Below, piece after piece: positions 1-64,000 of a DNA stretch of 64,000 nt; position 1 is the first letter of the stretch; each line of letters starts with the position of its first letter. The notes under the pieces were generated by a model. The model saw only the letters and a program-made list of their open reading frames with translations, ran no database searches and was not told the DNA's origin. The position numbers were made by a program, and so were the translations under genes. The stretch comes from Hypnocyclicus thermotrophus (GTDB lineage Bacteria > Fusobacteriota > Fusobacteriia > Fusobacteriales > Fusobacteriaceae), in the NCBI RefSeq assembly GCF_004365575.1, contig NZ_SOBG01000008.1:62001-126000 (forward strand), written 5' to 3'.

Positions 1-2
1 CA

Positions 3-590
3 TATATAGAAATCCCGAAACAAATAAAAAGAAAACTTTTTAGACTTAGTGCTCTATTAGAAGTAGCTGATAGCGAGTTTACAAGTATAAAAGAAGAAAT
101 AGAAATGCTTGAAAAATTTTATGAAAACAAATTTGATAATAAAAAATATAATTTAAGAATTGATATTTCTTCTATTAATTATTATTTGAAATATAATAAC
201 GACAGGATTAAAAATATTGCAAAAAATTTTAATATAGAAAGATTCAAATCTTTTGAATCTGCTAAATTAGATAATTTAGAAAGAAAACTTTTACACTTTT
301 TATTAAAAACAAATAGACATTTTATTTATGATTTAGATGATTTTTTAAATATCATTGAATCAAATCAATCATTAATAGCTGATTTATTAGATAACGAAAT
401 TATAAAAAAATTAAGTATCATGATTAATTCTAGTTGTTCTTTTTTAATTGCTTTTATTATTTTAATTGATTTAGAGATAGATCGAGTTAAAAAAATATTA
501 AATCTTACAGAGACACAACTATTAAAAATATTAAAGCTAAGAGAAACTCTTAACTCTTTAAAATGTAGAGATATTGTTATAAAAAAATGA
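3..590 (+). CDS. Unrecognised protein, C-terminal part (cut by window edge)
   Basis: The frame is open from base 3 with no start signal. The first ATG, at 105, has no ribosome-binding site, so the gene almost certainly begins outside the window. About 195 residues are visible. They are rich in Leu, Ile, Lys and Asn, are predicted mostly helical, and contain no catalytic motif I recognise. A helical stretch near residues 110-190 looks like an all-alpha C-terminal domain. The stop is TGA at 588-590, and the next gene (msrC-like) starts 9 nt later with its AGGTG site overlapping this stop, so the two are probably co-transcribed. Function unknown. Confidence 0.6.
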   Translation, partial: YIEIPKQIKRKLFRLSALLEVADSEFTSIKEEIEMLEKFYENKFDNKKYNLRIDISSINYYLKYNNDRIKNIAKNFNIERFKSFESAKLDNLERKLLHFLLKTNRHFIYDLDDFLNIIESNQSLIADLLDNEIIKKLSIMINSSCSFLIAFIILIDLEIDRVKKILNLTETQLLKILKLRETLNSLKCRDIVIKK

Positions 591-599
591 GGTGTTAAT

Positions 600-1061
600 A
601 TGGATAAAAAAAATATATATGAAAATATTTTAGTTTTTATAGAAGGTATAATTGCTGATGAGAAAAATTATATTGCTAATCTTGCTAATATATCTGCTAT
701 ACTTTTTGAAAATCTTCCTAATTTAAACTGGGCTGGATTTTATTTATATGATGGAAAAGAATTAGTTCTTGGTCCTTTTCAAGGAAAATACGCTTGTATT
801 AGAATTCCTATTGGAAAAGGAGTATGTGGTAATAGTGCAAAAGATAAAAAAACTTATATTATCGACAATGTACATGAATTTAAAGGCCATATCGCTTGTG
901 ATTCTGCTTCGAATTCTGAAATAGTTGTCCCTATTATTAAAGATGATAATTTAATTGGTGTTCTTGATATTGATAGTTATAAATTTTCAAATTTCGATAA
1001 AATAGATAAATTATACTTAAAAAAAGTTATTGAAATATTTTTAAAATATAGTGAGATTTAA
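600..1061 (+). CDS. msrC: Free methionine-(R)-sulfoxide reductase, GAF domain
   Basis: This 153-residue single-GAF-domain protein is predicted to reduce free L-methionine-R-sulfoxide in the cytoplasm, an antioxidant repair reaction using thioredoxin-type electrons. All three family cysteines are visible: C66 in ACIRIP, C76 in GVCG and C100 in HIACDSASNSEIVVP. The NWAGFYL and LGPFQGK motifs of the substrate pocket are also present. Length matches the fRMsr family, and the ATG follows AGGTG at good spacing. It sits 9 nt after the unknown upstream gene and is followed by a bidirectional terminator. Complete cysteine conservation argues against a generic signalling GAF domain. Confidence 0.93.
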   Translation: MDKKNIYENILVFIEGIIADEKNYIANLANISAILFENLPNLNWAGFYLYDGKELVLGPFQGKYACIRIPIGKGVCGNSAKDKKTYIIDNVHEFKGHIACDSASNSEIVVPIIKDDNLIGVLDIDSYKFSNFDKIDKLYLKKVIEIFLKYSEI

Positions 1062-1066
1062 AAAAT

Positions 1067-1097
1067 AAAAAGGCTTCTTAAATTAAGAAGCCTTTTT
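1067..1097. terminator. Bidirectional intrinsic terminator
   Basis: An A-run followed by GGCTTCTTA, a short AT loop, TAAGAAGCC and a T-run forms a near-perfect stem that works on both strands. It separates the convergent msrC (+) and chemoreceptor (-) genes. Confidence 0.9.
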
Positions 1098-1098
1098 A

Positions 1099-2931
1099 TT
1101 ATTGTTTGAATCTATGAAGCATATTATCTAAATGATTTGATGTTTCTGTAAGTTCTGTTGCTCCTTCTCCTAAGGTATTTATTACTTCCGATGTTGACAT
1201 AACAGCATCATCAATTTCTTTTACTCTTGTATTAATTTCTTCAAATGAGTTTGTTATTTCATTTGAATTGTTAAGTAATTGTCTTAAATCTTCTGTTTGA
1301 TTAGATATTCCTAAATGAATATCATTTAAATCATTTATTAGTGTCTCAAATGAAGAAACTATTTTTTCTATTGTAGATGATACACTATTTACTTCTTCAT
1401 TTGTTTCTGATAATTTTTCTACATTTTGATTGGATATGTTTACTGTTTCATCAATTTTTTCAGTTATATGGTTTATTTTCCCTTCTATGTCTTCTGCTGT
1501 TTCTCTTGAAGTATTAGCTAATTTTCTAATTTCTTCTGCCACCACTGCAAATCCTTTTCCAGCTTCTCCCGCTCTAGATGCTTCTATTGCAGCATTTAAT
1601 GCAAGCATATTTGTTTGCTCTGTTACTTTATAAATTTTATTTATAAATACATGTATTTCTGATGATAATTCTTTTAAAATATTTATCTCTTTAGCGCTAT
1701 TTTTAATATCTTCTCCAATTAATGATATTTTTTCTAATGTTTTTAATAAATTTTTCTTTTCACTTAAAGTTTCTTCTAATACTAAACTATTGTTTGTACT
1801 TATATTATCTACTAAACTAAGCATCCCTTGTGCATTTTCTGATATAGCTTTTACTTTATTATCTACTTCGTGTAAATTATTAAATGATACAGATACTGAA
1901 TCTGATATATTATTTATTGTAGCAGATAATTCTTCTGTTGTAGCAGCTGTTTTTAGTGCTGAATCTGATATATTTCCTGATTGATGTTTTACATTTTTTG
2001 ATACTTCTTTTATTTCAGCTATAGTTTCTTTTAATGTATCAACCATTGTTTTAAATGATAAAGTTAAAACTCCTGTTTCATTTTTCTCTATTTTTTTAGG
2101 AAATACTACTGTTAGATCTAAATCAGATAATTTTTTACCTACAGTTGTTAAATTTTTAAGTGGTTTTGCTATACTTCTAACTAGTATTATAAATACTAGA
2201 ATAGAAAATAATACTATTACAATTATATATACTCTATTTCTTATTGCTACTGATTTTATTAGCTCAACATTTCCTTCTGAAATACTTTTTACATTATCTA
2301 TCGTCCAACTATTCTCTTTATTTTTCTTATCTACATATGGAGCTAAAGAATTATATACTGAATCCATACTTATAGCTACTTTTCCCAAATACGTATACTT
2401 TTCTTCTCCTAATATTTTCATAAACTCTTTATTTTTTTCTTCTAAAATATTTATTAACTCTTTTGATTTATTTATATTCCCATCATTTATAACTTTTTTC
2501 AATTCTTCATTTAAAAGAAAAATTTCATTTCTTATTTCTAATTCTTTTTCTTTTTTTTCTATTAATACGTCTACATTTTTTCTAAGTGATTTTATAACTA
2601 AATCTAATGTCCCTTTTAATCCTAAACTATCTGATACTTTATACACATTATCTATATTTTTTTTAAGTTTTTTTATCAACCTATTTTTTTCTTCTTTATT
2701 TTCAATATAGATAAATTCATTAGCTGATGCAAACAATTTTATCAATGAATCTTGAATTTTTTTTACTTCTATACTTTCATTTGATATTTGTTTCAATGTT
2801 TCTACATTTTGATTTATTTCATCACCTTTTTCTGCAAATAACTTTGTATTTACTGAAAGATTGTACGAAATCCCAGCTAATCCTAAAAAAATAAATAAGA
2901 ACCCTATAAATAACTTTGTACTAATTTTCAT
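1099..2931 (-). CDS. Methyl-accepting chemotaxis protein
   Basis: This 610-residue transmembrane chemoreceptor has TM1 at about 7-25 and a helical periplasmic region of about 200 residues resembling a four-helix-bundle sensor. TM2 is at 234-251, followed by a HAMP linker and a long cytoplasmic coiled-coil signalling domain. The signalling tip carries the classical hairpin motif [19 protein letters not shown] followed by [15 protein letters not shown], which contacts CheA/CheW. The ATG has a strong AGGAGG site, and a TTGAAA-17-TATAAT promoter lies just upstream. It is a single-gene unit away from the cheA cluster at 32-37 kb. The ligand cannot be inferred. Confidence 0.95.
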
Positions 2932-2966
2932 ATCATACCTCCTAAATAATATAGCACTCTATATCT

Positions 2967-2995
2967 ATTATATTCTATTTTATCTGCTATTTCAA
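2967..2995 (-). promoter_or_regulatory. Sigma-70-type promoter of the chemoreceptor gene
   Basis: On the minus strand, TTGAAA, a 17-nt spacer and TATAAT lie about 36 nt before the start codon. The element is not sigma-28-like, which would be the usual expectation for a late motility gene. Confidence 0.65.
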
Positions 2996-3032
2996 ATTAT
3001 ATATTTTTTTTTATCAAATATTAATTTTTTGT

Positions 3033-3078
3033 AAATAAAAAAGAGTAAAACTCTTAATTAAGTTTTTACTCTTTTTTA
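3033..3078 (-). terminator. Intrinsic terminator after ddl
   Basis: A long A/T-rich hairpin (AAAAAAGAGTAAAA pairing with TTTTACTCTTTTTT) overlaps the ddl stop codon and ends in a T-run on the minus strand. Confidence 0.75.
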
Positions 3079-4134
3079 TTTAAGATTATTACTTATAAGT
3101 ATATCAATAAGTTCCGAATATGCTATACCTTCTTTATTCCAAAGTTTTGGATACATGCTTATTTTTGTAAAGCCTGGTAAAGTATTTATTTCATTAACAT
3201 AAATATCCCCATTTTTACATAAAAAACTATCTATTCTAGCTATATCTTTGCATTCAAGGATTTTAAAAACTTCTTTTGCTATCTCTTGCACTTTATTTAC
3301 TATTTTTTTTTCTAATTTTGCTGGTATTTCTAAATTTGCACCATTTTCATCTATATATTTAGCTTCATAAGAATAAAATTCATGTTTATCTAAATTTGGA
3401 ACAATTTCTCCTATTCCACTGGCTAACACTTCTCCATTTTTTTCTAAGATAGCACATTCTATTTCTCTACCTTTTATAAATTCTTCTATAATTATTTTAT
3501 TATCATATTTAAATGCTTTTTCTATAGATTCCTCTAATTCTTTTTTGTTTTTTGCCTTACTTATTCCTACGGATGAACCCATATTTGCTGGTTTTACAAA
3601 CATTGGGTATCCTAGCGTCTCTTCCAATTTATTATAGTCAATAAGTTCATATTTTCGTATTGTTATATATTTTGAGGTTTTTATTCCTGCATTTACTAAT
3701 AATCTTTTCATTATCTCTTTATCCATACCTACAGCAGATCCTAATATCCCTGCTCCTATAAAAGGTATATTTAAAATTCTTAGCATTCCTTGAAGTGCTC
3801 CATCTTCTCCTATTGTTCCATGAATTATCGAAAAAACTATATCTATATTTATCTCTTTATAAGTTCTTAAATCTATTAATTTACTATTTTTACCTTTTAA
3901 AGAAAATCCTAATTCTATTCCTGTATTTTTTAATTTTATATTTTTAGGATTATTCTCATTTTCTAAAAAATTTTTATTAAATAAAAACCAATTCCCTTTT
4001 TTATCTACACCTATAAGTTTTACATCATATTTATTTTTATCTATCGCATCATAAATATTTTTTGCTGATTGAAGTGAAACTTCATGCTCTTGTGATTCCC
4101 CACCAAAAATAAGTCCTAATGATATTTTTGACAT
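3076..4134 (-). CDS. ddl: D-alanine--D-alanine ligase
   Basis: This 352-residue ATP-grasp ligase makes the D-Ala-D-Ala dipeptide for peptidoglycan in the cytoplasm. Visible motifs are LIFGGESQEHEVS with active-site Glu18, HGTIGEDG at 105-112, MFVKPANMGSSVG at 178-190, and NEINTLPGFTKISMYP near the C-terminus. Y260 in EAKY corresponds to the tyrosine that gives D-Ala rather than D-lactate specificity, so a vancomycin-resistance-type depsipeptide ligase is unlikely. The ATG has a strong AGGAGGG site. It lies 19 nt downstream of the marC-like gene and is probably co-transcribed with it. Confidence 0.95.
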   Translation of the reverse strand: MSKISLGLIFGGESQEHEVSLQSAKNIYDAIDKNKYDVKLIGVDKKGNWFLFNKNFLENENNPKNIKLKNTGIELGFSLKGKNSKLIDLRTYKEINIDIVFSIIHGTIGEDGALQGMLRILNIPFIGAGILGSAVGMDKEIMKRLLVNAGIKTSKYITIRKYELIDYNKLEETLGYPMFVKPANMGSSVGISKAKNKKELEESIEKAFKYDNKIIIEEFIKGREIECAILEKNGEVLASGIGEIVPNLDKHEFYSYEAKYIDENGANLEIPAKLEKKIVNKVQEIAKEVFKILECKDIARIDSFLCKNGDIYVNEINTLPGFTKISMYPKLWNKEGIAYSELIDILISNNLK

Positions 4135-4153
4135 ATCTCCCTCCTAGTAAATT

Positions 4154-4744
4154 TTATTTTAAAAAATTTGCTACTCCTACTAAAATCATTTGTGCTGACA
4201 TAGCTGATAAAATAAGTCCTGTAAGTTTTATTAATATATTTAATCCTTTTTGCTTTAATAACTTCTCTATTATATTACTTATATATAATAATATTCCTAA
4301 TGATACAATTGATAAAATCAATGATATAAATAATAATATTTTTTCACTATATTTTGTAATTTCTGCTCCCATTACAAGTAAAGTTCCTACAGTAGCAGGC
4401 CCTACTGCTACTGGAATAGCTAACGGTACTACTGCTATATCTTCTGTTTCTGTATTTGGAGTTTCTATATTTCCCTTTACTAAATTAATTGAAGATAATA
4501 AAAGAAGTATTCCAGCTCCTACTCTAAATGAATCTACTGTTATTCCAAATAATTTAAATATTGCATTTCCTGCAATTAATAAAATAACTGTAGTTATAGT
4601 TATTGCTATTGTTACTTTTACTGCTAATGCTTTTCTATCATGTTTAGTCCATTTACTTGTTAGTGATAAAAAAGTTGATAAAATAAAAAAAGGTGTTAAT
4701 ATAAAAAACAATTTTAAGTAATTTTCAATTATAATTCTAAACAC
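4154..4744 (-). CDS. MarC-family integral membrane protein
   Basis: This 196-residue protein has about six predicted transmembrane helices. The family signature PLAIPVAVGPATVGTLLVMG lies in the middle, matching the MarC/UPF0056 family of inner-membrane proteins of unsettled function (historically, and doubtfully, linked to multiple antibiotic resistance). The ATG follows AAGGAGG. The next gene downstream, after 19 nt, is ddl. A 200-codon open frame on the opposite strand is an antisense artefact. Confidence 0.88.
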   Translation of the reverse strand: MFRIIIENYLKLFFILTPFFILSTFLSLTSKWTKHDRKALAVKVTIAITITTVILLIAGNAIFKLFGITVDSFRVGAGILLLLSSINLVKGNIETPNTETEDIAVVPLAIPVAVGPATVGTLLVMGAEITKYSEKILLFISLILSIVSLGILLYISNIIEKLLKQKGLNILIKLTGLILSAMSAQMILVGVANFLK

Positions 4745-4828
4745 TTTTCCTCCTTAAATATAAATATTCATATTTTATAAAAATATCTCTTGTTGTCGTA
4801 ATTACTTAATTTCATTTGATTTTACAAA

Positions 4829-4852
4829 AAAATAAGAGGCTTATTTTGCCTC
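4829..4852 (-). terminator. Intrinsic terminator after accB
   Basis: On the minus strand, GAGGC, a 7-nt loop and GCCTC are followed by TTATTTTTTT. The hairpin starts within the accB coding end, so the stop codon lies in the loop. Confidence 0.7.
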
Positions 4853-5299
4853 AATTAAAAATAGCTTATCTCCTTTTTTTACTGCTTGTCCATCTTCTAT
4901 AAGAATTTTTACTATTTTTCCTGATATATTTGATTTTACTTCATTCATTAGTTTCATGGCTTCAACAATACAAAGTGTATCGCCTTCTTTTACTATATCC
5001 CCCTCTTTTACAAATGGTGCTGCTCCTGGAGAAGGTGCTTTATAAAAAGTTCCTACCATTGGAGATATTATTTCATCATAATTTTCATTATCTTGATCAA
5101 GTATTTCTTCTGTTTCTAGGTCATAATTTGTGACTTCTTCTACATATTCAACTTTCTGTGGTACAACTGTCTTTACTACCTCAGAACTACCTCTTTTTAA
5201 TATTACTTTTGCTTCCTCTGTTTCTAGAATAAATTCAGAAATATTATTTTTTTCCACACTTTTAGCTAGTTCTTTTAAATTTTCAACAGTAATTTTCAT
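4841..5299 (-). CDS. accB: Biotin carboxyl carrier protein
   Basis: This 152-residue protein has an N-terminal dimerisation-like segment, an acidic linker (about 50-75) and a C-terminal biotinyl/lipoyl domain. The biotinylation motif VEAMKLMNE has K116 as the attachment site, and the thumb-like [18 protein letters not shown] precedes it, typical of acetyl-CoA carboxylase BCCP. It is the second gene after the PheB-like ACT protein (14-nt gap). No accC or accA/D gene is adjacent, which is unusual because accB normally pairs with accC. A carrier for another biotin enzyme is possible, but the length and thumb motif favour AccB. Confidence 0.9.
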
Positions 5300-5313
5300 A
5301 AAAATCCTCCGTT

Positions 5314-5760
5314 TTAGTTATTTCCAATTATCCTTAAATCTTTCACTCCTTTTATACCTCTTATTTCTTCAAGAGTTATTTCAATATCACGAAGTTTTTC
5401 CTCTCTTGCTTGTAGAGATATAGTGGCAGCTGCTAGATTGTCTATTGGTATATTTTGAATAATTGTTAAAATATTCAAATTTGATTCTGCTATTGCATCA
5501 AGTATTTTTGATAAAATACCTGGATGATCATCCATAAGTAAATAAAGATTAAAAACTGTATCTCTTCCACTTTCAAAAAATGGTCTAATATAATCTTTAT
5601 ATTTATAATACGTACTTCTACTTATACCAACTCTTTGAATAGCTTCATATTTAGATATTCTTTCACTTTGAATAAGATCATTTACTTCTATAACTTTTTG
5701 AATAGAAGTAGGAAGTATCTCTCTATCTACAATAAAATATTCTTTTTTATTTTTCATCAT
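5314..5760 (-). CDS. PheB/UPF0735-family ACT-domain protein
   Basis: This 148-residue protein has an N-terminal helix-turn-helix-like segment (about 25-60, [21 protein letters not shown]) and a C-terminal ACT domain (about 68-146, [21 protein letters not shown]). The arrangement matches the UPF0735 family (B. subtilis PheB), presumed to sense an amino acid, perhaps phenylalanine. Two consecutive ATGs are possible starts after AGGGTGAT. It leads a two-gene unit with accB. Regulatory role is inferred from the domains only. Confidence 0.87.
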
Positions 5761-5768
5761 ATCACCCT

Positions 5769-5796
5769 ATAGTATTATTTTTTAATACAATACTAT
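5769..5796. repeat. Inverted repeat just upstream of the ACT-protein gene
   Basis: ATAGTATT and AATACTAT flank a 12-nt AT spacer a few bases before the ribosome-binding site of the ACT-domain gene. It could be an operator or a leader hairpin. No T-run follows on the coding strand, so it is not a terminator for ychF. Confidence 0.4.
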
Positions 5797-5822
5797 CATT
5801 TTTTTAATATTTTTTCAAGCTT

Positions 5823-6917
5823 TTATACATTAAATAAAAATTCCATTAAATCTCCATCTTGTACAATGTATTCTTTTCCTTCTATTCTAAGAACTCCTGC
5901 TTCTTGAGCTCCTTTCCAACCTTTATTTTTTATAAAATCATCATATGCTACTACTTTTGCCCTAATAAAACCTTTTTCAAAATCTGTATGTATTTCTGAA
6001 GCCGCTTTTGGAGCTGTTGCACCTATTTTTATAGTCCATGCTCTCACTTCTTTTACTCCTGCTGTAAAATATGTTTGAAGTCCTAAAAGTTTATATCCTG
6101 CTTTTATTAGTCTATTAAGTCCTGCTTCTTCTACTCCTAATTCTTCTAAAAACATTTGTTTATCTTCTTCTTCCATTTCTGCTAATTCTGCTTCTACTTT
6201 TGCAGATACTATAACTACCTCTGAATTCAGAGCTTTTGCATATTCTTTTACTTTATCTACATATTTATTTCCAGTAGCTAAGTCATCTTCTGATACATTG
6301 GCAGCAAACATCATTGGCTTTAAAGTTAAAAATTGATATACTTTTATTAAATTATATTCTTCTTCTGTTAATTCAAGTGTTTTTAATAACTGAAAATTTT
6401 CTAAATGATTTTTACATTTTTCTAATATTGGCATTATTTGAAGTGCTTCTTTATTTTTAGCTCTTACTAATTTACCATATTTAGTAATTGCTCTTTCTAC
6501 AGCCTCTAAATCAGATAATATCAATTCTGTGTTTATTACTTCTATATCTCTAATAGGATCTACACTTCCATCTACATGTACTACATTTCCATCATCAAAA
6601 CATCTTACAACTTGACAAATTGCAGCAGTATTTCTTATATTACTTAAAAACTGATTTCCTAGTCCTTCTCCTTTTGATGCACCTTTTACAAGTCCTGCTA
6701 TATCTACAAACTCAACTGTTGCATTTACTACTCTTTGTGGATTTATAATTTTAGCTAATTCTTCCATTCTTTCATCAGGTACAGTTACCATTCCTACATT
6801 GGGCTCTATTGTACAAAATGGATAATTTGCAGCTTCTGCTGCTCCAGCTTTTGTTATTGCGTTAAAAAGTGTTGATTTTCCTACATTGGGCAATCCAACT
6901 ATTCCAATACCTATCAT
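5823..6917 (-). CDS. ychF: YchF/OLA1-family ribosome-binding ATPase
   Basis: This 364-residue P-loop protein of the Obg-related family binds ribosomes and prefers ATP to GTP. G1 is GLPNVGKST at 8-16, and the family-typical NVSE replaces NKxD, explaining ATP preference. [20 protein letters not shown] is the G3/switch region, and the C-terminal TGS domain ends in [17 protein letters not shown]. Length is exactly as expected. AGGAGG lies about 11 nt before the ATG. It is transcribed alone from its own promoter, since a terminator after csrA precedes it. Confidence 0.97.
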
Positions 6918-6955
6918 TACTTATTTTTCCTCCTAATTTTTTAAAATTACACTAA

Positions 6956-6984
6956 ATATTATCATAAAACACTCTTTTTTGCAA
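6956..6984 (-). promoter_or_regulatory. Promoter of ychF
   Basis: On the minus strand, TTGCAA, a 17-nt spacer and TAATAT lie about 40 nt before the ychF start and directly after the csrA terminator. Confidence 0.6.
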
Positions 6985-6990
6985 TTAATT

Positions 6991-7024
6991 AAAAAAGTTA
7001 TATCTAATTATTAGATATAACTTT
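6991..7024 (-). terminator. Intrinsic terminator after csrA
   Basis: AAAGTTATATCTA, a 5-nt loop and TAGATATAACTTT are followed by T-residues on the minus strand. The stem overlaps the csrA stop codon and ends the flagellar cluster. Confidence 0.8.
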
Positions 7025-7259
7025 ATTTCTTTTTAAATTTATTAAACAGTCCTGATAATCCTGATATTTCTTTTGGTGTTTCTGCTGCTTTTCTATTTTC
7101 TGCTTGAATTTCCTCATAAACTTCTGCTCTGTGTACACTTACACTTCTTGGAGCTTTTATACCTAATTTTACTTGATCTCCCTTTATATCTACTACAATT
7201 ACTTCTATATCGTCACCTATAATTATACTCTCATTTTTTTTCCTTGATAATACTAACAT
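7023..7259 (-). CDS. csrA: Carbon storage regulator CsrA
   Basis: This 78-residue RNA-binding translational regulator has the canonical start [16 protein letters not shown] and the RNA-contact patch [19 protein letters not shown]. It normally dimerises and binds GGA-containing leaders; in clostridial and Bacillus-type systems it represses flagellin translation and is titrated by FliW. Here fliW lies immediately upstream (8-nt gap), giving the classic fliW-csrA partner-switch pair. The C-terminal tail (about residues 52-78) is longer than the shortest homologues. Strong AGGAGG before ATG. Confidence 0.97.
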
Positions 7260-7267
7260 ATCTCCTC

Positions 7268-7711
7268 CTACCCTAAATATTTCTGCATTTCTTCTAAAAT
7301 ATAGTGCTTCAACTTATGTTTTGGATTAGTTGAAATCACTTGTTTACCTATTTTTTTCTTAGTATTTATAACTATAGGTCCTTGAAGATTTGCAGTCATT
7401 TTTGAAGGATCCTCTGGCACTACTACAATAGCAAATATATCAGAATCTTCTGGCGCTTCTAAATCTAACTCTTCTGCATCTTTATCAGCTAGATTTAAAC
7501 TGTAATTAGGATTAAATTCAAAAGGTCTAATTATAACAAAAGCAAGTTCTGGATCATCTATAGCTAAGAGCCACATTAATGGATTATTTTCTTCTATATT
7601 TAATATAGTAAATCTTTTTATATTTTCAAATCCGAAAATTCCATCTTTAAAAATTACTATATCATCTTCTAATATTTCTATTTCTCCAAATCTTGAAGTA
7701 TTTAGCTTCAT
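7268..7711 (-). CDS. fliW: Flagellar assembly factor FliW
   Basis: This 147-residue protein binds CsrA as a non-competitive antagonist and also binds flagellin, coupling flagellin secretion to its translation. Its family pattern is visible: an N-terminal RFGEIEI, then [18 protein letters not shown], a [18 protein letters not shown] core and a C-terminal [16 protein letters not shown]. Length is standard. It lies 9 nt after the DUF6470 gene and 8 nt before csrA, with its own AGGAGG. Confidence 0.95.
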
Positions 7712-7720
7712 ATATTCCTC

Positions 7721-8293
7721 CTATATTTTTGTATCAATTTTATTATCATATGTAGTTATTTCAACTTTTGGATATCTATCTACTCCAATATTTAATGTTC
7801 CTTTTTTACTATTAATATTTAAATTTTTTTTAACATTCAAATCAATTTTATAAGGTTTATAATTTATATTTACATATCCTTTTTTTACTCTAATTCGAAT
7901 AGGTTCTTTTGGAAAATATCCTACATTTATCTCTTTTTTACCATTTCTATAAAGTTTTTCAAGAGATATATTTGCAATAGCATTTTTTTCGTTATTTTCT
8001 ATTTTCATCATTCTATCGCCATCTTGAACATATTCACTAATTGCTTGATTTCCTTTTTGAAGGCTATAGTTTGATATATCTTTTTGTAAATCTACTGGAT
8101 TTTTTCTATATAGTTGCTTATCTGCTGGATAATTATGTATTTCTACTGTATCTGATTTAGTTTTTATATTAAATTTAGCTTTAGTTTTTCTAAGATTCAT
8201 AGTAGCATCTTGACCTCTTATTTTCATTTGTGGTCTTGTACTACTAATTCTTATATTACTATTTATAGTATTTATTTGTATCATTTTTGACAT
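7721..8293 (-). CDS. DUF6470 (YviE-like) protein of the flagellar cluster
   Basis: About 190 residues, beginning MSKMIQINTINSNIRIS and containing RPQMKIRGQDATMNLR; the middle is hydrophilic and the C-terminal half is predicted beta-rich. Composition and position between flgL and fliW match the DUF6470/YviE family of Bacillus and clostridia, whose function is unknown. I chose the ATG at 8293, which has AGG about 11 nt upstream. A GTG at 8302 would be too close to that site. Identification rests largely on gene order. Confidence 0.7.
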   Translation of the reverse strand: MSKMIQINTINSNIRISSTRPQMKIRGQDATMNLRKTKAKFNIKTKSDTVEIHNYPADKQLYRKNPVDLQKDISNYSLQKGNQAISEYVQDGDRMMKIENNEKNAIANISLEKLYRNGKKEINVGYFPKEPIRIRVKKGYVNINYKPYKIDLNVKKNLNINSKKGTLNIGVDRYPKVEITTYDNKIDTKI

Positions 8294-8325
8294 AATTATC
8301 ACAACCTATTATTACAATGTTAAAA

Positions 8326-9330
8326 TTATTTTACAAAATCTACTAAAGTTGGTTGAATAACTTTTGCTCCAACAGAAAGTGACATTCTCTGTACATTTTC
8401 TTGTGTTTTTAAATCCATTATAGATTTAGTTATATCTGTATCTTGTGTTCTTGACAATAAGTCACTCATACTTATTTTGTTATCTTCAAGTCTCGCCTCT
8501 ACTTGCTCTATTCTTCTCATTTTTGCTCCAACTTGAGATCTATATTTCATTATCATATTAAAAATTCTATCTAATTCACCTATCTGTGATTCTATTGTAT
8601 GTCCATCATTATCTTTATCGCTATTTACATCACCTTTATATATACTATCTCTTAAATATAATAGTTCCTTAAAAAGGTCTCCTTCTTTATTTTTAAAAAT
8701 TTTATCACCTGTAACATTATACTCTAATGTTACTCCTTTGTCTACTTCTGTCATCATCATTCCTTGATCACCAGTATAATCTATTTTAACTGGAACATCT
8801 TTTAATATGTTTTTTCTAAGGTTACCTTCTACGTCTGTTAAATCAAGTGTCGCTTCTTCTCCTTCTTTTAATAAATCATTCCCTGTGAATATTTTAAAAG
8901 GCTTTTCTTGGGTATTATATCCCGCAAAAATATATCTTCCCCCTATACTTGAATTTCCTACGACAACTAATTGCTCTATTAATTCATTTATTTCTGATGC
9001 TACTGCGTCTCTAGCAGTTTGCTCAAAACTATCATTTGCTGATTGTACCGCTAATTCTCTTATTCTTTGAAGTATTTCACTTACTTGAGTTAATGATACA
9101 TCTGTTGAGTTAAGATAAGTTTTTGCATTATCCACATTTTCTAAATATTTTTCTATTTCTGTCAATGCTGTTTGATAAGACATAACTTTTACAGCACCAA
9201 TTGGATTATCTTGAGGAAGATTAATTTTAGTTCCTTTTGACAATCTATCATTAGTAATATCCATTTTTTCCATATTATTTTGTATATTACTAATTGCATT
9301 TGTTGACATCATTTTTCCCGTTACTCTCAT
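8326..9330 (-). CDS. flgL: Flagellar hook-filament junction protein FlgL (HAP3)
   Basis: This 334-residue secreted axial protein joins the hook zone to the filament. The N-terminal flagellin-like helix (MRVTGKMMSTNAISNIQNN, then RLSKGTKINLPQDNPIGA) and the conserved RIRELAVQSANDS segment are visible. The C-terminal helix has the usual coiled-coil pattern ending KVIQPTLVDFV. There is no Sec signal, as expected for type III export. It lies 11 nt after flgK with AGAGGTG before the ATG. Confidence 0.95.
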   Translation of the reverse strand: MRVTGKMMSTNAISNIQNNMEKMDITNDRLSKGTKINLPQDNPIGAVKVMSYQTALTEIEKYLENVDNAKTYLNSTDVSLTQVSEILQRIRELAVQSANDSFEQTARDAVASEINELIEQLVVVGNSSIGGRYIFAGYNTQEKPFKIFTGNDLLKEGEEATLDLTDVEGNLRKNILKDVPVKIDYTGDQGMMMTEVDKGVTLEYNVTGDKIFKNKEGDLFKELLYLRDSIYKGDVNSDKDNDGHTIESQIGELDRIFNMIMKYRSQVGAKMRRIEQVEARLEDNKISMSDLLSRTQDTDITKSIMDLKTQENVQRMSLSVGAKVIQPTLVDFVK

Positions 9331-9341
9331 TTTTTACACCT

Positions 9342-11213
9342 CTATAGTTTATTAATAAGTGTATCCATCATCTCATTAACAGTAGTTATATATTTTGCTG
9401 CAGCATCATATCCATGTTGATATTTTATCATATTAGCCATCTCTTCATCTAATGATACACCTACAACTGCTTCTCTTCTTTTTTCTAAATTATCTATCAT
9501 TACCTTTTGATTTTTCATAAACTTTTTAGCTTCTTGTGAACTAACTCCAAGATCTGAAATAACTGATTTAAAAAATTCTGCATATGTAAAATCACCAATT
9601 GATTTTTTATCTTTTAAAGAAGCTATTCTAAGTGCATTTCTCCCATCACCCTCATTTCCTGGTGAATCCGGTATTCCGTCTCCATCACTATCTACTCCTA
9701 TAGATGCTGCTATTTCATCTACATTTTCAATAGCAAATCTCATCCTAAAAGCAGCTCCTTCTCGCGGCTGTCCTGTTATTTCCTGACTCAAACTACTTAT
9801 ACTATCCGCTTTTCTAAAATCAAAATCTGCATTTTCTGTTGAAAGAATTCCTAATTTATTTAACAATGTTCCTGATTTTTGATTTAATGTTTTTATATAA
9901 TAATCTTCATCTTTTAAAGCTCTTAATTTTAATTTACCATTTGGCCCAGCTGATGCTACTACTCCTGCTTTTGATTTATTTATTTCTTCAATAATATCTG
10001 TTAAACTATCTTGTGATGTATTATAACTTATTCTGACACCATTTATTTCAAAAAAACCTTCTTCTTCAAATGGCGCATTAGTTGTTACTGTATTACCATT
10101 TGCATCTGTTGTCTGAGTTTCTATTTTCAAAACTTCAGAAAGAGGCTTTTTTAATTCTGCAATCTCTTTTGTCCCAGATAATTTATATACTAAAGCTTCA
10201 TTTCCACCATCATTATTTATATCTCTTATCAAAGGATATGTTGAAAAATCTTCAAAAAAATCTTGTCCTTTTCTACCTTTTAAATCAAATCCTGCTCTAT
10301 TCATTTCATTTGTAGTATCTATTATTCCTATTGCTAATTCATCTAAATACTTCATGTATTTTACGCTTTCTTTATCTCTAAGGTCTATTAACCCTTTTAA
10401 ATTACCATTTTCTACTCTTACCGGTTCTTCCAAATCTGCCCACAATAATTGCGCCATACCATTATTTATTTTTGAATCTCTTTTTACTGTTATCTCTTTA
10501 TATTGATCTTTTTGAACAACTACTCTTCCACCTAAAGAAACAACATTCTCTCCATCTTTTCTTATTACTTTTATACTTACTATTTTCGAAAGTTCTTCTG
10601 TTAACAAATCAAATTCATCTCTTAAATCATTAGCATTTTGCCCTCCGGCTTCTGCTCTTTGTATTTGTGAGTTTATTTCTGCTAATCTTTTTAAATAGGA
10701 ATTTATAGAAGTCACCGTTGATTCTATATCACCATCAAAACTTGTTTGAAGAGCTTGAAATCTTTCATAAGATGTAGAAATTGCTGTCGCCAATTCTTCT
10801 GCTCTCTCTTTTACGTTTGCTCTAATAGCCATATCTTCTGGATTTTTACTAAGCTCTTGCATAGCTCCCCAATATTCATCCAAAGTATTTCTTATACTTT
10901 GTTCAGAAGGTTCATTTATTATGTATTCCATATGCTTTAAATTCAATTCTTTTGTTTCCCATTTACCACTTTCTGATTTTTCTTTCATTATTCTATCATC
11001 AATAAAGCTATCTCTTACTCTTTTTATTGTTTCTACTTCTGAACCTATTCCTACTCTACCATATCTTGGATCTTGCATGCTTACAGTTTCCATATCTACC
11101 ATTTGTCTACTATATCCTTCTTTATTCGCATTTGATATATTATGACCAGTAGTATCCATGGCTAACTTATGACTAACTAAACTTCTTTTCCCTATTTCTA
11201 AACTATTAAACAT
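9342..11213 (-). CDS. flgK: Flagellar hook-associated protein FlgK (HAP1)
   Basis: This 623-residue hook-associated protein starts with the axial motif LEIGKRSLVSHKLAMDTTGHNISNANKEGYSRQ and ends with the matching C-terminal helix (EEMANMIKYQHGYDAAAKYI). The variable middle contains a calcium-like acidic stretch (VDSDGDGIPDSPG, about 500-512). Secretion is by the flagellar export gate with FlgN as chaperone. The gene follows flgN, but an intrinsic terminator lies between them, leaving only about 17 nt for AGAGGTG and no room for a separate promoter. Confidence 0.96.
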   Translation of the reverse strand: MFNSLEIGKRSLVSHKLAMDTTGHNISNANKEGYSRQMVDMETVSMQDPRYGRVGIGSEVETIKRVRDSFIDDRIMKEKSESGKWETKELNLKHMEYIINEPSEQSIRNTLDEYWGAMQELSKNPEDMAIRANVKERAEELATAISTSYERFQALQTSFDGDIESTVTSINSYLKRLAEINSQIQRAEAGGQNANDLRDEFDLLTEELSKIVSIKVIRKDGENVVSLGGRVVVQKDQYKEITVKRDSKINNGMAQLLWADLEEPVRVENGNLKGLIDLRDKESVKYMKYLDELAIGIIDTTNEMNRAGFDLKGRKGQDFFEDFSTYPLIRDINNDGGNEALVYKLSGTKEIAELKKPLSEVLKIETQTTDANGNTVTTNAPFEEEGFFEINGVRISYNTSQDSLTDIIEEINKSKAGVVASAGPNGKLKLRALKDEDYYIKTLNQKSGTLLNKLGILSTENADFDFRKADSISSLSQEITGQPREGAAFRMRFAIENVDEIAASIGVDSDGDGIPDSPGNEGDGRNALRIASLKDKKSIGDFTYAEFFKSVISDLGVSSQEAKKFMKNQKVMIDNLEKRREAVVGVSLDEEMANMIKYQHGYDAAAKYITTVNEMMDTLINKL

Positions 11214-11230
11214 TCACGTTCACCTCTATT

Positions 11231-11254
11231 AAAAAAGCAGCTCAATTAGCTGCT
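11231..11254 (-). terminator. Intergenic terminator/attenuator between flgN and flgK
   Basis: On the minus strand, AGCAGCT, a 5-nt loop and AGCTGCT are followed by TTTTTT. The stem begins at the flgN stop codon, and flgK starts only 17 nt after the T-run. Because flgK has no room for its own promoter here, this probably acts as a partial terminator. Confidence 0.75.
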
Positions 11255-11711
11255 ATATTTTAGTGTTTAATAAATTGTTACTTGATACATTTTCTTTTTT
11301 CTTATATTTGTTATATCCTATTTCTTTTTTTCCCGATAATTCTTTTAATACTTTTTCTAACATCTCATTAGAAATCTCTATTATATTTTTACAGTCATTA
11401 TTTTTTTGAACAATATCTTCAATAATAGATTTTAATTCAGTTCTTATATTTAATAACTTTTTTTTAATTTCTTCATCAGCTAAATCATTAATATAATCTA
11501 TTAATTTAATATGTTTTTTATCTTCAAAAAGTTCTAATCTCTGGTTTTCAAGGTTTTCTATATTTTTTGTAAGTTCACGCTCTTCTAATATAGTTTTATT
11601 TAACTTTTTTATATCATTTTTTTCTATTGCATCAAATCTATCACAAGCTAATTTATATTCTTTTTTGTGAAATTCTAATTGTTTTTGCAATATCTCAACT
11701 AATTTATCCAA
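11253..11711 (-). CDS. flgN: FlgN-family flagellar chaperone
   Basis: This 152-residue, almost entirely helical, highly charged protein begins MDKLVEILQKQLEFHKKEYKL and has the heptad pattern expected of FlgN, the export chaperone for FlgK and FlgL. Its position between flgM and flgK is the canonical one. The gap to flgM is 3 nt. The family has low sequence conservation, so the call depends on fold pattern plus synteny. Confidence 0.85.
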   Translation of the reverse strand: MDKLVEILQKQLEFHKKEYKLACDRFDAIEKNDIKKLNKTILEERELTKNIENLENQRLELFEDKKHIKLIDYINDLADEEIKKKLLNIRTELKSIIEDIVQKNNDCKNIIEISNEMLEKVLKELSGKKEIGYNKYKKKENVSSNNLLNTKI

Positions 11712-11714
11712 AAA

Positions 11715-12020
11715 TTATCCCCTCTTTGAATTTAAAATTGCATCGGCTAATTTATCTAATGAAACATTATAAGTACCAGCTTCAATTCTAGATTTAATAT
11801 CTGCTATCTTATCTGATCTTTCACCAGAAGCATTTAATTTTGCTTTTAGATAATTTACTTCTGCTTTGTCTACTGTAGTTTTTTTAGCATTAAAAGAAAT
11901 ATCAACTTTATCTTGAATAACTTTTTTATTATTGTTTATTACATTAGCTTTTTTAGTCGATGTCACATCTTTTGTATATTTCCCATAAATGCTATTGATA
12001 TTTCCTACAATTTTCATCAT
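11715..12020 (-). CDS. flgM: Anti-sigma-28 factor FlgM
   Basis: This 101-residue protein has a disordered Lys/Asn/Thr-rich N-terminal half and a C-terminal helical sigma-binding region (NYLKAKLNASGERSDKIADI, then KSRIEAGTYNVSLDKLADAIL). It holds sigma-28 inactive until the hook is finished and FlgM is exported. Two consecutive ATGs follow AGGAGAGGTG. A sigma-28-like element lies just upstream, which would make flgM autoregulated as in other flagellar systems. The gap to flgN is 3 nt. Confidence 0.93.
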   Translation of the reverse strand: MMKIVGNINSIYGKYTKDVTSTKKANVINNNKKVIQDKVDISFNAKKTTVDKAEVNYLKAKLNASGERSDKIADIKSRIEAGTYNVSLDKLADAILNSKRG

Positions 12021-12066
12021 AATTCACCTCTCCTTCTAAAAAAGCCTATATATCCTCCTACTAAAT

Positions 12067-12093
12067 ATATCGACAATTCACTTTAAAACATTA
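12067..12093 (-). promoter_or_regulatory. Possible sigma-28 promoter before flgM
   Basis: On the minus strand, TAAT, a 15-nt spacer and GTCGATAT resemble the flagellar sigma consensus (TAAA-N15-GCCGATAA), with 6 of 8 matches in the -10 element. It lies about 47 nt before the flgM start. Confidence 0.35.
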
Positions 12094-12098
12094 GTATT

Positions 12099-12494
12099 TT
12101 ATTTTCTTTTTTCAGCTATATGCATTGATAGTCTTTTAGCTTTATTTTCTTGTGTTGAAGACCCGCCTAAACCACTTTTCATTTCCTCTTGACATCTTTT
12201 ACATATTCTTCCTGCAAGTATTGATCTACCACATATTTCACATTTAGATGCTGGGGTTACATCTGATTTTTCTATTCTTCCTTCTTCATACCATTTAAGT
12301 ATAAGTTGTTCACCTACCCCTGTTTCTCTTGCTATTTCTTTTGCAGTAGCTCCTGGATAATCATATAAATAATCTTTTACTATTCTAAAATTAGCTTCTG
12401 CATCTTTCATACAATCTGGACATAAATCAAGATTTTTTCTCACTTGTAAAAAAGTTTTCCCACAACTAATGCATTTTGTATGTTTGTGTAACAT
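12099..12494 (-). CDS. YvyF/TIGR03826-type flagellar operon protein
   Basis: About 131 residues with two zinc-finger-like pairs: CISCGKTF with CPDC near the N-terminus, and CEICGRS with CKRC near 90-110. Between them is a small helix-turn-helix-like segment (DYPGATAKEIARETGVGEQ). This is the TIGR03826 'flagellar operon protein' typical of Bacillus and clostridia beside flgM, proposed to regulate flagellar genes. The likely start is the internal ATG at 12494 (GGGAGAG 6 nt upstream, inside the end of comF). An earlier ATG at 12512 lacks a site. Confidence 0.85.
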   Translation of the reverse strand: MLHKHTKCISCGKTFLQVRKNLDLCPDCMKDAEANFRIVKDYLYDYPGATAKEIARETGVGEQLILKWYEEGRIEKSDVTPASKCEICGRSILAGRICKRCQEEMKSGLGGSSTQENKAKRLSMHIAEKRK

Positions 12495-12495
12495 T

Positions 12496-13182
12496 CTAAT
12501 CTCTCCCATCATTTAATATTTTTTTTGCTGTCTTTGTTAATGATAGCGTAAAAATATAGACCTCTTTAATCATATATTTTTTATTAATTGTTTTTATTAA
12601 TTCATTTACTGTTGTTCCTGTGGTAATTACATCATCAAATATTAAAATAATTTTATTTTCTAAATCACCTTCTATTTTAAAAGCATTTTTTATATTTTTT
12701 TCTCTCTCTTTTTTGTTTAAAATTCTACTCATTTTTTTAGTAGCTTTTATTCTTTTAGCTTTTAAATATTTAATATTTAATTTTTTTAAAATTTCCTCTG
12801 TTTGATTAAATCCACGTTCTCTAATTCTATTATTATTTATCGGCACAGGTATTATTATTTCTATATTTTTTTTATTTAAAATTTCAAAAAAATCATGTTT
12901 TATTAATTTAACAATAATATTTTCTAGATTTTTTATACGATTTAATTTATAATTTTTTAATAATTTACTAAATATAGTCTCATAATCCCATATATAATAT
13001 ATATTTTTTATGCTTCTTAGTTTAGCTATTGATTTTAATTGTTTAAAACAATTATAACATATATACATATTATTGTCAGTAGATTTTTGACATAAAATAC
13101 ATCGGTCATAAAAAAATCCTCTAAAAATTTTATTATAAAAATTTTGGTGTAAGTTGTTTATTATCATCAATAATTTTTGCAT
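12496..13182 (-). CDS. ComF-family phosphoribosyltransferase-like protein
   Basis: About 228 residues. The N-terminal four-cysteine zinc module (CILCQKS, then CYNCFKQL) is followed by a PRTase fold with the PRPP motif LIFDDVITTGTTVNELI near 190-205 and IIPVPINNNRIRERGFNQTEEI. ComF proteins take part in DNA uptake in competent bacteria, though many hosts lack proven competence. The start at 13182 is preferred (AGAGGT 6 nt upstream), overlapping the zinc-ribbon gene by about 50 nt. The longer frame from 13203 has no site. Confidence 0.9.
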   Translation of the reverse strand: MQKLLMIINNLHQNFYNKIFRGFFYDRCILCQKSTDNNMYICYNCFKQLKSIAKLRSIKNIYYIWDYETIFSKLLKNYKLNRIKNLENIIVKLIKHDFFEILNKKNIEIIIPVPINNNRIRERGFNQTEEILKKLNIKYLKAKRIKATKKMSRILNKKEREKNIKNAFKIEGDLENKIILIFDDVITTGTTVNELIKTINKKYMIKEVYIFTLSLTKTAKKILNDGRD

Positions 13183-13333
13183 TATATACCTCTGTAAAAC
13201 CACATTGAATACAAGTTTTAAAATAATATTTACCTAATTCTAGTTTTATTCCCGGTTCCTTTTCAGGTAAAAAAACTGTTTTTACAATATATTTTTCTGA
13301 GCCACATTTAATACATTTATAATCCAATATCAT
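13133..13333 (-). CDS. Small zinc-ribbon protein
   Basis: A 60-70 residue protein with two CxxC knuckles: CIKCGSE near the N-terminus and CIQCGFTE about 35 residues later, typical of a single zinc ribbon of nucleic-acid-binding type. The start is uncertain. ATG at 13348 and ATG at 13333 both lack a well-spaced site, while a TTG at 13327 (giving MDYKCIKCG) is 6 nt after GGGGTG and may be real. It overlaps the end of the YraN-like gene and the beginning of comF, so it is translationally coupled to both. Confidence 0.72.
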   Translation of the reverse strand: MILDYKCIKCGSEKYIVKTVFLPEKEPGIKLELGKYYFKTCIQCGFTEVYNAKIIDDNKQLTPKFL

Positions 13334-13676
13334 CACCCCAAAATGCATCTTTTATCCAATTTATTTTATTATTATTAATTGCTATTATATCAAATCTAAT
13401 ATAATTATTTTGTAGATTATTTTTTATTAAATAATTCATGGCTCCCTTTAATATTCTTTTTTGTTTTCTATAATCTACACTTTCTTCTGCATAACCAAAT
13501 TTTTTATTTTTTCTATATTTCACTTCAAAAAAAATAATTTTATCATCTTTTTTTCCTATTATATCTATTTCAAATCCTTTTCCATAATAATTAGTATCCA
13601 TTATTTTTATTCCATTATTTTTAAGATAATCTAAAGATAATTTTTCATACTTTTTCCCTACTTCTCTTTTATTCAT
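13317..13676 (-). CDS. YraN/UPF0102-family nuclease-like protein
   Basis: 119 residues with the PD-(D/E)XK-type core: GKKYEKLSLDYLKNNG, then GFEIDIIGKKDDKIIFFEVKYR, where E, D and the EVK motif form the predicted metal site. The UPF0102 family is often encoded beside rnhB, as it is near here, and is thought to act on branched or Holliday-junction DNA, without firm proof. Its ATG overlaps the stop of the 30-residue peptide gene (TAATG). Confidence 0.9.
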   Translation of the reverse strand: MNKREVGKKYEKLSLDYLKNNGIKIMDTNYYGKGFEIDIIGKKDDKIIFFEVKYRKNKKFGYAEESVDYRKQKRILKGAMNYLIKNNLQNNYIRFDIIAINNNKINWIKDAFWGDDIGL

Positions 13677-13768
13677 TATATTTCATTTACCTCAAACTCT
13701 TCATCTTCATCCAACTCTTTTAAGAATTCTATCATTTCTGAAATTATTTTAAATATGTCTTCTTCCAT
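13676..13768 (-). CDS. 30-residue acidic peptide
   Basis: A tiny frame (MEEDIFKIISEMIEFLKELD, then a Glu/Asp-rich tail ending VNEI) starts 3 nt after the stop of the FliK-like gene. It has a good site (AGGGG, about 6 nt spacing), and its TAA overlaps the next ATG as TAATG. Tight coupling on both sides and the ribosome-binding site argue that it is translated. It forms one amphipathic helix. In B. subtilis the neighbour of the FliK-like ylqG is ylqH (FlhB C-terminal-like), but this peptide is too short to be that protein. Function unknown. Confidence 0.6.
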   Translation of the reverse strand: MEEDIFKIISEMIEFLKELDEDEEFEVNEI

Positions 13769-13771
13769 AAC

Positions 13772-14758
13772 TTACCCCTTTAAGTTCAGATTATCTATCT
13801 TTTGTATACTATCTATTTTTATAAAAATATCTTTTACAATTAAATTATACCCTATTTTTTTTAATTTCTCCTTAGTTATTTCTATTTTTTTTAATATTTC
13901 TGATTTTGATAACATTTTTTCAAATTCAAAATTTATATAAATATTTTTATTTTTAATTACAAGTTCTAATTTTATTTTTCCTAATTTTTCAAATTCTATT
14001 ATAATTATAAACTCTTTATTTACTTCTTTCTCCTCTTTATTTTTTAGATTTATTTTTTCTTTTATTATTATAGGTTTATTTATTGTTTTTAATCCAAACA
14101 TATATACTAAATAATTATACTTTTGACTATATTCATTATAACTTTTACAAGCTTTATACAATTCTTCATTATTTATTTTAAAATTACTATACTCTTTTTT
14201 TAAATTTTCAAATAATTTTTTATTTATATCTATTTTTTTTATTTCTAACTTTCCATTTTCATATAAAAAATATTTTCTTAATAATTCGATTTTATCATTA
14301 TTGTTTAATTCATTTAATTCATTTGCTATTATAAGTGATTTTTGTAAATAAATATCCTGCTTTTCTTTACTAAATAATCCATATTTTTTTACTAATTTTT
14401 TTATTTCATCTGATTTTAAAAAAATTTTCTCTTTTACCAAAATAGTCATAAATTCTTTTTGAATATCTATATCTGTTTTAATTTTATTAATAAATTCTAC
14501 ATTATTTTCATCTATTATTTTTACAAATATCTCATTATTTTTTATATCTACTATTTTTAATTTTACCACACTATTTATTTTTATATTTTTATTACTTTTG
14601 GCTTCGATTTTTATCCCATTCATATATAAAATCACACTATTTTTGTTATTGTTTAATACTCTAGCATTTACTATCATTCCAGGCTTTAGATGTGTTATAT
14701 CTTGTTTGTCAATTATTTTATTAGCTATTTGTTCTATAAATTTAAACATCTTACTCAC
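13772..14758 (-). CDS. FliK-like protein with Flg_hook C-terminal domain (YlqG-type)
   Basis: 328 residues. The N-terminal part (about 25-85) is a beta-rich OB-like segment (HLKPGMIVNARVLNNNKNSV), the middle is helical and lysine-rich, and the C-terminal 85 residues fit the Flg_hook pattern. That pattern includes FEKLGKIKLELVIKNKNIYI, then FEFEKMLSKSEILKKIEITK and LKKIGYNLIVKDIFI. Position directly upstream of rnhB's partner cluster recalls ylqG of Bacillus. It may influence hook length or be a paralogue with another role; a dedicated FliK would normally be larger and sit with flgD/flgE. Confidence 0.6.
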   Translation of the reverse strand: MSKMFKFIEQIANKIIDKQDITHLKPGMIVNARVLNNNKNSVILYMNGIKIEAKSNKNIKINSVVKLKIVDIKNNEIFVKIIDENNVEFINKIKTDIDIQKEFMTILVKEKIFLKSDEIKKLVKKYGLFSKEKQDIYLQKSLIIANELNELNNNDKIELLRKYFLYENGKLEIKKIDINKKLFENLKKEYSNFKINNEELYKACKSYNEYSQKYNYLVYMFGLKTINKPIIIKEKINLKNKEEKEVNKEFIIIIEFEKLGKIKLELVIKNKNIYINFEFEKMLSKSEILKKIEITKEKLKKIGYNLIVKDIFIKIDSIQKIDNLNLKG

Positions 14759-14832
14759 CCTTCAAATGCAATATTATAATTTTTTTTAATATGAATGTTT
14801 TGAATTGATATATAAATAATTCGACTTAATTA

Positions 14833-15462
14833 TTAAAAAAGTTTAAGATTTTCTTCTCCTTTATTTTTATTTTTCTCTAAAATTTTATTTAAAAAACTTT
14901 TCCTATGAATTGGAGATTTTCCATATTTCAATAATAACTCTCTATGTTCTTTCGTCCCATAACCTTTATGTTTTTCAAATTTATATATAGGATATTTTTT
15001 TGCTTCTTCTATCATTATTTTATCTCGTGTTACTTTTGCAATAATAGAAGCAGCTGCTATAGCTAAACTTTTACTATCACCTTTTACTATTGTTTTTTGA
15101 TTATAATTACAGTTCTTTATTTTTTTATTTCCATCAACAAGAATAATAGAATTTTTTATCTCGATATGTGAAAGTGCTATATTCATTGCTAAAAATGTAG
15201 CATTTAATATATTTATTTCATCTATCTTTTTTTCATCTACTATTCCTATCCCTACTTCACAATTGGCTAATATTGTGTCAAAAAGTTCTTCTCTTTTTTT
15301 TTCTGTAAGTTTTTTTGAATCATTTATTAGCTCAAACTCTTCTATATAATTATTTATTCTAACACATGCAGCAACAACTGGACCCGCTAAAGGCCCTCTT
15401 CCCGCTTCATCTACTCCTATTGGATAATTATAATTATTGTCAAATTCATAAAGTTTATTCAT
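14833..15462 (-). CDS. rnhB: Ribonuclease HII
   Basis: This 209-residue enzyme cleaves RNA in RNA/DNA hybrids and at misincorporated ribonucleotides. The catalytic signature GVDEAGRGPLAGPVVAACV contains the DE pair, with DSKKL, ILVDGNKKI and a later Asp in the VTRDKIM segment completing the DEDD set. It ends in a lysine-rich tail. The start overlaps the rluD-family gene by 8 nt, so the two are co-translated. Confidence 0.96.
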   Translation of the reverse strand: MNKLYEFDNNYNYPIGVDEAGRGPLAGPVVAACVRINNYIEEFELINDSKKLTEKKREELFDTILANCEVGIGIVDEKKIDEINILNATFLAMNIALSHIEIKNSIILVDGNKKIKNCNYNQKTIVKGDSKSLAIAAASIIAKVTRDKIMIEEAKKYPIYKFEKHKGYGTKEHRELLLKYGKSPIHRKSFLNKILEKNKNKGEENLKLF

Positions 15463-16390
15463 CTATATCAGCTCTCATTTCTAATTTATTCAAAATTTCT
15501 TTGAAATCATTTGGTAACTTTGCTATAAAAGATATTTTTTCATTTGTAATTGGATGATTCATTTCTAATTTATAAGCGTGCAACATTTGTCTAGTAACTA
15601 AATTACTTTTTTTACCATATACTTCATCACCTAAAATTGGATGATTTAAATATTTCATGTGTACTCTTATTTGATGAGTTCTTCCTGTTTCAATATTTAC
15701 TTTAATTAAAGTAAAGTCTCCTTTTTCATCTAATACTTTATAATTACTGATAGCTAATTTCCCATTTTTAGTTACTACTGTCATTTTTTTTCTATTTTTT
15801 GTATCTCTACCTATTAAATTTTCTATTCTTCCTTCTTTTTCTTTTAATCTTCCTTTTACAATGCATAAATAAGTTTTATTCATTTTTTTATTTGAAAATT
15901 TTTCTATTAACCTATCATATGCTATATTATTTTTAGCTATAACTATAACTCCACTTGTATCTTTATCAAGTCTATGAACAATACCTGGTCTTCTTTCACC
16001 TTTAACTTTTAATATTTCAGGATAATAGCTTATAACTGCATTTACTAAAGTTCCCGTCTCGTTGCCAGCTCCTGGATGTACTACTAAATCTGGTTGCTTA
16101 TTTATTACTAATATATCCTTATCTTCATATATTATATCTAAATCTATATCTTCTCCTAATAATTCTTGTTCTACTTTTTCTGGTATCTTTATTATTATTT
16201 TTTCTATTCCTTTTAATTTATAACTAGCTTTTATTTTTTTATTTGTACCAATTACTTCTATATTATTATTCTTAATAAGTTCTTGTATTTCTCTTCTACT
16301 TATTTCTGAAATATTTATACTAATATACCTATCTAGTCTAATATTTTTTTCATTTTCTGTTACAATAAACTCTTTAATTTCTTTATACAT
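15455..16390 (-). CDS. RluA/RluD-family 23S rRNA pseudouridine synthase
   Basis: 311 residues: an N-terminal S4 RNA-binding domain (about 12-75, IRLDRYISINISEISRREIQ) followed by the PSI synthase domain. The catalytic motif is GIVHRLDKDTSGVIVIAK, with the Asp nucleophile in HRLDKDTSG, and GRTHQIRVHMKYLNHPILGD follows. Architecture fits RluD or the Bacillus YlyB type that modifies large-subunit rRNA. The ATG has GAGGGAG. It is downstream of secA and overlaps rnhB. Confidence 0.93.
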   Translation of the reverse strand: MYKEIKEFIVTENEKNIRLDRYISINISEISRREIQELIKNNNIEVIGTNKKIKASYKLKGIEKIIIKIPEKVEQELLGEDIDLDIIYEDKDILVINKQPDLVVHPGAGNETGTLVNAVISYYPEILKVKGERRPGIVHRLDKDTSGVIVIAKNNIAYDRLIEKFSNKKMNKTYLCIVKGRLKEKEGRIENLIGRDTKNRKKMTVVTKNGKLAISNYKVLDEKGDFTLIKVNIETGRTHQIRVHMKYLNHPILGDEVYGKKSNLVTRQMLHAYKLEMNHPITNEKISFIAKLPNDFKEILNKLEMRADIDE

Positions 16391-16416
16391 TAAACTCCCT
16401 CATTCTAAATAAATGA

Positions 16417-16461
16417 GGCAGATAGAAAAGTGCCTTATATCATTAGACTATTCTATCTGCC
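16417..16461. repeat. Stem-loop between secA and rluD-like gene
   Basis: An 11-bp inverted repeat (GGCAGATAGAA and TTCTATCTGCC) with a 23-nt loop. On the minus strand it lies directly after the secA stop but is followed by only a weak T-rich tract (CTCATTTATTT). It may be a weak terminator or processing site rather than a strong end. Confidence 0.5.
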
Positions 16462-16466
16462 ATTTT

Positions 16467-19148
16467 TTATCTTCCACAACAATTTTTATATTTTTTACCA
16501 CTTCCACAAGGACAAGGCTCATTTCTTCCTATTTTTTCACTTTTTCTAGGTTGCTGACGTTCTACTTCTCCTGTTTCATTTTGATGAATATAATTTATAT
16601 TTTCAGCATTTCTATTATGTCTTAGTTCTATATCTTCTTCTTTCTTTATTCTAATTTTAAATAAGAATGAAGTTACTTCTTCTTTTATTGTTCCTATCAT
16701 TTCAGCATAAATTTGTGATGATAATAATTGATAATGAACTAATGGATCACTTTGTCCATATGCTCTCAAGTGTATACCTTCTTTTAATTGATCAAGTGTT
16801 TTTAAGTTTTCTCTCCATCTAGAATCTGTTACTTCAAGTAATATATATTTTTCAAGTTTCCTAAAGATTTCATCGCCAAACTCTTTTTCTTTTAGCTCAT
16901 ATATTGCTAATAAATCATTGTATACTAATTCTTTTATTTCTGATATTGTTAATTTTAAAATTTTATCTATATCTAAATTATACTCATATAATTCATAAAG
17001 TCTATCATATAACTCTTTTGTTTTCCAATCTTCTGTTACATCTCCACTAAGTTTAGCAGATACTTCAGCATTTATTACATCTTTTAGCATATTAAGAACA
17101 GTATCTTTTAAATCATCTTTCATTATAGCTGCATTTCTACTTGCATATACCGCTTCTCTTTGTTTGTTCATTACATCATCATATTGAAGTAATGATTTTC
17201 TTATCCCAAAGTTTCTAGCTTCTACTTTCTTTTGTGCATTTCCCACCGCTCTTGAAATAAGAGGATGTGTAATAGGTTCATCTTCTGGTATATTTAATCT
17301 TTCCATTACACTTGCTACTCTATCAGAACCAAAAAGTCTCATCAAATCATCTTCTAACGAAAGATAAAATTCCGATGCTCCAGGATCTCCTTGTCTCCCA
17401 GAACGTCCTCTAAGCTGATTATCTATCCGTCTACTTTCATGTCTTTCAGTACCTAGTATAAATAATCCACCTGCTTTTAAAACTTTTTCTTTTTCGGCTT
17501 CGCATTGAGCTTTATATTTTTCAAATACTTCCTTATAATTTTCATGGTCTCTACTTCCTAATTCCCCTAAAGCCATGTATTCTGGATTACCTCCAAGCAT
17601 GATATCTGTACCCCTACCAGCCATATTTGTAGCAATAGTAACAGCTCCTAATCTTCCTGCTTGAGCTACTATTTCTGCTTCTCTTGCATGATATTTAGCA
17701 TTTAATACATTATGAGGAATTTTTCTTCTTTTTAACGCTTCAGATAACATTTCAGAATTTGATATTGATATAGTTCCCACAAGTACTGGTTGCCCTTTTT
17801 TATGTAATTCTTCTATTTTATTAACAATAGCTCTTACTTTTGCAGCATGATTTTTATAAATTATATCTTCTCTATCTTCTCTTATTACTGGTTTATTTGT
17901 AGGAATAACTATTACTCCTAATTTATATGTATGCATAAATTCTGCCGCTTCTGTTTCTGCTGTCCCTGTCATACCTGACAGTTTTTTATACATTCTAAAG
18001 TAATTTTGTAATGTTATAGATGCTAAAGTTTGATTTTCACCAGCAATATTTACATTCTCTTTTGCTTCGATCGCTTGATGAAGTCCCTCAGAATATCTTC
18101 TTCCTTCTAATGCTCTTCCTGTAAATTCATCTATTATTATTACTTCACCATCTTTTACAAGATAATCTTTATCTCTTTTAAATAACTCTTTTGCTCTTAA
18201 TGCTTGATTTAAGTAATGTGTAAGTTCTACATTTTCTGGTGAATATAAGTTATCTATTTTTAATATTTTTTCTACTTTTTTTACTCCTTTTTCAGTAAGT
18301 ACTATTGTATGTCCTTTTTCATCTACTTCATAGTCACCCCATTTTTCATCAGGAATATTCATCTCTTTTTTTAATTTTGGATCTGTAATTTTTTCTGTTT
18401 CATAACTTCTTACAAGTTGTTTTGCCACTTCATTAAATATAGTATACCATTTTGTAGTTTGTTCACTAGGTCCTGATATAATAAGTGGTGTTCTAGCCTC
18501 ATCTATTAATATAGAATCCACCTCATCAATAATAGCATAATTAAGTTCTCTTTGTACTTTTTGTTCAATTGAAGTAACCATATTATCTCTTAGATAATCA
18601 AATCCAAATTCACTATTTGTTCCATATAATACATCACATGCATACATTGCTTTTCTTTCTTCTATTGGTAGTCCATTAGTAACAACTCCTACTGTTAGTC
18701 CTAAAAACTTATATATTCTACCCATCATATCACTATCACGTGTAGCAAGATAATCATTTACAGTTATTACGTGTACCCCTTTACCTGGTAATGCATTTAA
18801 ATATACTGCAAGAGTTGCAACAAGAGTTTTTCCTTCTCCAGTTTTCATTTCTGCTATTTTACCTTCATGTAGTACAACTCCACCTATTAATTGTACGTCA
18901 TAATGTCTCATGCCAAGTACTCTAACAGAAGTTTCTCTAACTACTGCAAATGCTTCTGGTAAAATTTGGTCTAATGTCTCACCTTTATTTAATCTTTCTC
19001 TAAATTCTACTGTTTTTTGTTTTAAGTCTTCATCACTTAATTTTTGCATTTCTGGTTCTAATTTGTTAATTTCGTTAACAATTTTTCTTATTCTTTTAAT
19101 TTCTCTATCATTTTTTGTCCCAAAAATTTTAGTTATTGTTTTAAGCAT
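16467..19148 (-). CDS. secA: Protein translocase ATPase SecA
   Basis: This 893-residue motor drives preproteins through SecYEG. Walker A is MKTGEGKT, the DEAD-like box is [21 protein letters not shown], and helicase motifs [25 protein letters not shown] and [13 protein letters not shown] follow. The C-terminal linker ends in a zinc SEC-C motif, [20 protein letters not shown], used for SecB or ribosome binding. The start at 19148 is chosen because AGGAGAG lies 5 nt upstream; a longer frame from 19199 has no site. Confidence 0.98.
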
Positions 19149-19189
19149 TGTTTCTCTCCTATCTACATAAAATATAATACTCCAAAAAT

Positions 19190-19218
19190 ATACTATCATA
19201 ACTAAGACCTTTAGTCAA
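19190..19218 (-). promoter_or_regulatory. Promoter of secA
   Basis: On the minus strand, TTGACT, a 17-nt spacer and TAGTAT lie about 42 nt before the secA start, in the divergent intergenic region. Confidence 0.55.
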
Positions 19219-19310
19219 TTTGAAATATTTTATTTTTAATTCGATTCTACTACTCCATTTAAATTCTATTTTCTATATTAATAAACTTATGAAATTTTCT
19301 TTTAGAATTA

Positions 19311-19340
19311 TTGACAATTATAATAAATTAAAGCTATACT
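19311..19340 (+). promoter_or_regulatory. Promoter of the FAD oxidoreductase gene
   Basis: A perfect TTGACA -35 is followed after 18 nt by TATACT, about 38 nt before the start codon. No clear operator symmetry was seen. Confidence 0.7.
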
Positions 19341-19377
19341 TTTATTACATAGGTTATCATAGAAAGAGGTAGATATT

Positions 19378-20826
19378 ATGTATGATATTATAATTATAGG
19401 AGCTGGTGTAATAGGAAGTCTTATCGCTAGAGAATTATCAAAATACAATATAAAAATTGCTTTATTAGAAAAAAATGATGATGTAAGTTGTGGAGCTAGT
19501 AAAGCAAACTCTGGTATTATTCATGGTGGATACGATGCAAAACATGGTACTTTAAAATCTAAACTTTCATATAAAGGGAACCAAATGTATGATAAATTAA
19601 ATTCTGAATTAAATTTTGGTTTTGAAAGAATAGGAAGTTTAGTTGTTGGATATAATGAAGAAGATTTAAAATCGCTTAAAAAACTTATAGAAAATGGTGT
19701 TAAAAATGGTGTTAAAAATCTAAAATTATTAACAAAAGAAAAAATAAAAGAAATTGAGCCAAACATAAATGATAATGTTCAATATGCTGTATATTGTAGT
19801 GATGTAGGAATTGTTTCTCCTTACGAAGTAACTATTGCTGCTGCTGAAAACGCCATTAAGAATGGAGTTAAATTATTTTTGAATAGTGAGGTTATTTCTA
19901 TAAAAAAAGATGAATTTTTTATAGTTGAAACTCAAAAAAAAATATTTAAAACAAGATATATAATAAATTGCGCTGGTTTATATAGTGATAAAATAGCTAA
20001 TATGGTTGGAATTGATGATTTTTATATTATTCCACGAAAAGGTGAATACATGTTATTTGAAAAATATTATGGCGATATTGTAAATCATGTAATATTTCAA
20101 GTTCCTACAGTTCATGGAAAAGGGGTATTAGTTACAAAAACTTATCATAATAATTTAATGATTGGTCCAAATGCACAAGAAATTAATACAAAAGATGATA
20201 AATCTACATCATTAGAAAATTTAAAATCTATATATATAAAATCTAAAAATTCTATACCTAATATTGACTATAAAAAGATAATTCGTTCCTTTGCAGGTAT
20301 AAGAGCTACTAGTAATAAACATGATTTTATTATAGAAGAAAGTAAAATTAAAAATTTTATAAATGTAGCGGGTATAGAATCTCCAGGTCTTACAAGCGCT
20401 CCTGCTATTGCACAAATGGTTGAAAATATTTTATTAAATAAAGAATCTTTTAAAAAAAATAAAAAATATAATCCATATAGAAAATTTATTGTAAAGAAAA
20501 AAACAAAAGATGAATTACTTTCAAACACTGAATTAAAACCTTTATTAGATAATGAAACATATATATGTAGATGTGAGCAAGTAAGTAAAGAAATTATTTT
20601 AGACGCCCTTTCTAGAGGAATAGAGGTAAAATCAGTAGATGGTATAAAAAGACGTACTCGTGCAGGGATGGGAATATGTCAAGGAAATTTCTGTAGTTCT
20701 CGTGTAAAAAAAATAATCAGTAAATATTATAACATACCAATTGAAACAGTAAAAGATAGAGAAGAGGCAAGTGGTATTATAAATGAAAGAGTAAATAGAA
20801 TAGAGATTTTAAAAAATTTCAAATAA
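19378..20826 (+). CDS. FAD-dependent oxidoreductase with C-terminal BFD-like [2Fe-2S] domain (GlpA/LhgO-like)
   Basis: 482 residues. The N-terminal Rossmann motif DIIIIGAGVIGSLIARELS and the DAO-family fold run to about 370, including the GIIHGGYDA segment and a GIRATSNKHDFIIEES region. The C-terminal domain has four cysteines (YICRCEQVS, then GMGICQGNFCSSRV), matching the BFD-like 2Fe-2S module of anaerobic glycerol-3-phosphate dehydrogenase-type enzymes. The substrate may be glycerol-3-phosphate or a 2-hydroxy acid and is not decided by sequence. The usual partner genes are absent; it is monocistronic. Confidence 0.85.
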   Translation: MYDIIIIGAGVIGSLIARELSKYNIKIALLEKNDDVSCGASKANSGIIHGGYDAKHGTLKSKLSYKGNQMYDKLNSELNFGFERIGSLVVGYNEEDLKSLKKLIENGVKNGVKNLKLLTKEKIKEIEPNINDNVQYAVYCSDVGIVSPYEVTIAAAENAIKNGVKLFLNSEVISIKKDEFFIVETQKKIFKTRYIINCAGLYSDKIANMVGIDDFYIIPRKGEYMLFEKYYGDIVNHVIFQVPTVHGKGVLVTKTYHNNLMIGPNAQEINTKDDKSTSLENLKSIYIKSKNSIPNIDYKKIIRSFAGIRATSNKHDFIIEESKIKNFINVAGIESPGLTSAPAIAQMVENILLNKESFKKNKKYNPYRKFIVKKKTKDELLSNTELKPLLDNETYICRCEQVSKEIILDALSRGIEVKSVDGIKRRTRAGMGICQGNFCSSRVKKIISKYYNIPIETVKDREEASGIINERVNRIEILKNFK

Positions 20827-20851
20827 AATTTAATTTTTTATTTTTTAGTAA

Positions 20852-20880
20852 AAAAAGCCAGAATTAAAATCTGGCTTTTT
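20852..20880. terminator. Bidirectional intrinsic terminator
   Basis: AAAAAGCCAGA, a 7-nt loop and TCTGGCTTTTT lie between the convergent oxidoreductase gene and queC, with tails usable on both strands. Confidence 0.9.
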
Positions 20881-20890
20881 ATCTTTTTCT

Positions 20891-21568
20891 TTAAAAATTT
20901 TTCTTTAAAAATTTTTGTTCGAATTCTTCATAACCTTTTTTTCTAAGTACACATGAAGGACATTCTCCACATCCATCACCTTTTATTCCATTATAACAAG
21001 TGAGTGTATCATTTTTTATAATATCTAGTACTCCTAGCTCATAAGCCATATTCCATGTTTCTGCTTTATCAAGCCACATAAGAGGTGTTTCTACAACAAA
21101 TTGATAATCCATGGCAAGATTTAATGTAGTATTTAACGATTTTATAAAGTGATCTCTACAATCTGGATATCCACTAAAATCACTTTGTGATACTCCTGTA
21201 ATTATAATATTTATATCTCTTTGTTTTGCAAATACTGCTGCAAAAGTAAGAAAAATCATATTTCTACCATCAACAAATGTATTTGGAATTCCTTCTACTT
21301 CACCTTTCGGTACATTTACATCTACTCTAGTAAGTGCATTTGGAGCTAGTTGATTTAATAAACTCATATCTAATATATGATGCTCTATTCCATGTTTTTT
21401 AGTTATTTCTTGTGCACATTCAAGTTCTAATTTATGTTTTTGACCATAATCAAAAGACAATGCTATAACTTCTTTATACTCTTTTTTCGCTTTAAATAAA
21501 AGTGTTGTACTATCTTGACCACCACTAAATACAACTACTGCTCTATTTTTGTTAATTCTTTCTTTCAC
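20891..21568 (-). CDS. queC: 7-cyano-7-deazaguanine (preQ0) synthase QueC
   Basis: 225 residues starting at a GTG (position 21568) with GGGAGG 6 nt upstream; the longer ATG frame from 21613 lacks a site and overlaps folE. The enzyme converts 7-carboxy-7-deazaguanine to preQ0 with ATP and ammonia. The PP-loop motif is [15 protein letters not shown], and the C-terminal zinc site is [19 protein letters not shown]. It is the last gene of the riboswitch-controlled operon. Confidence 0.96.
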
Positions 21569-21599
21569 TTTTTTCCTCCCTAAATTTCTTTTGAATTTT

Positions 21600-22178
21600 T
21601 TATAACATTCCAAGTAGATTATTTAATAACTCTTTATCTTCTTTAAATTTTCCTCTAAGAGTTGTTGTCATGGTTTTAGTTCCTGGCTTTTTTATCCCTC
21701 TTGTTGTCATACAAGCGTGCTCACCTGTTATAATTACTGCTACATCTTCTGTTTCGGTAATTTTTTGCATGATTTCAGCTATATCCTTACCTATTCTTTC
21801 TTGTAATTGAGGTCTTCTTCCTACCATATCAGCAATTCTTACTACTTTACTTAATCCAATGATTTTTTCTTTTGGAATATATGCTACTGCAACCTTCATA
21901 TTATACATAAGAGCCAAATGATGCTCACACATAGAAAAAATTTCTATATCTTTTAATAAAACCATATCTTTATTGTTTTCTATATAACAATCCTCTTCAT
22001 CAAATGTTACTCCAAACATTTTTACTATTTCATCATTTGTATATTTTAACCCTTCAAAAATTTCCTCATACATTCTAGCTACTCTCATAGGTGTCCCTTG
22101 TAATCCTTCTCTCTCAGGATTTTCACCTATTAATTTTAATATTTCTTTTACATGATAAGCTATTTTTTCTTTATTCAT
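21600..22178 (-). CDS. folE: GTP cyclohydrolase I
   Basis: About 192 residues. It converts GTP to dihydroneopterin triphosphate, the first step for both folate and queuosine. Zinc ligands are in [10 protein letters not shown] and EHACMTTRG, and the active-site stretch [22 protein letters not shown] is intact. Start at 22178 ([10 protein letters not shown]) is preferred, with GAGGGG about 12 nt upstream in the end of queE; an in-frame ATG at 22202 has no site. Placement inside the que operon points to a queuosine supply role. Confidence 0.95.
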
Positions 22179-22185
22179 CGTATCT

Positions 22186-22854
22186 TTATACCCCTCTTTC
22201 ATCAGGATTCCATATAATTTTGTGCATTTGTAACTGCAATCTCACATCAGTTAATTTATGTTCTTTCATAAACTCTACTATATATTTTGGCTCTATCTCT
22301 TTAAATACAGGGCTAAAATATACTTTACCCTCTTTTATATAATTTTTTATTATATTTTTAGCTCTAATAAGATCATAGTTACTTCCTATAACAAATTTTA
22401 TAGTATCTTTATGAGTTAGTTTATCAAAATTCTCAATTTTCATCAACCCTTCCATTTTACTTGTAGGTAATTTATAATCCATAGTAATATATACTCTTTC
22501 TCTATTTATCTTTTCTAATTTTGATAAATCTATACTTCCATTTGTCTCTATTTCAATATTTATTTTATTATTAATAGATAATATTTCTTGTATAACCACA
22601 CTAATATCATCTTGTAAAAGAGGTTCTCCACCTGTTAAAGTAATATTTTTAATATTATACATATTTATATCATTTTTTATATCTTCTATTGTTATATAAA
22701 TAGTATTTACATTTTTTTCATTCGCCCACATTGTATCACAATAAGTACATTTTAGATTACAACTCGGAAATCGAATAAATAAACTAATTTCTCCTGCTCT
22801 TTGTCCTTCACCATTTATACTAATAAATTTTTCTACTATTTTATATTGTTTCAT
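22186..22854 (-). CDS. queE: 7-carboxy-7-deazaguanine synthase QueE
   Basis: This 222-residue radical-SAM enzyme rearranges 6-carboxytetrahydropterin to CDG. The cluster motif is [12 protein letters not shown] (CxxxCxxC, with the QueE-typical short N-terminus [13 protein letters not shown]), and [11 protein letters not shown] is the SAM-binding GGE motif. Its ATG overlaps the queD stop (ATGA). Length fits the family. Confidence 0.95.
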
Positions 22855-23273
22855 CTCTGCTCCTCATAAATAGCACTATTATTTGGTGTTTCATATACTA
22901 TTACTCTTTTTACATCAAATTTTTTATTAAATTCATCATAAAAATATTTTGAAAAATTTTCTGCAGTAGGTCTAAACTCTACTTCAATCAATCTAAAATT
23001 TTCTCCTTGAAGCATATTAAAAAGCTCTTTTGATAAACTGTTTTTTTCTACAATTAAAGCATGATCATGAAAATCTACAAATTCTTTTACAACTTTTTTT
23101 AAATCACCAAAATCTACTACCATTCCTCTAAGATGGCCATTTTCTACTAATGCATCTGATTTTATTTCCACTACTACTCTCCATCTATGGCCATGAATAT
23201 TAGCACACTTCCCTTTATATCCTTTTAAAAAATGTGCACTATCAAAACTATGTTCTGTCTGTAAAATATACAT
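22851..23273 (-). CDS. queD: 6-carboxytetrahydropterin synthase QueD
   Basis: 140 residues beginning MYILQTEHSFDSAHFL. The start at 23273 is preferred because AAGGAGT lies 7 nt upstream. The family motif KCANIHGHRWRV has the active-site Cys and two zinc His; FDSAHFL supplies the third His. PTAENFSKYFYDEF and the C-terminal ETPNNSAIY are typical. It follows the activator gene with a 5-nt gap. Confidence 0.95.
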   Translation of the reverse strand: MYILQTEHSFDSAHFLKGYKGKCANIHGHRWRVVVEIKSDALVENGHLRGMVVDFGDLKKVVKEFVDFHDHALIVEKNSLSKELFNMLQGENFRLIEVEFRPTAENFSKYFYDEFNKKFDVKRVIVYETPNNSAIYEEQR

Positions 23274-23278
23274 ATTTT

Positions 23279-24046
23279 TTACTCCTTTTCTATAAAATTC
23301 ATTCCATAATAGCAACAACCAATAGCTCCATTAAATTGTGGTTCATCTAATATTAAAATGTCATTATAATCATTTTGTAAATATTCTTTTATTGCCTTAT
23401 TTTTCGCTACGCCACCACTTATTATCAATTCATCAGATAAAAATTTTGTAAGCATAGGTCGAAGTCTTTTATACATAGAATAATTTACTCCTGCACAAAG
23501 AACTTCTACACTATTTCCTTCAGCAATTTTTCCAATTAGCTCTGATTCTGAAAATACTGCACAAGTTGAATTAAGTTCAACAGGATTTATGTAATGATTT
23601 GATAATTCATCTAAAGATATTTCAAGTACATTGCTCATATTTTCAAGATATCTTCCGCATGAAGCAGCACATTTATCATTTAAATCAAGATCTGTTATTA
23701 TTCCTTTTTCTACTTTTATTATTTTTACATCTTGACCACCCACATCAAGTAAGATAAAATCTTTTTTCTCTGTTTGGTACATAGCTCCATATGCATGAGC
23801 TTTTATTTCATTTATAGGCATAAACATTTTTAAATCTGTATTATTTCTACCATAACCTGTAGATATTCCTATATCTATATTTTTTATTCCTAGCTTTTCT
23901 AAATCAACTGTTATTTTTTCATTATAATTACAATAATTTTTATAAAATTTAACTGTACTCATTTTAAATTTTTCAATAATTTTATTGTTTTCCATAAGAA
24001 CAATTTTTACTTCTCTACTACCTAAATCTATACCTAAGATTCTCAT
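23279..24046 (-). CDS. BadF/BadG/HgdC-family ATPase, activator of a 2-hydroxyacyl-CoA dehydratase-like protein
   Basis: 255 residues of the ASKHA fold. LGIDLGSREVKIVLM is the phosphate-1 motif and LLDVGGQDVKIIKV the phosphate-2 motif. Cys in NDKCAASCGRYLE and NSTCAVFSESELIG are the ligands expected to bridge a [4Fe-4S] cluster across a dimer, as in HgdC. Such proteins use ATP to push an electron at very low potential into a partner. The ATG overlaps the partner's stop (ATGA). It is embedded in the queuosine operon, where a dehydratase activator is not expected. The electron-activator role is inferred. Confidence 0.85.
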   Translation of the reverse strand: MRILGIDLGSREVKIVLMENNKIIEKFKMSTVKFYKNYCNYNEKITVDLEKLGIKNIDIGISTGYGRNNTDLKMFMPINEIKAHAYGAMYQTEKKDFILLDVGGQDVKIIKVEKGIITDLDLNDKCAASCGRYLENMSNVLEISLDELSNHYINPVELNSTCAVFSESELIGKIAEGNSVEVLCAGVNYSMYKRLRPMLTKFLSDELIISGGVAKNKAIKEYLQNDYNDILILDEPQFNGAIGCCYYGMNFIEKE

Positions 24047-25044
24047 CTATTACTCCTTTTTTTTAAATCTAATAACATATCTAAAAATGCTTCTATTCTT
24101 AATTTTGTTCTAGCATCTAGTCTATCATCCTTATCTCCTTCAATATTTAATACAGGAATATTTAATCTATTTTTTATAATAATATCTTCCATCGCTCTAT
24201 GACAAAAACTTTGAGTATAATGTATTATTCCGTCTATTTTTCTTTCGTTTATCTGTTTTTCTAGTTCTTTTATTCTATAATCTATATCATATGGATAAGT
24301 ATAATCATAGTATTGTTCATAAATATTGTCATATTTAAACGCTCTCGGAAATGCAAACTCTCTTGGAACTTCATTATAAACTATTTTTGAATCAAATTTT
24401 TCTACAAATTCATGTAAATCACTAAACATTGTAGGTACTCCAATTAATCCTAAATTTAATTTCTTAATATCTGGAGTTCTTTTAATTATTTCTTTTAATT
24501 TCTCATCTAAAAATTTTGAATAATTATCTAAATCACCATCAAAATCGCTTAAACAAAGTTGTAAAATATGATTTTCAAATCCGCTTACTTTTCCTTGTAA
24601 TGTTAATTCATCTATTTTTCGAGCTTTTTCTCTAATATTGTTTATTTCCCATCTTATATTTTCTACTTCTTCCAATGTAACATTAAAAAGACTCATAAAT
24701 TTATCTATCTCTTTTTTTATATCTTCAAGGTTATGCGAATGCGGATAAGAAAATGGATAAAGCTTTATTCCTTTTTCTTTAAAAAGTTCTAATAATACTT
24801 TTGTATTTGAACAATCTCCTTCCAACACTGCTACTACCTCTTTTATTCCTTCACTTATACAAGCACTATAAATGCCTTTTATCCATGCACACATACTTTT
24901 AGGAAAACCATATTTTTCTGCATCATGTATATATTCTCTATAGTCATCAGATACTATAAAAACATTATTTAAATCAACTACTTTATATCCAGCAGCTAAC
25001 AACACTTCAATTGGAACTGTTGTTGTTATTCCTATTTTCTTCAT
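24043..25044 (-). CDS. 2-hydroxyacyl-CoA dehydratase D-component-like [Fe-S] protein (HgdB/DCCP family)
   Basis: 333 residues, shorter than HgdA/HgdB (about 380-480). Candidate cluster cysteines are C52 (KSMCAWIKG), C62, C78 (EGDCSNTK) and one in YTQSFCHRAMEDI near the C-terminus, giving the three-or-more Cys pattern of this family. It is a single subunit with one activator, like the E. coli YjiM/YjiL and double-cubane-cluster pairs, not the two-subunit dehydratases. It is the first gene after the preQ1-I riboswitch, with AAGGAG before ATG. No acyl-CoA pathway genes are near. Confidence 0.83.
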   Translation of the reverse strand: MKKIGITTTVPIEVLLAAGYKVVDLNNVFIVSDDYREYIHDAEKYGFPKSMCAWIKGIYSACISEGIKEVVAVLEGDCSNTKVLLELFKEKGIKLYPFSYPHSHNLEDIKKEIDKFMSLFNVTLEEVENIRWEINNIREKARKIDELTLQGKVSGFENHILQLCLSDFDGDLDNYSKFLDEKLKEIIKRTPDIKKLNLGLIGVPTMFSDLHEFVEKFDSKIVYNEVPREFAFPRAFKYDNIYEQYYDYTYPYDIDYRIKELEKQINERKIDGIIHYTQSFCHRAMEDIIIKNRLNIPVLNIEGDKDDRLDARTKLRIEAFLDMLLDLKKRSNR

Positions 25045-25075
25045 CTTCTTTACTCCTTAAATTTCTTCAAAAATC

Positions 25076-25152
25076 AAAAAAAAGATAGACTTTGCCTATC
25101 TTAACAAAGCCCTAGTTTTATTTATAGACAGGATGGTGCAACTGAACTGTCT
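25076..25152 (-). ncRNA. preQ1-I riboswitch with intrinsic terminator
   Basis: Minus strand, reading from 25152. P1 is AGACAG pairing with CTGTCT, with loop 1 TTCAGTTGCACCATC between them. An A-rich tail (ATAAATAAAACTAGGG) follows, whose AACT can pair with loop-1 AGTT to form the H-type pseudoknot of class I aptamers. This agrees with B. subtilis-type preQ1-I in order, A-rich tail and loop C content. Directly after comes a terminator (AAGATAG, 7-nt loop, CTATCTT, 8 T). TTTG/CAAA alternatives near 25091-25106 could form an antiterminator. It controls the hgdB-like/que operon by attenuation. Confidence 0.85.
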
Positions 25153-25171
25153 TATTTAATTTGAGAAAAAA

Positions 25172-25200
25172 ATTATATCATATTTTTAATAATTTGTAAA
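25172..25200 (-). promoter_or_regulatory. Promoter of the preQ1 riboswitch operon
   Basis: On the minus strand, TTTACA, a 17-nt spacer ending TGA and TATAAT (extended -10) lie about 20 nt before the aptamer. Transcription start is expected near 25165. Confidence 0.75.
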
Positions 25201-25311
25201 AATTTTTTTGAAATTTTATAAAAATTATATAATTAAATACATAAAAAAATATTTAATAAAACTTATACTAAGAATATAAATAATTAATAATAAATTAGCT
25301 AGTATTTTATA

Positions 25312-25354
25312 GATTATAAAAAGGTTAAAGCAGAGCTTTAACCTTTTTATAATC
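25312..25354. terminator. Long bidirectional terminator after the transporter operon
   Basis: A 19-bp perfect stem (GATTATAAAAAGGTTAAAG and its complement) with the 5-nt loop CAGAG. It lies downstream of the transporter small-subunit gene and has T-rich arms on both strands. Confidence 0.85.
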
Positions 25355-25399
25355 TTATTTTAGATATATTTAATTTAAAATTATACTATTAAATGCTAA

Positions 25400-25495
25400 T
25401 TAATCATTTTTAACTGCAATTGATAAACAAACTCCAAATCCACCCCATAAAACTATCATACTAAATACTGCCATAACTATAGAACTATTACTCAT
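25400..25495 (-). CDS. MetS-type NSS transporter small subunit
   Basis: 31 residues, MSNSSIVMAVFSMIVLWGG followed by FGVCLSIAVKND: one hydrophobic helix with a charged end, matching the tiny MetS subunits that accompany bacterial NSS amino-acid importers. AAGGAGAG lies about 6 nt before the ATG, and the gene is 23 nt after the transporter stop, in the same operon. In Corynebacterium MetS is needed for MetP-mediated methionine and alanine uptake; assignment of substrate here is inference. Confidence 0.85.
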   Translation of the reverse strand: MSNSSIVMAVFSMIVLWGGFGVCLSIAVKND

Positions 25496-25518
25496 AATTT
25501 ATCTCTCCTTTCACTTCT

Positions 25519-26988
25519 CTAATCAGATAATTTATCAAATATTTTTGCCAATACAACAGTCGCTAATACAAAACCAGCACCATATAAACCTATTGCACTT
25601 AAAGAATATCCTTCATAAGGATTTTTAATATCTTGAATTATATTTAATATTGTCATAATCCCTAAAATTGCAGGTGTTAAATATTTTATTGTAAAATTCC
25701 ACCAATTTCCAATTTTAAAATCTGATAACGGATTTACATATTCCCTTACTGACTCTAAATTGTAAAACCAAGCAAGTATTATTATTTCTATAAGTCCTGA
25801 TAATGCTACACCATAATTATTTATATAATGATCAGCTATATCAAGTATATAAAGTCCTGCACCTGTTGCAAATATTAACGATACAAGTCCACCAATTAAT
25901 ACAACATAGTTTATCGCTTTTTTTCTTGTTATATTAAAATTATCTATAATAGCTGCTACTACTGTCTCTATTATTGATATACTTGATGATAATCCTGCAA
26001 ATAATAAAGATGAGAAAAAAATTACACCAAATAAAACATTCATTCCAGGAAGAGCATTTATTGCTTTAGGAAATACAATAAATGCTAATCCTACTCCTGC
26101 ACTAGCTACATCTTTTACATCTACACCTTGCGATTGTGCCATATATCCTAATATAGCAAATACAGCTATTCCAGAAAGCAAACTAAAACTAGAGTTTCCA
26201 AGCCCTGTAATAAACGCATTATTAACTATATCTGAATCTTTTGGTAAATAACTAGAATAAGCTAACATAATACCAAATGCTATACTTAAAGAATAAAATA
26301 TTTGTCCATAAGCTGCTACCCATACTCTTGCATCTAATAATTTTACAAAATCTGGTTTAAAGAAATATTCTAATCCTTTTGCTGCACCAGGTAATGTTAA
26401 TCCTCTAACTACCATAATTAACAAAGATATTATAAGAAGTGGCATAAAAATTTTACTAGCTTTTTCTATACCATCTTTTATTCCAAATGATAAAACTATA
26501 TAATTAATCCCCCAAACAATAACTAATGGAATTAATACTGTAAAATTTAATCCACCAATATGTAATGGAGAACTACTTAATTTTAAATAATCTCCAAATA
26601 AAAACGCTTTTGGATCATTTCCCCATGCTAAAGTAAATGAATTAATCAAATACCCAAATGCCCATGCTATAACCATAATATAGTATACTGTAATTGCAAA
26701 AGCTATTGCAGTTTGCCACCAACCTAATATTTTCCATTTTTTGTTTAGTTTACCAAATACTCCTGGCGCACTACTTCTAATTTTATGACCTAATCCAAAT
26801 TCTAAAATCAAAATAGGAATTCCCGCTGTTAATAAAGCAATTAAATAAGGAATTAAAAATGCTCCTCCTCCATTACTTGCTACAGTATAAGGAAATCTCC
26901 ATATATTTCCTAATCCTATTGCTGACCCTATTGCAGCCATAATAAATCCTATTCTCGAGCTCCATTCACCACGATTGTTATTACTCAT
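25519..26988 (-). CDS. Neurotransmitter:sodium symporter (NSS) family amino-acid transporter
   Basis: 489 residues with about 12 transmembrane helices. The N-terminal motif EWSSRIGFIMAAIGSAIGLGNIWRFPYTVASNGGGAFLIPYL is shown here only in part, as GSAIGLGNIWRFPY and GGGAFLIPY: the unwound TM1 that binds Na+ and substrate in LeuT. A small MetS-type subunit gene follows, so methionine, alanine or another neutral amino acid is the likely cargo. It has its own promoter and a hairpin-bearing leader of about 105 nt. Confidence 0.93.
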   Translation of the reverse strand: MSNNNRGEWSSRIGFIMAAIGSAIGLGNIWRFPYTVASNGGGAFLIPYLIALLTAGIPILILEFGLGHKIRSSAPGVFGKLNKKWKILGWWQTAIAFAITVYYIMVIAWAFGYLINSFTLAWGNDPKAFLFGDYLKLSSSPLHIGGLNFTVLIPLVIVWGINYIVLSFGIKDGIEKASKIFMPLLIISLLIMVVRGLTLPGAAKGLEYFFKPDFVKLLDARVWVAAYGQIFYSLSIAFGIMLAYSSYLPKDSDIVNNAFITGLGNSSFSLLSGIAVFAILGYMAQSQGVDVKDVASAGVGLAFIVFPKAINALPGMNVLFGVIFFSSLLFAGLSSSISIIETVVAAIIDNFNITRKKAINYVVLIGGLVSLIFATGAGLYILDIADHYINNYGVALSGLIEIIILAWFYNLESVREYVNPLSDFKIGNWWNFTIKYLTPAILGIMTILNIIQDIKNPYEGYSLSAIGLYGAGFVLATVVLAKIFDKLSD

Positions 26989-27030
26989 TGTACCTTCCTT
27001 TCATCTCTACCTTAATTTTCTAATTTTTCT

Positions 27031-27053
27031 AAAAAGACTTTTAGTGTCTTTTT
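27031..27053. repeat. Hairpin in the leader of the NSS transporter
   Basis: AAAAAGAC and GTCTTTTT flank a 7-nt loop about 45 nt before the transporter start. On the coding strand only four U-like residues belonging to the stem follow, so it could be a weak attenuator. No known amino-acid riboswitch was recognised in the leader. Confidence 0.4.
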
Positions 27054-27101
27054 TATATAAAATATATAATTTATATAAAATTGTACTAAAATATAGGTAT
27101 A

Positions 27102-27130
27102 ATATTACACTTTTTTTAATATTTTGTCAA
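27102..27130 (-). promoter_or_regulatory. Promoter of the NSS transporter operon
   Basis: On the minus strand, TTGACA, a 17-nt spacer and TAATAT; transcription start near 27095. Confidence 0.7.
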
Positions 27131-27264
27131 TATTTTTTTGTTTAATTATAACTATTAATTCTTCTAATTTTTAATATCTTATTTTAATATATATTACAAC
27201 ATATTAAATATATGTATTTATTTTTACATAGAATTTGTCTTAAAAAAATAAAAGCTTTTTTAAC

Positions 27265-27280
27265 TTGATAACGTTTCCAA
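27265..27280 (+). promoter_or_regulatory. cre-like (CcpA/LacI-family) operator upstream of pullulanase
   Basis: TTGATAACGTTTCCAA matches the catabolite-responsive consensus WTGNNANCGNWWNCAW at every fixed position. It lies about 10 nt before the probable -35 of the pullulanase gene. A LacI-family sugar regulator could equally use it. Confidence 0.6.
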
Positions 27281-27302
27281 AAAATATGTTGATTTTTGGA
27301 AA
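27274..27302. repeat. Inverted repeat overlapping the cre-like site
   Basis: TTTCCAAAAA and TTTTTGGAAA form a 10-bp inverted repeat with a 9-nt spacer, overlapping the 3' half of the cre-like site and the -35 region. It may be a second operator. Confidence 0.55.
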
Positions 27303-27317
27303 TTTATGTTGTATATT
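27289..27317 (+). promoter_or_regulatory. Promoter of pullulanase
   Basis: TTGATT, a 17-nt spacer and TATATT, about 38 nt before the start codon; it overlaps the inverted repeat, so binding there would block it. Confidence 0.5.
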
Positions 27318-27354
27318 TATATTGTATGTATTAAAATTAAATTAAGGAGTGATT

Positions 27355-30300
27355 ATGATTATGAAAAGTAATTCTAAAAAATTAGTTTTTTCTCTAATTT
27401 TTTCTTCTTTATTAATAGCTGGTTGTTCTTCTAATCAAGAAAATAACCCTGTAGAAAAAGTTTCTACTGCATCTATTTCTAAAGATTTTTCCAATCTTAC
27501 TGTTCATTACCAAAGAGGAAATAGTGATTATGATAATTTTACTATTTGGGCTTGGGATGATGTAGATTTTACTGGTGATTGGCCTCATGGTATAAAATAT
27601 AGTGGAATCGATAATTATGGTGCTGTTTATTCACTTCCATTAAAACCTAATCCAAAAAAAGCTAGTTTTCTTTTTGTTGATGAAACAGATGGCGATAATG
27701 GAAAAGATGGTAGTGATAAAATTATTGATGTAACTAAAACAAACGGTTCTGTATGGGCTATGCAAGGTAGTGACGTTGTGTATTATAGTGAACCAGATCC
27801 TATTGAAGATAATGAGATAAGAGTGCATTACAAAAGAGATGATGGTAACTATGATAATTTTACTGTTTGGGCTTGGAATGATGCAGATTTTACTGGTGAT
27901 TGGCCTCATGGTATAAAATATAGTGGAATCGATAATTATGGTGCATATTATGATATACCTTTAAAAACAAATAGAGATGAAGCTAATAATTTAGGTTTCT
28001 TATTAGTTGATGAAACTCAAGGTGACCCCGGTAAAGACGGTAGCGATAAAGCATTTACTAAGCTAGCAAAATATAAAGAAATATTTGTTGTTCAAGGTAG
28101 CGATGATGTATTTATTGGACCAAATATGGAAACTCCAGATGGTCTTGAAGCTGCTGATATTATAGATGATAATAAAATTTCTCTTAAATTTACAAATACA
28201 GAAGACATTAATGAAGAAAATTTAATCTTAAAAAATAAATATAGTATTTCTACTGATATAAAAGATATTAAAATAATTGATAACAAAAAGGTGGTTATTA
28301 CTGCTGATCTAAGAAAAGATTGGTATCCGTACACTATAGAATATGAAGGATTTAAAATAACATTAAAACCAGGACTTGCTTATTTTGATAGCAAATTTAG
28401 TTATACAGATGATGATTTAGGTGCTATATTCAATTCTGATGGTAGTATCACATTAAAAGTATGGGCACCAACTTCTGAAGATGTTCAAGTAGCAATATTT
28501 AAAAAGTCTAATCCAGAAATTGAAGCTGAAACTATTCCTATGAATTTAACTGAAAAAGGAGTATGGGCTGTAACTTTATCATCTGATTATAAAGGTGATT
28601 TTTATCAATATAAACTAAAACATCAAGGTGAAAAAAAGTATACTTATGCTTTAGATCCTTACGCAAAATCTATGTATGAATTTAAAATAAATACAAATGC
28701 TTCTAATAGAGCTATAACTGATGCTATTGGTAAAGGTGCTTTAGTAAATCCTAGTGAAATAGCTCAAATATCAAGTTTTGCTCATATTGATGGATATACA
28801 AAAAGAGAAGATGCTATTATATATGAAATGCATGTAAGAGATTTCACTTCTCATATTGATGCAAATACTTCTGCTCAATTTGGAACATATAAAGCATTTA
28901 TTGAAAAACTCGATTATCTAAAATCATTAGGTGTTACTCATATTCAATTACTTCCTGTACAATCATTTTATTATGGCGATGAATCTAAAAATAGTGAAAG
29001 AGAATGGAATTATTCTGCTAAAAACAACAATTATAACTGGGGATATGACCCTCATAGCTATTTTGCTCCAGAAGGAATGTACTCTGAGAACCCAAAAGAT
29101 CCTGCTTTAAGAATTAAAGAATTAAAAGAATTAATTCAAGCGATTCATGATAAAGGTATGGGAGTTACATTAGATGTTGTATATAATCACACTGCAAACT
29201 CTGAAATTTTTGAAAGATTAGTTCCAGGATATTATGGATTTTTAAATGCTGATGGTACTCCTAAAACTAGTTTTGGTGGATTACAAATGGGTACTACTCA
29301 TGCTATGACAAGAAAGTTAATTATTGATTCTATTAAATATTGGACAAAAGAGTTTAAAGTAGATGGATTTAGATTTGATATGATGGGAAATCTTGATGCT
29401 AAAACAGTACAAATGGCATATAACGAAGCTGCAAAATTAAATCCTAATACTTTATTTATAGGAGAAGGTTGGAGAACATTTAATGGTGATGCTGGAGTAA
29501 CTGGTATAGTTCCTGCTGACCAAGATTGGATGAATAAAACTGATGACGTAGCTGTTTTTTCTGATGAAATAAGAAATGAGCTGAAATCAGGATTTGGTAG
29601 TGAAGGTGAGCCTAGATTTATTACAGGTGGAGAAAGAAATATAAATACTATATTTAATAATATAAAAGGACAGCCTAGTAATTTTAATGCTGATGATCCA
29701 GGTGATGTAGTACAATATATTGCTGCACACGATAATTTACCTTTACATGATGTTATTTCTCAATCAATAAGAAAAAGTGTAGCTACACACGAAGATGAAA
29801 TTCAAAAAAGAATTAGACTAGGTAATACTATTATTTTAACTAGTCAAGGTATAGCTTTCTTACACGGTGGACAAGAATATGGAAGAACAAAACAATGGAA
29901 AGGTACTGGCAAACCAGAAGATAAATATACTGTAGTTCCTCAAACTAAAGAAATATTTATACATGATTCTTATGATTCGTCTGATAGAATTAATGCATTT
30001 GATTGGACTGCTGTAGAAAAAAATGGAAGAGGATATTTAACAAAAGAATATACAAAAGGATTAATAGCAATAAGAAGAAGTACTGATGCATTTAGACTTG
30101 GTTCAAAAGATTTAGTTGATTCTAATGTATCTTTATTATATCCAAATGCAAATAAATCAGCTAAAATGATAGCTTATAAAGCTACTGCTACTAATGGTGA
30201 TGAATACTACGTATTTATTAATGGTTATGCAAATGGTGAAACTCCGAGAGATTCATCTTTAAAAGCTGGTGTATTTGAATTAAATGAAGATTTATCAACT

Positions 30301-30423
30301 GGTCTTGTACTTGCTGATAATGATGAAGCTAATGTTAATGGTGTAAATGAAATTTCAGGTGTTACTTTTGATGGAAATAAAGTAATCTTAGATCCATTAA
30401 CTGCTGTAATTATAAAAAAATAA
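27355..30423 (+). CDS. pulA: Type I pullulanase, cell-surface lipoprotein
   Basis: About 1022 residues. A signal peptide ends in the lipobox LIAGC. Two CBM41 starch-binding modules follow (each with NFT-WAW-D-DFTGDWPHGIKYSG), then a CBM48-like module (about 355-430) and the GH13 catalytic barrel. The pullulanase motif YNWGYDP, DVVYNH, DGFRFDMMG (nucleophile near residue 675), FIGEGW (acid/base near 704) and AAHDNLPLHD are intact. It cleaves alpha-1,6 branches in pullulan, starch or glycogen outside the inner membrane. Start at 27355 (GGAG 5 nt upstream) is chosen; a GTG at 27349 overlaps the site. Confidence 0.96.
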   Translation: MIMKSNSKKLVFSLIFSSLLIAGCSSNQENNPVEKVSTASISKDFSNLTVHYQRGNSDYDNFTIWAWDDVDFTGDWPHGIKYSGIDNYGAVYSLPLKPNPKKASFLFVDETDGDNGKDGSDKIIDVTKTNGSVWAMQGSDVVYYSEPDPIEDNEIRVHYKRDDGNYDNFTVWAWNDADFTGDWPHGIKYSGIDNYGAYYDIPLKTNRDEANNLGFLLVDETQGDPGKDGSDKAFTKLAKYKEIFVVQGSDDVFIGPNMETPDGLEAADIIDDNKISLKFTNTEDINEENLILKNKYSISTDIKDIKIIDNKKVVITADLRKDWYPYTIEYEGFKITLKPGLAYFDSKFSYTDDDLGAIFNSDGSITLKVWAPTSEDVQVAIFKKSNPEIEAETIPMNLTEKGVWAVTLSSDYKGDFYQYKLKHQGEKKYTYALDPYAKSMYEFKINTNASNRAITDAIGKGALVNPSEIAQISSFAHIDGYTKREDAIIYEMHVRDFTSHIDANTSAQFGTYKAFIEKLDYLKSLGVTHIQLLPVQSFYYGDESKNSEREWNYSAKNNNYNWGYDPHSYFAPEGMYSENPKDPALRIKELKELIQAIHDKGMGVTLDVVYNHTANSEIFERLVPGYYGFLNADGTPKTSFGGLQMGTTHAMTRKLIIDSIKYWTKEFKVDGFRFDMMGNLDAKTVQMAYNEAAKLNPNTLFIGEGWRTFNGDAGVTGIVPADQDWMNKTDDVAVFSDEIRNELKSGFGSEGEPRFITGGERNINTIFNNIKGQPSNFNADDPGDVVQYIAAHDNLPLHDVISQSIRKSVATHEDEIQKRIRLGNTIILTSQGIAFLHGGQEYGRTKQWKGTGKPEDKYTVVPQTKEIFIHDSYDSSDRINAFDWTAVEKNGRGYLTKEYTKGLIAIRRSTDAFRLGSKDLVDSNVSLLYPNANKSAKMIAYKATATNGDEYYVFINGYANGETPRDSSLKAGVFELNEDLSTGLVLADNDEANVNGVNEISGVTFDGNKVILDPLTAVIIKK
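27564..27623 (+). repeat. 60-bp exact repeat, copy 1, within first CBM41
   Basis: Identical to 27885-27944, exactly 321 bp (107 codons) downstream, encoding the DFTGDWPHGIKYSGIDNYG core of both CBM41 modules. Confidence 0.9.
27885..27944 (+). repeat. 60-bp exact repeat, copy 2, within second CBM41
   Basis: Second copy of the repeat at 27564-27623. The flanking module sequences differ more, suggesting tandem duplication with selection or gene conversion on the core. Confidence 0.9.
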
Positions 30424-30449
30424 GCATTCCCTCCTTTTTTAAGATAAAT

Positions 30450-30505
30450 AAAAACTATAGCTTTTATATTTGAAAATCTCAAATATATCTGCTATAGTTT
30501 TTTTA
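30450..30505. terminator. Bidirectional terminator between pulA and glk
   Basis: AAAAACTATAGC and GCTATAGTTTTT enclose an inner hairpin (ATATTTGA and TCAAATAT), ending in a T-run on the plus strand and an A-run at the base. Confidence 0.8.
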
Positions 30506-30519
30506 TTTTAATATATTAT

Positions 30520-31476
30520 TTATATTTCTAATAATGCTGCTGCTCCAACTACTCCTGCATCATTTCCAAGTTTTGCTTGCACTATCTCTACTCCTTCTAA
30601 TGTTACTGAAAGAGCATATTTAGAAAGTTCTTTTTTTACTTTATCGAATAAAAAATCTCCTGCAAGGGCTACTCCTCCACCTACTACTATTACTTCAGGA
30701 TTTAATACATTTAACAAGTTTCCTATTCCTAAAGCTAAATATCTTGCAGCAAAATCAACTATATCTTCTGAAAATTTATCTCCTTCTTTTGCAGCATCAA
30801 ATATATGTTTTGCTTCTAATTCATTTATATTTCGATTTATTTTTTCCCATAATAGATTGTTTTTATTTACTCTAAGTCTTAAAACAGCTTCTCTAATTAT
30901 TCCTGTAGCAGAAGAATATGCTTCCCAACATCCTTTTTGTCCACATCCACAAAGTCTACCATCTGCTTCAAGTTTTATATGACCTACTTCAGCCCCTGCT
31001 CCGGTAAATCCCTCAACCAATTTTCCTTCAACTACTATTCCTCCTCCAATTCCTGTTCCTAAAGTAAGTCCTAATACATTTTTATATCCTTTAGCTGCTC
31101 CCATCCAAGCTTCTCCAAGTGTTATAACATTTGCATCATTTCCTACTTTTACAGGAAGTTCTAATTTTTCTTCAAGTATTTTAGCAATATTTAAATTTCT
31201 CTCCCAAGGAAAATTTGCAAAAAAAGTAACAGTTTCAAAATTTATAACAGGCCCTGGAATCCCAAGTCCAGCTCCTTTTACTTCTGACTTATCAATATTT
31301 TTTTCATTTAATAACTCATTGATAAGGTTTGCTATTCTATCAAAAGTATCTTCTACACCTTTTTCAGAATTAGTTTTTATAGATTTTGATACTACCACTT
31401 TTCCAGTAGCTTCATCTACAATTCCTGCTTTTACATTTGTTCCTCCTAAATCGATTCCAACAACATACTTATTCAT
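30520..31476 (-). CDS. glk: ROK-family glucokinase
   Basis: 318 residues from the ATG at 31476 (CAGGAG about 6 nt upstream); the much longer open frame to 31608 lacks a site. It phosphorylates glucose with ATP in the cytoplasm. YVVGIDLGGTNVKAGIVD is the phosphate motif, GLTLGTGIGGGIVVEGK the ROK signature, and the zinc site is GHIKLEADGRLCGCGQKGCWE (H and three C) given here in two parts: AEVGHIKLEADG and RLCGCGQKGCWE. It follows glgC by 76 nt. Confidence 0.92.
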   Translation of the reverse strand: MNKYVVGIDLGGTNVKAGIVDEATGKVVVSKSIKTNSEKGVEDTFDRIANLINELLNEKNIDKSEVKGAGLGIPGPVINFETVTFFANFPWERNLNIAKILEEKLELPVKVGNDANVITLGEAWMGAAKGYKNVLGLTLGTGIGGGIVVEGKLVEGFTGAGAEVGHIKLEADGRLCGCGQKGCWEAYSSATGIIREAVLRLRVNKNNLLWEKINRNINELEAKHIFDAAKEGDKFSEDIVDFAARYLALGIGNLLNVLNPEVIVVGGGVALAGDFLFDKVKKELSKYALSVTLEGVEIVQAKLGNDAGVVGAAALLEI

Positions 31477-31552
31477 AATAACTCCTGCACCTCCAAATTT
31501 TTTAATAATTATATATAAAATAATAACATTTATCAAGCCTTTTTCAATATAT

Positions 31553-32845
31553 TTATAAAAAAAGGTCAAAAAAACCATTTTCTTCAGAACGATGTATTGT
31601 TTCGCCACTTTTTAATTTATCTATTCCTGTAAAATCAATTTCTTCCACTTTTGACATAATTCTACAATTTCTTTCTATTACCATATTAGCAGGAATTCTT
31701 GCAAATTTTCCTATTACATTTAATCCTGAATAAAGTTTATCTGGTATTTCTTTATTGGGAGTCATATTTTCTCCTACTCCTATTTGACTATTTTCTCCTA
31801 TATATACTTTTTTATCTATAATTCCTCTATCTACATAAGCATTTTTCCCAACAATAGTATCATTTAATATAATAGAATTTTTTACAATAGCTCCTTTTTC
31901 AATAATTACTCCTGGGGAGATTACAGAATTTTCTACATACCCCTTTATTACACAACCATTTGATATAAGCGAATTTTTAGTTCTTCCATCACCTATAAAT
32001 TTTACCGGAGGTCTTTCTTCACTTTTTGTTCTTATCATAAAATGCTCTTCATATATATCTATAGGTGGTTTTTCTGATATTAATTCTAAATTAGTTTTCC
32101 AATATTGATCTAAAGTCCCTACATCTCTCCAATATCCTTTAAATTCAAATGCTTTTATCTTGTATTCATCTATATTTTCTGGAATAATATCTTTTCCAAA
32201 ATCACTTTTTCCATTTGGTCCACAGTTATTTAGTAACAACTCTTTTAAAACTTCAAATTTAAAAATATATACTCCCATTGATGCTAATTCACTTTTAGGA
32301 TTTTCTGGCTTTTCTTCAAATTCTAAAATATTTTTATCTTTATCTACTGATAATATACCAAAATGATGAGCTATTTTTCTATCTACTTTTTTTACAGCTA
32401 TTGTTATATCCGCATCTGTTTCTTCATGTCGCTTTATCATATCCCTATAATCCATTTTATAAACATGATCACCAGCCAAAATAAGTACGTATTTTGGTGA
32501 ATAATCTGCTACATAATTTAGATTTTGATACACAGCATTTGCAGTCCCTACATACCATTTACCATTTGTTCTTTGGTACGGAGGTAAAAGAGTTACTCCA
32601 CCATACGATCTATCTAAATCCCATGGCTTACCTACCCCTATGTGATCACTAAGTGATCTTGGTAAGTATTGCGTTAATATTCCTACTGTATAAATATTTG
32701 AATTTATACAATTACTCAATACAAAGTCAATTATTCTATACTTCCCAGCAAATGGAACTGCCGGTTTTGCTCTATGATTTGATAAAATATCAAGTCTTGT
32801 CCCAGCTCCTCCTGCTAAAATCATGGCTATTACTTTTTTTCCCAT
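31553..32845 (-). CDS. glgC: Glucose-1-phosphate adenylyltransferase GlgC
   Basis: 430 residues from the ATG at 32845 (GGTGAG upstream); an ATG at 32863 is also in frame. It makes ADP-glucose for glycogen synthesis. The N-terminal nucleotidyltransferase signature MILAGGAGTRLDILSNHRAKPAVPF, here seen as AGGAGTRL and RAKPAVPFAGKYRIIDF, is intact, with the left-handed beta-helix C-terminal domain. No glgD, glgA or glgB is adjacent, though clostridial-type hosts usually have glgCD-glgA. The gene follows cheW by 14 nt and may read through from the che promoter. Confidence 0.94.
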   Translation of the reverse strand: MGKKVIAMILAGGAGTRLDILSNHRAKPAVPFAGKYRIIDFVLSNCINSNIYTVGILTQYLPRSLSDHIGVGKPWDLDRSYGGVTLLPPYQRTNGKWYVGTANAVYQNLNYVADYSPKYVLILAGDHVYKMDYRDMIKRHEETDADITIAVKKVDRKIAHHFGILSVDKDKNILEFEEKPENPKSELASMGVYIFKFEVLKELLLNNCGPNGKSDFGKDIIPENIDEYKIKAFEFKGYWRDVGTLDQYWKTNLELISEKPPIDIYEEHFMIRTKSEERPPVKFIGDGRTKNSLISNGCVIKGYVENSVISPGVIIEKGAIVKNSIILNDTIVGKNAYVDRGIIDKKVYIGENSQIGVGENMTPNKEIPDKLYSGLNVIGKFARIPANMVIERNCRIMSKVEEIDFTGIDKLKSGETIHRSEENGFFDLFL

Positions 32846-32859
32846 ACTTCTCACCAGCC

Positions 32860-33321
32860 TCATTTTATTGTTTCAAATATCTTATCTACATTAACTATAG
32901 ATATTTCTTTTGTTTCTTCAATTTGTACTTTAGCGTTAATATATGGATTAATTTTACAAAATTTTATAATTTTTTCTTTCTCAATTATTAAAGTATCATA
33001 AATTTCATCTACAATCAACGCAAAATTTTTCTTTTTATTAGAAATTATTATATAAATTTTATGTTTTTTCTTTTCTTCTATATTTTTAACATCTAATTTT
33101 TTTTTAATATTAAACACTGGAACTATTTCTCCTTTTAAATTAATTATTCCTAAAATGTACTCTGGTAATTCTTCTATTTTTTTTAATTTTAAGTTTATTA
33201 TTATTTCTTGTATATGATTTATATGAATTAAAAATTTCTCTTCTCCTAATCTAAATAATATAAACTCTTCTCCTGATTTTGAAAATTTTAACATTTCTTC
33301 ATAATTAATATCATTTGACAT
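32860..33321 (-). CDS. cheW: CheW chemotaxis coupling protein
   Basis: About 153 residues with the SH3-like CheW fold. It contains FILFRLGEEKFLIHINHIQEII, then LPEYILGIINLKGEIVPVFNIKKK, the receptor/CheA-binding hallmark, given as YILGIINLKGEIVPV. It couples receptors to CheA at the membrane. The ATG at 33321 is chosen with AGGTG 6 nt upstream; the site overlaps the stop of the receptor gene. Confidence 0.92.
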   Translation of the reverse strand: MSNDINYEEMLKFSKSGEEFILFRLGEEKFLIHINHIQEIIINLKLKKIEELPEYILGIINLKGEIVPVFNIKKKLDVKNIEEKKKHKIYIIISNKKKNFALIVDEIYDTLIIEKEKIIKFCKINPYINAKVQIEETKEISIVNVDKIFETIK

Positions 33322-33330
33322 ATTCATCAC

Positions 33331-35136
33331 CTAATTTTCTTTCTTTTCGCCTGTTACTTTAAATTGCTCTACTTGCATTATAAATTCTTGTATTTTTTGA
33401 TAAAATACTGTCATTGCTGTAGAAACCTCTTCAGCAGTTGAGGCATTTGATTGTGTTGCTGCTTCTAAATCTGCAATTATTCTATCTACAACTTCTATAT
33501 CTAGTCTTTGCTCATCTACACTATCTCTAATATTTTGTATTATTTTATTCATTTCATGTATTTTTTCTGATATTTCACTTATAGAATTAGTTGTTTCATT
33601 TACTAATTCATTTCCTTTTTCTATTTTATCTACTGTAACTTTTATTCTTTTATTTATTTTTTTAGCAGATTCACTACTTTTTTTAGATAAAGCTCTTATT
33701 TCACTTGCAACTACAGCAAATCCTCTTCCTTGTTCTCCTGCTCTTGCAGCTTCTACTGCTGCATTGAGTGCCAAAATATTTGTTTGGAATGCTATTTCAT
33801 CTATAATCTCTGTTATATCTTCTATTTGTTTAGAGCTTTCATTTATATTTTCCATAGAGCTTTTTAACTCTTTTGAAGCTTCTTCAATTCTCAATGTATT
33901 TGTAACTATTTCTTTTACTTTTTCTGTTGCTAAAATAGTTTGTGCAACGTTGTTATTTACTCTTATTCCTATTTGTTTCATTGTGCTACTATTATCTTCT
34001 AATGATGCAGCTTGTTCACTTGTTTTTTTAGCTAAGTCTTCATTTGCCATATTCATCTCTTCGGCAGAATTCCCTATACTTTGTGCTTCATTTTTTATTA
34101 CTGATATCACTTTATCTAATTTTTCTATAAAAAAGTTAAAATTACTAACTAATGCCATAAATTCATTTGTTGTACTACTTTCTATTCTTACACTTAATTC
34201 CCCTTTTGCAGCTACTTTTATTTTATTTACAATATTAATTATAGGCTTTGTAAATTTTCTAGAAAATCTATCTACTATAAAATAAGTAAATAATACTATT
34301 AAAATTACTATTAATAATGTTGTATTTTGTAAATTTTTTAAATCTTTTTTTAAATCAGATGTTTCCACTGCCCCTATAAGAATCCAATTATTTTTTAACT
34401 TACTATAAAATAGTGTTTTGTTTTTCCCTAAATATTTGTATTCTAATATATCTCTAGTTTTTAAAAATTGTTTTTTTTCTAAACCTTCTATTCCATTGAC
34501 ATTAAAAATATTTTTATTATTAAGATCGATATTGGGATGATATATAAAATTAAATTTACTATCTAATAATGCGTAATATCCACTTTTATAAAATTCTCTT
34601 TTTTTTAATTCTGTATAAATTTTATCATAATCAAATTCTATTCCTATTACTCCATATTCTCTCCCATTTAAATACAATACTCTTTGATATTTTATTTCTG
34701 TTATCCCTTTGTCACTCTCAGGTAAACTCCAACCTTCAAAATAATCAATATTTTTATCTATTTTTTCTTTTGTATATATCCCATCTTTATCATAATCACT
34801 TAACATCACTCCTCTACCGTCTTTCAATTTTATATAAATTCCTAATTTTTTTTCTAAATCTAAATATTTCAGAAAAAATTTTTCTAAATCTTGTATTTTT
34901 TTATTATCTACTATATTTTCATTGTATAAATTAAAGTATGTATCTATTATATTAGTATCTTGAAAAAGTTCTTTTTCAAATAATAATTCTTGTTCATTTA
35001 TTTTAGAATCTAATATTATTTTATAATTTCGTTCAAACATATTTTTACTTATAATGTTTATAGAAAATATCATTAATGTTGACATTATTAAAATTGATAT
35101 CATTACATTCAAAGTAATTTGTTTCGTTATTTTCAT
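33331..35136 (-). CDS. Methyl-accepting chemotaxis protein with dCache-like sensor
   Basis: 601 residues. TM1 is at about 9-29, with an extracytoplasmic region of about 240 residues. That region has a double-Cache-like pattern ([13 protein letters not shown], then [15 protein letters not shown]). TM2 is near 273-290, then HAMP and the signalling hairpin ([39 protein letters not shown], seen in the [19 protein letters not shown] core). It is encoded between cheA and cheW, so it is probably the cognate receptor. Ligands of such sensors are often amino or organic acids; no assignment is possible. Confidence 0.94.
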
Positions 35137-35185
35137 TTATATACCTCCAAATTTTTTTAATAAATTTATATTAATTTTTTTTATT

Positions 35186-36994
35186 TTATAGTAATTTTGG
35201 ATTAATAACTGGAACTAACTCTCCATTTCCTAATATAGTTACTCCTGAATATTTTCTTAATTTATCATAAGTTACATTTATATCCCTAATAATATATTCT
35301 CTCTCATCTAATATGTCCTTTATAAAATATCCTTTTTTTTGATCTCCATTTTTAAGTATCATTATTACTCTATTTACTATATCTTTATTCGAGTCAATAT
35401 ATCCTACTTCATACTCTTCGCCTTTATATTTTATTTTATCCTCTATTAATTCTACGTTATTTACATCTATTATTTTTTCTACACTTGATAATGGTATTAT
35501 ATATTTTTCGTCTGTTTTTACTAAAAATCCTTCTATTATAGATATTGTATTTGGTACTTTTAATATAAACCTTGTGTATTTATCTGTTTCTGTTTCTATT
35601 CTTATTTCTCCACCTAATTCTTCAATAGTTGATTTTACTACATCCATCCCTATTCCTCGTCCTGATATCTCTGTAACATAGTCAGATGTTGAAAAGCCAG
35701 GTAAAAATATAAGTTGTAAAATTTCTTCTTTTTCCATTGTTTTATTTATATCTACAATTCCTTTTTCTAAAGCTTTTCTATATATTTCATTACTATCAAG
35801 TCCTACTCCATCATCTTCTATCTCTATTACAATAAAATCATTTTCTTGATATGCTTCTACTCTTATGTGACCTGTTTCTATTTTCCCTTTTCTTCTTCTT
35901 TCACCTCTGCTCTCTATTCCATGATCTAACGAATTTTTTATCATATGCTTTAATGAAGGAGCTATTTTTTCTAATATAGTTTTGTCTATTTTTGTTGTTT
36001 CTCCTAATATTTCGAGTTGAACATCTTTATCTAATTCTATACATATGTCCTTTACTATTTTATTTAATTGATAAAACAAAACATTTGCTTGAATTAATCT
36101 AATTTGAAAAATATCTTCTTGTAATTCTTTTGTAATGTTTTTTATTTTACTCAATAAATCTATATATTGTTCTCTATATTCTTCATTAACTTTCTCTTCA
36201 AACATATATAATCCTGATTGCTTTATAGAAAGTTCTGTTATTGAATTAAGTAAACTATCCAATATATTTGTTTCTATTCTTACAAATTGTATATTTTTCA
36301 ATTCTTCAATATTACTACTTAATTTTTTCTCTTTATTTTTTTTCTTTATTTCTCCTTTTTGTACACTATATTCCCCTTCACCAGATAATAAAACTTCTAA
36401 CATTCCTTTTATTTCATCTAAATTTTCCAATAAAACTACTACTTTATAATTTCCTTCTTTTTCTTTATCTATCGATATTAATTTCCCATAAAAATCAAAT
36501 AATTGTTCTATCTCTTTTATTTTCAAACTTCTTTCTTCATAAAACTTTAAATGGAAAGTATATACCTCTTTTCCTAATTCTTTTTTTGTATCAATTTTCT
36601 GAGTTACTAAATTTATTTCCTCTTCTTTTTTATTCCTTTTGCAACTTTTTTTATTTTGATTTTTTGAAAATTCTGTCGAAAGAGCTTTTTCAAAACCTTC
36701 ATTTTCAGCTACTTTTATAAATTCTCTTACTTCATCCAACTTATCTAATACTTCTCTTACTATTTTTTCTTTTTCTTTTCCTTCTTTCCACCTATCCTCT
36801 ATTTCATGAAAAAATTTTGAGTACTCATCAATATCAAAAGTAGCAAAGTCTCCTTTTAATGTATGAAAATGTCTTCTAATTTGAACATCTGTTTCCTCAT
36901 CAATATCAGAATTATATTCATATAATATTTTTTCCAAATCTTCTACTATATCATAAACTTCCTCAAAAAATATCTTTATATATGAATTATCCAT
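35186..36994 (-). CDS. cheA: Chemotaxis histidine kinase CheA
   Basis: 602 residues. The HPt domain has the phospho-His motif RRHFHTLKGDFATF with H44. A P2-like segment (about 140-215), the dimerisation helices, the HATPase domain (HMIKNSLDHGIESRGER, DDGVGL, SGRGIGMDVV) and a C-terminal CheW-like domain (about 470-602) follow in order. It phosphorylates CheY/CheB, but neither gene is in the window. AAGGAGGAG precedes the ATG. No clear sigma-28 promoter was found upstream. Confidence 0.96.
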   Translation of the reverse strand: MDNSYIKIFFEEVYDIVEDLEKILYEYNSDIDEETDVQIRRHFHTLKGDFATFDIDEYSKFFHEIEDRWKEGKEKEKIVREVLDKLDEVREFIKVAENEGFEKALSTEFSKNQNKKSCKRNKKEEEINLVTQKIDTKKELGKEVYTFHLKFYEERSLKIKEIEQLFDFYGKLISIDKEKEGNYKVVVLLENLDEIKGMLEVLLSGEGEYSVQKGEIKKKNKEKKLSSNIEELKNIQFVRIETNILDSLLNSITELSIKQSGLYMFEEKVNEEYREQYIDLLSKIKNITKELQEDIFQIRLIQANVLFYQLNKIVKDICIELDKDVQLEILGETTKIDKTILEKIAPSLKHMIKNSLDHGIESRGERRRKGKIETGHIRVEAYQENDFIVIEIEDDGVGLDSNEIYRKALEKGIVDINKTMEKEEILQLIFLPGFSTSDYVTEISGRGIGMDVVKSTIEELGGEIRIETETDKYTRFILKVPNTISIIEGFLVKTDEKYIIPLSSVEKIIDVNNVELIEDKIKYKGEEYEVGYIDSNKDIVNRVIMILKNGDQKKGYFIKDILDEREYIIRDINVTYDKLRKYSGVTILGNGELVPVINPKLL

Positions 36995-37119
36995 AACTCC
37001 TCCTTTAGAGAATTATTTATCAGCTTATTATGAAATTTCTCCTATATTCTTTATACAAAAAAAAATCAAAATTCTTTTTATTTTTTTTATTTTTTTATTC
37101 TTTACAAACTTCAATTAAA

Positions 37120-37148
37120 TTGATAATATATATATTCTATGATATAAT
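37120..37148 (+). promoter_or_regulatory. Promoter of tdk-bioD
   Basis: TTGATA, 17-nt spacer, TATAAT; about 20 nt before the TTG start. Confidence 0.75.
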
Positions 37149-37169
37149 AAAAAATAGAGGTGATGAAAA

Positions 37170-38402
37170 TTGCATTTGTTTTTAACTGAAGGAATGGGTT
37201 GGTTAGAAGTTATAACTGGTAGTATGTTTTCTGGAAAAAGCGAAGAGTTAATAAGAAGATTAAGACGTGCAAAATATGCTAATCAAAAAGTTATTGCTTT
37301 TAAGCATTCAAGTGATAAAAGATATGATAATACAAAAGTAGCTTCTCATTCGAAAAATTTTATAGAAGCTATTCCTGCAAGTAATGCAAAAGAGATAGAA
37401 GAATTAGTATTTGAAAAATACTATGATGCTGAAGTTATAGGAATTGATGAAGTTCAATTTTTTGGTCTTGATATAGTACCCGTTGTAGAAAGATTTGCAA
37501 ATATAGGAAAAAGAGTTATTGTAGCCGGTCTTGACCAAGATTTTAGAGGTGAACCATTTCATCCTATGCCAGAATTATTAGCTAGAGCAGAACATACAGA
37601 TAAGTTAAATGCTATATGTATGGTATGTGGAAGTCCTGCTTCTCGTACTCAAAGACTTGTTAATGGAGAACCTGCTTATTATGATGACCCTATTATCCAA
37701 GTTGGTGCTTCTGAATCATACGAAGCTAGATGTAGAAAATGTCATATAGTAAAATATAGAGAAAAAAAAGAAGGAAAACTATATTTTATAGTTGGTACAA
37801 GCACTGAAATAGGAAAAACATATTCTACTATCAATTTAATAAAAGATGATTTAAAAAACAATAAAAATATTATTGCATTAAAGCCAATAGAAACTGGATT
37901 TAAAACATTTAATTCAATAGATGATTCTGATAGTGGAAAATATGCTAAATTATTAAATAAAGAACTTTCTGAAATTAATGAATATTTTTTCAATAAACCA
38001 TTATCTCCACATTTAGCTTCTATTGCTGATAATACAATTATTAATCTAAATAACATTAAAACTAAAATTAATAATGCTCTTAATAAATATGATACAGTTT
38101 ATATCGAGGGAGCTGGTGGTTTATTAGTTCCTTTAAAAGATAAATTTACTTTTTTAGATCTTATTATTGCTTATAGACAAAAAGCTGAAGTTATTTTAAT
38201 CTCTGCAAATACATTAGGAACAATTAATCATACATTACTTACTGTTGATGTCCTCAAAAGAAATGATATAAAAATAAAAGGTATTATTTTTAATAATATT
38301 GATAATATAAAAGATGAAAAATTTTTAAATGATAATATAGAAACTATAAAATCATTTACAAATATTGAAATTTTAAAAACTATAGATTATAAGGAAATTT
38401 GA
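37170..38402 (+). CDS. tdk: Thymidine kinase - dethiobiotin synthetase fusion
   Basis: 410 residues in one frame. Residues 1-195 are a complete type II thymidine kinase: P-loop GSMFSGKS (17-24), IDEVQFF with catalytic Glu94, and zinc Cys C150, C153, C188 and C191. Residues about 203-410 are a complete BioD: P-loop GTSTEIGKT (209-217), KPIETG (238-243) and [10 protein letters not shown] (313-322). The junction ([15 protein letters not shown]) has no stop and no in-frame ATG/GTG/TTG usable as a separate start, so the halves are made as one chain. A TTG start at 37170 with AGAGGTG 7 nt upstream fits the kinase family N-terminus. No other biotin gene is nearby. Confidence 0.92.
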
Positions 38403-38403
38403 A

Positions 38404-39243
38404 ATGATAAATATTAGAAAATTAGAAAAATCTGATAAATTCGGCTATTTTTTTTGGATAAAATACAATGGTAAATTTTTTGATGCTTTTGATAAAATAA
38501 AAAATAAAAAAACTATAAAAGAAGAATTTGAAATTTCTCTAAAAAAACTTGGAATATCTTGGGCTAAAGGTATACAGCAAGGTGGTAGAACAGATAGCGG
38601 TGTTAGTGCTAATAAAAATTTGCTCTATATTTCTACTTATTTTAATGGTGATTTAGAAAAATTAAAAAACGATTTTAATTATTTAAATAAACATTTAAAA
38701 ATTATTAAAATCGAAAAAACTATACCAAATCTTGTTATTCCTGATATTATTCAAATGCGTGAATATATTTATACCTATCCAAAAGAAAAAATAGATATTT
38801 CGGAATATGAAATTATTGAAAAATGTAAAAGTCTTTCTGGAGAATATGATTTATCAGAATTTACAGATTTCAAAGGGAAAAAACTTAAAAATCCCATTAG
38901 AAAAGTTAATATTATTTATGAAAATAATTCTCTTGTTTTTAAAGGAAATTCATTTTTACCAAAACAAATTAGAATTATGAGTAGTTATATTTTTACTAAT
39001 ACAAAAAAAATCTTCCCTGCAAAATATCTTACATTAAATAATATTATATTAAAAAAAGAATATCAAAATTTAATTATAAAAGAGATAAAAGAGCTCTCTA
39101 TAAATGATGTAACTAAAATTGAAAAGTTAAATGATATTTATATATTATATACTAATGATAAAAGTGCTTTAATTGGTAAACGTGGAAAAAATATAAAAAA
39201 ATTAAGAAAAAAATTAGGAAATGTCATTATAAAAGGGAATTAA
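38404..39243 (+). CDS. Divergent TruA-like pseudouridine synthase with C-terminal KH domain
   Basis: 279 residues. The catalytic motif GGRTDSGVSA (Asp64) matches TruA GRTDxGVHA with His replaced by Ser. MREYIYTYP and FLPKQIRIMSSYIF match the later tyrosine and RNA-contact regions, though K-Q-I-R replaces the usual RHQVR. The last 45 residues form a KH-like motif (ALIGKRGKNIKKLRKKLGN, with the GxxG loop GKRG) not part of TruA. It starts 1 nt after tdk-bioD. The tRNA site may be other than 38-40. Prediction of synthase activity is moderate because the motif is intact but the rest is divergent. Confidence 0.75.
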   Translation: MINIRKLEKSDKFGYFFWIKYNGKFFDAFDKIKNKKTIKEEFEISLKKLGISWAKGIQQGGRTDSGVSANKNLLYISTYFNGDLEKLKNDFNYLNKHLKIIKIEKTIPNLVIPDIIQMREYIYTYPKEKIDISEYEIIEKCKSLSGEYDLSEFTDFKGKKLKNPIRKVNIIYENNSLVFKGNSFLPKQIRIMSSYIFTNTKKIFPAKYLTLNNIILKKEYQNLIIKEIKELSINDVTKIEKLNDIYILYTNDKSALIGKRGKNIKKLRKKLGNVIIKGN

Positions 39244-39259
39244 GTTTGTGGGAGGATAA

Positions 39260-39688
39260 ATGCTTTACAAATTAAAACAGGTATTAAATATCATATACCC
39301 TAAAATTAGAGAAAAAGATTACCAACTTGTTATAAAATATTTAGAACCGCTTGAATTAAATATTTTCAACGAAATGTCAACTTATGATAAAAAACACTCA
39401 ATAAACATTTTAAAAGATTGTTTGAAAAACGAGAAACTAAAAGATGATATTTTATATTTAAAGCTTGCTCTTCTTCATGATTGTGGAAAAGATAAAAAAA
39501 CTAAATTTTATCAAAGAGTTTTTCATTCAATTACAAAAAAGGGAGTTTTACAATTTCATACAAAACGTGGTTTTGAAAAAATAAAAGATATAAATTATAA
39601 ATTAGCTTTACTTATATTAAAACACCATAATAAAAATATACAAAATGAAAAACTAAAAATATTTAGAAAAATAGATGATAGAAATTAG
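39260..39688 (+). CDS. Small HD-domain phosphohydrolase
   Basis: 142 residues with the HD metal set: H46 (KKHSINIL), H73-D74 (LLHDCGK) and a late Asp near D140, with two further His in HTKRG and KHHNK. The substrate is unknown; similar short HD proteins act on nucleotides. It is 16 nt after the TruA-like gene and 11 nt before the radical-SAM gene, so it is part of the same operon. Confidence 0.8.
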   Translation: MLYKLKQVLNIIYPKIREKDYQLVIKYLEPLELNIFNEMSTYDKKHSINILKDCLKNEKLKDDILYLKLALLHDCGKDKKTKFYQRVFHSITKKGVLQFHTKRGFEKIKDINYKLALLILKHHNKNIQNEKLKIFRKIDDRN

Positions 39689-39699
39689 AAAGGAAAACA

Positions 39700-41463
39700 A
39701 TGGTAAATATTGAGAAATACCTTTTAAAAGTAGAAAAACCAGCTCAATATCTTGGTAATGAATTAAATACAGTTCACAAAACTGATTTTATTAGTAATAT
39801 GTGTTTAATATTTCCTGATACTTATGAAATTGGTATGTCAAATTTAGGTATAAAGATACTATACACTATAGCAAATAAAGTAGATGGTTTTTCTTTAGAA
39901 AGAGCCTTTTCGCCTATGGAAGATATGGAAAATATACTTAGAGAAAATCATATTCCTATGTTTTCTTTAGAAAGTAAAACACCATTAAATGAATTTGATT
40001 TATTAGGTTTTTCTTTAGGCTATGAACTTTGTTATACAAATATACTAAACATATTAGAACTTGCTAACATTCCTCATAATAGAGAAGAAAGAGGTGAGGA
40101 GCATCCACTTATTATGGCAGGTGGAAGTTGTGTAGTAAATCCTATCCCTTTAGAAAAATTTATGGATTTTTTTATTATTGGTGATGGAGAAAATGCCATA
40201 AAAGAAGTAGCTGAATTATTTGTAAAAAATAAAAATTTATCAAAACAAGAAAAATTAAATTTATTAAAAGATATAGAGGGAGTTTATGTACCTTCTTTAC
40301 ATGATAAAACTAAAAAAATAAAAAAAGCAATTGTTAAAGATTTAAATAGCGTAGAATATCAAGGTGAACAAATAGTATCATATATTAATATTGTTCATGA
40401 CAGATCTATTATAGAAATACAAAGAGGTTGTAGTAGAGGTTGTAGATTTTGCCAAGCAGGTATTATTTATAGGCCTATTAGAGAAAAAAGTTTATCTACA
40501 AATTTAAAACAAATTAAAAACTCTATAATGACTACTGGATATAATGAAATTTCATTATCATCTCTTAGCAGTTCTGATTATAGTAAAATAGATATTCTTC
40601 TTCAAAATATTCAAAAAAAATATTCAAAAGATAATATTAGTGTATCATTACCATCTCTTCGAATGAATCCTCACTCTGTAAAAGTAGCAGAAGAGATTCA
40701 AACAGGGAAAAAAACTGGCTTTACTTTTGCTCCCGAAGCTGGATCACAGCGAATGAGAGATATTATTAATAAAGGAGTTACAGAAAAAGAAATAATTGAA
40801 ACAGCCATTGCTGCTACAAAAGCTGGTTGGAATAGCTTTAAATTTTATTTTATGATTGGACTTCCTTTTGAAACATATGATGACATTGAAGCTATCAAAA
40901 CTCTTATCCAAAAAGTTTTATGGGAATGTAGAAAAATAAAAAAAGGAATAAACATAACTGTAAGTGTTTCTAATTTTGTACCAAAACCTCATACTCCTTT
41001 TCAATGGACCGAACAAATGAATTTAACTGAAATGGAAGAAAAACATAAATTTTTAAAAGAACTTTTTTCTAGAGTAAAAGGTGCTACACTAAAGCTTCAT
41101 TATAGAGAAACATCTCTTCTTGAAGGAGTTATTTCTAGAGGTGATGAAAAAATAGGTGACCTTATTGAATTAGCCTTTAAAAAAGGTGCAAAATTTGATA
41201 GCTGGAAAAATAAATTTGATTTTGAATATTGGTTAGAATCAATGAAAGAATTAAATATTGATTATAATGATTATCTTAGACAGAGAGATGAAAACGAGAC
41301 TTTACCATGGGATTTTGTAGATATCGGTGTTTCAAAAAAATTTTTATTAAATGAATGGGAAAAATCAAAACAGGAAATTCTTACTATTGATTGTAGAGAA
41401 AACTGCGCTGCTTGTGGTATCAAAAAATATGTCCCAGAATGTGGAAATATTTTATCAGATTAA
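39700..41463 (+). CDS. TIGR03960-type radical SAM protein (B12-binding-domain family)
   Basis: 587 residues. An N-terminal cobalamin-binding-like Rossmann region (about 25-190, ending in the GDGENAIKEVAELF segment) precedes the radical-SAM core. The cluster motif is RGCSRGCRFCQAG near 246-253, and a later FMIGLPFETYDDIEAI is typical. The C-terminus ends with ENCAACGIKKYVPEC, a Cys set that may hold another cluster. The family is conserved in Firmicutes, Thermotogae and Fusobacteria, usually near ribosome or RNA genes, and has no proven reaction. A terminator follows. Confidence 0.88.
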   Translation: MVNIEKYLLKVEKPAQYLGNELNTVHKTDFISNMCLIFPDTYEIGMSNLGIKILYTIANKVDGFSLERAFSPMEDMENILRENHIPMFSLESKTPLNEFDLLGFSLGYELCYTNILNILELANIPHNREERGEEHPLIMAGGSCVVNPIPLEKFMDFFIIGDGENAIKEVAELFVKNKNLSKQEKLNLLKDIEGVYVPSLHDKTKKIKKAIVKDLNSVEYQGEQIVSYINIVHDRSIIEIQRGCSRGCRFCQAGIIYRPIREKSLSTNLKQIKNSIMTTGYNEISLSSLSSSDYSKIDILLQNIQKKYSKDNISVSLPSLRMNPHSVKVAEEIQTGKKTGFTFAPEAGSQRMRDIINKGVTEKEIIETAIAATKAGWNSFKFYFMIGLPFETYDDIEAIKTLIQKVLWECRKIKKGINITVSVSNFVPKPHTPFQWTEQMNLTEMEEKHKFLKELFSRVKGATLKLHYRETSLLEGVISRGDEKIGDLIELAFKKGAKFDSWKNKFDFEYWLESMKELNIDYNDYLRQRDENETLPWDFVDIGVSKKFLLNEWEKSKQEILTIDCRENCAACGIKKYVPECGNILSD

Positions 41464-41468
41464 TATAT

Positions 41469-41497
41469 AAAAGGGATACTTAAAAATCCCTTTTTTT
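41469..41497 (+). terminator. Intrinsic terminator after the radical-SAM gene
   Basis: AAAAGGGAT, 8-nt loop, ATCCCTTTT and a T-run. Confidence 0.85.
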
Positions 41498-41499
41498 AT

Positions 41500-41528
41500 T
41501 TGATATATTTCTATTATTTTGATATAAT
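41500..41528 (+). promoter_or_regulatory. Promoter of the PHP-protein gene
   Basis: TTGATA, 17-nt spacer, TATAAT, starting in the T-tail of the terminator. The 5' leader would be about 60 nt. Confidence 0.65.
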
Positions 41529-41595
41529 TTTTTAATCTTAAACTAATAACTTAAAATTAAAAAATTTTTAAATATAAAAAAAATGAGGTATAATT

Positions 41596-42414
41596 ATGAT
41601 AGATTTACATATACACACTACTGCTTCTGATGGAACTTTATCTCCGATAGAATTGGTCAAATATGCTAAACAAAAAAATTTATCTGTTATCGCTATAACT
41701 GACCATGATTCAATATCTGCTTTAGAAGAAGCTATTTTAGAAGGAAAGAAAAAAAATATTACTGTTATACCTGGAATTGAATTTTCTACTGAATATAATT
41801 ACAAAGAAGTTCATATTTTAGGATATTTTATAGATTATACAAATGAAGAATTAATAAAAACTATAAATTCTTTAAAAAATGAAAGAATCAATAGAACTTA
41901 TAAAATTATAGAAAAATTAAATATTAATAATATAAATATATCTATGGAAGATATAGAAAAAGAAGCTAAAGGCGATGTTATTAGCAGAATGCATATATCT
42001 AATGTTCTTTTGAAAAAAAATTATGTATCTACAAAAGCAGAAGCTTTTGAAAAATATTTAGGCATTGGAAAATCAGCTTATATTAAAAGAAAATTAACAC
42101 CTTTAAAAGCTATAGAAATTATTAAAAACTCTGGTGGTTTAGCAGTTTTAGCTCATCCAAAACTAATACATTTAGAAAATGAGAAAGAATTTATTTCTTT
42201 GTTAGCTCAAAATAAACTGGATGGAATAGAAAGTTACTATCCTGGATTTTCTTCTAGTGATGTTGATAGATATATTAATTTTTGTAATATTTATAATTTG
42301 ATACCAACTGGTGGCTCTGATTTTCATGGTCATAATCGCTTGACTTCTGATCTAAATATGCTTAAATTACCACAAAAAATTTATTTGAATTTACTAAATA
42401 GATTAAATGTTTAG
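41596..42414 (+). CDS. PHP-domain phosphoesterase (RNase AM/YciV-like)
   Basis: 272 residues. PHP motifs in order: IDLHIHTTASDGTLSP, VIAITDHDSI, IPGIEFSTEYNYKEVHILGYF (in part GIEFSTEY), LAVLAHPKLI and GGSDFHG, giving the trinuclear metal site. Relatives hydrolyse 3',5'-nucleoside bisphosphates or trim 5' ends of rRNA. GAGGT lies before the ATG. The GGDEF gene follows 23 nt later. Confidence 0.87.
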   Translation: MIDLHIHTTASDGTLSPIELVKYAKQKNLSVIAITDHDSISALEEAILEGKKKNITVIPGIEFSTEYNYKEVHILGYFIDYTNEELIKTINSLKNERINRTYKIIEKLNINNINISMEDIEKEAKGDVISRMHISNVLLKKNYVSTKAEAFEKYLGIGKSAYIKRKLTPLKAIEIIKNSGGLAVLAHPKLIHLENEKEFISLLAQNKLDGIESYYPGFSSSDVDRYINFCNIYNLIPTGGSDFHGHNRLTSDLNMLKLPQKIYLNLLNRLNV

Positions 42415-42437
42415 TAACTATTTTTCGGGAGGAAAAA

Positions 42438-43898
42438 ATGCACATAAGTAATATGAACACATTAAATAAAGCTATTTTAATTAATTTTATTACTATACTC
42501 ACTTTAATACTCTTAGATATAATTTTTTTTACAATTAATAATCAATATTTTCCTTTAATTTCTTTGACTCTATTATTTGGAATATATTCTTATATTTATT
42601 TTTCAAATAATATACTTATTAAAACTAAAAAATATAGCCTTTCTTTGGCTTTTCCGATTATTTTATTATTAACTATACCATTTATAAATATAAGAAATTT
42701 ATTAATACAAAATATTATATTTCTAATGTTAATTATTAATAGTCTCTATTTAAATAGAAAAGTCTTAAGAACAAATTTTTTATCTATTTTTGTTTCTATT
42801 TTTATCTTATTTTTAATTGATAAAAACCATTTAATAATAACTTTTTTTGATTTAAATAATTTTATAACTTTTTCTTTAAATTTCATATTGATTTTCTTAA
42901 CTTTAAGTACATTAATTAGATGGTACAATAAAAATATTGCTACTTTTAGAGATACTTTAGATGTATTAGAGCAATCGGAAGAAAAATATAAAAAAACTAT
43001 TCAAAATATTCAAGATGGATTAATTATATTAGGAAATAACCGTATTGAAGAGTGTAATGATATTTTTGCTAATATGGTTGGATGCTCTTTAGAAAATATA
43101 ATTGGTGAAAGACTTGAAACATTTATTGAAAAAGAACATTATGAAAAAATATCTAAATATTTTTTAGAACTTATTTTTGATGAAGTAGATACTATAAGTT
43201 TTGAAACTAATTTTATAAATAAGAAAAATAACGAGATTATTAGAATTATATTTAGTGCTGCTAAAGTAGAATTTTTTTCTTCCTATAAAATACTCGCAAC
43301 ATTAAAAGATATTACTATACAAAAAAATGTAGAAACTCTTTTAAAAAATAATGCAAAATTATTAGAAGAAAAAGTTAAGGAAAGAACTTTAGAATTAGAA
43401 GAAGCAAATAAAAAATTAAATGATCTTATTCAAATAGATGGGCTTACAAAATTATACAACTACAAATTCTTGACAACAAAAATAAAAGAAAAAATAGATA
43501 ATTCTTTAAAAACTAGCAAACCTTTATCTATTATTTTACTTGACCTAGATCATTTTAAACTTATTAATGATAATTTTGGACATCTTACTGGTGATGAAGT
43601 CTTAATTAAACTAGGAAAATTAATGAAAAATATCATCGGAAATAACGGTTATGTTGGAAGATATGGAGGTGAAGAATTTTTAATTCTTTTACCAGATTGT
43701 ATTTTGGAAAAAGCTGTTGAATATGGTGAATTAATCCGAAAAAAGGTAGAAAAATATAATTTTGAAGAATTTAATGTAACTATAAGTGGAGGAATAGCTA
43801 CATTTTCAAAAGAAGATAATAGTTATTCTTTAATTGATAAGGCAGATAAAAAATTATATGAAGCTAAGAAAAATGGACGAAATAAGATTATCCATTAA
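42438..43898 (+). CDS. Membrane-bound PAS-GGDEF diguanylate cyclase
   Basis: 486 residues: six or so transmembrane helices in the first 165 residues, then a short coiled coil and a PAS domain (about 185-300, FANMVGCSLENIIGE). A second coiled coil (LEEKVKERTLELEEANKKL in part) leads to a GGDEF domain with the active motif GRYGGEEFLILLPD and metal Asp in LDLDHFK. The inhibitory I-site (RxxD) is absent: the position reads NNGY. It makes c-di-GMP, presumably in response to a membrane signal. GGGAGG precedes the ATG. Confidence 0.92.
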   Translation: MHISNMNTLNKAILINFITILTLILLDIIFFTINNQYFPLISLTLLFGIYSYIYFSNNILIKTKKYSLSLAFPIILLLTIPFINIRNLLIQNIIFLMLIINSLYLNRKVLRTNFLSIFVSIFILFLIDKNHLIITFFDLNNFITFSLNFILIFLTLSTLIRWYNKNIATFRDTLDVLEQSEEKYKKTIQNIQDGLIILGNNRIEECNDIFANMVGCSLENIIGERLETFIEKEHYEKISKYFLELIFDEVDTISFETNFINKKNNEIIRIIFSAAKVEFFSSYKILATLKDITIQKNVETLLKNNAKLLEEKVKERTLELEEANKKLNDLIQIDGLTKLYNYKFLTTKIKEKIDNSLKTSKPLSIILLDLDHFKLINDNFGHLTGDEVLIKLGKLMKNIIGNNGYVGRYGGEEFLILLPDCILEKAVEYGELIRKKVEKYNFEEFNVTISGGIATFSKEDNSYSLIDKADKKLYEAKKNGRNKIIH

Positions 43899-43931
43899 TA
43901 TTGTAAATTTAAAATAAGAAAGGAAGATTTT

Positions 43932-44681
43932 ATGAAAAAAACATTGATTTTTATGACATTTTTATTAATAACAAGTTTCTCTTTTGCAAGTGGACTTTTT
44001 ATTAAATCTGGCCCTGCTTGGAAACCTATAAAAAAAGAAAATAATACACAAACTGAAACTTTTAATAGAAACTGGCATTTAGAACTTGATTTAATGGGAA
44101 AATTAAGTGAAACTTGGGATATTGGTGCTGGTATAGAATTTAATAAAAGATATGAAAATGAAAATGGTAAAGAAGACCTTGGATACCTCCCTATTTATAT
44201 ATCAACACGATATAAATTAAGACAAGTAAATACCGCATCTTTTCCTTATCTAATAGGCCGAATTGGTTTATCTTTTCCAATAAAATATACAGATAATATT
44301 GAAACTGTAAGTGGTGGTGGATATGTAGCACTTGGAATAGGTTTAGAGCTTGACCACATGATTATTGAGCTTGTGTCTTCAGCTGCATCTATACAGCAAA
44401 GCGAGCTTTTAACATCAAATAAAACTATAAAGTTTGAAAAAGTTTCATTAATGTTTGGATATAGATTTGGAGAAAATTATTATACTCCTAGAGCTCTTTA
44501 TAAAGCTCCTGTGCAAAAACAACCTATAATAAATACAAAAAATACTCCTATTAACGAAACTCCAGAATATAGTAAAGATGTCAAAGAAAGACTTGATAAT
44601 TTAAAACAACTTCGTATTGACGGGTATATTACAGAAGAAGAATATTATGAAAAAAGAAAAGAAATATTAAGTGATATTTAA
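43932..44681 (+). CDS. Secreted beta-barrel-like protein with C-terminal SHOCT motif
   Basis: 249 residues. A cleavable signal peptide (MKKTLIFMTFLLITSFSFA) precedes a domain of alternating beta-strands (about 25-195) resembling small outer-membrane barrels, ending in a YRFGENYY pattern. The C-terminal 35 residues (VKERLDNLKQLRIDGYITEE then EYYEKRKEIL) match a SHOCT motif, usually found in oligomerising cytoplasmic or envelope proteins. Barrel plus SHOCT is unusual. It lies 33 nt after the GGDEF gene, and a terminator follows. Confidence 0.75.
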   Translation: MKKTLIFMTFLLITSFSFASGLFIKSGPAWKPIKKENNTQTETFNRNWHLELDLMGKLSETWDIGAGIEFNKRYENENGKEDLGYLPIYISTRYKLRQVNTASFPYLIGRIGLSFPIKYTDNIETVSGGGYVALGIGLELDHMIIELVSSAASIQQSELLTSNKTIKFEKVSLMFGYRFGENYYTPRALYKAPVQKQPIINTKNTPINETPEYSKDVKERLDNLKQLRIDGYITEEEYYEKRKEILSDI

Positions 44682-44708
44682 GAGCTTGATTTACAAGCTC
44701 TTTTTTTA
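44681..44708 (+). terminator. Intrinsic terminator after the barrel/SHOCT gene
   Basis: AGAGCTTG, 5-nt loop, CAAGCTCT then T-run; begins at the stop codon. Confidence 0.85.
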
Positions 44709-44728
44709 TAGGATTTTTTATTGAGTAG

Positions 44729-44737
44729 TGATATAAT
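44729..44737 (+). promoter_or_regulatory. Extended -10 promoter before hemW
   Basis: TGATATAAT, about 25 nt before the start codon; no convincing -35. Confidence 0.4.
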
Positions 44738-44761
44738 ATAATAAAAAAAGGAGTTTTAATT

Positions 44762-45838
44762 ATGGTTGATGCAATATATATACACATCCCCTTTTGTCAA
44801 AGAAAATGTTATTATTGTGACTTTTTATCTTTTTCAAATATGAATGATGAAATTGACAATTATGTAGAACATTTAATAAAAGAGATAAATTTATACCCTA
44901 AATACAACTTTGATACTATATATTTTGGTGGAGGAACTCCCTCTCTTTTATCTCCAAAACATATAAACAAAATATTAGAAAATTTAAACTTTAATTCTAA
45001 TAGTGAAATTACTTTAGAAGTAAATCCTATTACTGTTAATTATGATAAATTAAAACAATTTAAAAATAGTGGAATAAATAGATTAAGTATTGGTATCCAA
45101 AGTTTTGATAATAAGATATTAAAACTTTTGGGAAGATTACATGATGATAAAAAAGCTATTTCTACATATTATGATGCTCGAAAAGCTGGATTTGATAATA
45201 TCAGTGTTGATTTAATGTTTGCTATTCCTAATCAAACATTAAAAATACTAAATAATGATTTAAATATTTTAAAAAATCTAAATCCTGAACATATTTCAAT
45301 ATATTCTTTAATTTGGGAAGAAGGAACAAAATTTTGGGAAATGAAAGAAAAACATATTTTAATGCCATTATCAAATGAAATAGAAGCTGATATGTATAAA
45401 AAAATTATTGACTTCCTTACTAAAAATAATTATATACATTATGAAATCTCAAATTTCTCAAAACAAAATTTTGAAGCAAGACATAATTCTAAATATTGGG
45501 AAAATAAAGAATATATAGGAGTAGGTCTTGGATCTTCTGGTTATTATAATAGATTCCGATACAAAAATGTTTGCTTTTTGGATAAATATTATGGTATCAT
45601 TAATATTAGTGACCTACCTATAATCGAAAAAGAAATTATTGATAAAAAGGATAGTTTTAAATATATTTTAGGTCTTAGACTACTTAATAAAGGAATTTCT
45701 CCAAGAGAGGATAAATATATTAAAATATGTAATGACTTAGTAAAAAAAGAATTTTTAACAAATACTAATAATAAATATTTTTTAACTAAAAAAGGAATTT
45801 TTTATGCAAATGATGTATTTTTAGAATTTATTGATTAG
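44762..45838 (+). CDS. hemW: HemW-family radical SAM protein
   Basis: 358 residues. YIHIPFCQRKCYYCDF holds the CxxxCxxC cluster (C12, C16, C19), with the additional FGGGTPSLL motif and the C-terminal HemW domain (ARHNSKYWENKEYIGVGLG). HemW binds heme and is thought to be a heme chaperone for respiratory enzymes; it is not the oxygen-independent CPO itself, because the extra N-terminal Cys motif of HemN (CxxxCxxCxC) is absent. The next gene (yggS) starts 9 nt later. Confidence 0.93.
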   Translation: MVDAIYIHIPFCQRKCYYCDFLSFSNMNDEIDNYVEHLIKEINLYPKYNFDTIYFGGGTPSLLSPKHINKILENLNFNSNSEITLEVNPITVNYDKLKQFKNSGINRLSIGIQSFDNKILKLLGRLHDDKKAISTYYDARKAGFDNISVDLMFAIPNQTLKILNNDLNILKNLNPEHISIYSLIWEEGTKFWEMKEKHILMPLSNEIEADMYKKIIDFLTKNNYIHYEISNFSKQNFEARHNSKYWENKEYIGVGLGSSGYYNRFRYKNVCFLDKYYGIINISDLPIIEKEIIDKKDSFKYILGLRLLNKGISPREDKYIKICNDLVKKEFLTNTNNKYFLTKKGIFYANDVFLEFID

Positions 45839-45847
45839 GAGAGATTT

Positions 45848-46537
45848 ATGAGTTTAAAAGATACTATTACTAAAAATTTTAATGAAATAAATGAAGATAT
45901 TAAAAAATATTCTCCATATCCGGAAAAAGTAAAAATAGTTGGTGCTACAAAATATCTTGATAAATATAAACTTGAAGATTATTTTTATTCAGGAGCTAAG
46001 ATTATTGGAGAAAATAGAGTCCAATCTTTAAGAGAAAAAAAAGAACATTTTGATAATTTAGATATAAGTAAAAAAATTGAATGGCATTTTATTGGTTCAT
46101 TACAAAAAAATAAACTCAAATATTTTATTGATTATATTAATTTAATTCATTCAGTAGATAGATTATCTATTGCAGAAGCAATTGATAAAGAAGCTAAAAA
46201 ACGAAATAAAATTATTAATTGTCTTTTAGAAATAAATATATCAAAAGAAAAAAGTAAACATGGTTTTTTTATTGAAGATTTATATGAAAATATTAATAAA
46301 TTAAAATCTTTAAATAATTTAAATATAATTGGTCTCATGACCATGGCACCATTTACTAAAGATAAGGAGATCATTTTAAACGTTTTTAAGAATTTAAAAA
46401 CTTTAAAAGATGAACTAAATAATACACATTTTAATGGTGAATTAACGGAGTTATCTATGGGAATGAGTAATGATTATAAACTTGCTTTATCTCAAGGAGC
46501 AACTATGATCAGAATAGGAAGTAAACTTTTTAATTAA
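45848..46537 (+). CDS. YggS/PLPBP-family pyridoxal-phosphate homeostasis protein
   Basis: 229 residues. KIVGATKYL holds the PLP lysine K35; GENRVQSLREKKEHF, EWHFIGSLQKNK and LSMGMSNDY with IRIGSKLF complete the fold. It is a TIM-barrel PLP-binding regulator, not an enzyme with a known reaction. It lies between hemW and sepF, matching the widely conserved yggS-sepF pair of Firmicutes and related phyla. Confidence 0.94.
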   Translation: MSLKDTITKNFNEINEDIKKYSPYPEKVKIVGATKYLDKYKLEDYFYSGAKIIGENRVQSLREKKEHFDNLDISKKIEWHFIGSLQKNKLKYFIDYINLIHSVDRLSIAEAIDKEAKKRNKIINCLLEINISKEKSKHGFFIEDLYENINKLKSLNNLNIIGLMTMAPFTKDKEIILNVFKNLKTLKDELNNTHFNGELTELSMGMSNDYKLALSQGATMIRIGSKLFN

Positions 46538-46553
46538 TCAAGGAGTGATATTA

Positions 46554-47066
46554 ATGAATATTTTTGACAATATTAAAAATCAATTCGGTTCTCATTCAAA
46601 TAATTTTGATAGTGATGATTTTGAAAATAATGAGAATTCTGTAAAACAAGAAAAAAAAGATAATAAAATTATTTCTATAAATAATTATTCTGATCTTTCA
46701 AAATCTTATGGAAATGAAGATAATCAAGATACTCAAGAAAAGCAAATTGCAATGATTAAACCAAAATCTTTTGAAGAAGCAATTAAAATATCTAATTGGA
46801 TTGAAGAAGAAAAAATTATAGTATTATCTGTTGAATTACTTACACCAAAATTAACTCAAAGACTTATAGATTTTATATCTGGTGCACTTTACATTAAAAA
46901 AGGCGAAATGTTTGAGATGACAAAAGGGGAAGTTTTTGTTTGTATACCTAATAAATATGGATCTATATTAGATATTAATAGTCTTACTGAGAATACAATT
47001 TCAAAATTAAATCTAAAATCTACAAATAATTATGAAGAAATCAAACCAAAATTTAATACAAAATAA
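46554..47066 (+). CDS. sepF: Cell division protein SepF
   Basis: 170 residues from the ATG at 46554 (AGGAG 8 nt upstream; a GTG at 46545 overlaps the site). The N-terminal amphipathic helix (MNIFDNIKNQFG), an acidic linker and the C-terminal globular domain with PKSFEEAIKISNWIEEEKII and FISGALYIKKGEMFEMT are typical. SepF anchors FtsZ rings to the membrane. A bidirectional terminator follows. Confidence 0.93.
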   Translation: MNIFDNIKNQFGSHSNNFDSDDFENNENSVKQEKKDNKIISINNYSDLSKSYGNEDNQDTQEKQIAMIKPKSFEEAIKISNWIEEEKIIVLSVELLTPKLTQRLIDFISGALYIKKGEMFEMTKGEVFVCIPNKYGSILDINSLTENTISKLNLKSTNNYEEIKPKFNTK

Positions 47067-47116
47067 TAAATGAAATTTGTTTTTGATTCTTTTTTGTTTT
47101 ATCCTGAAAAATTTAT

Positions 47117-47171
47117 ATAATAAAAAAATGACTCCAGATTTTTAAAAAATTAGTAGTCATTTTTTTATTAT
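47117..47171. terminator. Bidirectional terminator between sepF and the barrel gene
   Basis: A perfect 17-bp stem (ATAATAAAAAAATGACT and complement) with a 21-nt loop and T/A-rich arms, separating convergent genes. Confidence 0.8.
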
Positions 47172-47192
47172 CTTTTTTCACTATAAACATAT

Positions 47193-47912
47193 CTACTGAT
47201 AATATTTAGCAAAAGGATCCTCTTCTGTTATAACTTCTCCAAAATTAGCTCCAGAAAAAGTACCATTAAATCTGTAACCTATATTAATTGATATTCTATT
47301 TGAAAACATACTCCAACCACTACTTCCTCCAAGTGATTGTGCTGCACTTAAATCAAATTGATATTCTCCTTCTAAAATAAAACTATTATATTCAAATCCC
47401 AACCCTACTGCTGCAAATGGAGAACTAACTTTTAATATATTTTGTACAGTATAATTAGCATTAGTTGCTGTCGTCCATTCTTTTTTAGCATATTCTATTG
47501 CTATTCCCAGTTTTATATTTAAAAACATATCCTCATCTGGATAAAATCCTGAATCAAATTTTTTCTGCATTAATAGATAAATTGGTAAATAATTAGCATA
47601 CATATAACCAGAACCATTATTTATAGCTTTATTTAATTTTGAGCTTTGAATATAAGATACTCCTACTCCAAAAAATACCGACTCAAACCATTCTGTTCTG
47701 TTATGTAATTCAAAGCTATAAGTTCTCGAGCTCAACATTTTTATCGTTGTATTTGCTGTATCTACTGTTATTCCATCATTATCTTTTATTGTTTCGTAAT
47801 AATTTCCACCTAAATGTGTTCCTATTTTTAATATATAACTGTTATCAAAAATTTCATATGCAGAAAAAGTATACGAAAACATTATAAAATAAACTAATAT
47901 TAATTTTTTCAT
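47193..47912 (-). CDS. Secreted outer-membrane barrel-like protein
   Basis: 239 residues. A signal peptide (MKKLILVYFIMFSYTFSA) precedes alternating amphipathic strands (FGVGVSYIQSSK, MFLNIKLGIAIEYAKK, FAAVGLGFEYNSFILEGEYQ). Near the C-terminus is ISINIGYRFNG, followed by about 20 polar residues. Pattern and size suggest an 8-10 stranded barrel, but homology to a named family is not seen. AAGGAGT lies about 10 nt before the ATG. Function unknown. Confidence 0.7.
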   Translation of the reverse strand: MKKLILVYFIMFSYTFSAYEIFDNSYILKIGTHLGGNYYETIKDNDGITVDTANTTIKMLSSRTYSFELHNRTEWFESVFFGVGVSYIQSSKLNKAINNGSGYMYANYLPIYLLMQKKFDSGFYPDEDMFLNIKLGIAIEYAKKEWTTATNANYTVQNILKVSSPFAAVGLGFEYNSFILEGEYQFDLSAAQSLGGSSGWSMFSNRISINIGYRFNGTFSGANFGEVITEEDPFAKYYQ

Positions 47913-47981
47913 TTTAGACTTTGACTCCTTTCGTAACCTTTAATTTTATTATCGACTTATTTTTATATTTATTAAATCTAA

Positions 47982-48010
47982 TTGTAAATATTTATCAGAT
48001 ATGATATAAT
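47982..48010 (+). promoter_or_regulatory. Promoter of the SNF2 helicase operon
   Basis: TTGTAA, 17-nt spacer containing TG, TATAAT (extended -10), about 36 nt before the ATG. Confidence 0.65.
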
Positions 48011-48045
48011 TAAACTTAATAAAATTTTTAACAAGGAGTCTTTTT

Positions 48046-50793
48046 ATGTTTGATAACCTAAAAAAACATGATACTGCTACTAAAAATATTGTTAATAAAA
48101 TATTTTTCAAATTAAGCAAAGACATAGAAGGATACTATATTTCTATTGTTGATGAACATAATAACTATATAGAAAATATAGACCATCATAATTTTAATAA
48201 AAATACTCAAGATATCCTTGATATTATTGAAAGTATTGAAACAGAAAATTTATTTAGTATTTCATGGGAAAACAATGATAAAAAAGTTTATTTAAATGAA
48301 CATCCTTTTTTATTAAATTTATTAAAAAATAGTAAAATTTTAATAGATGATAATTTTAATAAATTAAACTTTATAGATAAGATCTATGATTTAACTTTAG
48401 TTATTAAAAATAATAATACTGAACTAACATCTACATTATATTTAAACAATAATATAAAAAATTTTATTCTTATTACTGAAAATTGTGCTTTATTTGATAA
48501 TAATCTTGTCTTCATTAAAGATATTGGTGAAAATTTTGAAAATATCCAAGATTTAAATTCAACTTTTATTTATGAAGAATTTGAAAAATTCTTAACAATA
48601 ACATATTCTTATTTTAATAATATAATTATCAAATATAACAATTATTCTGTCGAAAATGGTCCACTTATAACTGCAAAACCATTAATAATAATAGAAAAAA
48701 TTGATAAAGCTAAAAGTTTATATTTAAAATTAGGTACTTTTATTCCTAATTTTGATAATAATTTTATAGAAGAATATAATATTAAAAATATAATTACTGT
48801 CAATGATTTAGAACAAAAAATTTTAATCCATGATATAGAATTTTTTAATATTTCTAAAGAACTGGAATATTTACTAAAGATAATTGTCACATATCAAAGA
48901 GAATTAAAATTAAAAAATGGTTATTTTTTTGATGAAACTTTAATCATTCTAGAAGAAAAATTAGCACGTGAATTTATCAGTAAAGAGCTTACTAATCTTC
49001 TTACTAAATATCAAATTATTGGTACTGATAAATTTAAAAAATATAATATTAAAAATGTTAAACCAAAATTAATAACTAACTTATCTCATTCTATTGATTT
49101 TTTAGAAGGAGATGTTAGTATTCAAATAGAAAATGAAATTTTTTCCATTTTTGATTTGTTATCAATTTATAAAAAAAATTCTTATATTACGCTTAGTGAT
49201 GGAACAAATGCATTAATCAATAAAAATTATATTGAAAAATTAGAAAGAATTTTTAGAAAAGATAAAACAAAAACAAAAATATCTTTTTTTGATTTACCTA
49301 TTATACAGGATTTAATTGATGAAAAGATTTTAATAGATGCATTTCCTAAAATAAAAGAGATTTTTGAAGGTTTTAATAAAATTTCTTCTTTAGATCTCCA
49401 AAAGCCTGATATTAATGCTACTTTAAGAAGTTATCAAGAATATGGTTATAAATGGCTTGTATTTTTATATAACAACAATTTAAATGGATGCTTGGCTGAT
49501 GATATGGGACTCGGAAAAACAATTCAAACTATATCATTATTATCATATATTTATCCAAAATCTAAAAAACCTACTCTTATTGTAATGCCTAAAAGTCTTA
49601 TTTATAATTGGGAAAATGAAATTTTAAAATTTAATCCTAATCTTTATACAAAAATATATTATGGTATAACTAGAAATTTAGATAATGTTTTAGATGCTCA
49701 AATTATTTTGACAACATATGGTACTGTCCGAAATGATATAAAATTTTTAAAAGAAATAGATTTTGAAATGATAGTTCTTGATGAATCACAAAATATAAAA
49801 AATGTGAATTCTCAAATAACTAAGGCTGTTACGCTATTAAATGCTGACCATAAATTAGCTCTCAGCGGTACTCCAGTAGAAAATAATTTAGGTGAACTTT
49901 ATTCTTTATTTCGATTCTTAAATCCAAATATGTTTGGAAGTGCAGAACATTTTAATAATTATTATTTATTACCTATTCAAAGAGACAATGATAAAGAAAT
50001 AATAAAAGAATTAAAACAAAAAATATATCCATTTATTTTAAGAAGAACTAAGAAAGAAGTTTTAAAAGAACTTCCTGAAAAAATTGAACAAACATTATTT
50101 ATTGAAATGAACCCAAAACAAAAGAAACTTTATGAAGAACAAAGAGATTTTTACTATACACTTATAAAAGAACAAATAAATACAAAAGGATTTACTAAAT
50201 CTAAATTCTTTATATTACAAGCTTTAAATGAATTAAGACAGATCGCATCAGTTCCTGAAAATATAAGCAATAACGCTATAAAATCAAGTAAACGTGAAGT
50301 ATTAATAGAAAATATTAAAGAAGCTGTTTCAAACAATCATAAAATATTAATATTTTCAAATTTTATAAAAACAATTGAAAATATTTGTGAAGATTTAAAA
50401 AAGGAAAATATAAAGCATCTTTCTATGACTGGTTCTACTAAAAATAGACAAGAACTAGTTGATGAATTTCAAAATAATAGCAACATAAAAGTTTTTGTAA
50501 TGACATTAAAAACTGGTGGAGTTGGATTAAATCTTACATCTGCTGATACTATATTTATTTTTGACCCTTGGTGGAATAAAACCGCTGAAGACCAAGCTAT
50601 TGATAGAAGTCATCGAATGGGTCAAAAAAATACTGTATTTTCATATAAACTTATTAGTAAAGGTAGTATTGAAGAGAAAATCCTCCAATTACAATATGAA
50701 AAAAGTAAATTATTTGAAAGTTTAATATCTGATGATAGCAATTCTATCAAAACACTTTCAAAAGATGATATTGATTTTATTTTAAATACTTAA
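48046..50793 (+). CDS. SNF2/SWI2-family helicase-like ATPase
   Basis: 915 residues. The N-terminal 440 residues match no domain I recognise; the bacterial SNF2 helicase-associated region is expected there. The ATPase core follows: Walker A LADDMGLGKTIQ (about 484-494), IVLDESQNIKN (motif II as DESQ), ALSGTPVENN, and the C-lobe with TLKTGGVGLNLTSAD, FDPWWN and DRSHRMGQ. These enzymes translocate on DNA to move proteins. It is followed by an unknown 596-residue partner 18 nt later. No restriction or methylase gene is adjacent. Confidence 0.93.
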   Translation: MFDNLKKHDTATKNIVNKIFFKLSKDIEGYYISIVDEHNNYIENIDHHNFNKNTQDILDIIESIETENLFSISWENNDKKVYLNEHPFLLNLLKNSKILIDDNFNKLNFIDKIYDLTLVIKNNNTELTSTLYLNNNIKNFILITENCALFDNNLVFIKDIGENFENIQDLNSTFIYEEFEKFLTITYSYFNNIIIKYNNYSVENGPLITAKPLIIIEKIDKAKSLYLKLGTFIPNFDNNFIEEYNIKNIITVNDLEQKILIHDIEFFNISKELEYLLKIIVTYQRELKLKNGYFFDETLIILEEKLAREFISKELTNLLTKYQIIGTDKFKKYNIKNVKPKLITNLSHSIDFLEGDVSIQIENEIFSIFDLLSIYKKNSYITLSDGTNALINKNYIEKLERIFRKDKTKTKISFFDLPIIQDLIDEKILIDAFPKIKEIFEGFNKISSLDLQKPDINATLRSYQEYGYKWLVFLYNNNLNGCLADDMGLGKTIQTISLLSYIYPKSKKPTLIVMPKSLIYNWENEILKFNPNLYTKIYYGITRNLDNVLDAQIILTTYGTVRNDIKFLKEIDFEMIVLDESQNIKNVNSQITKAVTLLNADHKLALSGTPVENNLGELYSLFRFLNPNMFGSAEHFNNYYLLPIQRDNDKEIIKELKQKIYPFILRRTKKEVLKELPEKIEQTLFIEMNPKQKKLYEEQRDFYYTLIKEQINTKGFTKSKFFILQALNELRQIASVPENISNNAIKSSKREVLIENIKEAVSNNHKILIFSNFIKTIENICEDLKKENIKHLSMTGSTKNRQELVDEFQNNSNIKVFVMTLKTGGVGLNLTSADTIFIFDPWWNKTAEDQAIDRSHRMGQKNTVFSYKLISKGSIEEKILQLQYEKSKLFESLISDDSNSIKTLSKDDIDFILNT

Positions 50794-50811
50794 TAAGGAG
50801 TTAATAAAATA

Positions 50812-52602
50812 ATGGGTATTACTAAAAATGATTTATTAAAAGCTTTAGATAGATTTTATTCAAAAGAAACGTTATTAAAACTTTTTAAAAAATATTTCTT
50901 GAATTGGATAGCAGATGGATATATCGGTGGTAATTTAGGACTTTTTGAAGTCTCATTAATCGGTCATACCTCAAAGAAACAAATTTTTTTAGATCTTATT
51001 TTTGAAATTTATTCAAAAGAAGAAATATTTTTAACTATTTATAATAATCTTGATAAAGATATCCAAAATATTTTTTTAGAAATTGCTTGGAATGAGAAAT
51101 TTATTATTGATGACAAAAATAAATACCTTACTGAAAAAACAAATGGTTATAGAAAAATATTAATCCCTAAAACTAAATATATGTTTTTTAACTATAATTG
51201 TTCTGATGAAAATTTATGGGTAAAATCTAAAAAAGAAAATGGTTATTTTTATTTACATAAGGATATTATAAGATGGATAAGAAAATATTTACCAAAACCT
51301 AAGGAATATGATTTAATTCCTATTAATAAGCCTTCTACTACATTTTTTTTAAGTAGTGAAAAAGAAGTTATAAATAAAATATCTACTTACTATAATTTTT
51401 ATTCTTTAGGACATATTGAACTATCTACAAGTAATAAAGTACTAAAAAAAAGTAAAAGAGAAATGAGAAAATATTGTAAATTAATTGAGTTTTACAATGA
51501 TTTTGGTGATTTAGATTTTTTAAAAACTGAAACTTTATCTCTATTTTTATTAAGCTTATCTAAAAAATATCAAGATCAAAAATATTTTAAGCCTCAAAAT
51601 TTAAAATTTTTAATTATTGGACTTTTAGATGGAAAACTTATTTCCGATGAAAATTTTAATTATACTACAAAATTTTTAAATTATTTAAAAGGAGTAAAAT
51701 ATATTTGGAATGAAAAAGAACAAACAAAAAAAGCCTTTAGAACAATAAAAACTGTATTAGAAAATATGCCCAAAGGTAAAGCTGTAAGTATCGATAATAT
51801 TTTAAAATATATAGACTATCGAGATATGGATATAGAAATTTTATCTCCTGAAAATATCTATAACTATGTATATATAAATGAAGCTGATTATGGTAGAACT
51901 AAAATATCCACTTATGAAAATTATTATAATTATGTTGTTGTCCCTTTTGTAAAATCTATTTTTGCTATACTTGGTTGTTTAGGAGTATTAGATATATACT
52001 ACGATGTCCCTTCTAATAAAAATGGACTATACTTAAAAAATGGATATCTTACAAAATATGATGGTTTTAAATATATTAAACTTTCAAAATTAGGTGAGTA
52101 TATTTTTGATAAAATAAATAACTATAATTTTGGAGAAGATAACGAAAATAGTGAAGTTTATTTAGATTCTAATAGACTTATAATATCTATTGTCGGAGAC
52201 TCTCCTATAAGAATAATGTTTTTAGAAACTATTGCAGAAAGAATATCAGAAAGTAAATTTAAAATATCCTATAAGTCATTTTTTAAAAATATTGAAACAG
52301 AAAAAGATATTTTAGAAAAAATAGATATCTTTAAACAAAAAATATCAAATAACTTACCTAAATTATGGGAAAAATTTTTTGAAAAATTAATAACTCGTTC
52401 TTCTTCTATTACTCCAGTTAATGATTATCAAATAATCAAATTAAAAGAAGATAAAGAACTTTTTGAAATAATATTAAAAAACAAAAAGATAAAAAGTAAA
52501 ATACTTAAAGCAGAAAATTTTCATATTTTAATAAAAAAAGAAGATATTTCCGAACTTAGTAATTTTTTAAAAGAAAATGGTTATTTTAATAAATTAATAT
52601 AA
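50812..52602 (+). CDS. Unrecognised 596-residue partner of the SNF2 helicase
   Basis: I do not recognise the protein. It is lysine-rich with alternating helices; no nuclease, ATPase or methylase motif was seen. The last 120 residues fit, weakly, the pattern of helicase-associated wHTH/XPB-N-type domains. These include RLIISIVGDSPIRIMFLETI, LPKLWEKFF and ILIKKEDISELSNFLKENGY. It starts 18 nt after the SNF2 stop with AAGGAG and ends in a strong terminator, so it is made together with the helicase. Confidence 0.7.
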   Translation: MGITKNDLLKALDRFYSKETLLKLFKKYFLNWIADGYIGGNLGLFEVSLIGHTSKKQIFLDLIFEIYSKEEIFLTIYNNLDKDIQNIFLEIAWNEKFIIDDKNKYLTEKTNGYRKILIPKTKYMFFNYNCSDENLWVKSKKENGYFYLHKDIIRWIRKYLPKPKEYDLIPINKPSTTFFLSSEKEVINKISTYYNFYSLGHIELSTSNKVLKKSKREMRKYCKLIEFYNDFGDLDFLKTETLSLFLLSLSKKYQDQKYFKPQNLKFLIIGLLDGKLISDENFNYTTKFLNYLKGVKYIWNEKEQTKKAFRTIKTVLENMPKGKAVSIDNILKYIDYRDMDIEILSPENIYNYVYINEADYGRTKISTYENYYNYVVVPFVKSIFAILGCLGVLDIYYDVPSNKNGLYLKNGYLTKYDGFKYIKLSKLGEYIFDKINNYNFGEDNENSEVYLDSNRLIISIVGDSPIRIMFLETIAERISESKFKISYKSFFKNIETEKDILEKIDIFKQKISNNLPKLWEKFFEKLITRSSSITPVNDYQIIKLKEDKELFEIILKNKKIKSKILKAENFHILIKKEDISELSNFLKENGYFNKLI

Positions 52603-52613
52603 TCTAATATATT

Positions 52614-52652
52614 GCCTATTATACTTTATTTCCAGTATAATAGGCTTTTTTT
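52614..52652 (+). terminator. Intrinsic terminator after the SNF2 pair
   Basis: GCCTATTATACT, 8-nt loop, AGTATAATAGGC, then seven T. Confidence 0.9.
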
Positions 52653-52757
52653 GAACTAAAAAAACCTTGTTTTTTTTTTACTTGAATGATAAGATATACT
52701 GACAAGACAATAATTTTAATATAATAAATAATTTTTATATAGATTTAGGAGGATTTT

Positions 52758-53666
52758 ATGAGTGATATTTTATCTCAAATTGAAAAATTAAAAAAAGAAA
52801 AAAATGCTATTATCTTGGCTCACTATTACCAAAATGCTGATATACAAGATTTAGCTGATTTTGTCGGTGATTCTTATTTTTTAAGTGAAAAAGCTAGAGA
52901 TTCCAATGCTGATTATATAATTTATTGTGGAGTGAAATTTATGGCTGAAAGTGCTAAAATTCTCTCGCCAAATAAAAGAGTTTTTTTCCCAGCGTATGCA
53001 AACGCAGAATGTTGTATGGAATATATGGCAACCCCTACTAAAGTTCAATCTTTAAAAGATGAATACCCCGAAGCTAAAGTTGTGTGTTATATAAATTCTA
53101 GTAGTGAAGTAAAAGCTCTTAGTGACGCTTGTTGTACCTCTTCGTCTGCTGAAAAAATAGTAAATAAAATTGATGCAAAACAAATTATTTTTGTGCCTGA
53201 TAAAAACCTTGGCTCTTATATTCAAGAAAAAACTGATAAAGAAATAATTTTATTTGATGGATGTTGTAATGTTCATGATAAAGTAACTCCTAAGCATATT
53301 AAAGAATATAAAGATAAATATCAAAATATAGAAGTGGTTGCCCATCCAGAATGCAAAAAAGAAGTTAGAGATTTATCAGATTATGTAGGAAGTACTAGTG
53401 GAATATTAAACTATGTTAAAACTTCTCATAAAAAAGAATTTTTAATTGTAACAGAAAAAGGAATAGCTCATGAACTGTATAAACAAAATCCTGATAAAAA
53501 ATTTTATTTTATAAATATGATATGTAATAGTATGAAAAAAATATTCCCAGAAACAATTTTAGAAGCACTTCAAGAAGAAAAATATGAGATTTTTGTGGAT
53601 AAAGATATTATTAAAAATGCTAAAAAATCTCTTGATAATATGCTTTTATTATCAAGAGGTGAGTAA
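52758..53666 (+). CDS. nadA: Quinolinate synthase A
   Basis: 302 residues. It condenses iminoaspartate with DHAP to quinolinate using one [4Fe-4S]. Cluster Cys candidates are C85/C86 (NAECCMEYM), C169/C170 (DGCCNVH) and C256 (MICNSMK), aligned with the three-Cys pattern of family members near 300 residues. AILAHYYQNADIQDLADFVGDS, here as HYYQNADIQD and DFVGDSYFLS, is the N-terminal active-site region. It is first in nadABC with AGGAGG. Confidence 0.96.
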   Translation: MSDILSQIEKLKKEKNAIILAHYYQNADIQDLADFVGDSYFLSEKARDSNADYIIYCGVKFMAESAKILSPNKRVFFPAYANAECCMEYMATPTKVQSLKDEYPEAKVVCYINSSSEVKALSDACCTSSSAEKIVNKIDAKQIIFVPDKNLGSYIQEKTDKEIILFDGCCNVHDKVTPKHIKEYKDKYQNIEVVAHPECKKEVRDLSDYVGSTSGILNYVKTSHKKEFLIVTEKGIAHELYKQNPDKKFYFINMICNSMKKIFPETILEALQEEKYEIFVDKDIIKNAKKSLDNMLLLSRGE

Positions 53667-53668
53667 AT

Positions 53669-54964
53669 ATGACATATAATTGTGATGTTTTAATTATTGG
53701 TAGTGGACTAGCTGCCCTTAATTTGGCAATTAATTTAGATAAAAGTATCGATATATTAATTGTAAGTAATTCAAAATTAAAAGATTGTAATAGTTATTTA
53801 GCTCAAGGAGGAATTACTACAATTAAAGATGAAAAAGATAAAGAATTATTTATAAAGGATACTTTAGTAGCTGGTGAAAATGCTAATGATATTGAAACAA
53901 TTAATTTTGTTTCCGAAAATGCTAATAAATCTATACAAAATTTAGTAAAGTTAGGTGTTCCATTTAATAAAGATAAAAATAACAATTTAATATATACTAA
54001 AGAAGCTGCGCATTCTACAAATAGAATTCTTTATTGTGATGATAGTAGTGGAAAAGTTATTTGGAAAACTATATTTTCTCATATTATAAATAGAAAAAAT
54101 ATAGACATTATTGATAATGTAGAGATAGTTGATATAAAATCAGAAAATAATAATTGTTATGGTGCAATTGGAATAGATGAAAATAAAAACATTATGAACT
54201 TTAATTCTAAAATAACTGTATTAGCTACTGGAGGAATTGGTGGATTATTTAAAAATTCCACTAATTTTAATAATATAAAAGGAATCGGTGTCTCCATTGC
54301 TCTTAGACATAACATAAAAGTAAAAGACCTTGAATATATACAAATGCATCCAACAGCTTTTTATTCTACAAATTCAGATAAAAGATTTTTAATCTCTGAA
54401 TCAGTAAGAGGAGAAGGAGCTTATATAGTAAATGATATTGGAGAAAGATTTGTAAATGAACTATTACCTAGAAACAAAGTAAGTGAACGCATACTAAAAG
54501 AAAAGAAAAATCGTAATATTGATTTTGTTTATTTAGACGCTAGACATCTTGGAAAAAATTATCTACAAAATAGATTTCCAAAAATCTATAATTTTTGTCT
54601 TGAAAATGGTTATGATATGTCAAAAGACCTTATTCCTATACATCCTTCGCAGCATTATTTTATGGGTGGAATAGCTGTTGATAAAAATTCTAAAACATCT
54701 ATGAATAATTTATATGCTTGTGGAGAAGTTAGTTGTACTGGACTACATGGTAAAAATAGACTTGCTAGTAATTCTTTATTAGAAGCTGTTGTATTTTCTG
54801 AAAGTGCCGCAAATTCTATTAATAAAGAAATTAACAGTAAAGATCCAAAAATAATTAATTACACTAATAATCTATTTGAAATAAAAAAAGAAAATATAAA
54901 AATATTAATTGATACTTTTAAAAAAATTCGGGAGGATTTATCTGATGAATTTTATTCTTATTGA
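53669..54964 (+). CDS. nadB: L-aspartate oxidase (short form)
   Basis: 431 residues, about 80-100 fewer than typical NadB. FAD motif VLIIGSGLAALNLA, SYLAQGGI, TGGIGGLFKNSTN and SVRGEGAYIVNDIGERFVNE are intact, as are the catalytic His/Arg segments (MHPTAFY, HYFMGGIAVDKN). The C-terminal helical domain found in most NadB is reduced to about 50 residues. It starts 2 nt after nadA and overlaps nadC by 20 nt. Using fumarate as acceptor is expected for an anaerobe. Confidence 0.92.
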   Translation: MTYNCDVLIIGSGLAALNLAINLDKSIDILIVSNSKLKDCNSYLAQGGITTIKDEKDKELFIKDTLVAGENANDIETINFVSENANKSIQNLVKLGVPFNKDKNNNLIYTKEAAHSTNRILYCDDSSGKVIWKTIFSHIINRKNIDIIDNVEIVDIKSENNNCYGAIGIDENKNIMNFNSKITVLATGGIGGLFKNSTNFNNIKGIGVSIALRHNIKVKDLEYIQMHPTAFYSTNSDKRFLISESVRGEGAYIVNDIGERFVNELLPRNKVSERILKEKKNRNIDFVYLDARHLGKNYLQNRFPKIYNFCLENGYDMSKDLIPIHPSQHYFMGGIAVDKNSKTSMNNLYACGEVSCTGLHGKNRLASNSLLEAVVFSESAANSINKEINSKDPKIINYTNNLFEIKKENIKILIDTFKKIREDLSDEFYSY

Positions 54965-55781
54965 TAAAATAATAAACGAAGCACTAATAGAAGACGCTAT
55001 ATATGATGATGTTACTACTTTAAATATCATTTCAAAAGATAAAAAAGCTAAAATTGATTTAATTGCAAAAGAAGACTTAATAATTTGTGGTCTTGAAGTT
55101 TTTAAAAGAGTTTTTGATATACTTGGAGATGTTAATATAGAATTTCATTATAATGAAGGAGAATTTATTAAAAATAAAGAAATTGTAGCTACATTAGAAG
55201 GAAATGCTCAAAATATTCTTTTAGGAGAACGAGTTGCTCTAAATTTATTACAAAGAATGAGTGGGATAGCTACTAAAACTTATAATATCGTAAAATTACT
55301 TGAAGGTAGCAAAATAAAAGTTCTTGATACAAGAAAAACTACACCACTTTTTAGAACTCTAGAGAAATATTCTGTAAAAATTGGTGGTGGATATAATCAT
55401 AGATTTAATTTGAGTGATATGGCTATGATAAAAGATAATCATATTAAAGCTGCTGGTAGCATTACAAAGGCTGTCAATGCTATTAGAAAAAATAATCCTT
55501 TTATAAAAAAAATAGAAGTTGAATGTGAGACACTAGCAGATGTAACAGAAGCTATTATAGCAAAGGCTGATATAATTATGCTTGATAATATGGATAATGA
55601 TACCATGAAAAAAGCTATTAATATCATTAATAAACAAGCTATAATAGAAGTTTCTGGAAATGTAACAGAAGAACGAATAAATACTCTTAAAACTCTTGAT
55701 ATTGATTATATATCTATAGGGGCTCTTACTCATTCTGTAAAATCTAGTGATCTTAGCATGAAAAATTTAGTTATTTTTTAA
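54945..55781 (+). CDS. nadC: Nicotinate-nucleotide pyrophosphorylase (quinolinate PRTase)
   Basis: 278 residues from the ATG at 54945 (GGGAGG 8 nt upstream, inside nadB). LDTRKTTPLFRTLEKYSVKIGGGYNHR and MIKDNHI are the PRPP/quinolinate site, with VECETL and MLDNMDND the metal and barrel segments; no residue is missing. It completes the de novo NAD pathway of the operon. Confidence 0.96.
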   Translation: MNFILIDKIINEALIEDAIYDDVTTLNIISKDKKAKIDLIAKEDLIICGLEVFKRVFDILGDVNIEFHYNEGEFIKNKEIVATLEGNAQNILLGERVALNLLQRMSGIATKTYNIVKLLEGSKIKVLDTRKTTPLFRTLEKYSVKIGGGYNHRFNLSDMAMIKDNHIKAAGSITKAVNAIRKNNPFIKKIEVECETLADVTEAIIAKADIIMLDNMDNDTMKKAINIINKQAIIEVSGNVTEERINTLKTLDIDYISIGALTHSVKSSDLSMKNLVIF

Positions 55782-55808
55782 CAAATAATTAATTTTACTT
55801 GATTTAAA

Positions 55809-55850
55809 TAAAAAGAGCAGAAGTTTATTAAAAACTTCTACTCTTTTTTT
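55809..55850. terminator. Bidirectional terminator between nadC and adhE
   Basis: AAAAAGAG-C-AGAAGTTT and AAACTTCT-A-CTCTTTTT with a 5-nt loop and T-run. Confidence 0.85.
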
Positions 55851-55885
55851 ATTTCAAATTGATTAAAATAATTATGAATCTAGTT

Positions 55886-58516
55886 TTATTTTTCTTGTTT
55901 TTCTTTAGCAGATTTTTTAGCTTCATACTCTTTTGCACCATAATAAGCTCTTAAATATAATTCTTTTAATTCAGACATTAATGGATATCTAGGATTTGCA
56001 CCTGTACATTGGTCATCAAATGCTTCTTCTGTCATTTGATCTAAACTTTCTAAAAATGCTTTTTCATTTATTCCATATTCTTTTATAGAAGAAGGAATTC
56101 CTATTTGAGCTTTTAATTCATCTATTTTAACAACTAGTTTTTCTATTTTTTCTTCTATTGTTGTTCCGCCTAATCCTAAATGGTCAGCTATTGCAGCATA
56201 TCTATATTTTGCATCTGGATATTTATATTGTGCAAATGCAGCTTGTTTTCTTGGATTATCAGTAGCATTGTATTTAATAACTTCATTTAATAATAAAGCA
56301 TTTGCAACTCCATGAGGTATATGGTGTGTTCCGCCTAATTTATGTGCCATTGAATGACAAATCCCTAAAAATGCATTAGCAAAAGCCATTCCTGCTATAC
56401 AAGAAGCATTAGCCATTTTTTCTTTTGCTTTTATAGCTTCCGCACCTTTTTCATATGATTCTGGTAAATATTTAAATACAAGTCTTATAGCTTCTAATGA
56501 TAATGGTTTTGTATACTCAGATGCAAGTACAGATACATAAGCTTCTATAGCATGTGTAAGTACGTCTATTCCTGATGCAGAAGTTAGTCCTTTAGGCATA
56601 CTTAACATTAATTGAGGATCAACTATAGCCATATTAGGAGTTAATTCATAATCAGCTAATGGGTATTTTACACCTGTTTCATCATCTGTAATAACTGCAA
56701 ACGGAGTTACTTCTGAACCAGTTCCTGCTGATGTTGCTACAGCTATAAACTGAGCTTTTTTCCCTAATTTTGGAAATTCAAATATTCTTTTTCTTATATC
56801 CATAAATCTCATAGCAAGGTCTTCAAATCTTACTTCTGGATGTTCATATAATGTCCACATGATTTTACCTGCATCCATTGGTGAACCTCCACCAAGAGCT
56901 ATTATTACATCTGGTTGATAAGCTAACATTGCTTCTGCTCCTGCTCTTGCACTTGATAAAGTAGGATCAGCTTTTACTTCTGAAAATATTCTATAATCTA
57001 CACCTATTTCATCTAATACAGTAGTAATGTGATCTGTATACCCTAAACTAGCAAGTACACTATCAGTAACTATAAATGCTTTTTTCTTAGTTCCTTTTAA
57101 TTCTTGAAGTGCAATCGGTAATGACCCATATTTAAAATAAACTTTTTCTGGAACTCTAAACCAAAGCATGTTTTCTCTCCTTTCAGCTACTGTTTTTATA
57201 TTAATTAAATGTTTTACTCCTACGTTTTCTGATACTGCATTTCCTCCCCAAGATCCACAACCAAGTGTTAGTGACGGAGCTAATTTAAAGTTATATATAT
57301 CCCCAATTGCTCCTTGAGATGAAGGCATATTTATAAGTGTTCTTCCTGTTTTCATAATTTTTCCAAATTTATTTATTTTTTCTTGTTGTGTTACTTGATC
57401 CACATATAATACAGAGGTATGTCCCATTCCTCCAAGTTCTACTAATCTATCAGCTTTAGTTAAGGCATCTTCAAATGATGTAGATCTATACATAGCTAAT
57501 ACCGGAGATAATTTTTCATGTGAGAATGGTTCTTCTAATTCAACAGATTCAACTTCTCCTATTAATACTTTTGCAGTTTTAGGTACTTCTACGCCTGCTA
57601 ATTGAGCTATTTTATAAGCAGATTGACCAACTATATTGGCATTAAGTCTACCGTCTATTACAATAGTATTTCTAACTTTCTCTACCTCATCATTTTTTAA
57701 AATATAAGCACCTCTTAATTCAAACTCTTTTTTAACTTCATCATATATTTTATCAGATACAATAACAGCTTGTTCTGATGCACAGATTACTCCATTATCA
57801 AAAGTTTTTGATAAAAGAATAGAATTCACTGCCATTTTTATATGTGCTGACTCATCTATAATAACCGGTGTATTCCCAGCTCCAACTCCTATTGCTGGGA
57901 CTCCTGATGAATAAGCAGCTTTTACCATTCCAGGGCCACCAGTAGCTAATATAAGATCTGATGATCTCATTAATACATTTGACATTTCTACTGAAGGAGT
58001 ATCAATCCACGCAATTATATCTTCTGGTGCTCCAGCTTTTACAGCTGCATCAAGTACCAATTTTGCAGCAGCTATTGTACACTCTTTTGCTCTTGGATGC
58101 GGCGAAAATATAATTCCATTTCTAGTTTTTAGAGCTATTAAAGCTTTAAAAATTGCAGTTGATGTAGGATTTGTTGTAGGTATAATTCCTGCAATAATCC
58201 CTATTGGTTCGGCTATTTTTGTTACACCAAAAGCATTATCTTTTTCTATTACTCCGCACGTTTTAAAATCTTTATATTGATTATATATATATTCTGATGC
58301 AAAGTGATTTTTTATTACTTTATCTTCTACTATTCCCATTCCAGTTTCTTTTACTGCTAGTTTTGCAAGCTCAATTCTAGAATTATTTGCAGCTAAAGCA
58401 GCTTGCCTAAAAATCTCATCAACTTGTTCTTGTGAAAAATTTGAAAATTTTCTTTGTGCTTCTCTTACTTTTTTAATAGCAAGATTTAATTCATCAACAT
58501 TTGTTACTTTAAACAT
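55886..58516 (-). CDS. adhE: Bifunctional acetaldehyde-CoA/alcohol dehydrogenase
   Basis: 876 residues. The N-terminal aldehyde dehydrogenase half has the catalytic Cys in NGVICASEQA; the C-terminal iron alcohol dehydrogenase half has GGGSPMDAGK, TAGTGSEVTPFAVITD, LTHAIEAYV and GICHSMAHKLGGTHHIPHG metal ligands. It turns acetyl-CoA into ethanol with two NADH in the cytoplasm, typically as spirosomes. AGGAGG precedes the ATG. The leader is about 135 nt and includes an inverted repeat. Confidence 0.97.
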   Translation of the reverse strand: MFKVTNVDELNLAIKKVREAQRKFSNFSQEQVDEIFRQAALAANNSRIELAKLAVKETGMGIVEDKVIKNHFASEYIYNQYKDFKTCGVIEKDNAFGVTKIAEPIGIIAGIIPTTNPTSTAIFKALIALKTRNGIIFSPHPRAKECTIAAAKLVLDAAVKAGAPEDIIAWIDTPSVEMSNVLMRSSDLILATGGPGMVKAAYSSGVPAIGVGAGNTPVIIDESAHIKMAVNSILLSKTFDNGVICASEQAVIVSDKIYDEVKKEFELRGAYILKNDEVEKVRNTIVIDGRLNANIVGQSAYKIAQLAGVEVPKTAKVLIGEVESVELEEPFSHEKLSPVLAMYRSTSFEDALTKADRLVELGGMGHTSVLYVDQVTQQEKINKFGKIMKTGRTLINMPSSQGAIGDIYNFKLAPSLTLGCGSWGGNAVSENVGVKHLINIKTVAERRENMLWFRVPEKVYFKYGSLPIALQELKGTKKKAFIVTDSVLASLGYTDHITTVLDEIGVDYRIFSEVKADPTLSSARAGAEAMLAYQPDVIIALGGGSPMDAGKIMWTLYEHPEVRFEDLAMRFMDIRKRIFEFPKLGKKAQFIAVATSAGTGSEVTPFAVITDDETGVKYPLADYELTPNMAIVDPQLMLSMPKGLTSASGIDVLTHAIEAYVSVLASEYTKPLSLEAIRLVFKYLPESYEKGAEAIKAKEKMANASCIAGMAFANAFLGICHSMAHKLGGTHHIPHGVANALLLNEVIKYNATDNPRKQAAFAQYKYPDAKYRYAAIADHLGLGGTTIEEKIEKLVVKIDELKAQIGIPSSIKEYGINEKAFLESLDQMTEEAFDDQCTGANPRYPLMSELKELYLRAYYGAKEYEAKKSAKEKQEK

Positions 58517-58609
58517 ATCTCTTCCTCCTAAAGTGATTTTTTTAACTATAATATGTAAAAAAAATTATGAGCAATAAAAACTTCTTTTAATTAAATGCTT
58601 TTTAACATG

Positions 58610-58647
58610 TGTTGAGTGTTATTTAAAATATTTTTTTAACAATCAAC
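58610..58647. repeat. Inverted repeat in the adhE leader
   Basis: On the minus strand GTTGATTGTTA and TAACACTCAAC are imperfectly complementary around an AT spacer. A TTGTTAA half-site lies in the left arm, just after the probable start of transcription. Candidate operator or hairpin. Confidence 0.4.
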
Positions 58648-58658
58648 TCTATAAGATA

Positions 58659-58687
58659 AATATATCACAAATGAAATTTAATGTCAA
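58659..58687 (-). promoter_or_regulatory. Promoter of adhE
   Basis: On the minus strand TTGACA, 17 nt ending TGTGA, TATATT (extended -10). The gap 58517-58863 holds this promoter, the leader repeat and the hyd terminator, with no gene. Confidence 0.75.
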
Positions 58688-58804
58688 TTGTTTTTTATTT
58701 TTTCAAGAAAAATATTTTTTTTATTATATTTAGTTTAAAATATTATTTGTTCTATATATCTATATAATTTATATGAAATCTCAAAATTATTCGTTTAAAA
58801 CAAG

Positions 58805-58845
58805 TATAATAAAAAGACATCAACCATAATTAAATGATTGATGTC
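58805..58845 (-). terminator. Intrinsic terminator after the hydrogenase operon
   Basis: On the minus strand GACATCAA, 14-nt loop, TTGATGTC then TTTTTATTATA. Confidence 0.75.
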
Positions 58846-58863
58846 ATAACAAATTTTAATATC

Positions 58864-60618
58864 TTATATTTTATGTTTTGGGAAATATTTTGTATGTAAC
58901 ATTTCATGAGCTTTATGACTCATTGGTTTTTCTAAATGATTTTCATAAATAGACTTAATATAAGGATTTTCATGCGATTTTCTTATTTCACAATTTTCAT
59001 CTATATTATTAAGAACCTCTGTTCTTTTTTTAATTATTTCAAAATTTCCGTTATGGTAAGGTTGTCCTCCACCACCAACGCATCCTCCTTTACAAGCCAT
59101 TATTTCTATAGCATGTAATTTTTCTTCTCCAGATTTAACTTTTTCAAGTAATTTTCTAGCTTCTCCAAGTCCATGAGCTATTCCTATTCTAAGATCTAAA
59201 TCTCCAACTTTTACAGTAGCTACTCTACATCCTTCGTATCCTCTTAAAACTTCGAAATTAACATTTTCTAGAGTTTCTCCTGTTATCCATTCGTAAGCAG
59301 TTCTCGTTGCTGCTTCTATAACTCCTCCAGTTCTTCCGAAAATAACTCCAGCTCCTGTATAATCACCAAGAGGTGCATCAAATTTAGATTTTTCTAATTT
59401 TTTAAGATCTATATTAGCTTGTTTTAATAGTTTAGCTAATTCTCTAGTAGAAATTGAAATATCTACATCAGGATTTCCATCTTTAGAAAATTCTTCTCTT
59501 CCAGCTTCATATTTTTTAGCAAGACAAGGCATAACAGATACTACCACTAAATCTTCTCTGTTTATTCCTTCTTCTTTTGCCCATATATTTTTAGCTACTG
59601 CTCCAAACATTTGTTGAGGTGATTTTGCAGTTGAAGGTACATCTAACATATCAGGGAAATTATGTTCAATAAATTTTACCCATGCTGGACAACAAGATGT
59701 AAGTATAGGTAAAGCTTTTTCGTCTCCTGCTAAATATTTTTCTAATCTAGCCTTTAACTCTGAAGCTTCTTCCATTATTGTTAAGTCAGCAGCCCAGTTA
59801 GTATCAAATACTCCATCAAATCCTAATTTTTTAAGAGCTGTAACCATTTCACCTTCAACATTTGTTCCTACTGGATATCCAAATTCTTCTCCAAGTGCTG
59901 CTCTTACAGCTGGAGCTACTTGTACTATAACTTTTTTCTTAGGGTTAGCTAATGCTCTTACTACTTTCCAAGTATGATCAGCTTCACTTAAAGCTCCAAC
60001 TGGACATACTGCGACACATTGTCCACAGTAAGTACATACTGAATCTTCTAAATCTTGCTCAAATGCAGGTGCTACTACTGCTTCAAATCCTCTGTTTACT
60101 CCTGATAAAGCTCCAACAGTTTGGATTTTATTACACATAGTTTCACATCTTCTACACATAATACATTTGTCCATATCTCTTATAATTGAAGGTGAATAAT
60201 CTTTTCTATATGTTGATTCTGCTCCTTCAAATCTTATTTCTCTTATTCCAAATTGAATAGCTAAATCTTGAAGAGTACATTCTCCTGATTTTGAACATGC
60301 TAAACAATCTTTTGGGTGGTCTGATAACATTAATTCAAGTACTGTTTTTCTACTATGCATTACTCTCATTGAATTAGTTGTAACATTCATTCCTTCAAAT
60401 ACCGGTGTAGCACATGAAGGTGCTAGATTTTTTCTTCCTTCTACTTCTACAACACATATTCTACATGATGCACAATCATTTTTGTAATCAGCGCTTCCTA
60501 TATTTAAATAACATAAGCTTGGTATATTTATTCCTAATGATTTAGCTGCTGCTAAAATAGTACTATTTTTAGGTACTTCTGTTTGAATACCATCTATAGT
60601 AACTTTAACCTTTTCCAT
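58864..60618 (-). CDS. hydA: [FeFe]-hydrogenase catalytic subunit HydA of a bifurcating HydABC complex
   Basis: 584 residues. N-terminal plant-type [2Fe-2S] (CASCRICVVEVEG), His/Cys cluster site (HPKDCLACSKSGEC), and two [4Fe-4S] sets (CIMCRRCETMC, CTYCGQCVAVC) precede the H-cluster. H-cluster motifs are L1 TSCCPAWVKF, L2 MPCLAKKYEA and L3 MACKGGCVGGGGQP, all intact. It oxidises NADH and reduced ferredoxin together to make H2. ATG at 60618 is chosen although its site is 11 nt away; a GTG at 60630 abuts the site. 39 nt after hydB. Confidence 0.95.
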   Translation of the reverse strand: MEKVKVTIDGIQTEVPKNSTILAAAKSLGINIPSLCYLNIGSADYKNDCASCRICVVEVEGRKNLAPSCATPVFEGMNVTTNSMRVMHSRKTVLELMLSDHPKDCLACSKSGECTLQDLAIQFGIREIRFEGAESTYRKDYSPSIIRDMDKCIMCRRCETMCNKIQTVGALSGVNRGFEAVVAPAFEQDLEDSVCTYCGQCVAVCPVGALSEADHTWKVVRALANPKKKVIVQVAPAVRAALGEEFGYPVGTNVEGEMVTALKKLGFDGVFDTNWAADLTIMEEASELKARLEKYLAGDEKALPILTSCCPAWVKFIEHNFPDMLDVPSTAKSPQQMFGAVAKNIWAKEEGINREDLVVVSVMPCLAKKYEAGREEFSKDGNPDVDISISTRELAKLLKQANIDLKKLEKSKFDAPLGDYTGAGVIFGRTGGVIEAATRTAYEWITGETLENVNFEVLRGYEGCRVATVKVGDLDLRIGIAHGLGEARKLLEKVKSGEEKLHAIEIMACKGGCVGGGGQPYHNGNFEIIKKRTEVLNNIDENCEIRKSHENPYIKSIYENHLEKPMSHKAHEMLHTKYFPKHKI

Positions 60619-60657
60619 TACTTTATTCACTCCTTTTTTGATTACTTTATTCGATAA

Positions 60658-62445
60658 TTATAGTCTGTCTATAGCTTTAAATTTACAAGTTGAATAACAT
60701 GCACCACATTTAATACATTTTTCTTGATCAATTACATGTTTTTCTTTTACTTTTCCTGTAATACAATTTACCGGACATACTCTAGCACATGCTGTACATC
60801 CAATACATTTATCATTAATAGTATATTGTAATAAATCTTGACATGAACCAGCTGGACATTTTTTATCTTTAACGTGTGCTACATATTCATCCCAGAAATT
60901 ATTTAAAGTTGATAATACTGGATTTGGAGCTGTTTGTCCAAGACCACATAAAGAAGTATCTTTTATTGTTTCAGATAATTCTCTTAATAACTCAAGATCT
61001 TCCATAGTACCATTACCTTTTGTTATTTTATCTAATATTTCAAGTAATCTTTTATTTCCTACTCTACATGGAGTACATTTTCCACACGATTCTTCAACTG
61101 TGAATTCAAGATAGAATTTTGATACTGCTACCATACAGTCATCTTCGTCCATAACTATCATTCCACCAGAACCCATCATAGATCCTTTTGATGTTAATGT
61201 ATCAAAATCAATTGGAGTATCTAAATCTTTTTCAGTAAGACATCCTCCAGATGGTCCTCCTGTTTGTACCGCTTTAAATTTTTTACCGTCTTTAATTCCT
61301 CCACCAATTTCAAAAATAACTTCTCTTAAAGTTGTTCCCATTGGTACTTCTACCAATCCTACATTATTTATTTTCCCTGCAAGAGCAAAAACTTTTGTTC
61401 CTGATGATTTTTCAGTTCCTATCGTAGTATACCATTCGCCACCATTTAAAATAATTTCTGGTATATTTGCAAATGTTTCTACATTATTAACGTTTGTAGG
61501 TCTTCCAAAATATCCTGATTCAGCTGGAAAAGGTGGTTTAGAAGTTGGTTCTCCTCTTTCTCCTTCCATAGAATGAATAAGTGCTGTTTCTTCTCCACAT
61601 ACAAAAGCTCCAGCTCCATATTTTATTTCTATATCAAAACTAAAATCAGTTCCTAAAATATTTTCTCCTAATAATCCATATTCTCTAGCATCTGCCATAG
61701 CTTTTCTTAATCTTTTGATAGCTAATGGATATTCAGCTCTTATATACACAAGACCTTTATTTGCCCCTGTAGCATATCCACATATTGCCATAGCTTCTAT
61801 TACTGAATGAGGGTCTCCTTCAAGTATAGATCTATCCATAAATGCTCCTGGATCTCCTTCATCAGCATTACATACTACATATTTTTGATCAGCATGATTA
61901 TTTGCTGCAAATTGCCATTTTAATCCAGTAGGGAATCCTCCCCCACCTCTTCCTCTTATTTTAGAAAGTTTTACTTCATTTATTACATCTTCTGGAGTCA
62001 TTTCTGTTAAACATTTCCCTAAAGCTTGATATCCTCTATTTCCTAAATATTCTTTTATATTTTCAGGATTGATAAGTCCACAGTTTCTAAGCGCTATTCT
62101 TTGTTGTTTATCATAAAATCCCATTTTATCAGAATCAGATATTTTTTCTTTTGTACTAGGATCTTTATATAATAAACTTTCGATTTTTTCACCTTTTATT
62201 AAGTCTTCTTCTACTATTCTAGCTGCATCTTCAGGTTTCACTTCTACATAAAAAGTATTACTAGGTACTATTTTAACAATAGGTCCTTTTTCACAGAATC
62301 CAAAACATCCTGTTAAAACAACTTGAACTTCCTCTTCCATTCCTTTTTCTTTTAGTAAAGCATTTATATTCTCTGCAATTTGAGCAGATTTTGAAGATAA
62401 ACAACCTGTCCCTCCACATATTAGGACATGTTTTTTATATGCCAT
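60658..62445 (-). CDS. hydB: NADH-binding subunit HydB (NuoF-like) of the HydABC hydrogenase
   Basis: 595 residues. N-terminal thioredoxin-like [2Fe-2S] (GGTGCLSSKS, then TGCFGFCEKGP), NuoF core with FMN/NADH motifs (IRGRGGGGFPTGLKW, CNADEGDPGAFMDR, YGAGAFVCGEETALI), the N3-type cluster site EESCGKCTPCRVG with a later Cys in DTSLCGLG, and two C-terminal 4Fe-4S ferredoxin motifs. Together these match the HydB of Thermotoga-type bifurcating enzymes. AGGAGG before ATG; 17 nt after the broken gene. Confidence 0.95.
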   Translation of the reverse strand: MAYKKHVLICGGTGCLSSKSAQIAENINALLKEKGMEEEVQVVLTGCFGFCEKGPIVKIVPSNTFYVEVKPEDAARIVEEDLIKGEKIESLLYKDPSTKEKISDSDKMGFYDKQQRIALRNCGLINPENIKEYLGNRGYQALGKCLTEMTPEDVINEVKLSKIRGRGGGGFPTGLKWQFAANNHADQKYVVCNADEGDPGAFMDRSILEGDPHSVIEAMAICGYATGANKGLVYIRAEYPLAIKRLRKAMADAREYGLLGENILGTDFSFDIEIKYGAGAFVCGEETALIHSMEGERGEPTSKPPFPAESGYFGRPTNVNNVETFANIPEIILNGGEWYTTIGTEKSSGTKVFALAGKINNVGLVEVPMGTTLREVIFEIGGGIKDGKKFKAVQTGGPSGGCLTEKDLDTPIDFDTLTSKGSMMGSGGMIVMDEDDCMVAVSKFYLEFTVEESCGKCTPCRVGNKRLLEILDKITKGNGTMEDLELLRELSETIKDTSLCGLGQTAPNPVLSTLNNFWDEYVAHVKDKKCPAGSCQDLLQYTINDKCIGCTACARVCPVNCITGKVKEKHVIDQEKCIKCGACYSTCKFKAIDRL

Positions 62446-62462
62446 GTTTTTACCCTCCTCGA

Positions 62463-62885
62463 TTAATGATTACAATTACAACTATTTCCTGTGTTATTTT
62501 TTAAAAAACCAATAATATTTTCTGTATTTTTTACATATTTAATTATAATTTTTTCTGCTTCTTTCTCATCAATATCTCCAAATACTACACTTCCCGCATC
62601 TGGAACTATTATTTCTAAAGATGGATTATCACTATTATAACCTTTAAATTCAGTTTGATATACAACTACATTTTCTATTTTTTCTTTATTAATTAGGTCT
62701 ATAATATATATTCCAACTTCATCAGCCCTTTTTTTAGCTAAAAGGCTATTTTTAGATATTCCTACTTTTATTTGAATTACATTTTCTAAATCAATTTCAC
62801 TTCATTTTTTTCTTAATTGAATTAGAGCTTCACATTCTTTACCTATGTTTTTTAATTCTTCTACTGATTTGATTTTTTTAGACAT
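62463..62885 (-). pseudogene. Thioredoxin-fold [2Fe-2S] ferredoxin-like (HydD-type) gene with in-frame TGA
   Basis: 140 codons from ATG at 62885 (GGAGGG 6 nt upstream) to TAA at 62463, with one in-frame TGA at codon 28 (62802-62804). The frame is otherwise clean before and after. The start (MSKKIKSVEELKNIGKECEA) and later KVGISKNSLLAKKRADEVG, NVVVYQTEFKG and IVPDAGSVVFGDIDEKEAEK follow the small ferredoxin usually found between hydC and hydB. Its cluster cysteines are missing: VGMGTCGIAAG-type is VGISKNSLLAK, and QTGCxGMC-type is QTEFKGYN. A C-terminal CNCNH is present. Trp (TGG to TGA), error or recoding could explain the stop. Confidence 0.75.
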
Positions 62886-62912
62886 TCAAATCCCTCCAGT
62901 TATATTTTTTTA

Positions 62913-63404
62913 TTATCCTAATTCTTTATATTTTTTTATTATAGCATCTACATCTTTTGCTTCTTCTTTACCATATACATCTTCACCAACTAAAACTACT
63001 GGTGCAAGCCCACATGCTCCAACACATCTTAAAGCATCTATTGAAAATAATCCATCAGCAGTAGTTTCACCTGTAGAAATTCCTAGTTTTGCTTCAAAAT
63101 CTTTTAGTACTTTTTCTGCTCCTCTAACAAAACAAGCTGTTCCCATACATACTGATATAGGATATTTTCCTTTTGGTGTCATAGTAAAGAACGAGTAGAA
63201 ACTTACTACTCCATATACTTTTGCTAATGATACTCCTAATGCCTCAGCAACAAAAGCTTGAACTTCTTTTGGTAAATAACCAAAAATTTCTTGAGCTTTA
63301 TGAAGTACTGATATAAGAGCTCCTTCTTTTGTTTCTAATCCATCAATAAACTCTTCAAGCTTTTTAAAACATTCATTTTTTAATTTGTTTTCACAAGCCG
63401 ACAT
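62913..63404 (-). CDS. hydC: HydC (NuoE-like) subunit of the HydABC hydrogenase
   Basis: 163 residues. Helical N-terminal part (EGALISVLHKAQEIFGYLP) and thioredoxin-like [2Fe-2S] domain with CMGTACFVRG and DALRCVGACGLAPVV: the four Cys of the NuoE cluster are present. First gene of the operon, with AGGAGG before ATG and 27 nt before the broken gene. Confidence 0.95.
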   Translation of the reverse strand: MSACENKLKNECFKKLEEFIDGLETKEGALISVLHKAQEIFGYLPKEVQAFVAEALGVSLAKVYGVVSFYSFFTMTPKGKYPISVCMGTACFVRGAEKVLKDFEAKLGISTGETTADGLFSIDALRCVGACGLAPVVLVGEDVYGKEEAKDVDAIIKKYKELG

Positions 63405-63471
63405 CTTATTCCTCCTTATAATTTTGTAAACATTAAGTATATTTTTTCACATTTGTTAAACTATACGCTTT

Positions 63472-63500
63472 AGTATACTATATATTTTAATTTAAATCAA
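63472..63500 (-). promoter_or_regulatory. Promoter of the hydrogenase operon
   Basis: On the minus strand TTGATT, 17-nt spacer, TATACT; start near 63465. A TTAACAA element lies just after it at 63453-63459. Confidence 0.65.
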
Positions 63501-64000
63501 ACATTTTTTATTTTTTTTATCCTTTTTTTTGTGTTTTTTTTGTATTTTTTGTTCTATTATAAAAGGTTTGTATATCAAAATAAAATTTATCAAACTATTT
63601 AAAATGTTAATAATTTATTTTGATGTTTTATTAATATTCATTTTGTTATATCCTTGAAAATATTTTTTCACAATGTATATTAAAGATGAAAATAATTAAA
63701 TCATAAAAAATATAAAAGATTTTTAACTAATTGATTATAAGACTTGAGTTTAACACAAAAATATTTTAATTAAAAATCATTATATAAATTTTATTTTATT
63801 TTTTAATTAATATAAGTCTAATAAATAAAACTTAAAATAATAGATTTTACTATTCTCCAGAAGAAAATTCTAGAAATCATATATCCGACAACTGTCCTGT
63901 ACAATATTTTGTAAAAAATGATATAATATAAATTACTCAAAACACTAAATATTTTAAAGTTTTACAAAAAAATAATAGCTATTTAATTTATTTTTTAAAT
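63501..64000. other. Gene-free AT-rich region to the right edge
   Basis: No coding frame with a start and ribosome site was found on either strand. T-rich tracts occupy 63501-63560. Near 63898-63927 TGTACA, 18-nt spacer with TG and TATAAT form a candidate plus-strand promoter toward a gene outside the window, with GACAACTGTC (63886-63895) as a small palindrome upstream. Confidence 0.5.

Follow-up and report, generated by a model that had tools for sequence, protein, structure and literature searches.

An HgdB/HgdC-type gene pair predicted to replace QueF in queuosine operons led by a preQ1-I riboswitch

The window, i.e. the whole stretch of 64,000 nucleotides that was analysed (G000:C8:62001-126000), belongs to a 2.22 Mb genome which is 99.98% complete. 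On its minus strand, from position 25044 down to position 20891, six genes follow one another. The first encodes a reductase subunit of the HgdB/BCR-HAD family, 333 aa long and called here the D-component (24043..25044; PF06050); its relatives, among them a 90% identical one in 'Fusobacteriales bacterium K_7_4_bin.55', place the window in Fusobacteriota. The second encodes an HgdC-type ATPase of 255 aa, the activase (23279..24046; TIGR00241 above cut-off, PF01869). Then come queD, for 6-carboxytetrahydropterin synthase (22851..23273; TIGR03367 above cut-off), queE, for 7-carboxy-7-deazaguanine synthase of the clostridial type (22186..22854; TIGR03963 above cut-off), folE, for GTP cyclohydrolase I (21600..22202; TIGR00063 above cut-off; the true start is perhaps the ATG at 22178), and queC, for preQ0 synthase (20891..21613; PF06508 with 281.8 bits, TIGR00364 above cut-off), the start of which is uncertain and is listed as a TTG. 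A preliminary description, made from the sequence alone, had given this same order and these same identities; both held, the Pfam and NCBIfam profiles supporting each gene. Its claim that the genes are joined by ATGA overlaps held only in part. Overlaps of this 4-base type are real at two junctions, D-component/activase (24043-24046) and queD/queE (22851-22854); those at queE/folE and folE/queC are present or not according to the start codon chosen, and queD most likely starts at the ATG at 23273, directly past the activase stop.

Upstream of these genes, on the same strand, a sigma-70-type promoter is predicted at 25172..25200 (TTTACA and TATAAT 17 bases apart, with a TG before the -10); that it drives the operon is an inference from a consensus scan only (11 of 12 matches). 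It is followed, at 25110..25151 of the minus strand, by the aptamer of a type I preQ1-I riboswitch, with the P1 stem GACAG/CUGUC, the loop UUCAGUUGCACCAUC and the A-rich tail UAUAAAUAAAACUAGGG. The class I type I consensus has a UU after the 5' strand of P1, a UC before its 3' strand and a C in the tail (PMC11625349); the leader meets it, as GACAG-UU...UC-CUGUC-UAUAAAUAAAACUAGG, with an A-rich tail containing the conserved C. At curated thresholds, Rfam detected no riboswitch in the window, nor in 32 relatives, and a low-threshold Rfam scan of the leader returned chance families only. Run on the bare stretch, RF00522 (PreQ1) aligned over its full length and on the correct strand, yet reached 9.2 bits for a cut-off of 39. 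The riboswitch, already proposed in the preliminary description, is therefore assigned on the match to the type I consensus and on conservation, the Rfam gathering score not being met. A search for the P1/loop pattern gave a single occurrence in the window and none in 100 shuffles, and the riboswitch pattern lies at most 250 bases upstream of 81 out of 94 D-component genes (a set that includes some duplicates of one genome), with two more slightly farther away. An attenuator was identified at 25082..25112 of the minus strand by a terminator scan and RNA folding: a terminator hairpin, AAGATAG-GCAAAGT-CTATCTT, and a T run. The terminator scan returned two overlapping hairpins in the leader, and an alternative pairing, GGGCUUUG/CAAAGUC, begins in the aptamer tail and overlaps the terminator hairpin. 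The structure of the leader is that of a type I preQ1-I aptamer plus attenuator; its function is inferred.

When P1 was left free in the search, every good candidate turned out to be GACAG/CUGUC, across two phyla and likewise in QueF operons, so that this stem is conserved beyond what a plain stem requires. The Rfam PreQ1 model falls 30 bits short for GACAG/CUGUC riboswitches, a subgroup which is probably under-annotated.

The genome-wide search for queF, queG and queH advocated in the preliminary description was carried out with HMMs. QueF (PF14489) was found neither in the window, as had been stated, nor in the whole genome, the control genomes giving the expected matches. QueG (PF08331) had no match in the genome, QueH is present (228 bits), and there is one TGT-family protein (Tgt), without a second, DpdA-like one. 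Since the que genes make preQ0, QueH and Tgt are present and QueF is absent, the genome makes preQ0 and has the tRNA end of the pathway (the presence of QueA being inferred), and its step from preQ0 to preQ1 is left without a known enzyme.

The D-component matches the Pfam HGD-D profile PF06050 with 131.5 bits (cut-off 28.4) over positions 2-342 of 342, and the activase matches TIGR00241 with 177.3 bits (cut-off 125.4). The Pfam scan of the pair returned PF06050 and PF01869/TsaD alone; the QueF profile was not matched. In Foldseek comparisons, the AlphaFold2 model of the D-component (pLDDT 82.7) met the two alpha/beta-domain fold of the DCCP, HadBC and BzdNO/MbdON chains, with query TM values of about 0.67-0.78 and an E value of 1.5e-15 for 7YYL (DCCP). 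DCCP is also its top-ranked match by sequence profiles, and the score against the DCCP family NF040772 is 54.6 bits, far under the cut-off of 350. C52, C78 and C281 of the D-component are invariant in 112 of 112 relatives and no other cysteine is, C62 being V, L or A in 9 of the 112 sequences. The activase has C126 and C162, present in 111 of 111 sequences, the predicted ligands of an inter-subunit [4Fe-4S] cluster; in HgdC these positions hold the bridging cluster. The ligands of the [4Fe-4S]-OH2 site of BzdO are Cys95/128/380, and the [8Fe-9S] cluster of BzdN has six cysteines (PMC11971306). The BzdO/HadB-type ligand pattern, two N-terminal cysteines and one C-terminal, is met by the D-component. 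From the three invariant cysteines, the published ligand patterns and the score below the DCCP cut-off, we predict, without evidence other than sequence, that the cluster is a three-cysteine [4Fe-4S] with an open iron and not a double cubane; the preliminary description had mentioned double-cubane relatives. The genome context argues against a CoA-ester substrate, an inference made from neighbouring genes and without ligand prediction.

Two other possibilities were considered for these proteins. A double-cubane cluster in the D-component was ruled out by the cysteine count (three, not six) and the family score, and a defence function found no match in PADLOC.

The distribution of the D-component and of QueF was surveyed in 98 genomes of Fusobacteriota, with a threshold of E below 1e-100 for D-component orthologues, and in 393 genomes of Clostridia, sampled evenly across the class. 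Among the Fusobacteriota, 15 have the D-component, 13 a strong QueF and 27 a true QueC. The 27 genomes with QueC fall into 13 with the D-component only, 13 with QueF only, none with both and one with neither; this last one (G046) is 90% complete, in 250 contigs, and its sister G045 has the pair. G045 and G061 have the D-component without QueC; their assemblies are fragmented, with a completeness of 70% and 81%. The Clostridia gave 31 genomes with the D-component, 45 with QueF and 62 with QueC, the latter divided into 29 with the D-component only and 33 with QueF only, with no genome having both or neither. QueF and the D-component are thus found together in 0 of 89 QueC genomes from two phyla. 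A genuine QueF was also absent from all 50 genomes reached via pair loci, where only four weak hits were obtained: three are FolE, including one exactly at the cut-off, and the fourth, L176, is below the cut-off (21 bits, in a 368-aa frame). FolE is a T-fold relative of QueF.

Weak QueF hits (E values of 1e-4 to 1e-6) also appeared in the Fusobacteriota and Clostridia, and were checked: those tested are FolE, with the exception of L176.

Fisher tests of the exclusion gave 2e-18 and 7e-7, values that are overstated because the genomes are related and shared ancestry is ignored. The switches were for that reason counted on trees, and parsimony requires at least three D-component/QueF changes on the QueC tree and at least three on the Tgt tree of the Fusobacteriota, Tgt being a marker outside the operon. 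Both trees come from short searches and some of their branches are weak; only about three switches can be considered certain. For the surveyed genomes with QueC, bar G046, the pair stands where QueF is missing, and it does so in two phyla.

The QueF-type operons of the Fusobacteriota have the order queD-queE-folE-queC-queF, their queD, queE and folE being about 50-60% identical to those of the window. The riboswitch of the pair operon also heads QueF-type que operons, as in L223 (e.g. GACAGUUCAUUUGUACCAUCCUGUCUAUAAACAAAACUAGGG) and, in Clostridia, L227 and L228. Since the leaders are the same, the loci compared show one regulon throughout, with either queF at the end or the pair at the head.

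Relatives were collected by scanning an alignment of the D-component against 84,980 species genomes, which left 80 loci, from Clostridia and related anaerobes and from Fusobacteriota. In all of them the D-component gene is followed by the adjacent activase gene. Que genes come after the pair in 65 loci, mostly as queD-queE-(folE)-queC and otherwise as queC-queD-queE; this D-act-queC-queD-queE order is an independent arrangement, with a different QueC lineage. One further locus, L171, breaks off within queC (compare L015). The other 14 loci have QueT (PF06177) behind the pair in six cases and QPTR/YhhQ (PF02592) in three, while five show neither transporter nor que genes or reach the contig end. 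No queC lies near the pair in the nine transporter loci. As YhhQ of E. coli is required for preQ0 transport (PMC5372724), these loci are interpreted as preQ0 salvage; the inference is weaker for the QueT loci than for the QPTR ones, since some proteins of the QueT family carry preQ1, not preQ0. Linkage of the pair to que genes and to a preQ1 riboswitch in other genomes, the search for which had been proposed in the preliminary description, was found widely. It is not universal. L099, L122, L154, L159 and L216-L220 have neither que genes nor transporters near the pair; around the pair of L216-L220 (genomes G318, G524, G457, G352 and G217), a search for que genes, a known transporter and the riboswitch pattern found none of them, and these five genomes carry QueC elsewhere and lack QueF. 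A second D-component/activase subfamily, 45-49% identical and followed by queC-queD-queE, is present in seven fetched loci (L206, L207, L209-L211, L213 and L214); no preQ1-I pattern was found in their leaders within 700 bases.

The interpretation that we very much favour is that the two proteins form an ATP-dependent preQ0 reductase, which turns the nitrile into an amine in place of QueF. It is an inference without biochemistry: to our knowledge there is no assay, tRNA analysis or mutant for any member of the pair family. It rests on the absence of QueF, the exclusion, the operon swap, the shared riboswitch, the transporter linkage, the chemistry of the fold and the three invariant cysteines; among these, the gene identities and linkage, the exclusion, the common riboswitch and the cysteine pattern are shown. 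The possibility, raised in the preliminary description, that the pair may replace QueF is thus supported by every available test (absence, exclusion, swap, transporter association). What would have refuted it, a normal queF and queG/queH elsewhere in the genome together with no que linkage in relatives, was not observed.

The proposed sequence of events is the following. FolE, QueD, QueE and QueC, made from one transcript, would produce preQ0 (7-cyano-7-deazaguanine). That they do so is established for these four families, and membership of the window's genes in them is shown. The activase, as a homodimer with one bridging [4Fe-4S], would use ATP hydrolysis to send single low-potential electrons into the D-component; this role is inferred from its HgdC/BcrAD homologues and from the invariant C126 and C162, and the electron path itself is inferred. 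The D-component, probably a homodimer, would hold at C52/C78/C281 a [4Fe-4S] in which one iron has a free site. PreQ0 is inferred to bind with its nitrile at or beside this iron, and four one-electron steps, with protons, may then reduce the nitrile first to an imine and finally to the aminomethyl of preQ1; the catalysis as a whole is likewise inferred. DCCP, the nearest relative, acts as a reductase on acetylene, azide and hydrazine (PMC11971306), which suggests that a protein of this fold could also reduce a C-N triple bond. Tgt would put preQ1 into tRNA, where QueA, if present as inferred, and QueH would complete queuosine, and binding of preQ1 to the leader riboswitch would shut the operon by attenuation. 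In the relatives without nearby queC, the pair would act on salvaged preQ0.

Other readings are conceivable. The preliminary description had also envisaged that the pair replaces QueG or QueH, reducing epoxyqueuosine in tRNA. The step is reductive and belongs to the same pathway, the low-potential chemistry of BCR/HAD-type enzymes could open an epoxide, and QueG is absent from the genome. However, QueH is in the genome and in 13 of the 15 Fusobacteriota with the D-component, the two others being assemblies 62% and 93% complete, and it is also found in genomes with QueF; the pair follows the absence of QueF, not that of QueH. Moreover, it is found beside free-base genes, which act ahead of Tgt, and beside base transporters. 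We consider this reading very unlikely, and that part of the preliminary description unsupported.

It is likewise very improbable that the pair is accessory, serving the radical-SAM enzyme QueE as a source of low-potential electrons or acting before preQ0, with something else as the nitrile reductase. In favour of this, the commonest arrangement places the pair immediately upstream of queD-queE. Against it, QueE orthologues about 50% identical function in QueF-type operons without the pair, the pair is kept where a transporter replaces queD/queE/queC, and preQ1 must be made, all 62 Clostridia with QueC having exactly one of QueF and the D-component. Very unlikely, too, is another, unknown modification of a 7-deazaguanine (e.g. 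by a dehydratase, or towards a preQ0-derived DNA base or metabolite), with preQ1 obtained by salvage. The superfamily does contain dehydratases and preQ0 feeds other natural pathways, but control is by a preQ1-I riboswitch, which QueF operons share, there is a single TGT-family protein with no DpdA-like second one, QueH is present, and queDEC would be superfluous under pure preQ1 salvage.

As a preQ0 reductase, the pair would share with QueF, the NADPH-dependent 7-cyano-7-deazaguanine reductase (PF14489, T-fold), the predicted reaction, the place in the operon, the preQ1-I riboswitch control and the co-occurrence with QueC and Tgt. There is no homology between them. The chemistry of QueF relies on a cysteine thioimide and NADPH; that of the pair would rely on an iron-sulfur cluster and on low-potential electrons driven by ATP. 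Its best match in sequence and fold, DCCP/DCCP-R (PDB 6ENO, 7YYL, 7YZM; NF040772), is likewise a two-gene system with an HgdC-type activase, and the pair, like it, is probably a homodimer that reduces small molecules with multiple bonds; DCCP differs by its six cysteines, against three invariant ones, as well as by the family score, and its physiological role is unknown, whereas that of the pair is predictable. HgdAB/HadBC and their activators HgdC/HadI have in common with the pair the fold (3O3M), a TIGR00241 activase and a three-cysteine [4Fe-4S] site, but the pair has one D-type gene instead of two and no CoA-substrate context; compared with these 2-hydroxyacyl-CoA dehydratases, a net four-electron reduction is predicted, with ATP needed for each electron transfer and not once. 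The class I benzoyl-CoA reductases (BzdNOPQ/BcrCBDA/MbdONPQ) also carry out an ATP-driven reduction by a BCR/HAD dimer, and the Cys95/128/380 site of BzdO (PMC11971306) resembles C52/C78/C281; the pair differs from them in lacking a double-cubane partner subunit, in having one activase gene, not two, and in a substrate that is not an aromatic CoA ester.

Neither the superfamily nor the pathway is new; the novelty lies in the predicted reaction, partner and role. According to a paper of 2017 (PMC5372742), no biological nitrile reduction was known apart from the reaction of QueF. No paper linking BCR/HAD proteins with queuosine was found in the open-access literature searched, which leaves subscription journals and preprints largely uncovered; within that scope, nothing contradicts the statement of the preliminary description that no characterised system of this kind is known. 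A bolder reading, which we hold to be likely, is that the pair is a second biological nitrile reductase, evolutionarily unrelated to the first: an ATP-driven BCR/HAD enzyme with a [4Fe-4S] cluster, which makes preQ1 from preQ0 in Clostridia, Halanaerobiales-type bacteria and Fusobacteriota, and which has changed places with QueF three times or more within a single riboswitch regulon. If this is true, nitrile reduction has a second, non-homologous solution, driven by ATP and iron-sulfur chemistry, and one branch of the superfamily to which DCCP, the archetype, belongs acquires a physiological substrate, something that DCCP itself lacks. The missing queuosine step would also be filled for many anaerobes scored as unable to make preQ1 because pathway surveys use QueF as the marker gene of this compound (e.g. 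the rules of PMC6593275 and PMC11130926), and models of queuosine-precursor exchange in microbiomes would change.

A few oddities were seen among the relatives. L026 (G043:C4:831923-832900) contains, at 1513-2478, a second, solitary copy of the D-component, 63% identical to that of the window; behind it is a 53-residue activase remnant, and the genes beside it encode a membrane protein of electron transfer and a protein resembling alanine racemase. G043 also has an intact pair, in its que operon. In L164, from Ruminiclostridium sufflavum, about 35 extra residues are inserted in frame into the D-component (8001-9101) near its residue 169, splitting the HMM match into two pieces; a QueC gene comes after the pair. 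Finally, L150, a record titled Lutibacter sp. B2 (a genus of Bacteroidota), shows a clostridial-type riboswitch-D-act-queD-queE-queC arrangement, 64% identical, and is probably mislabelled.
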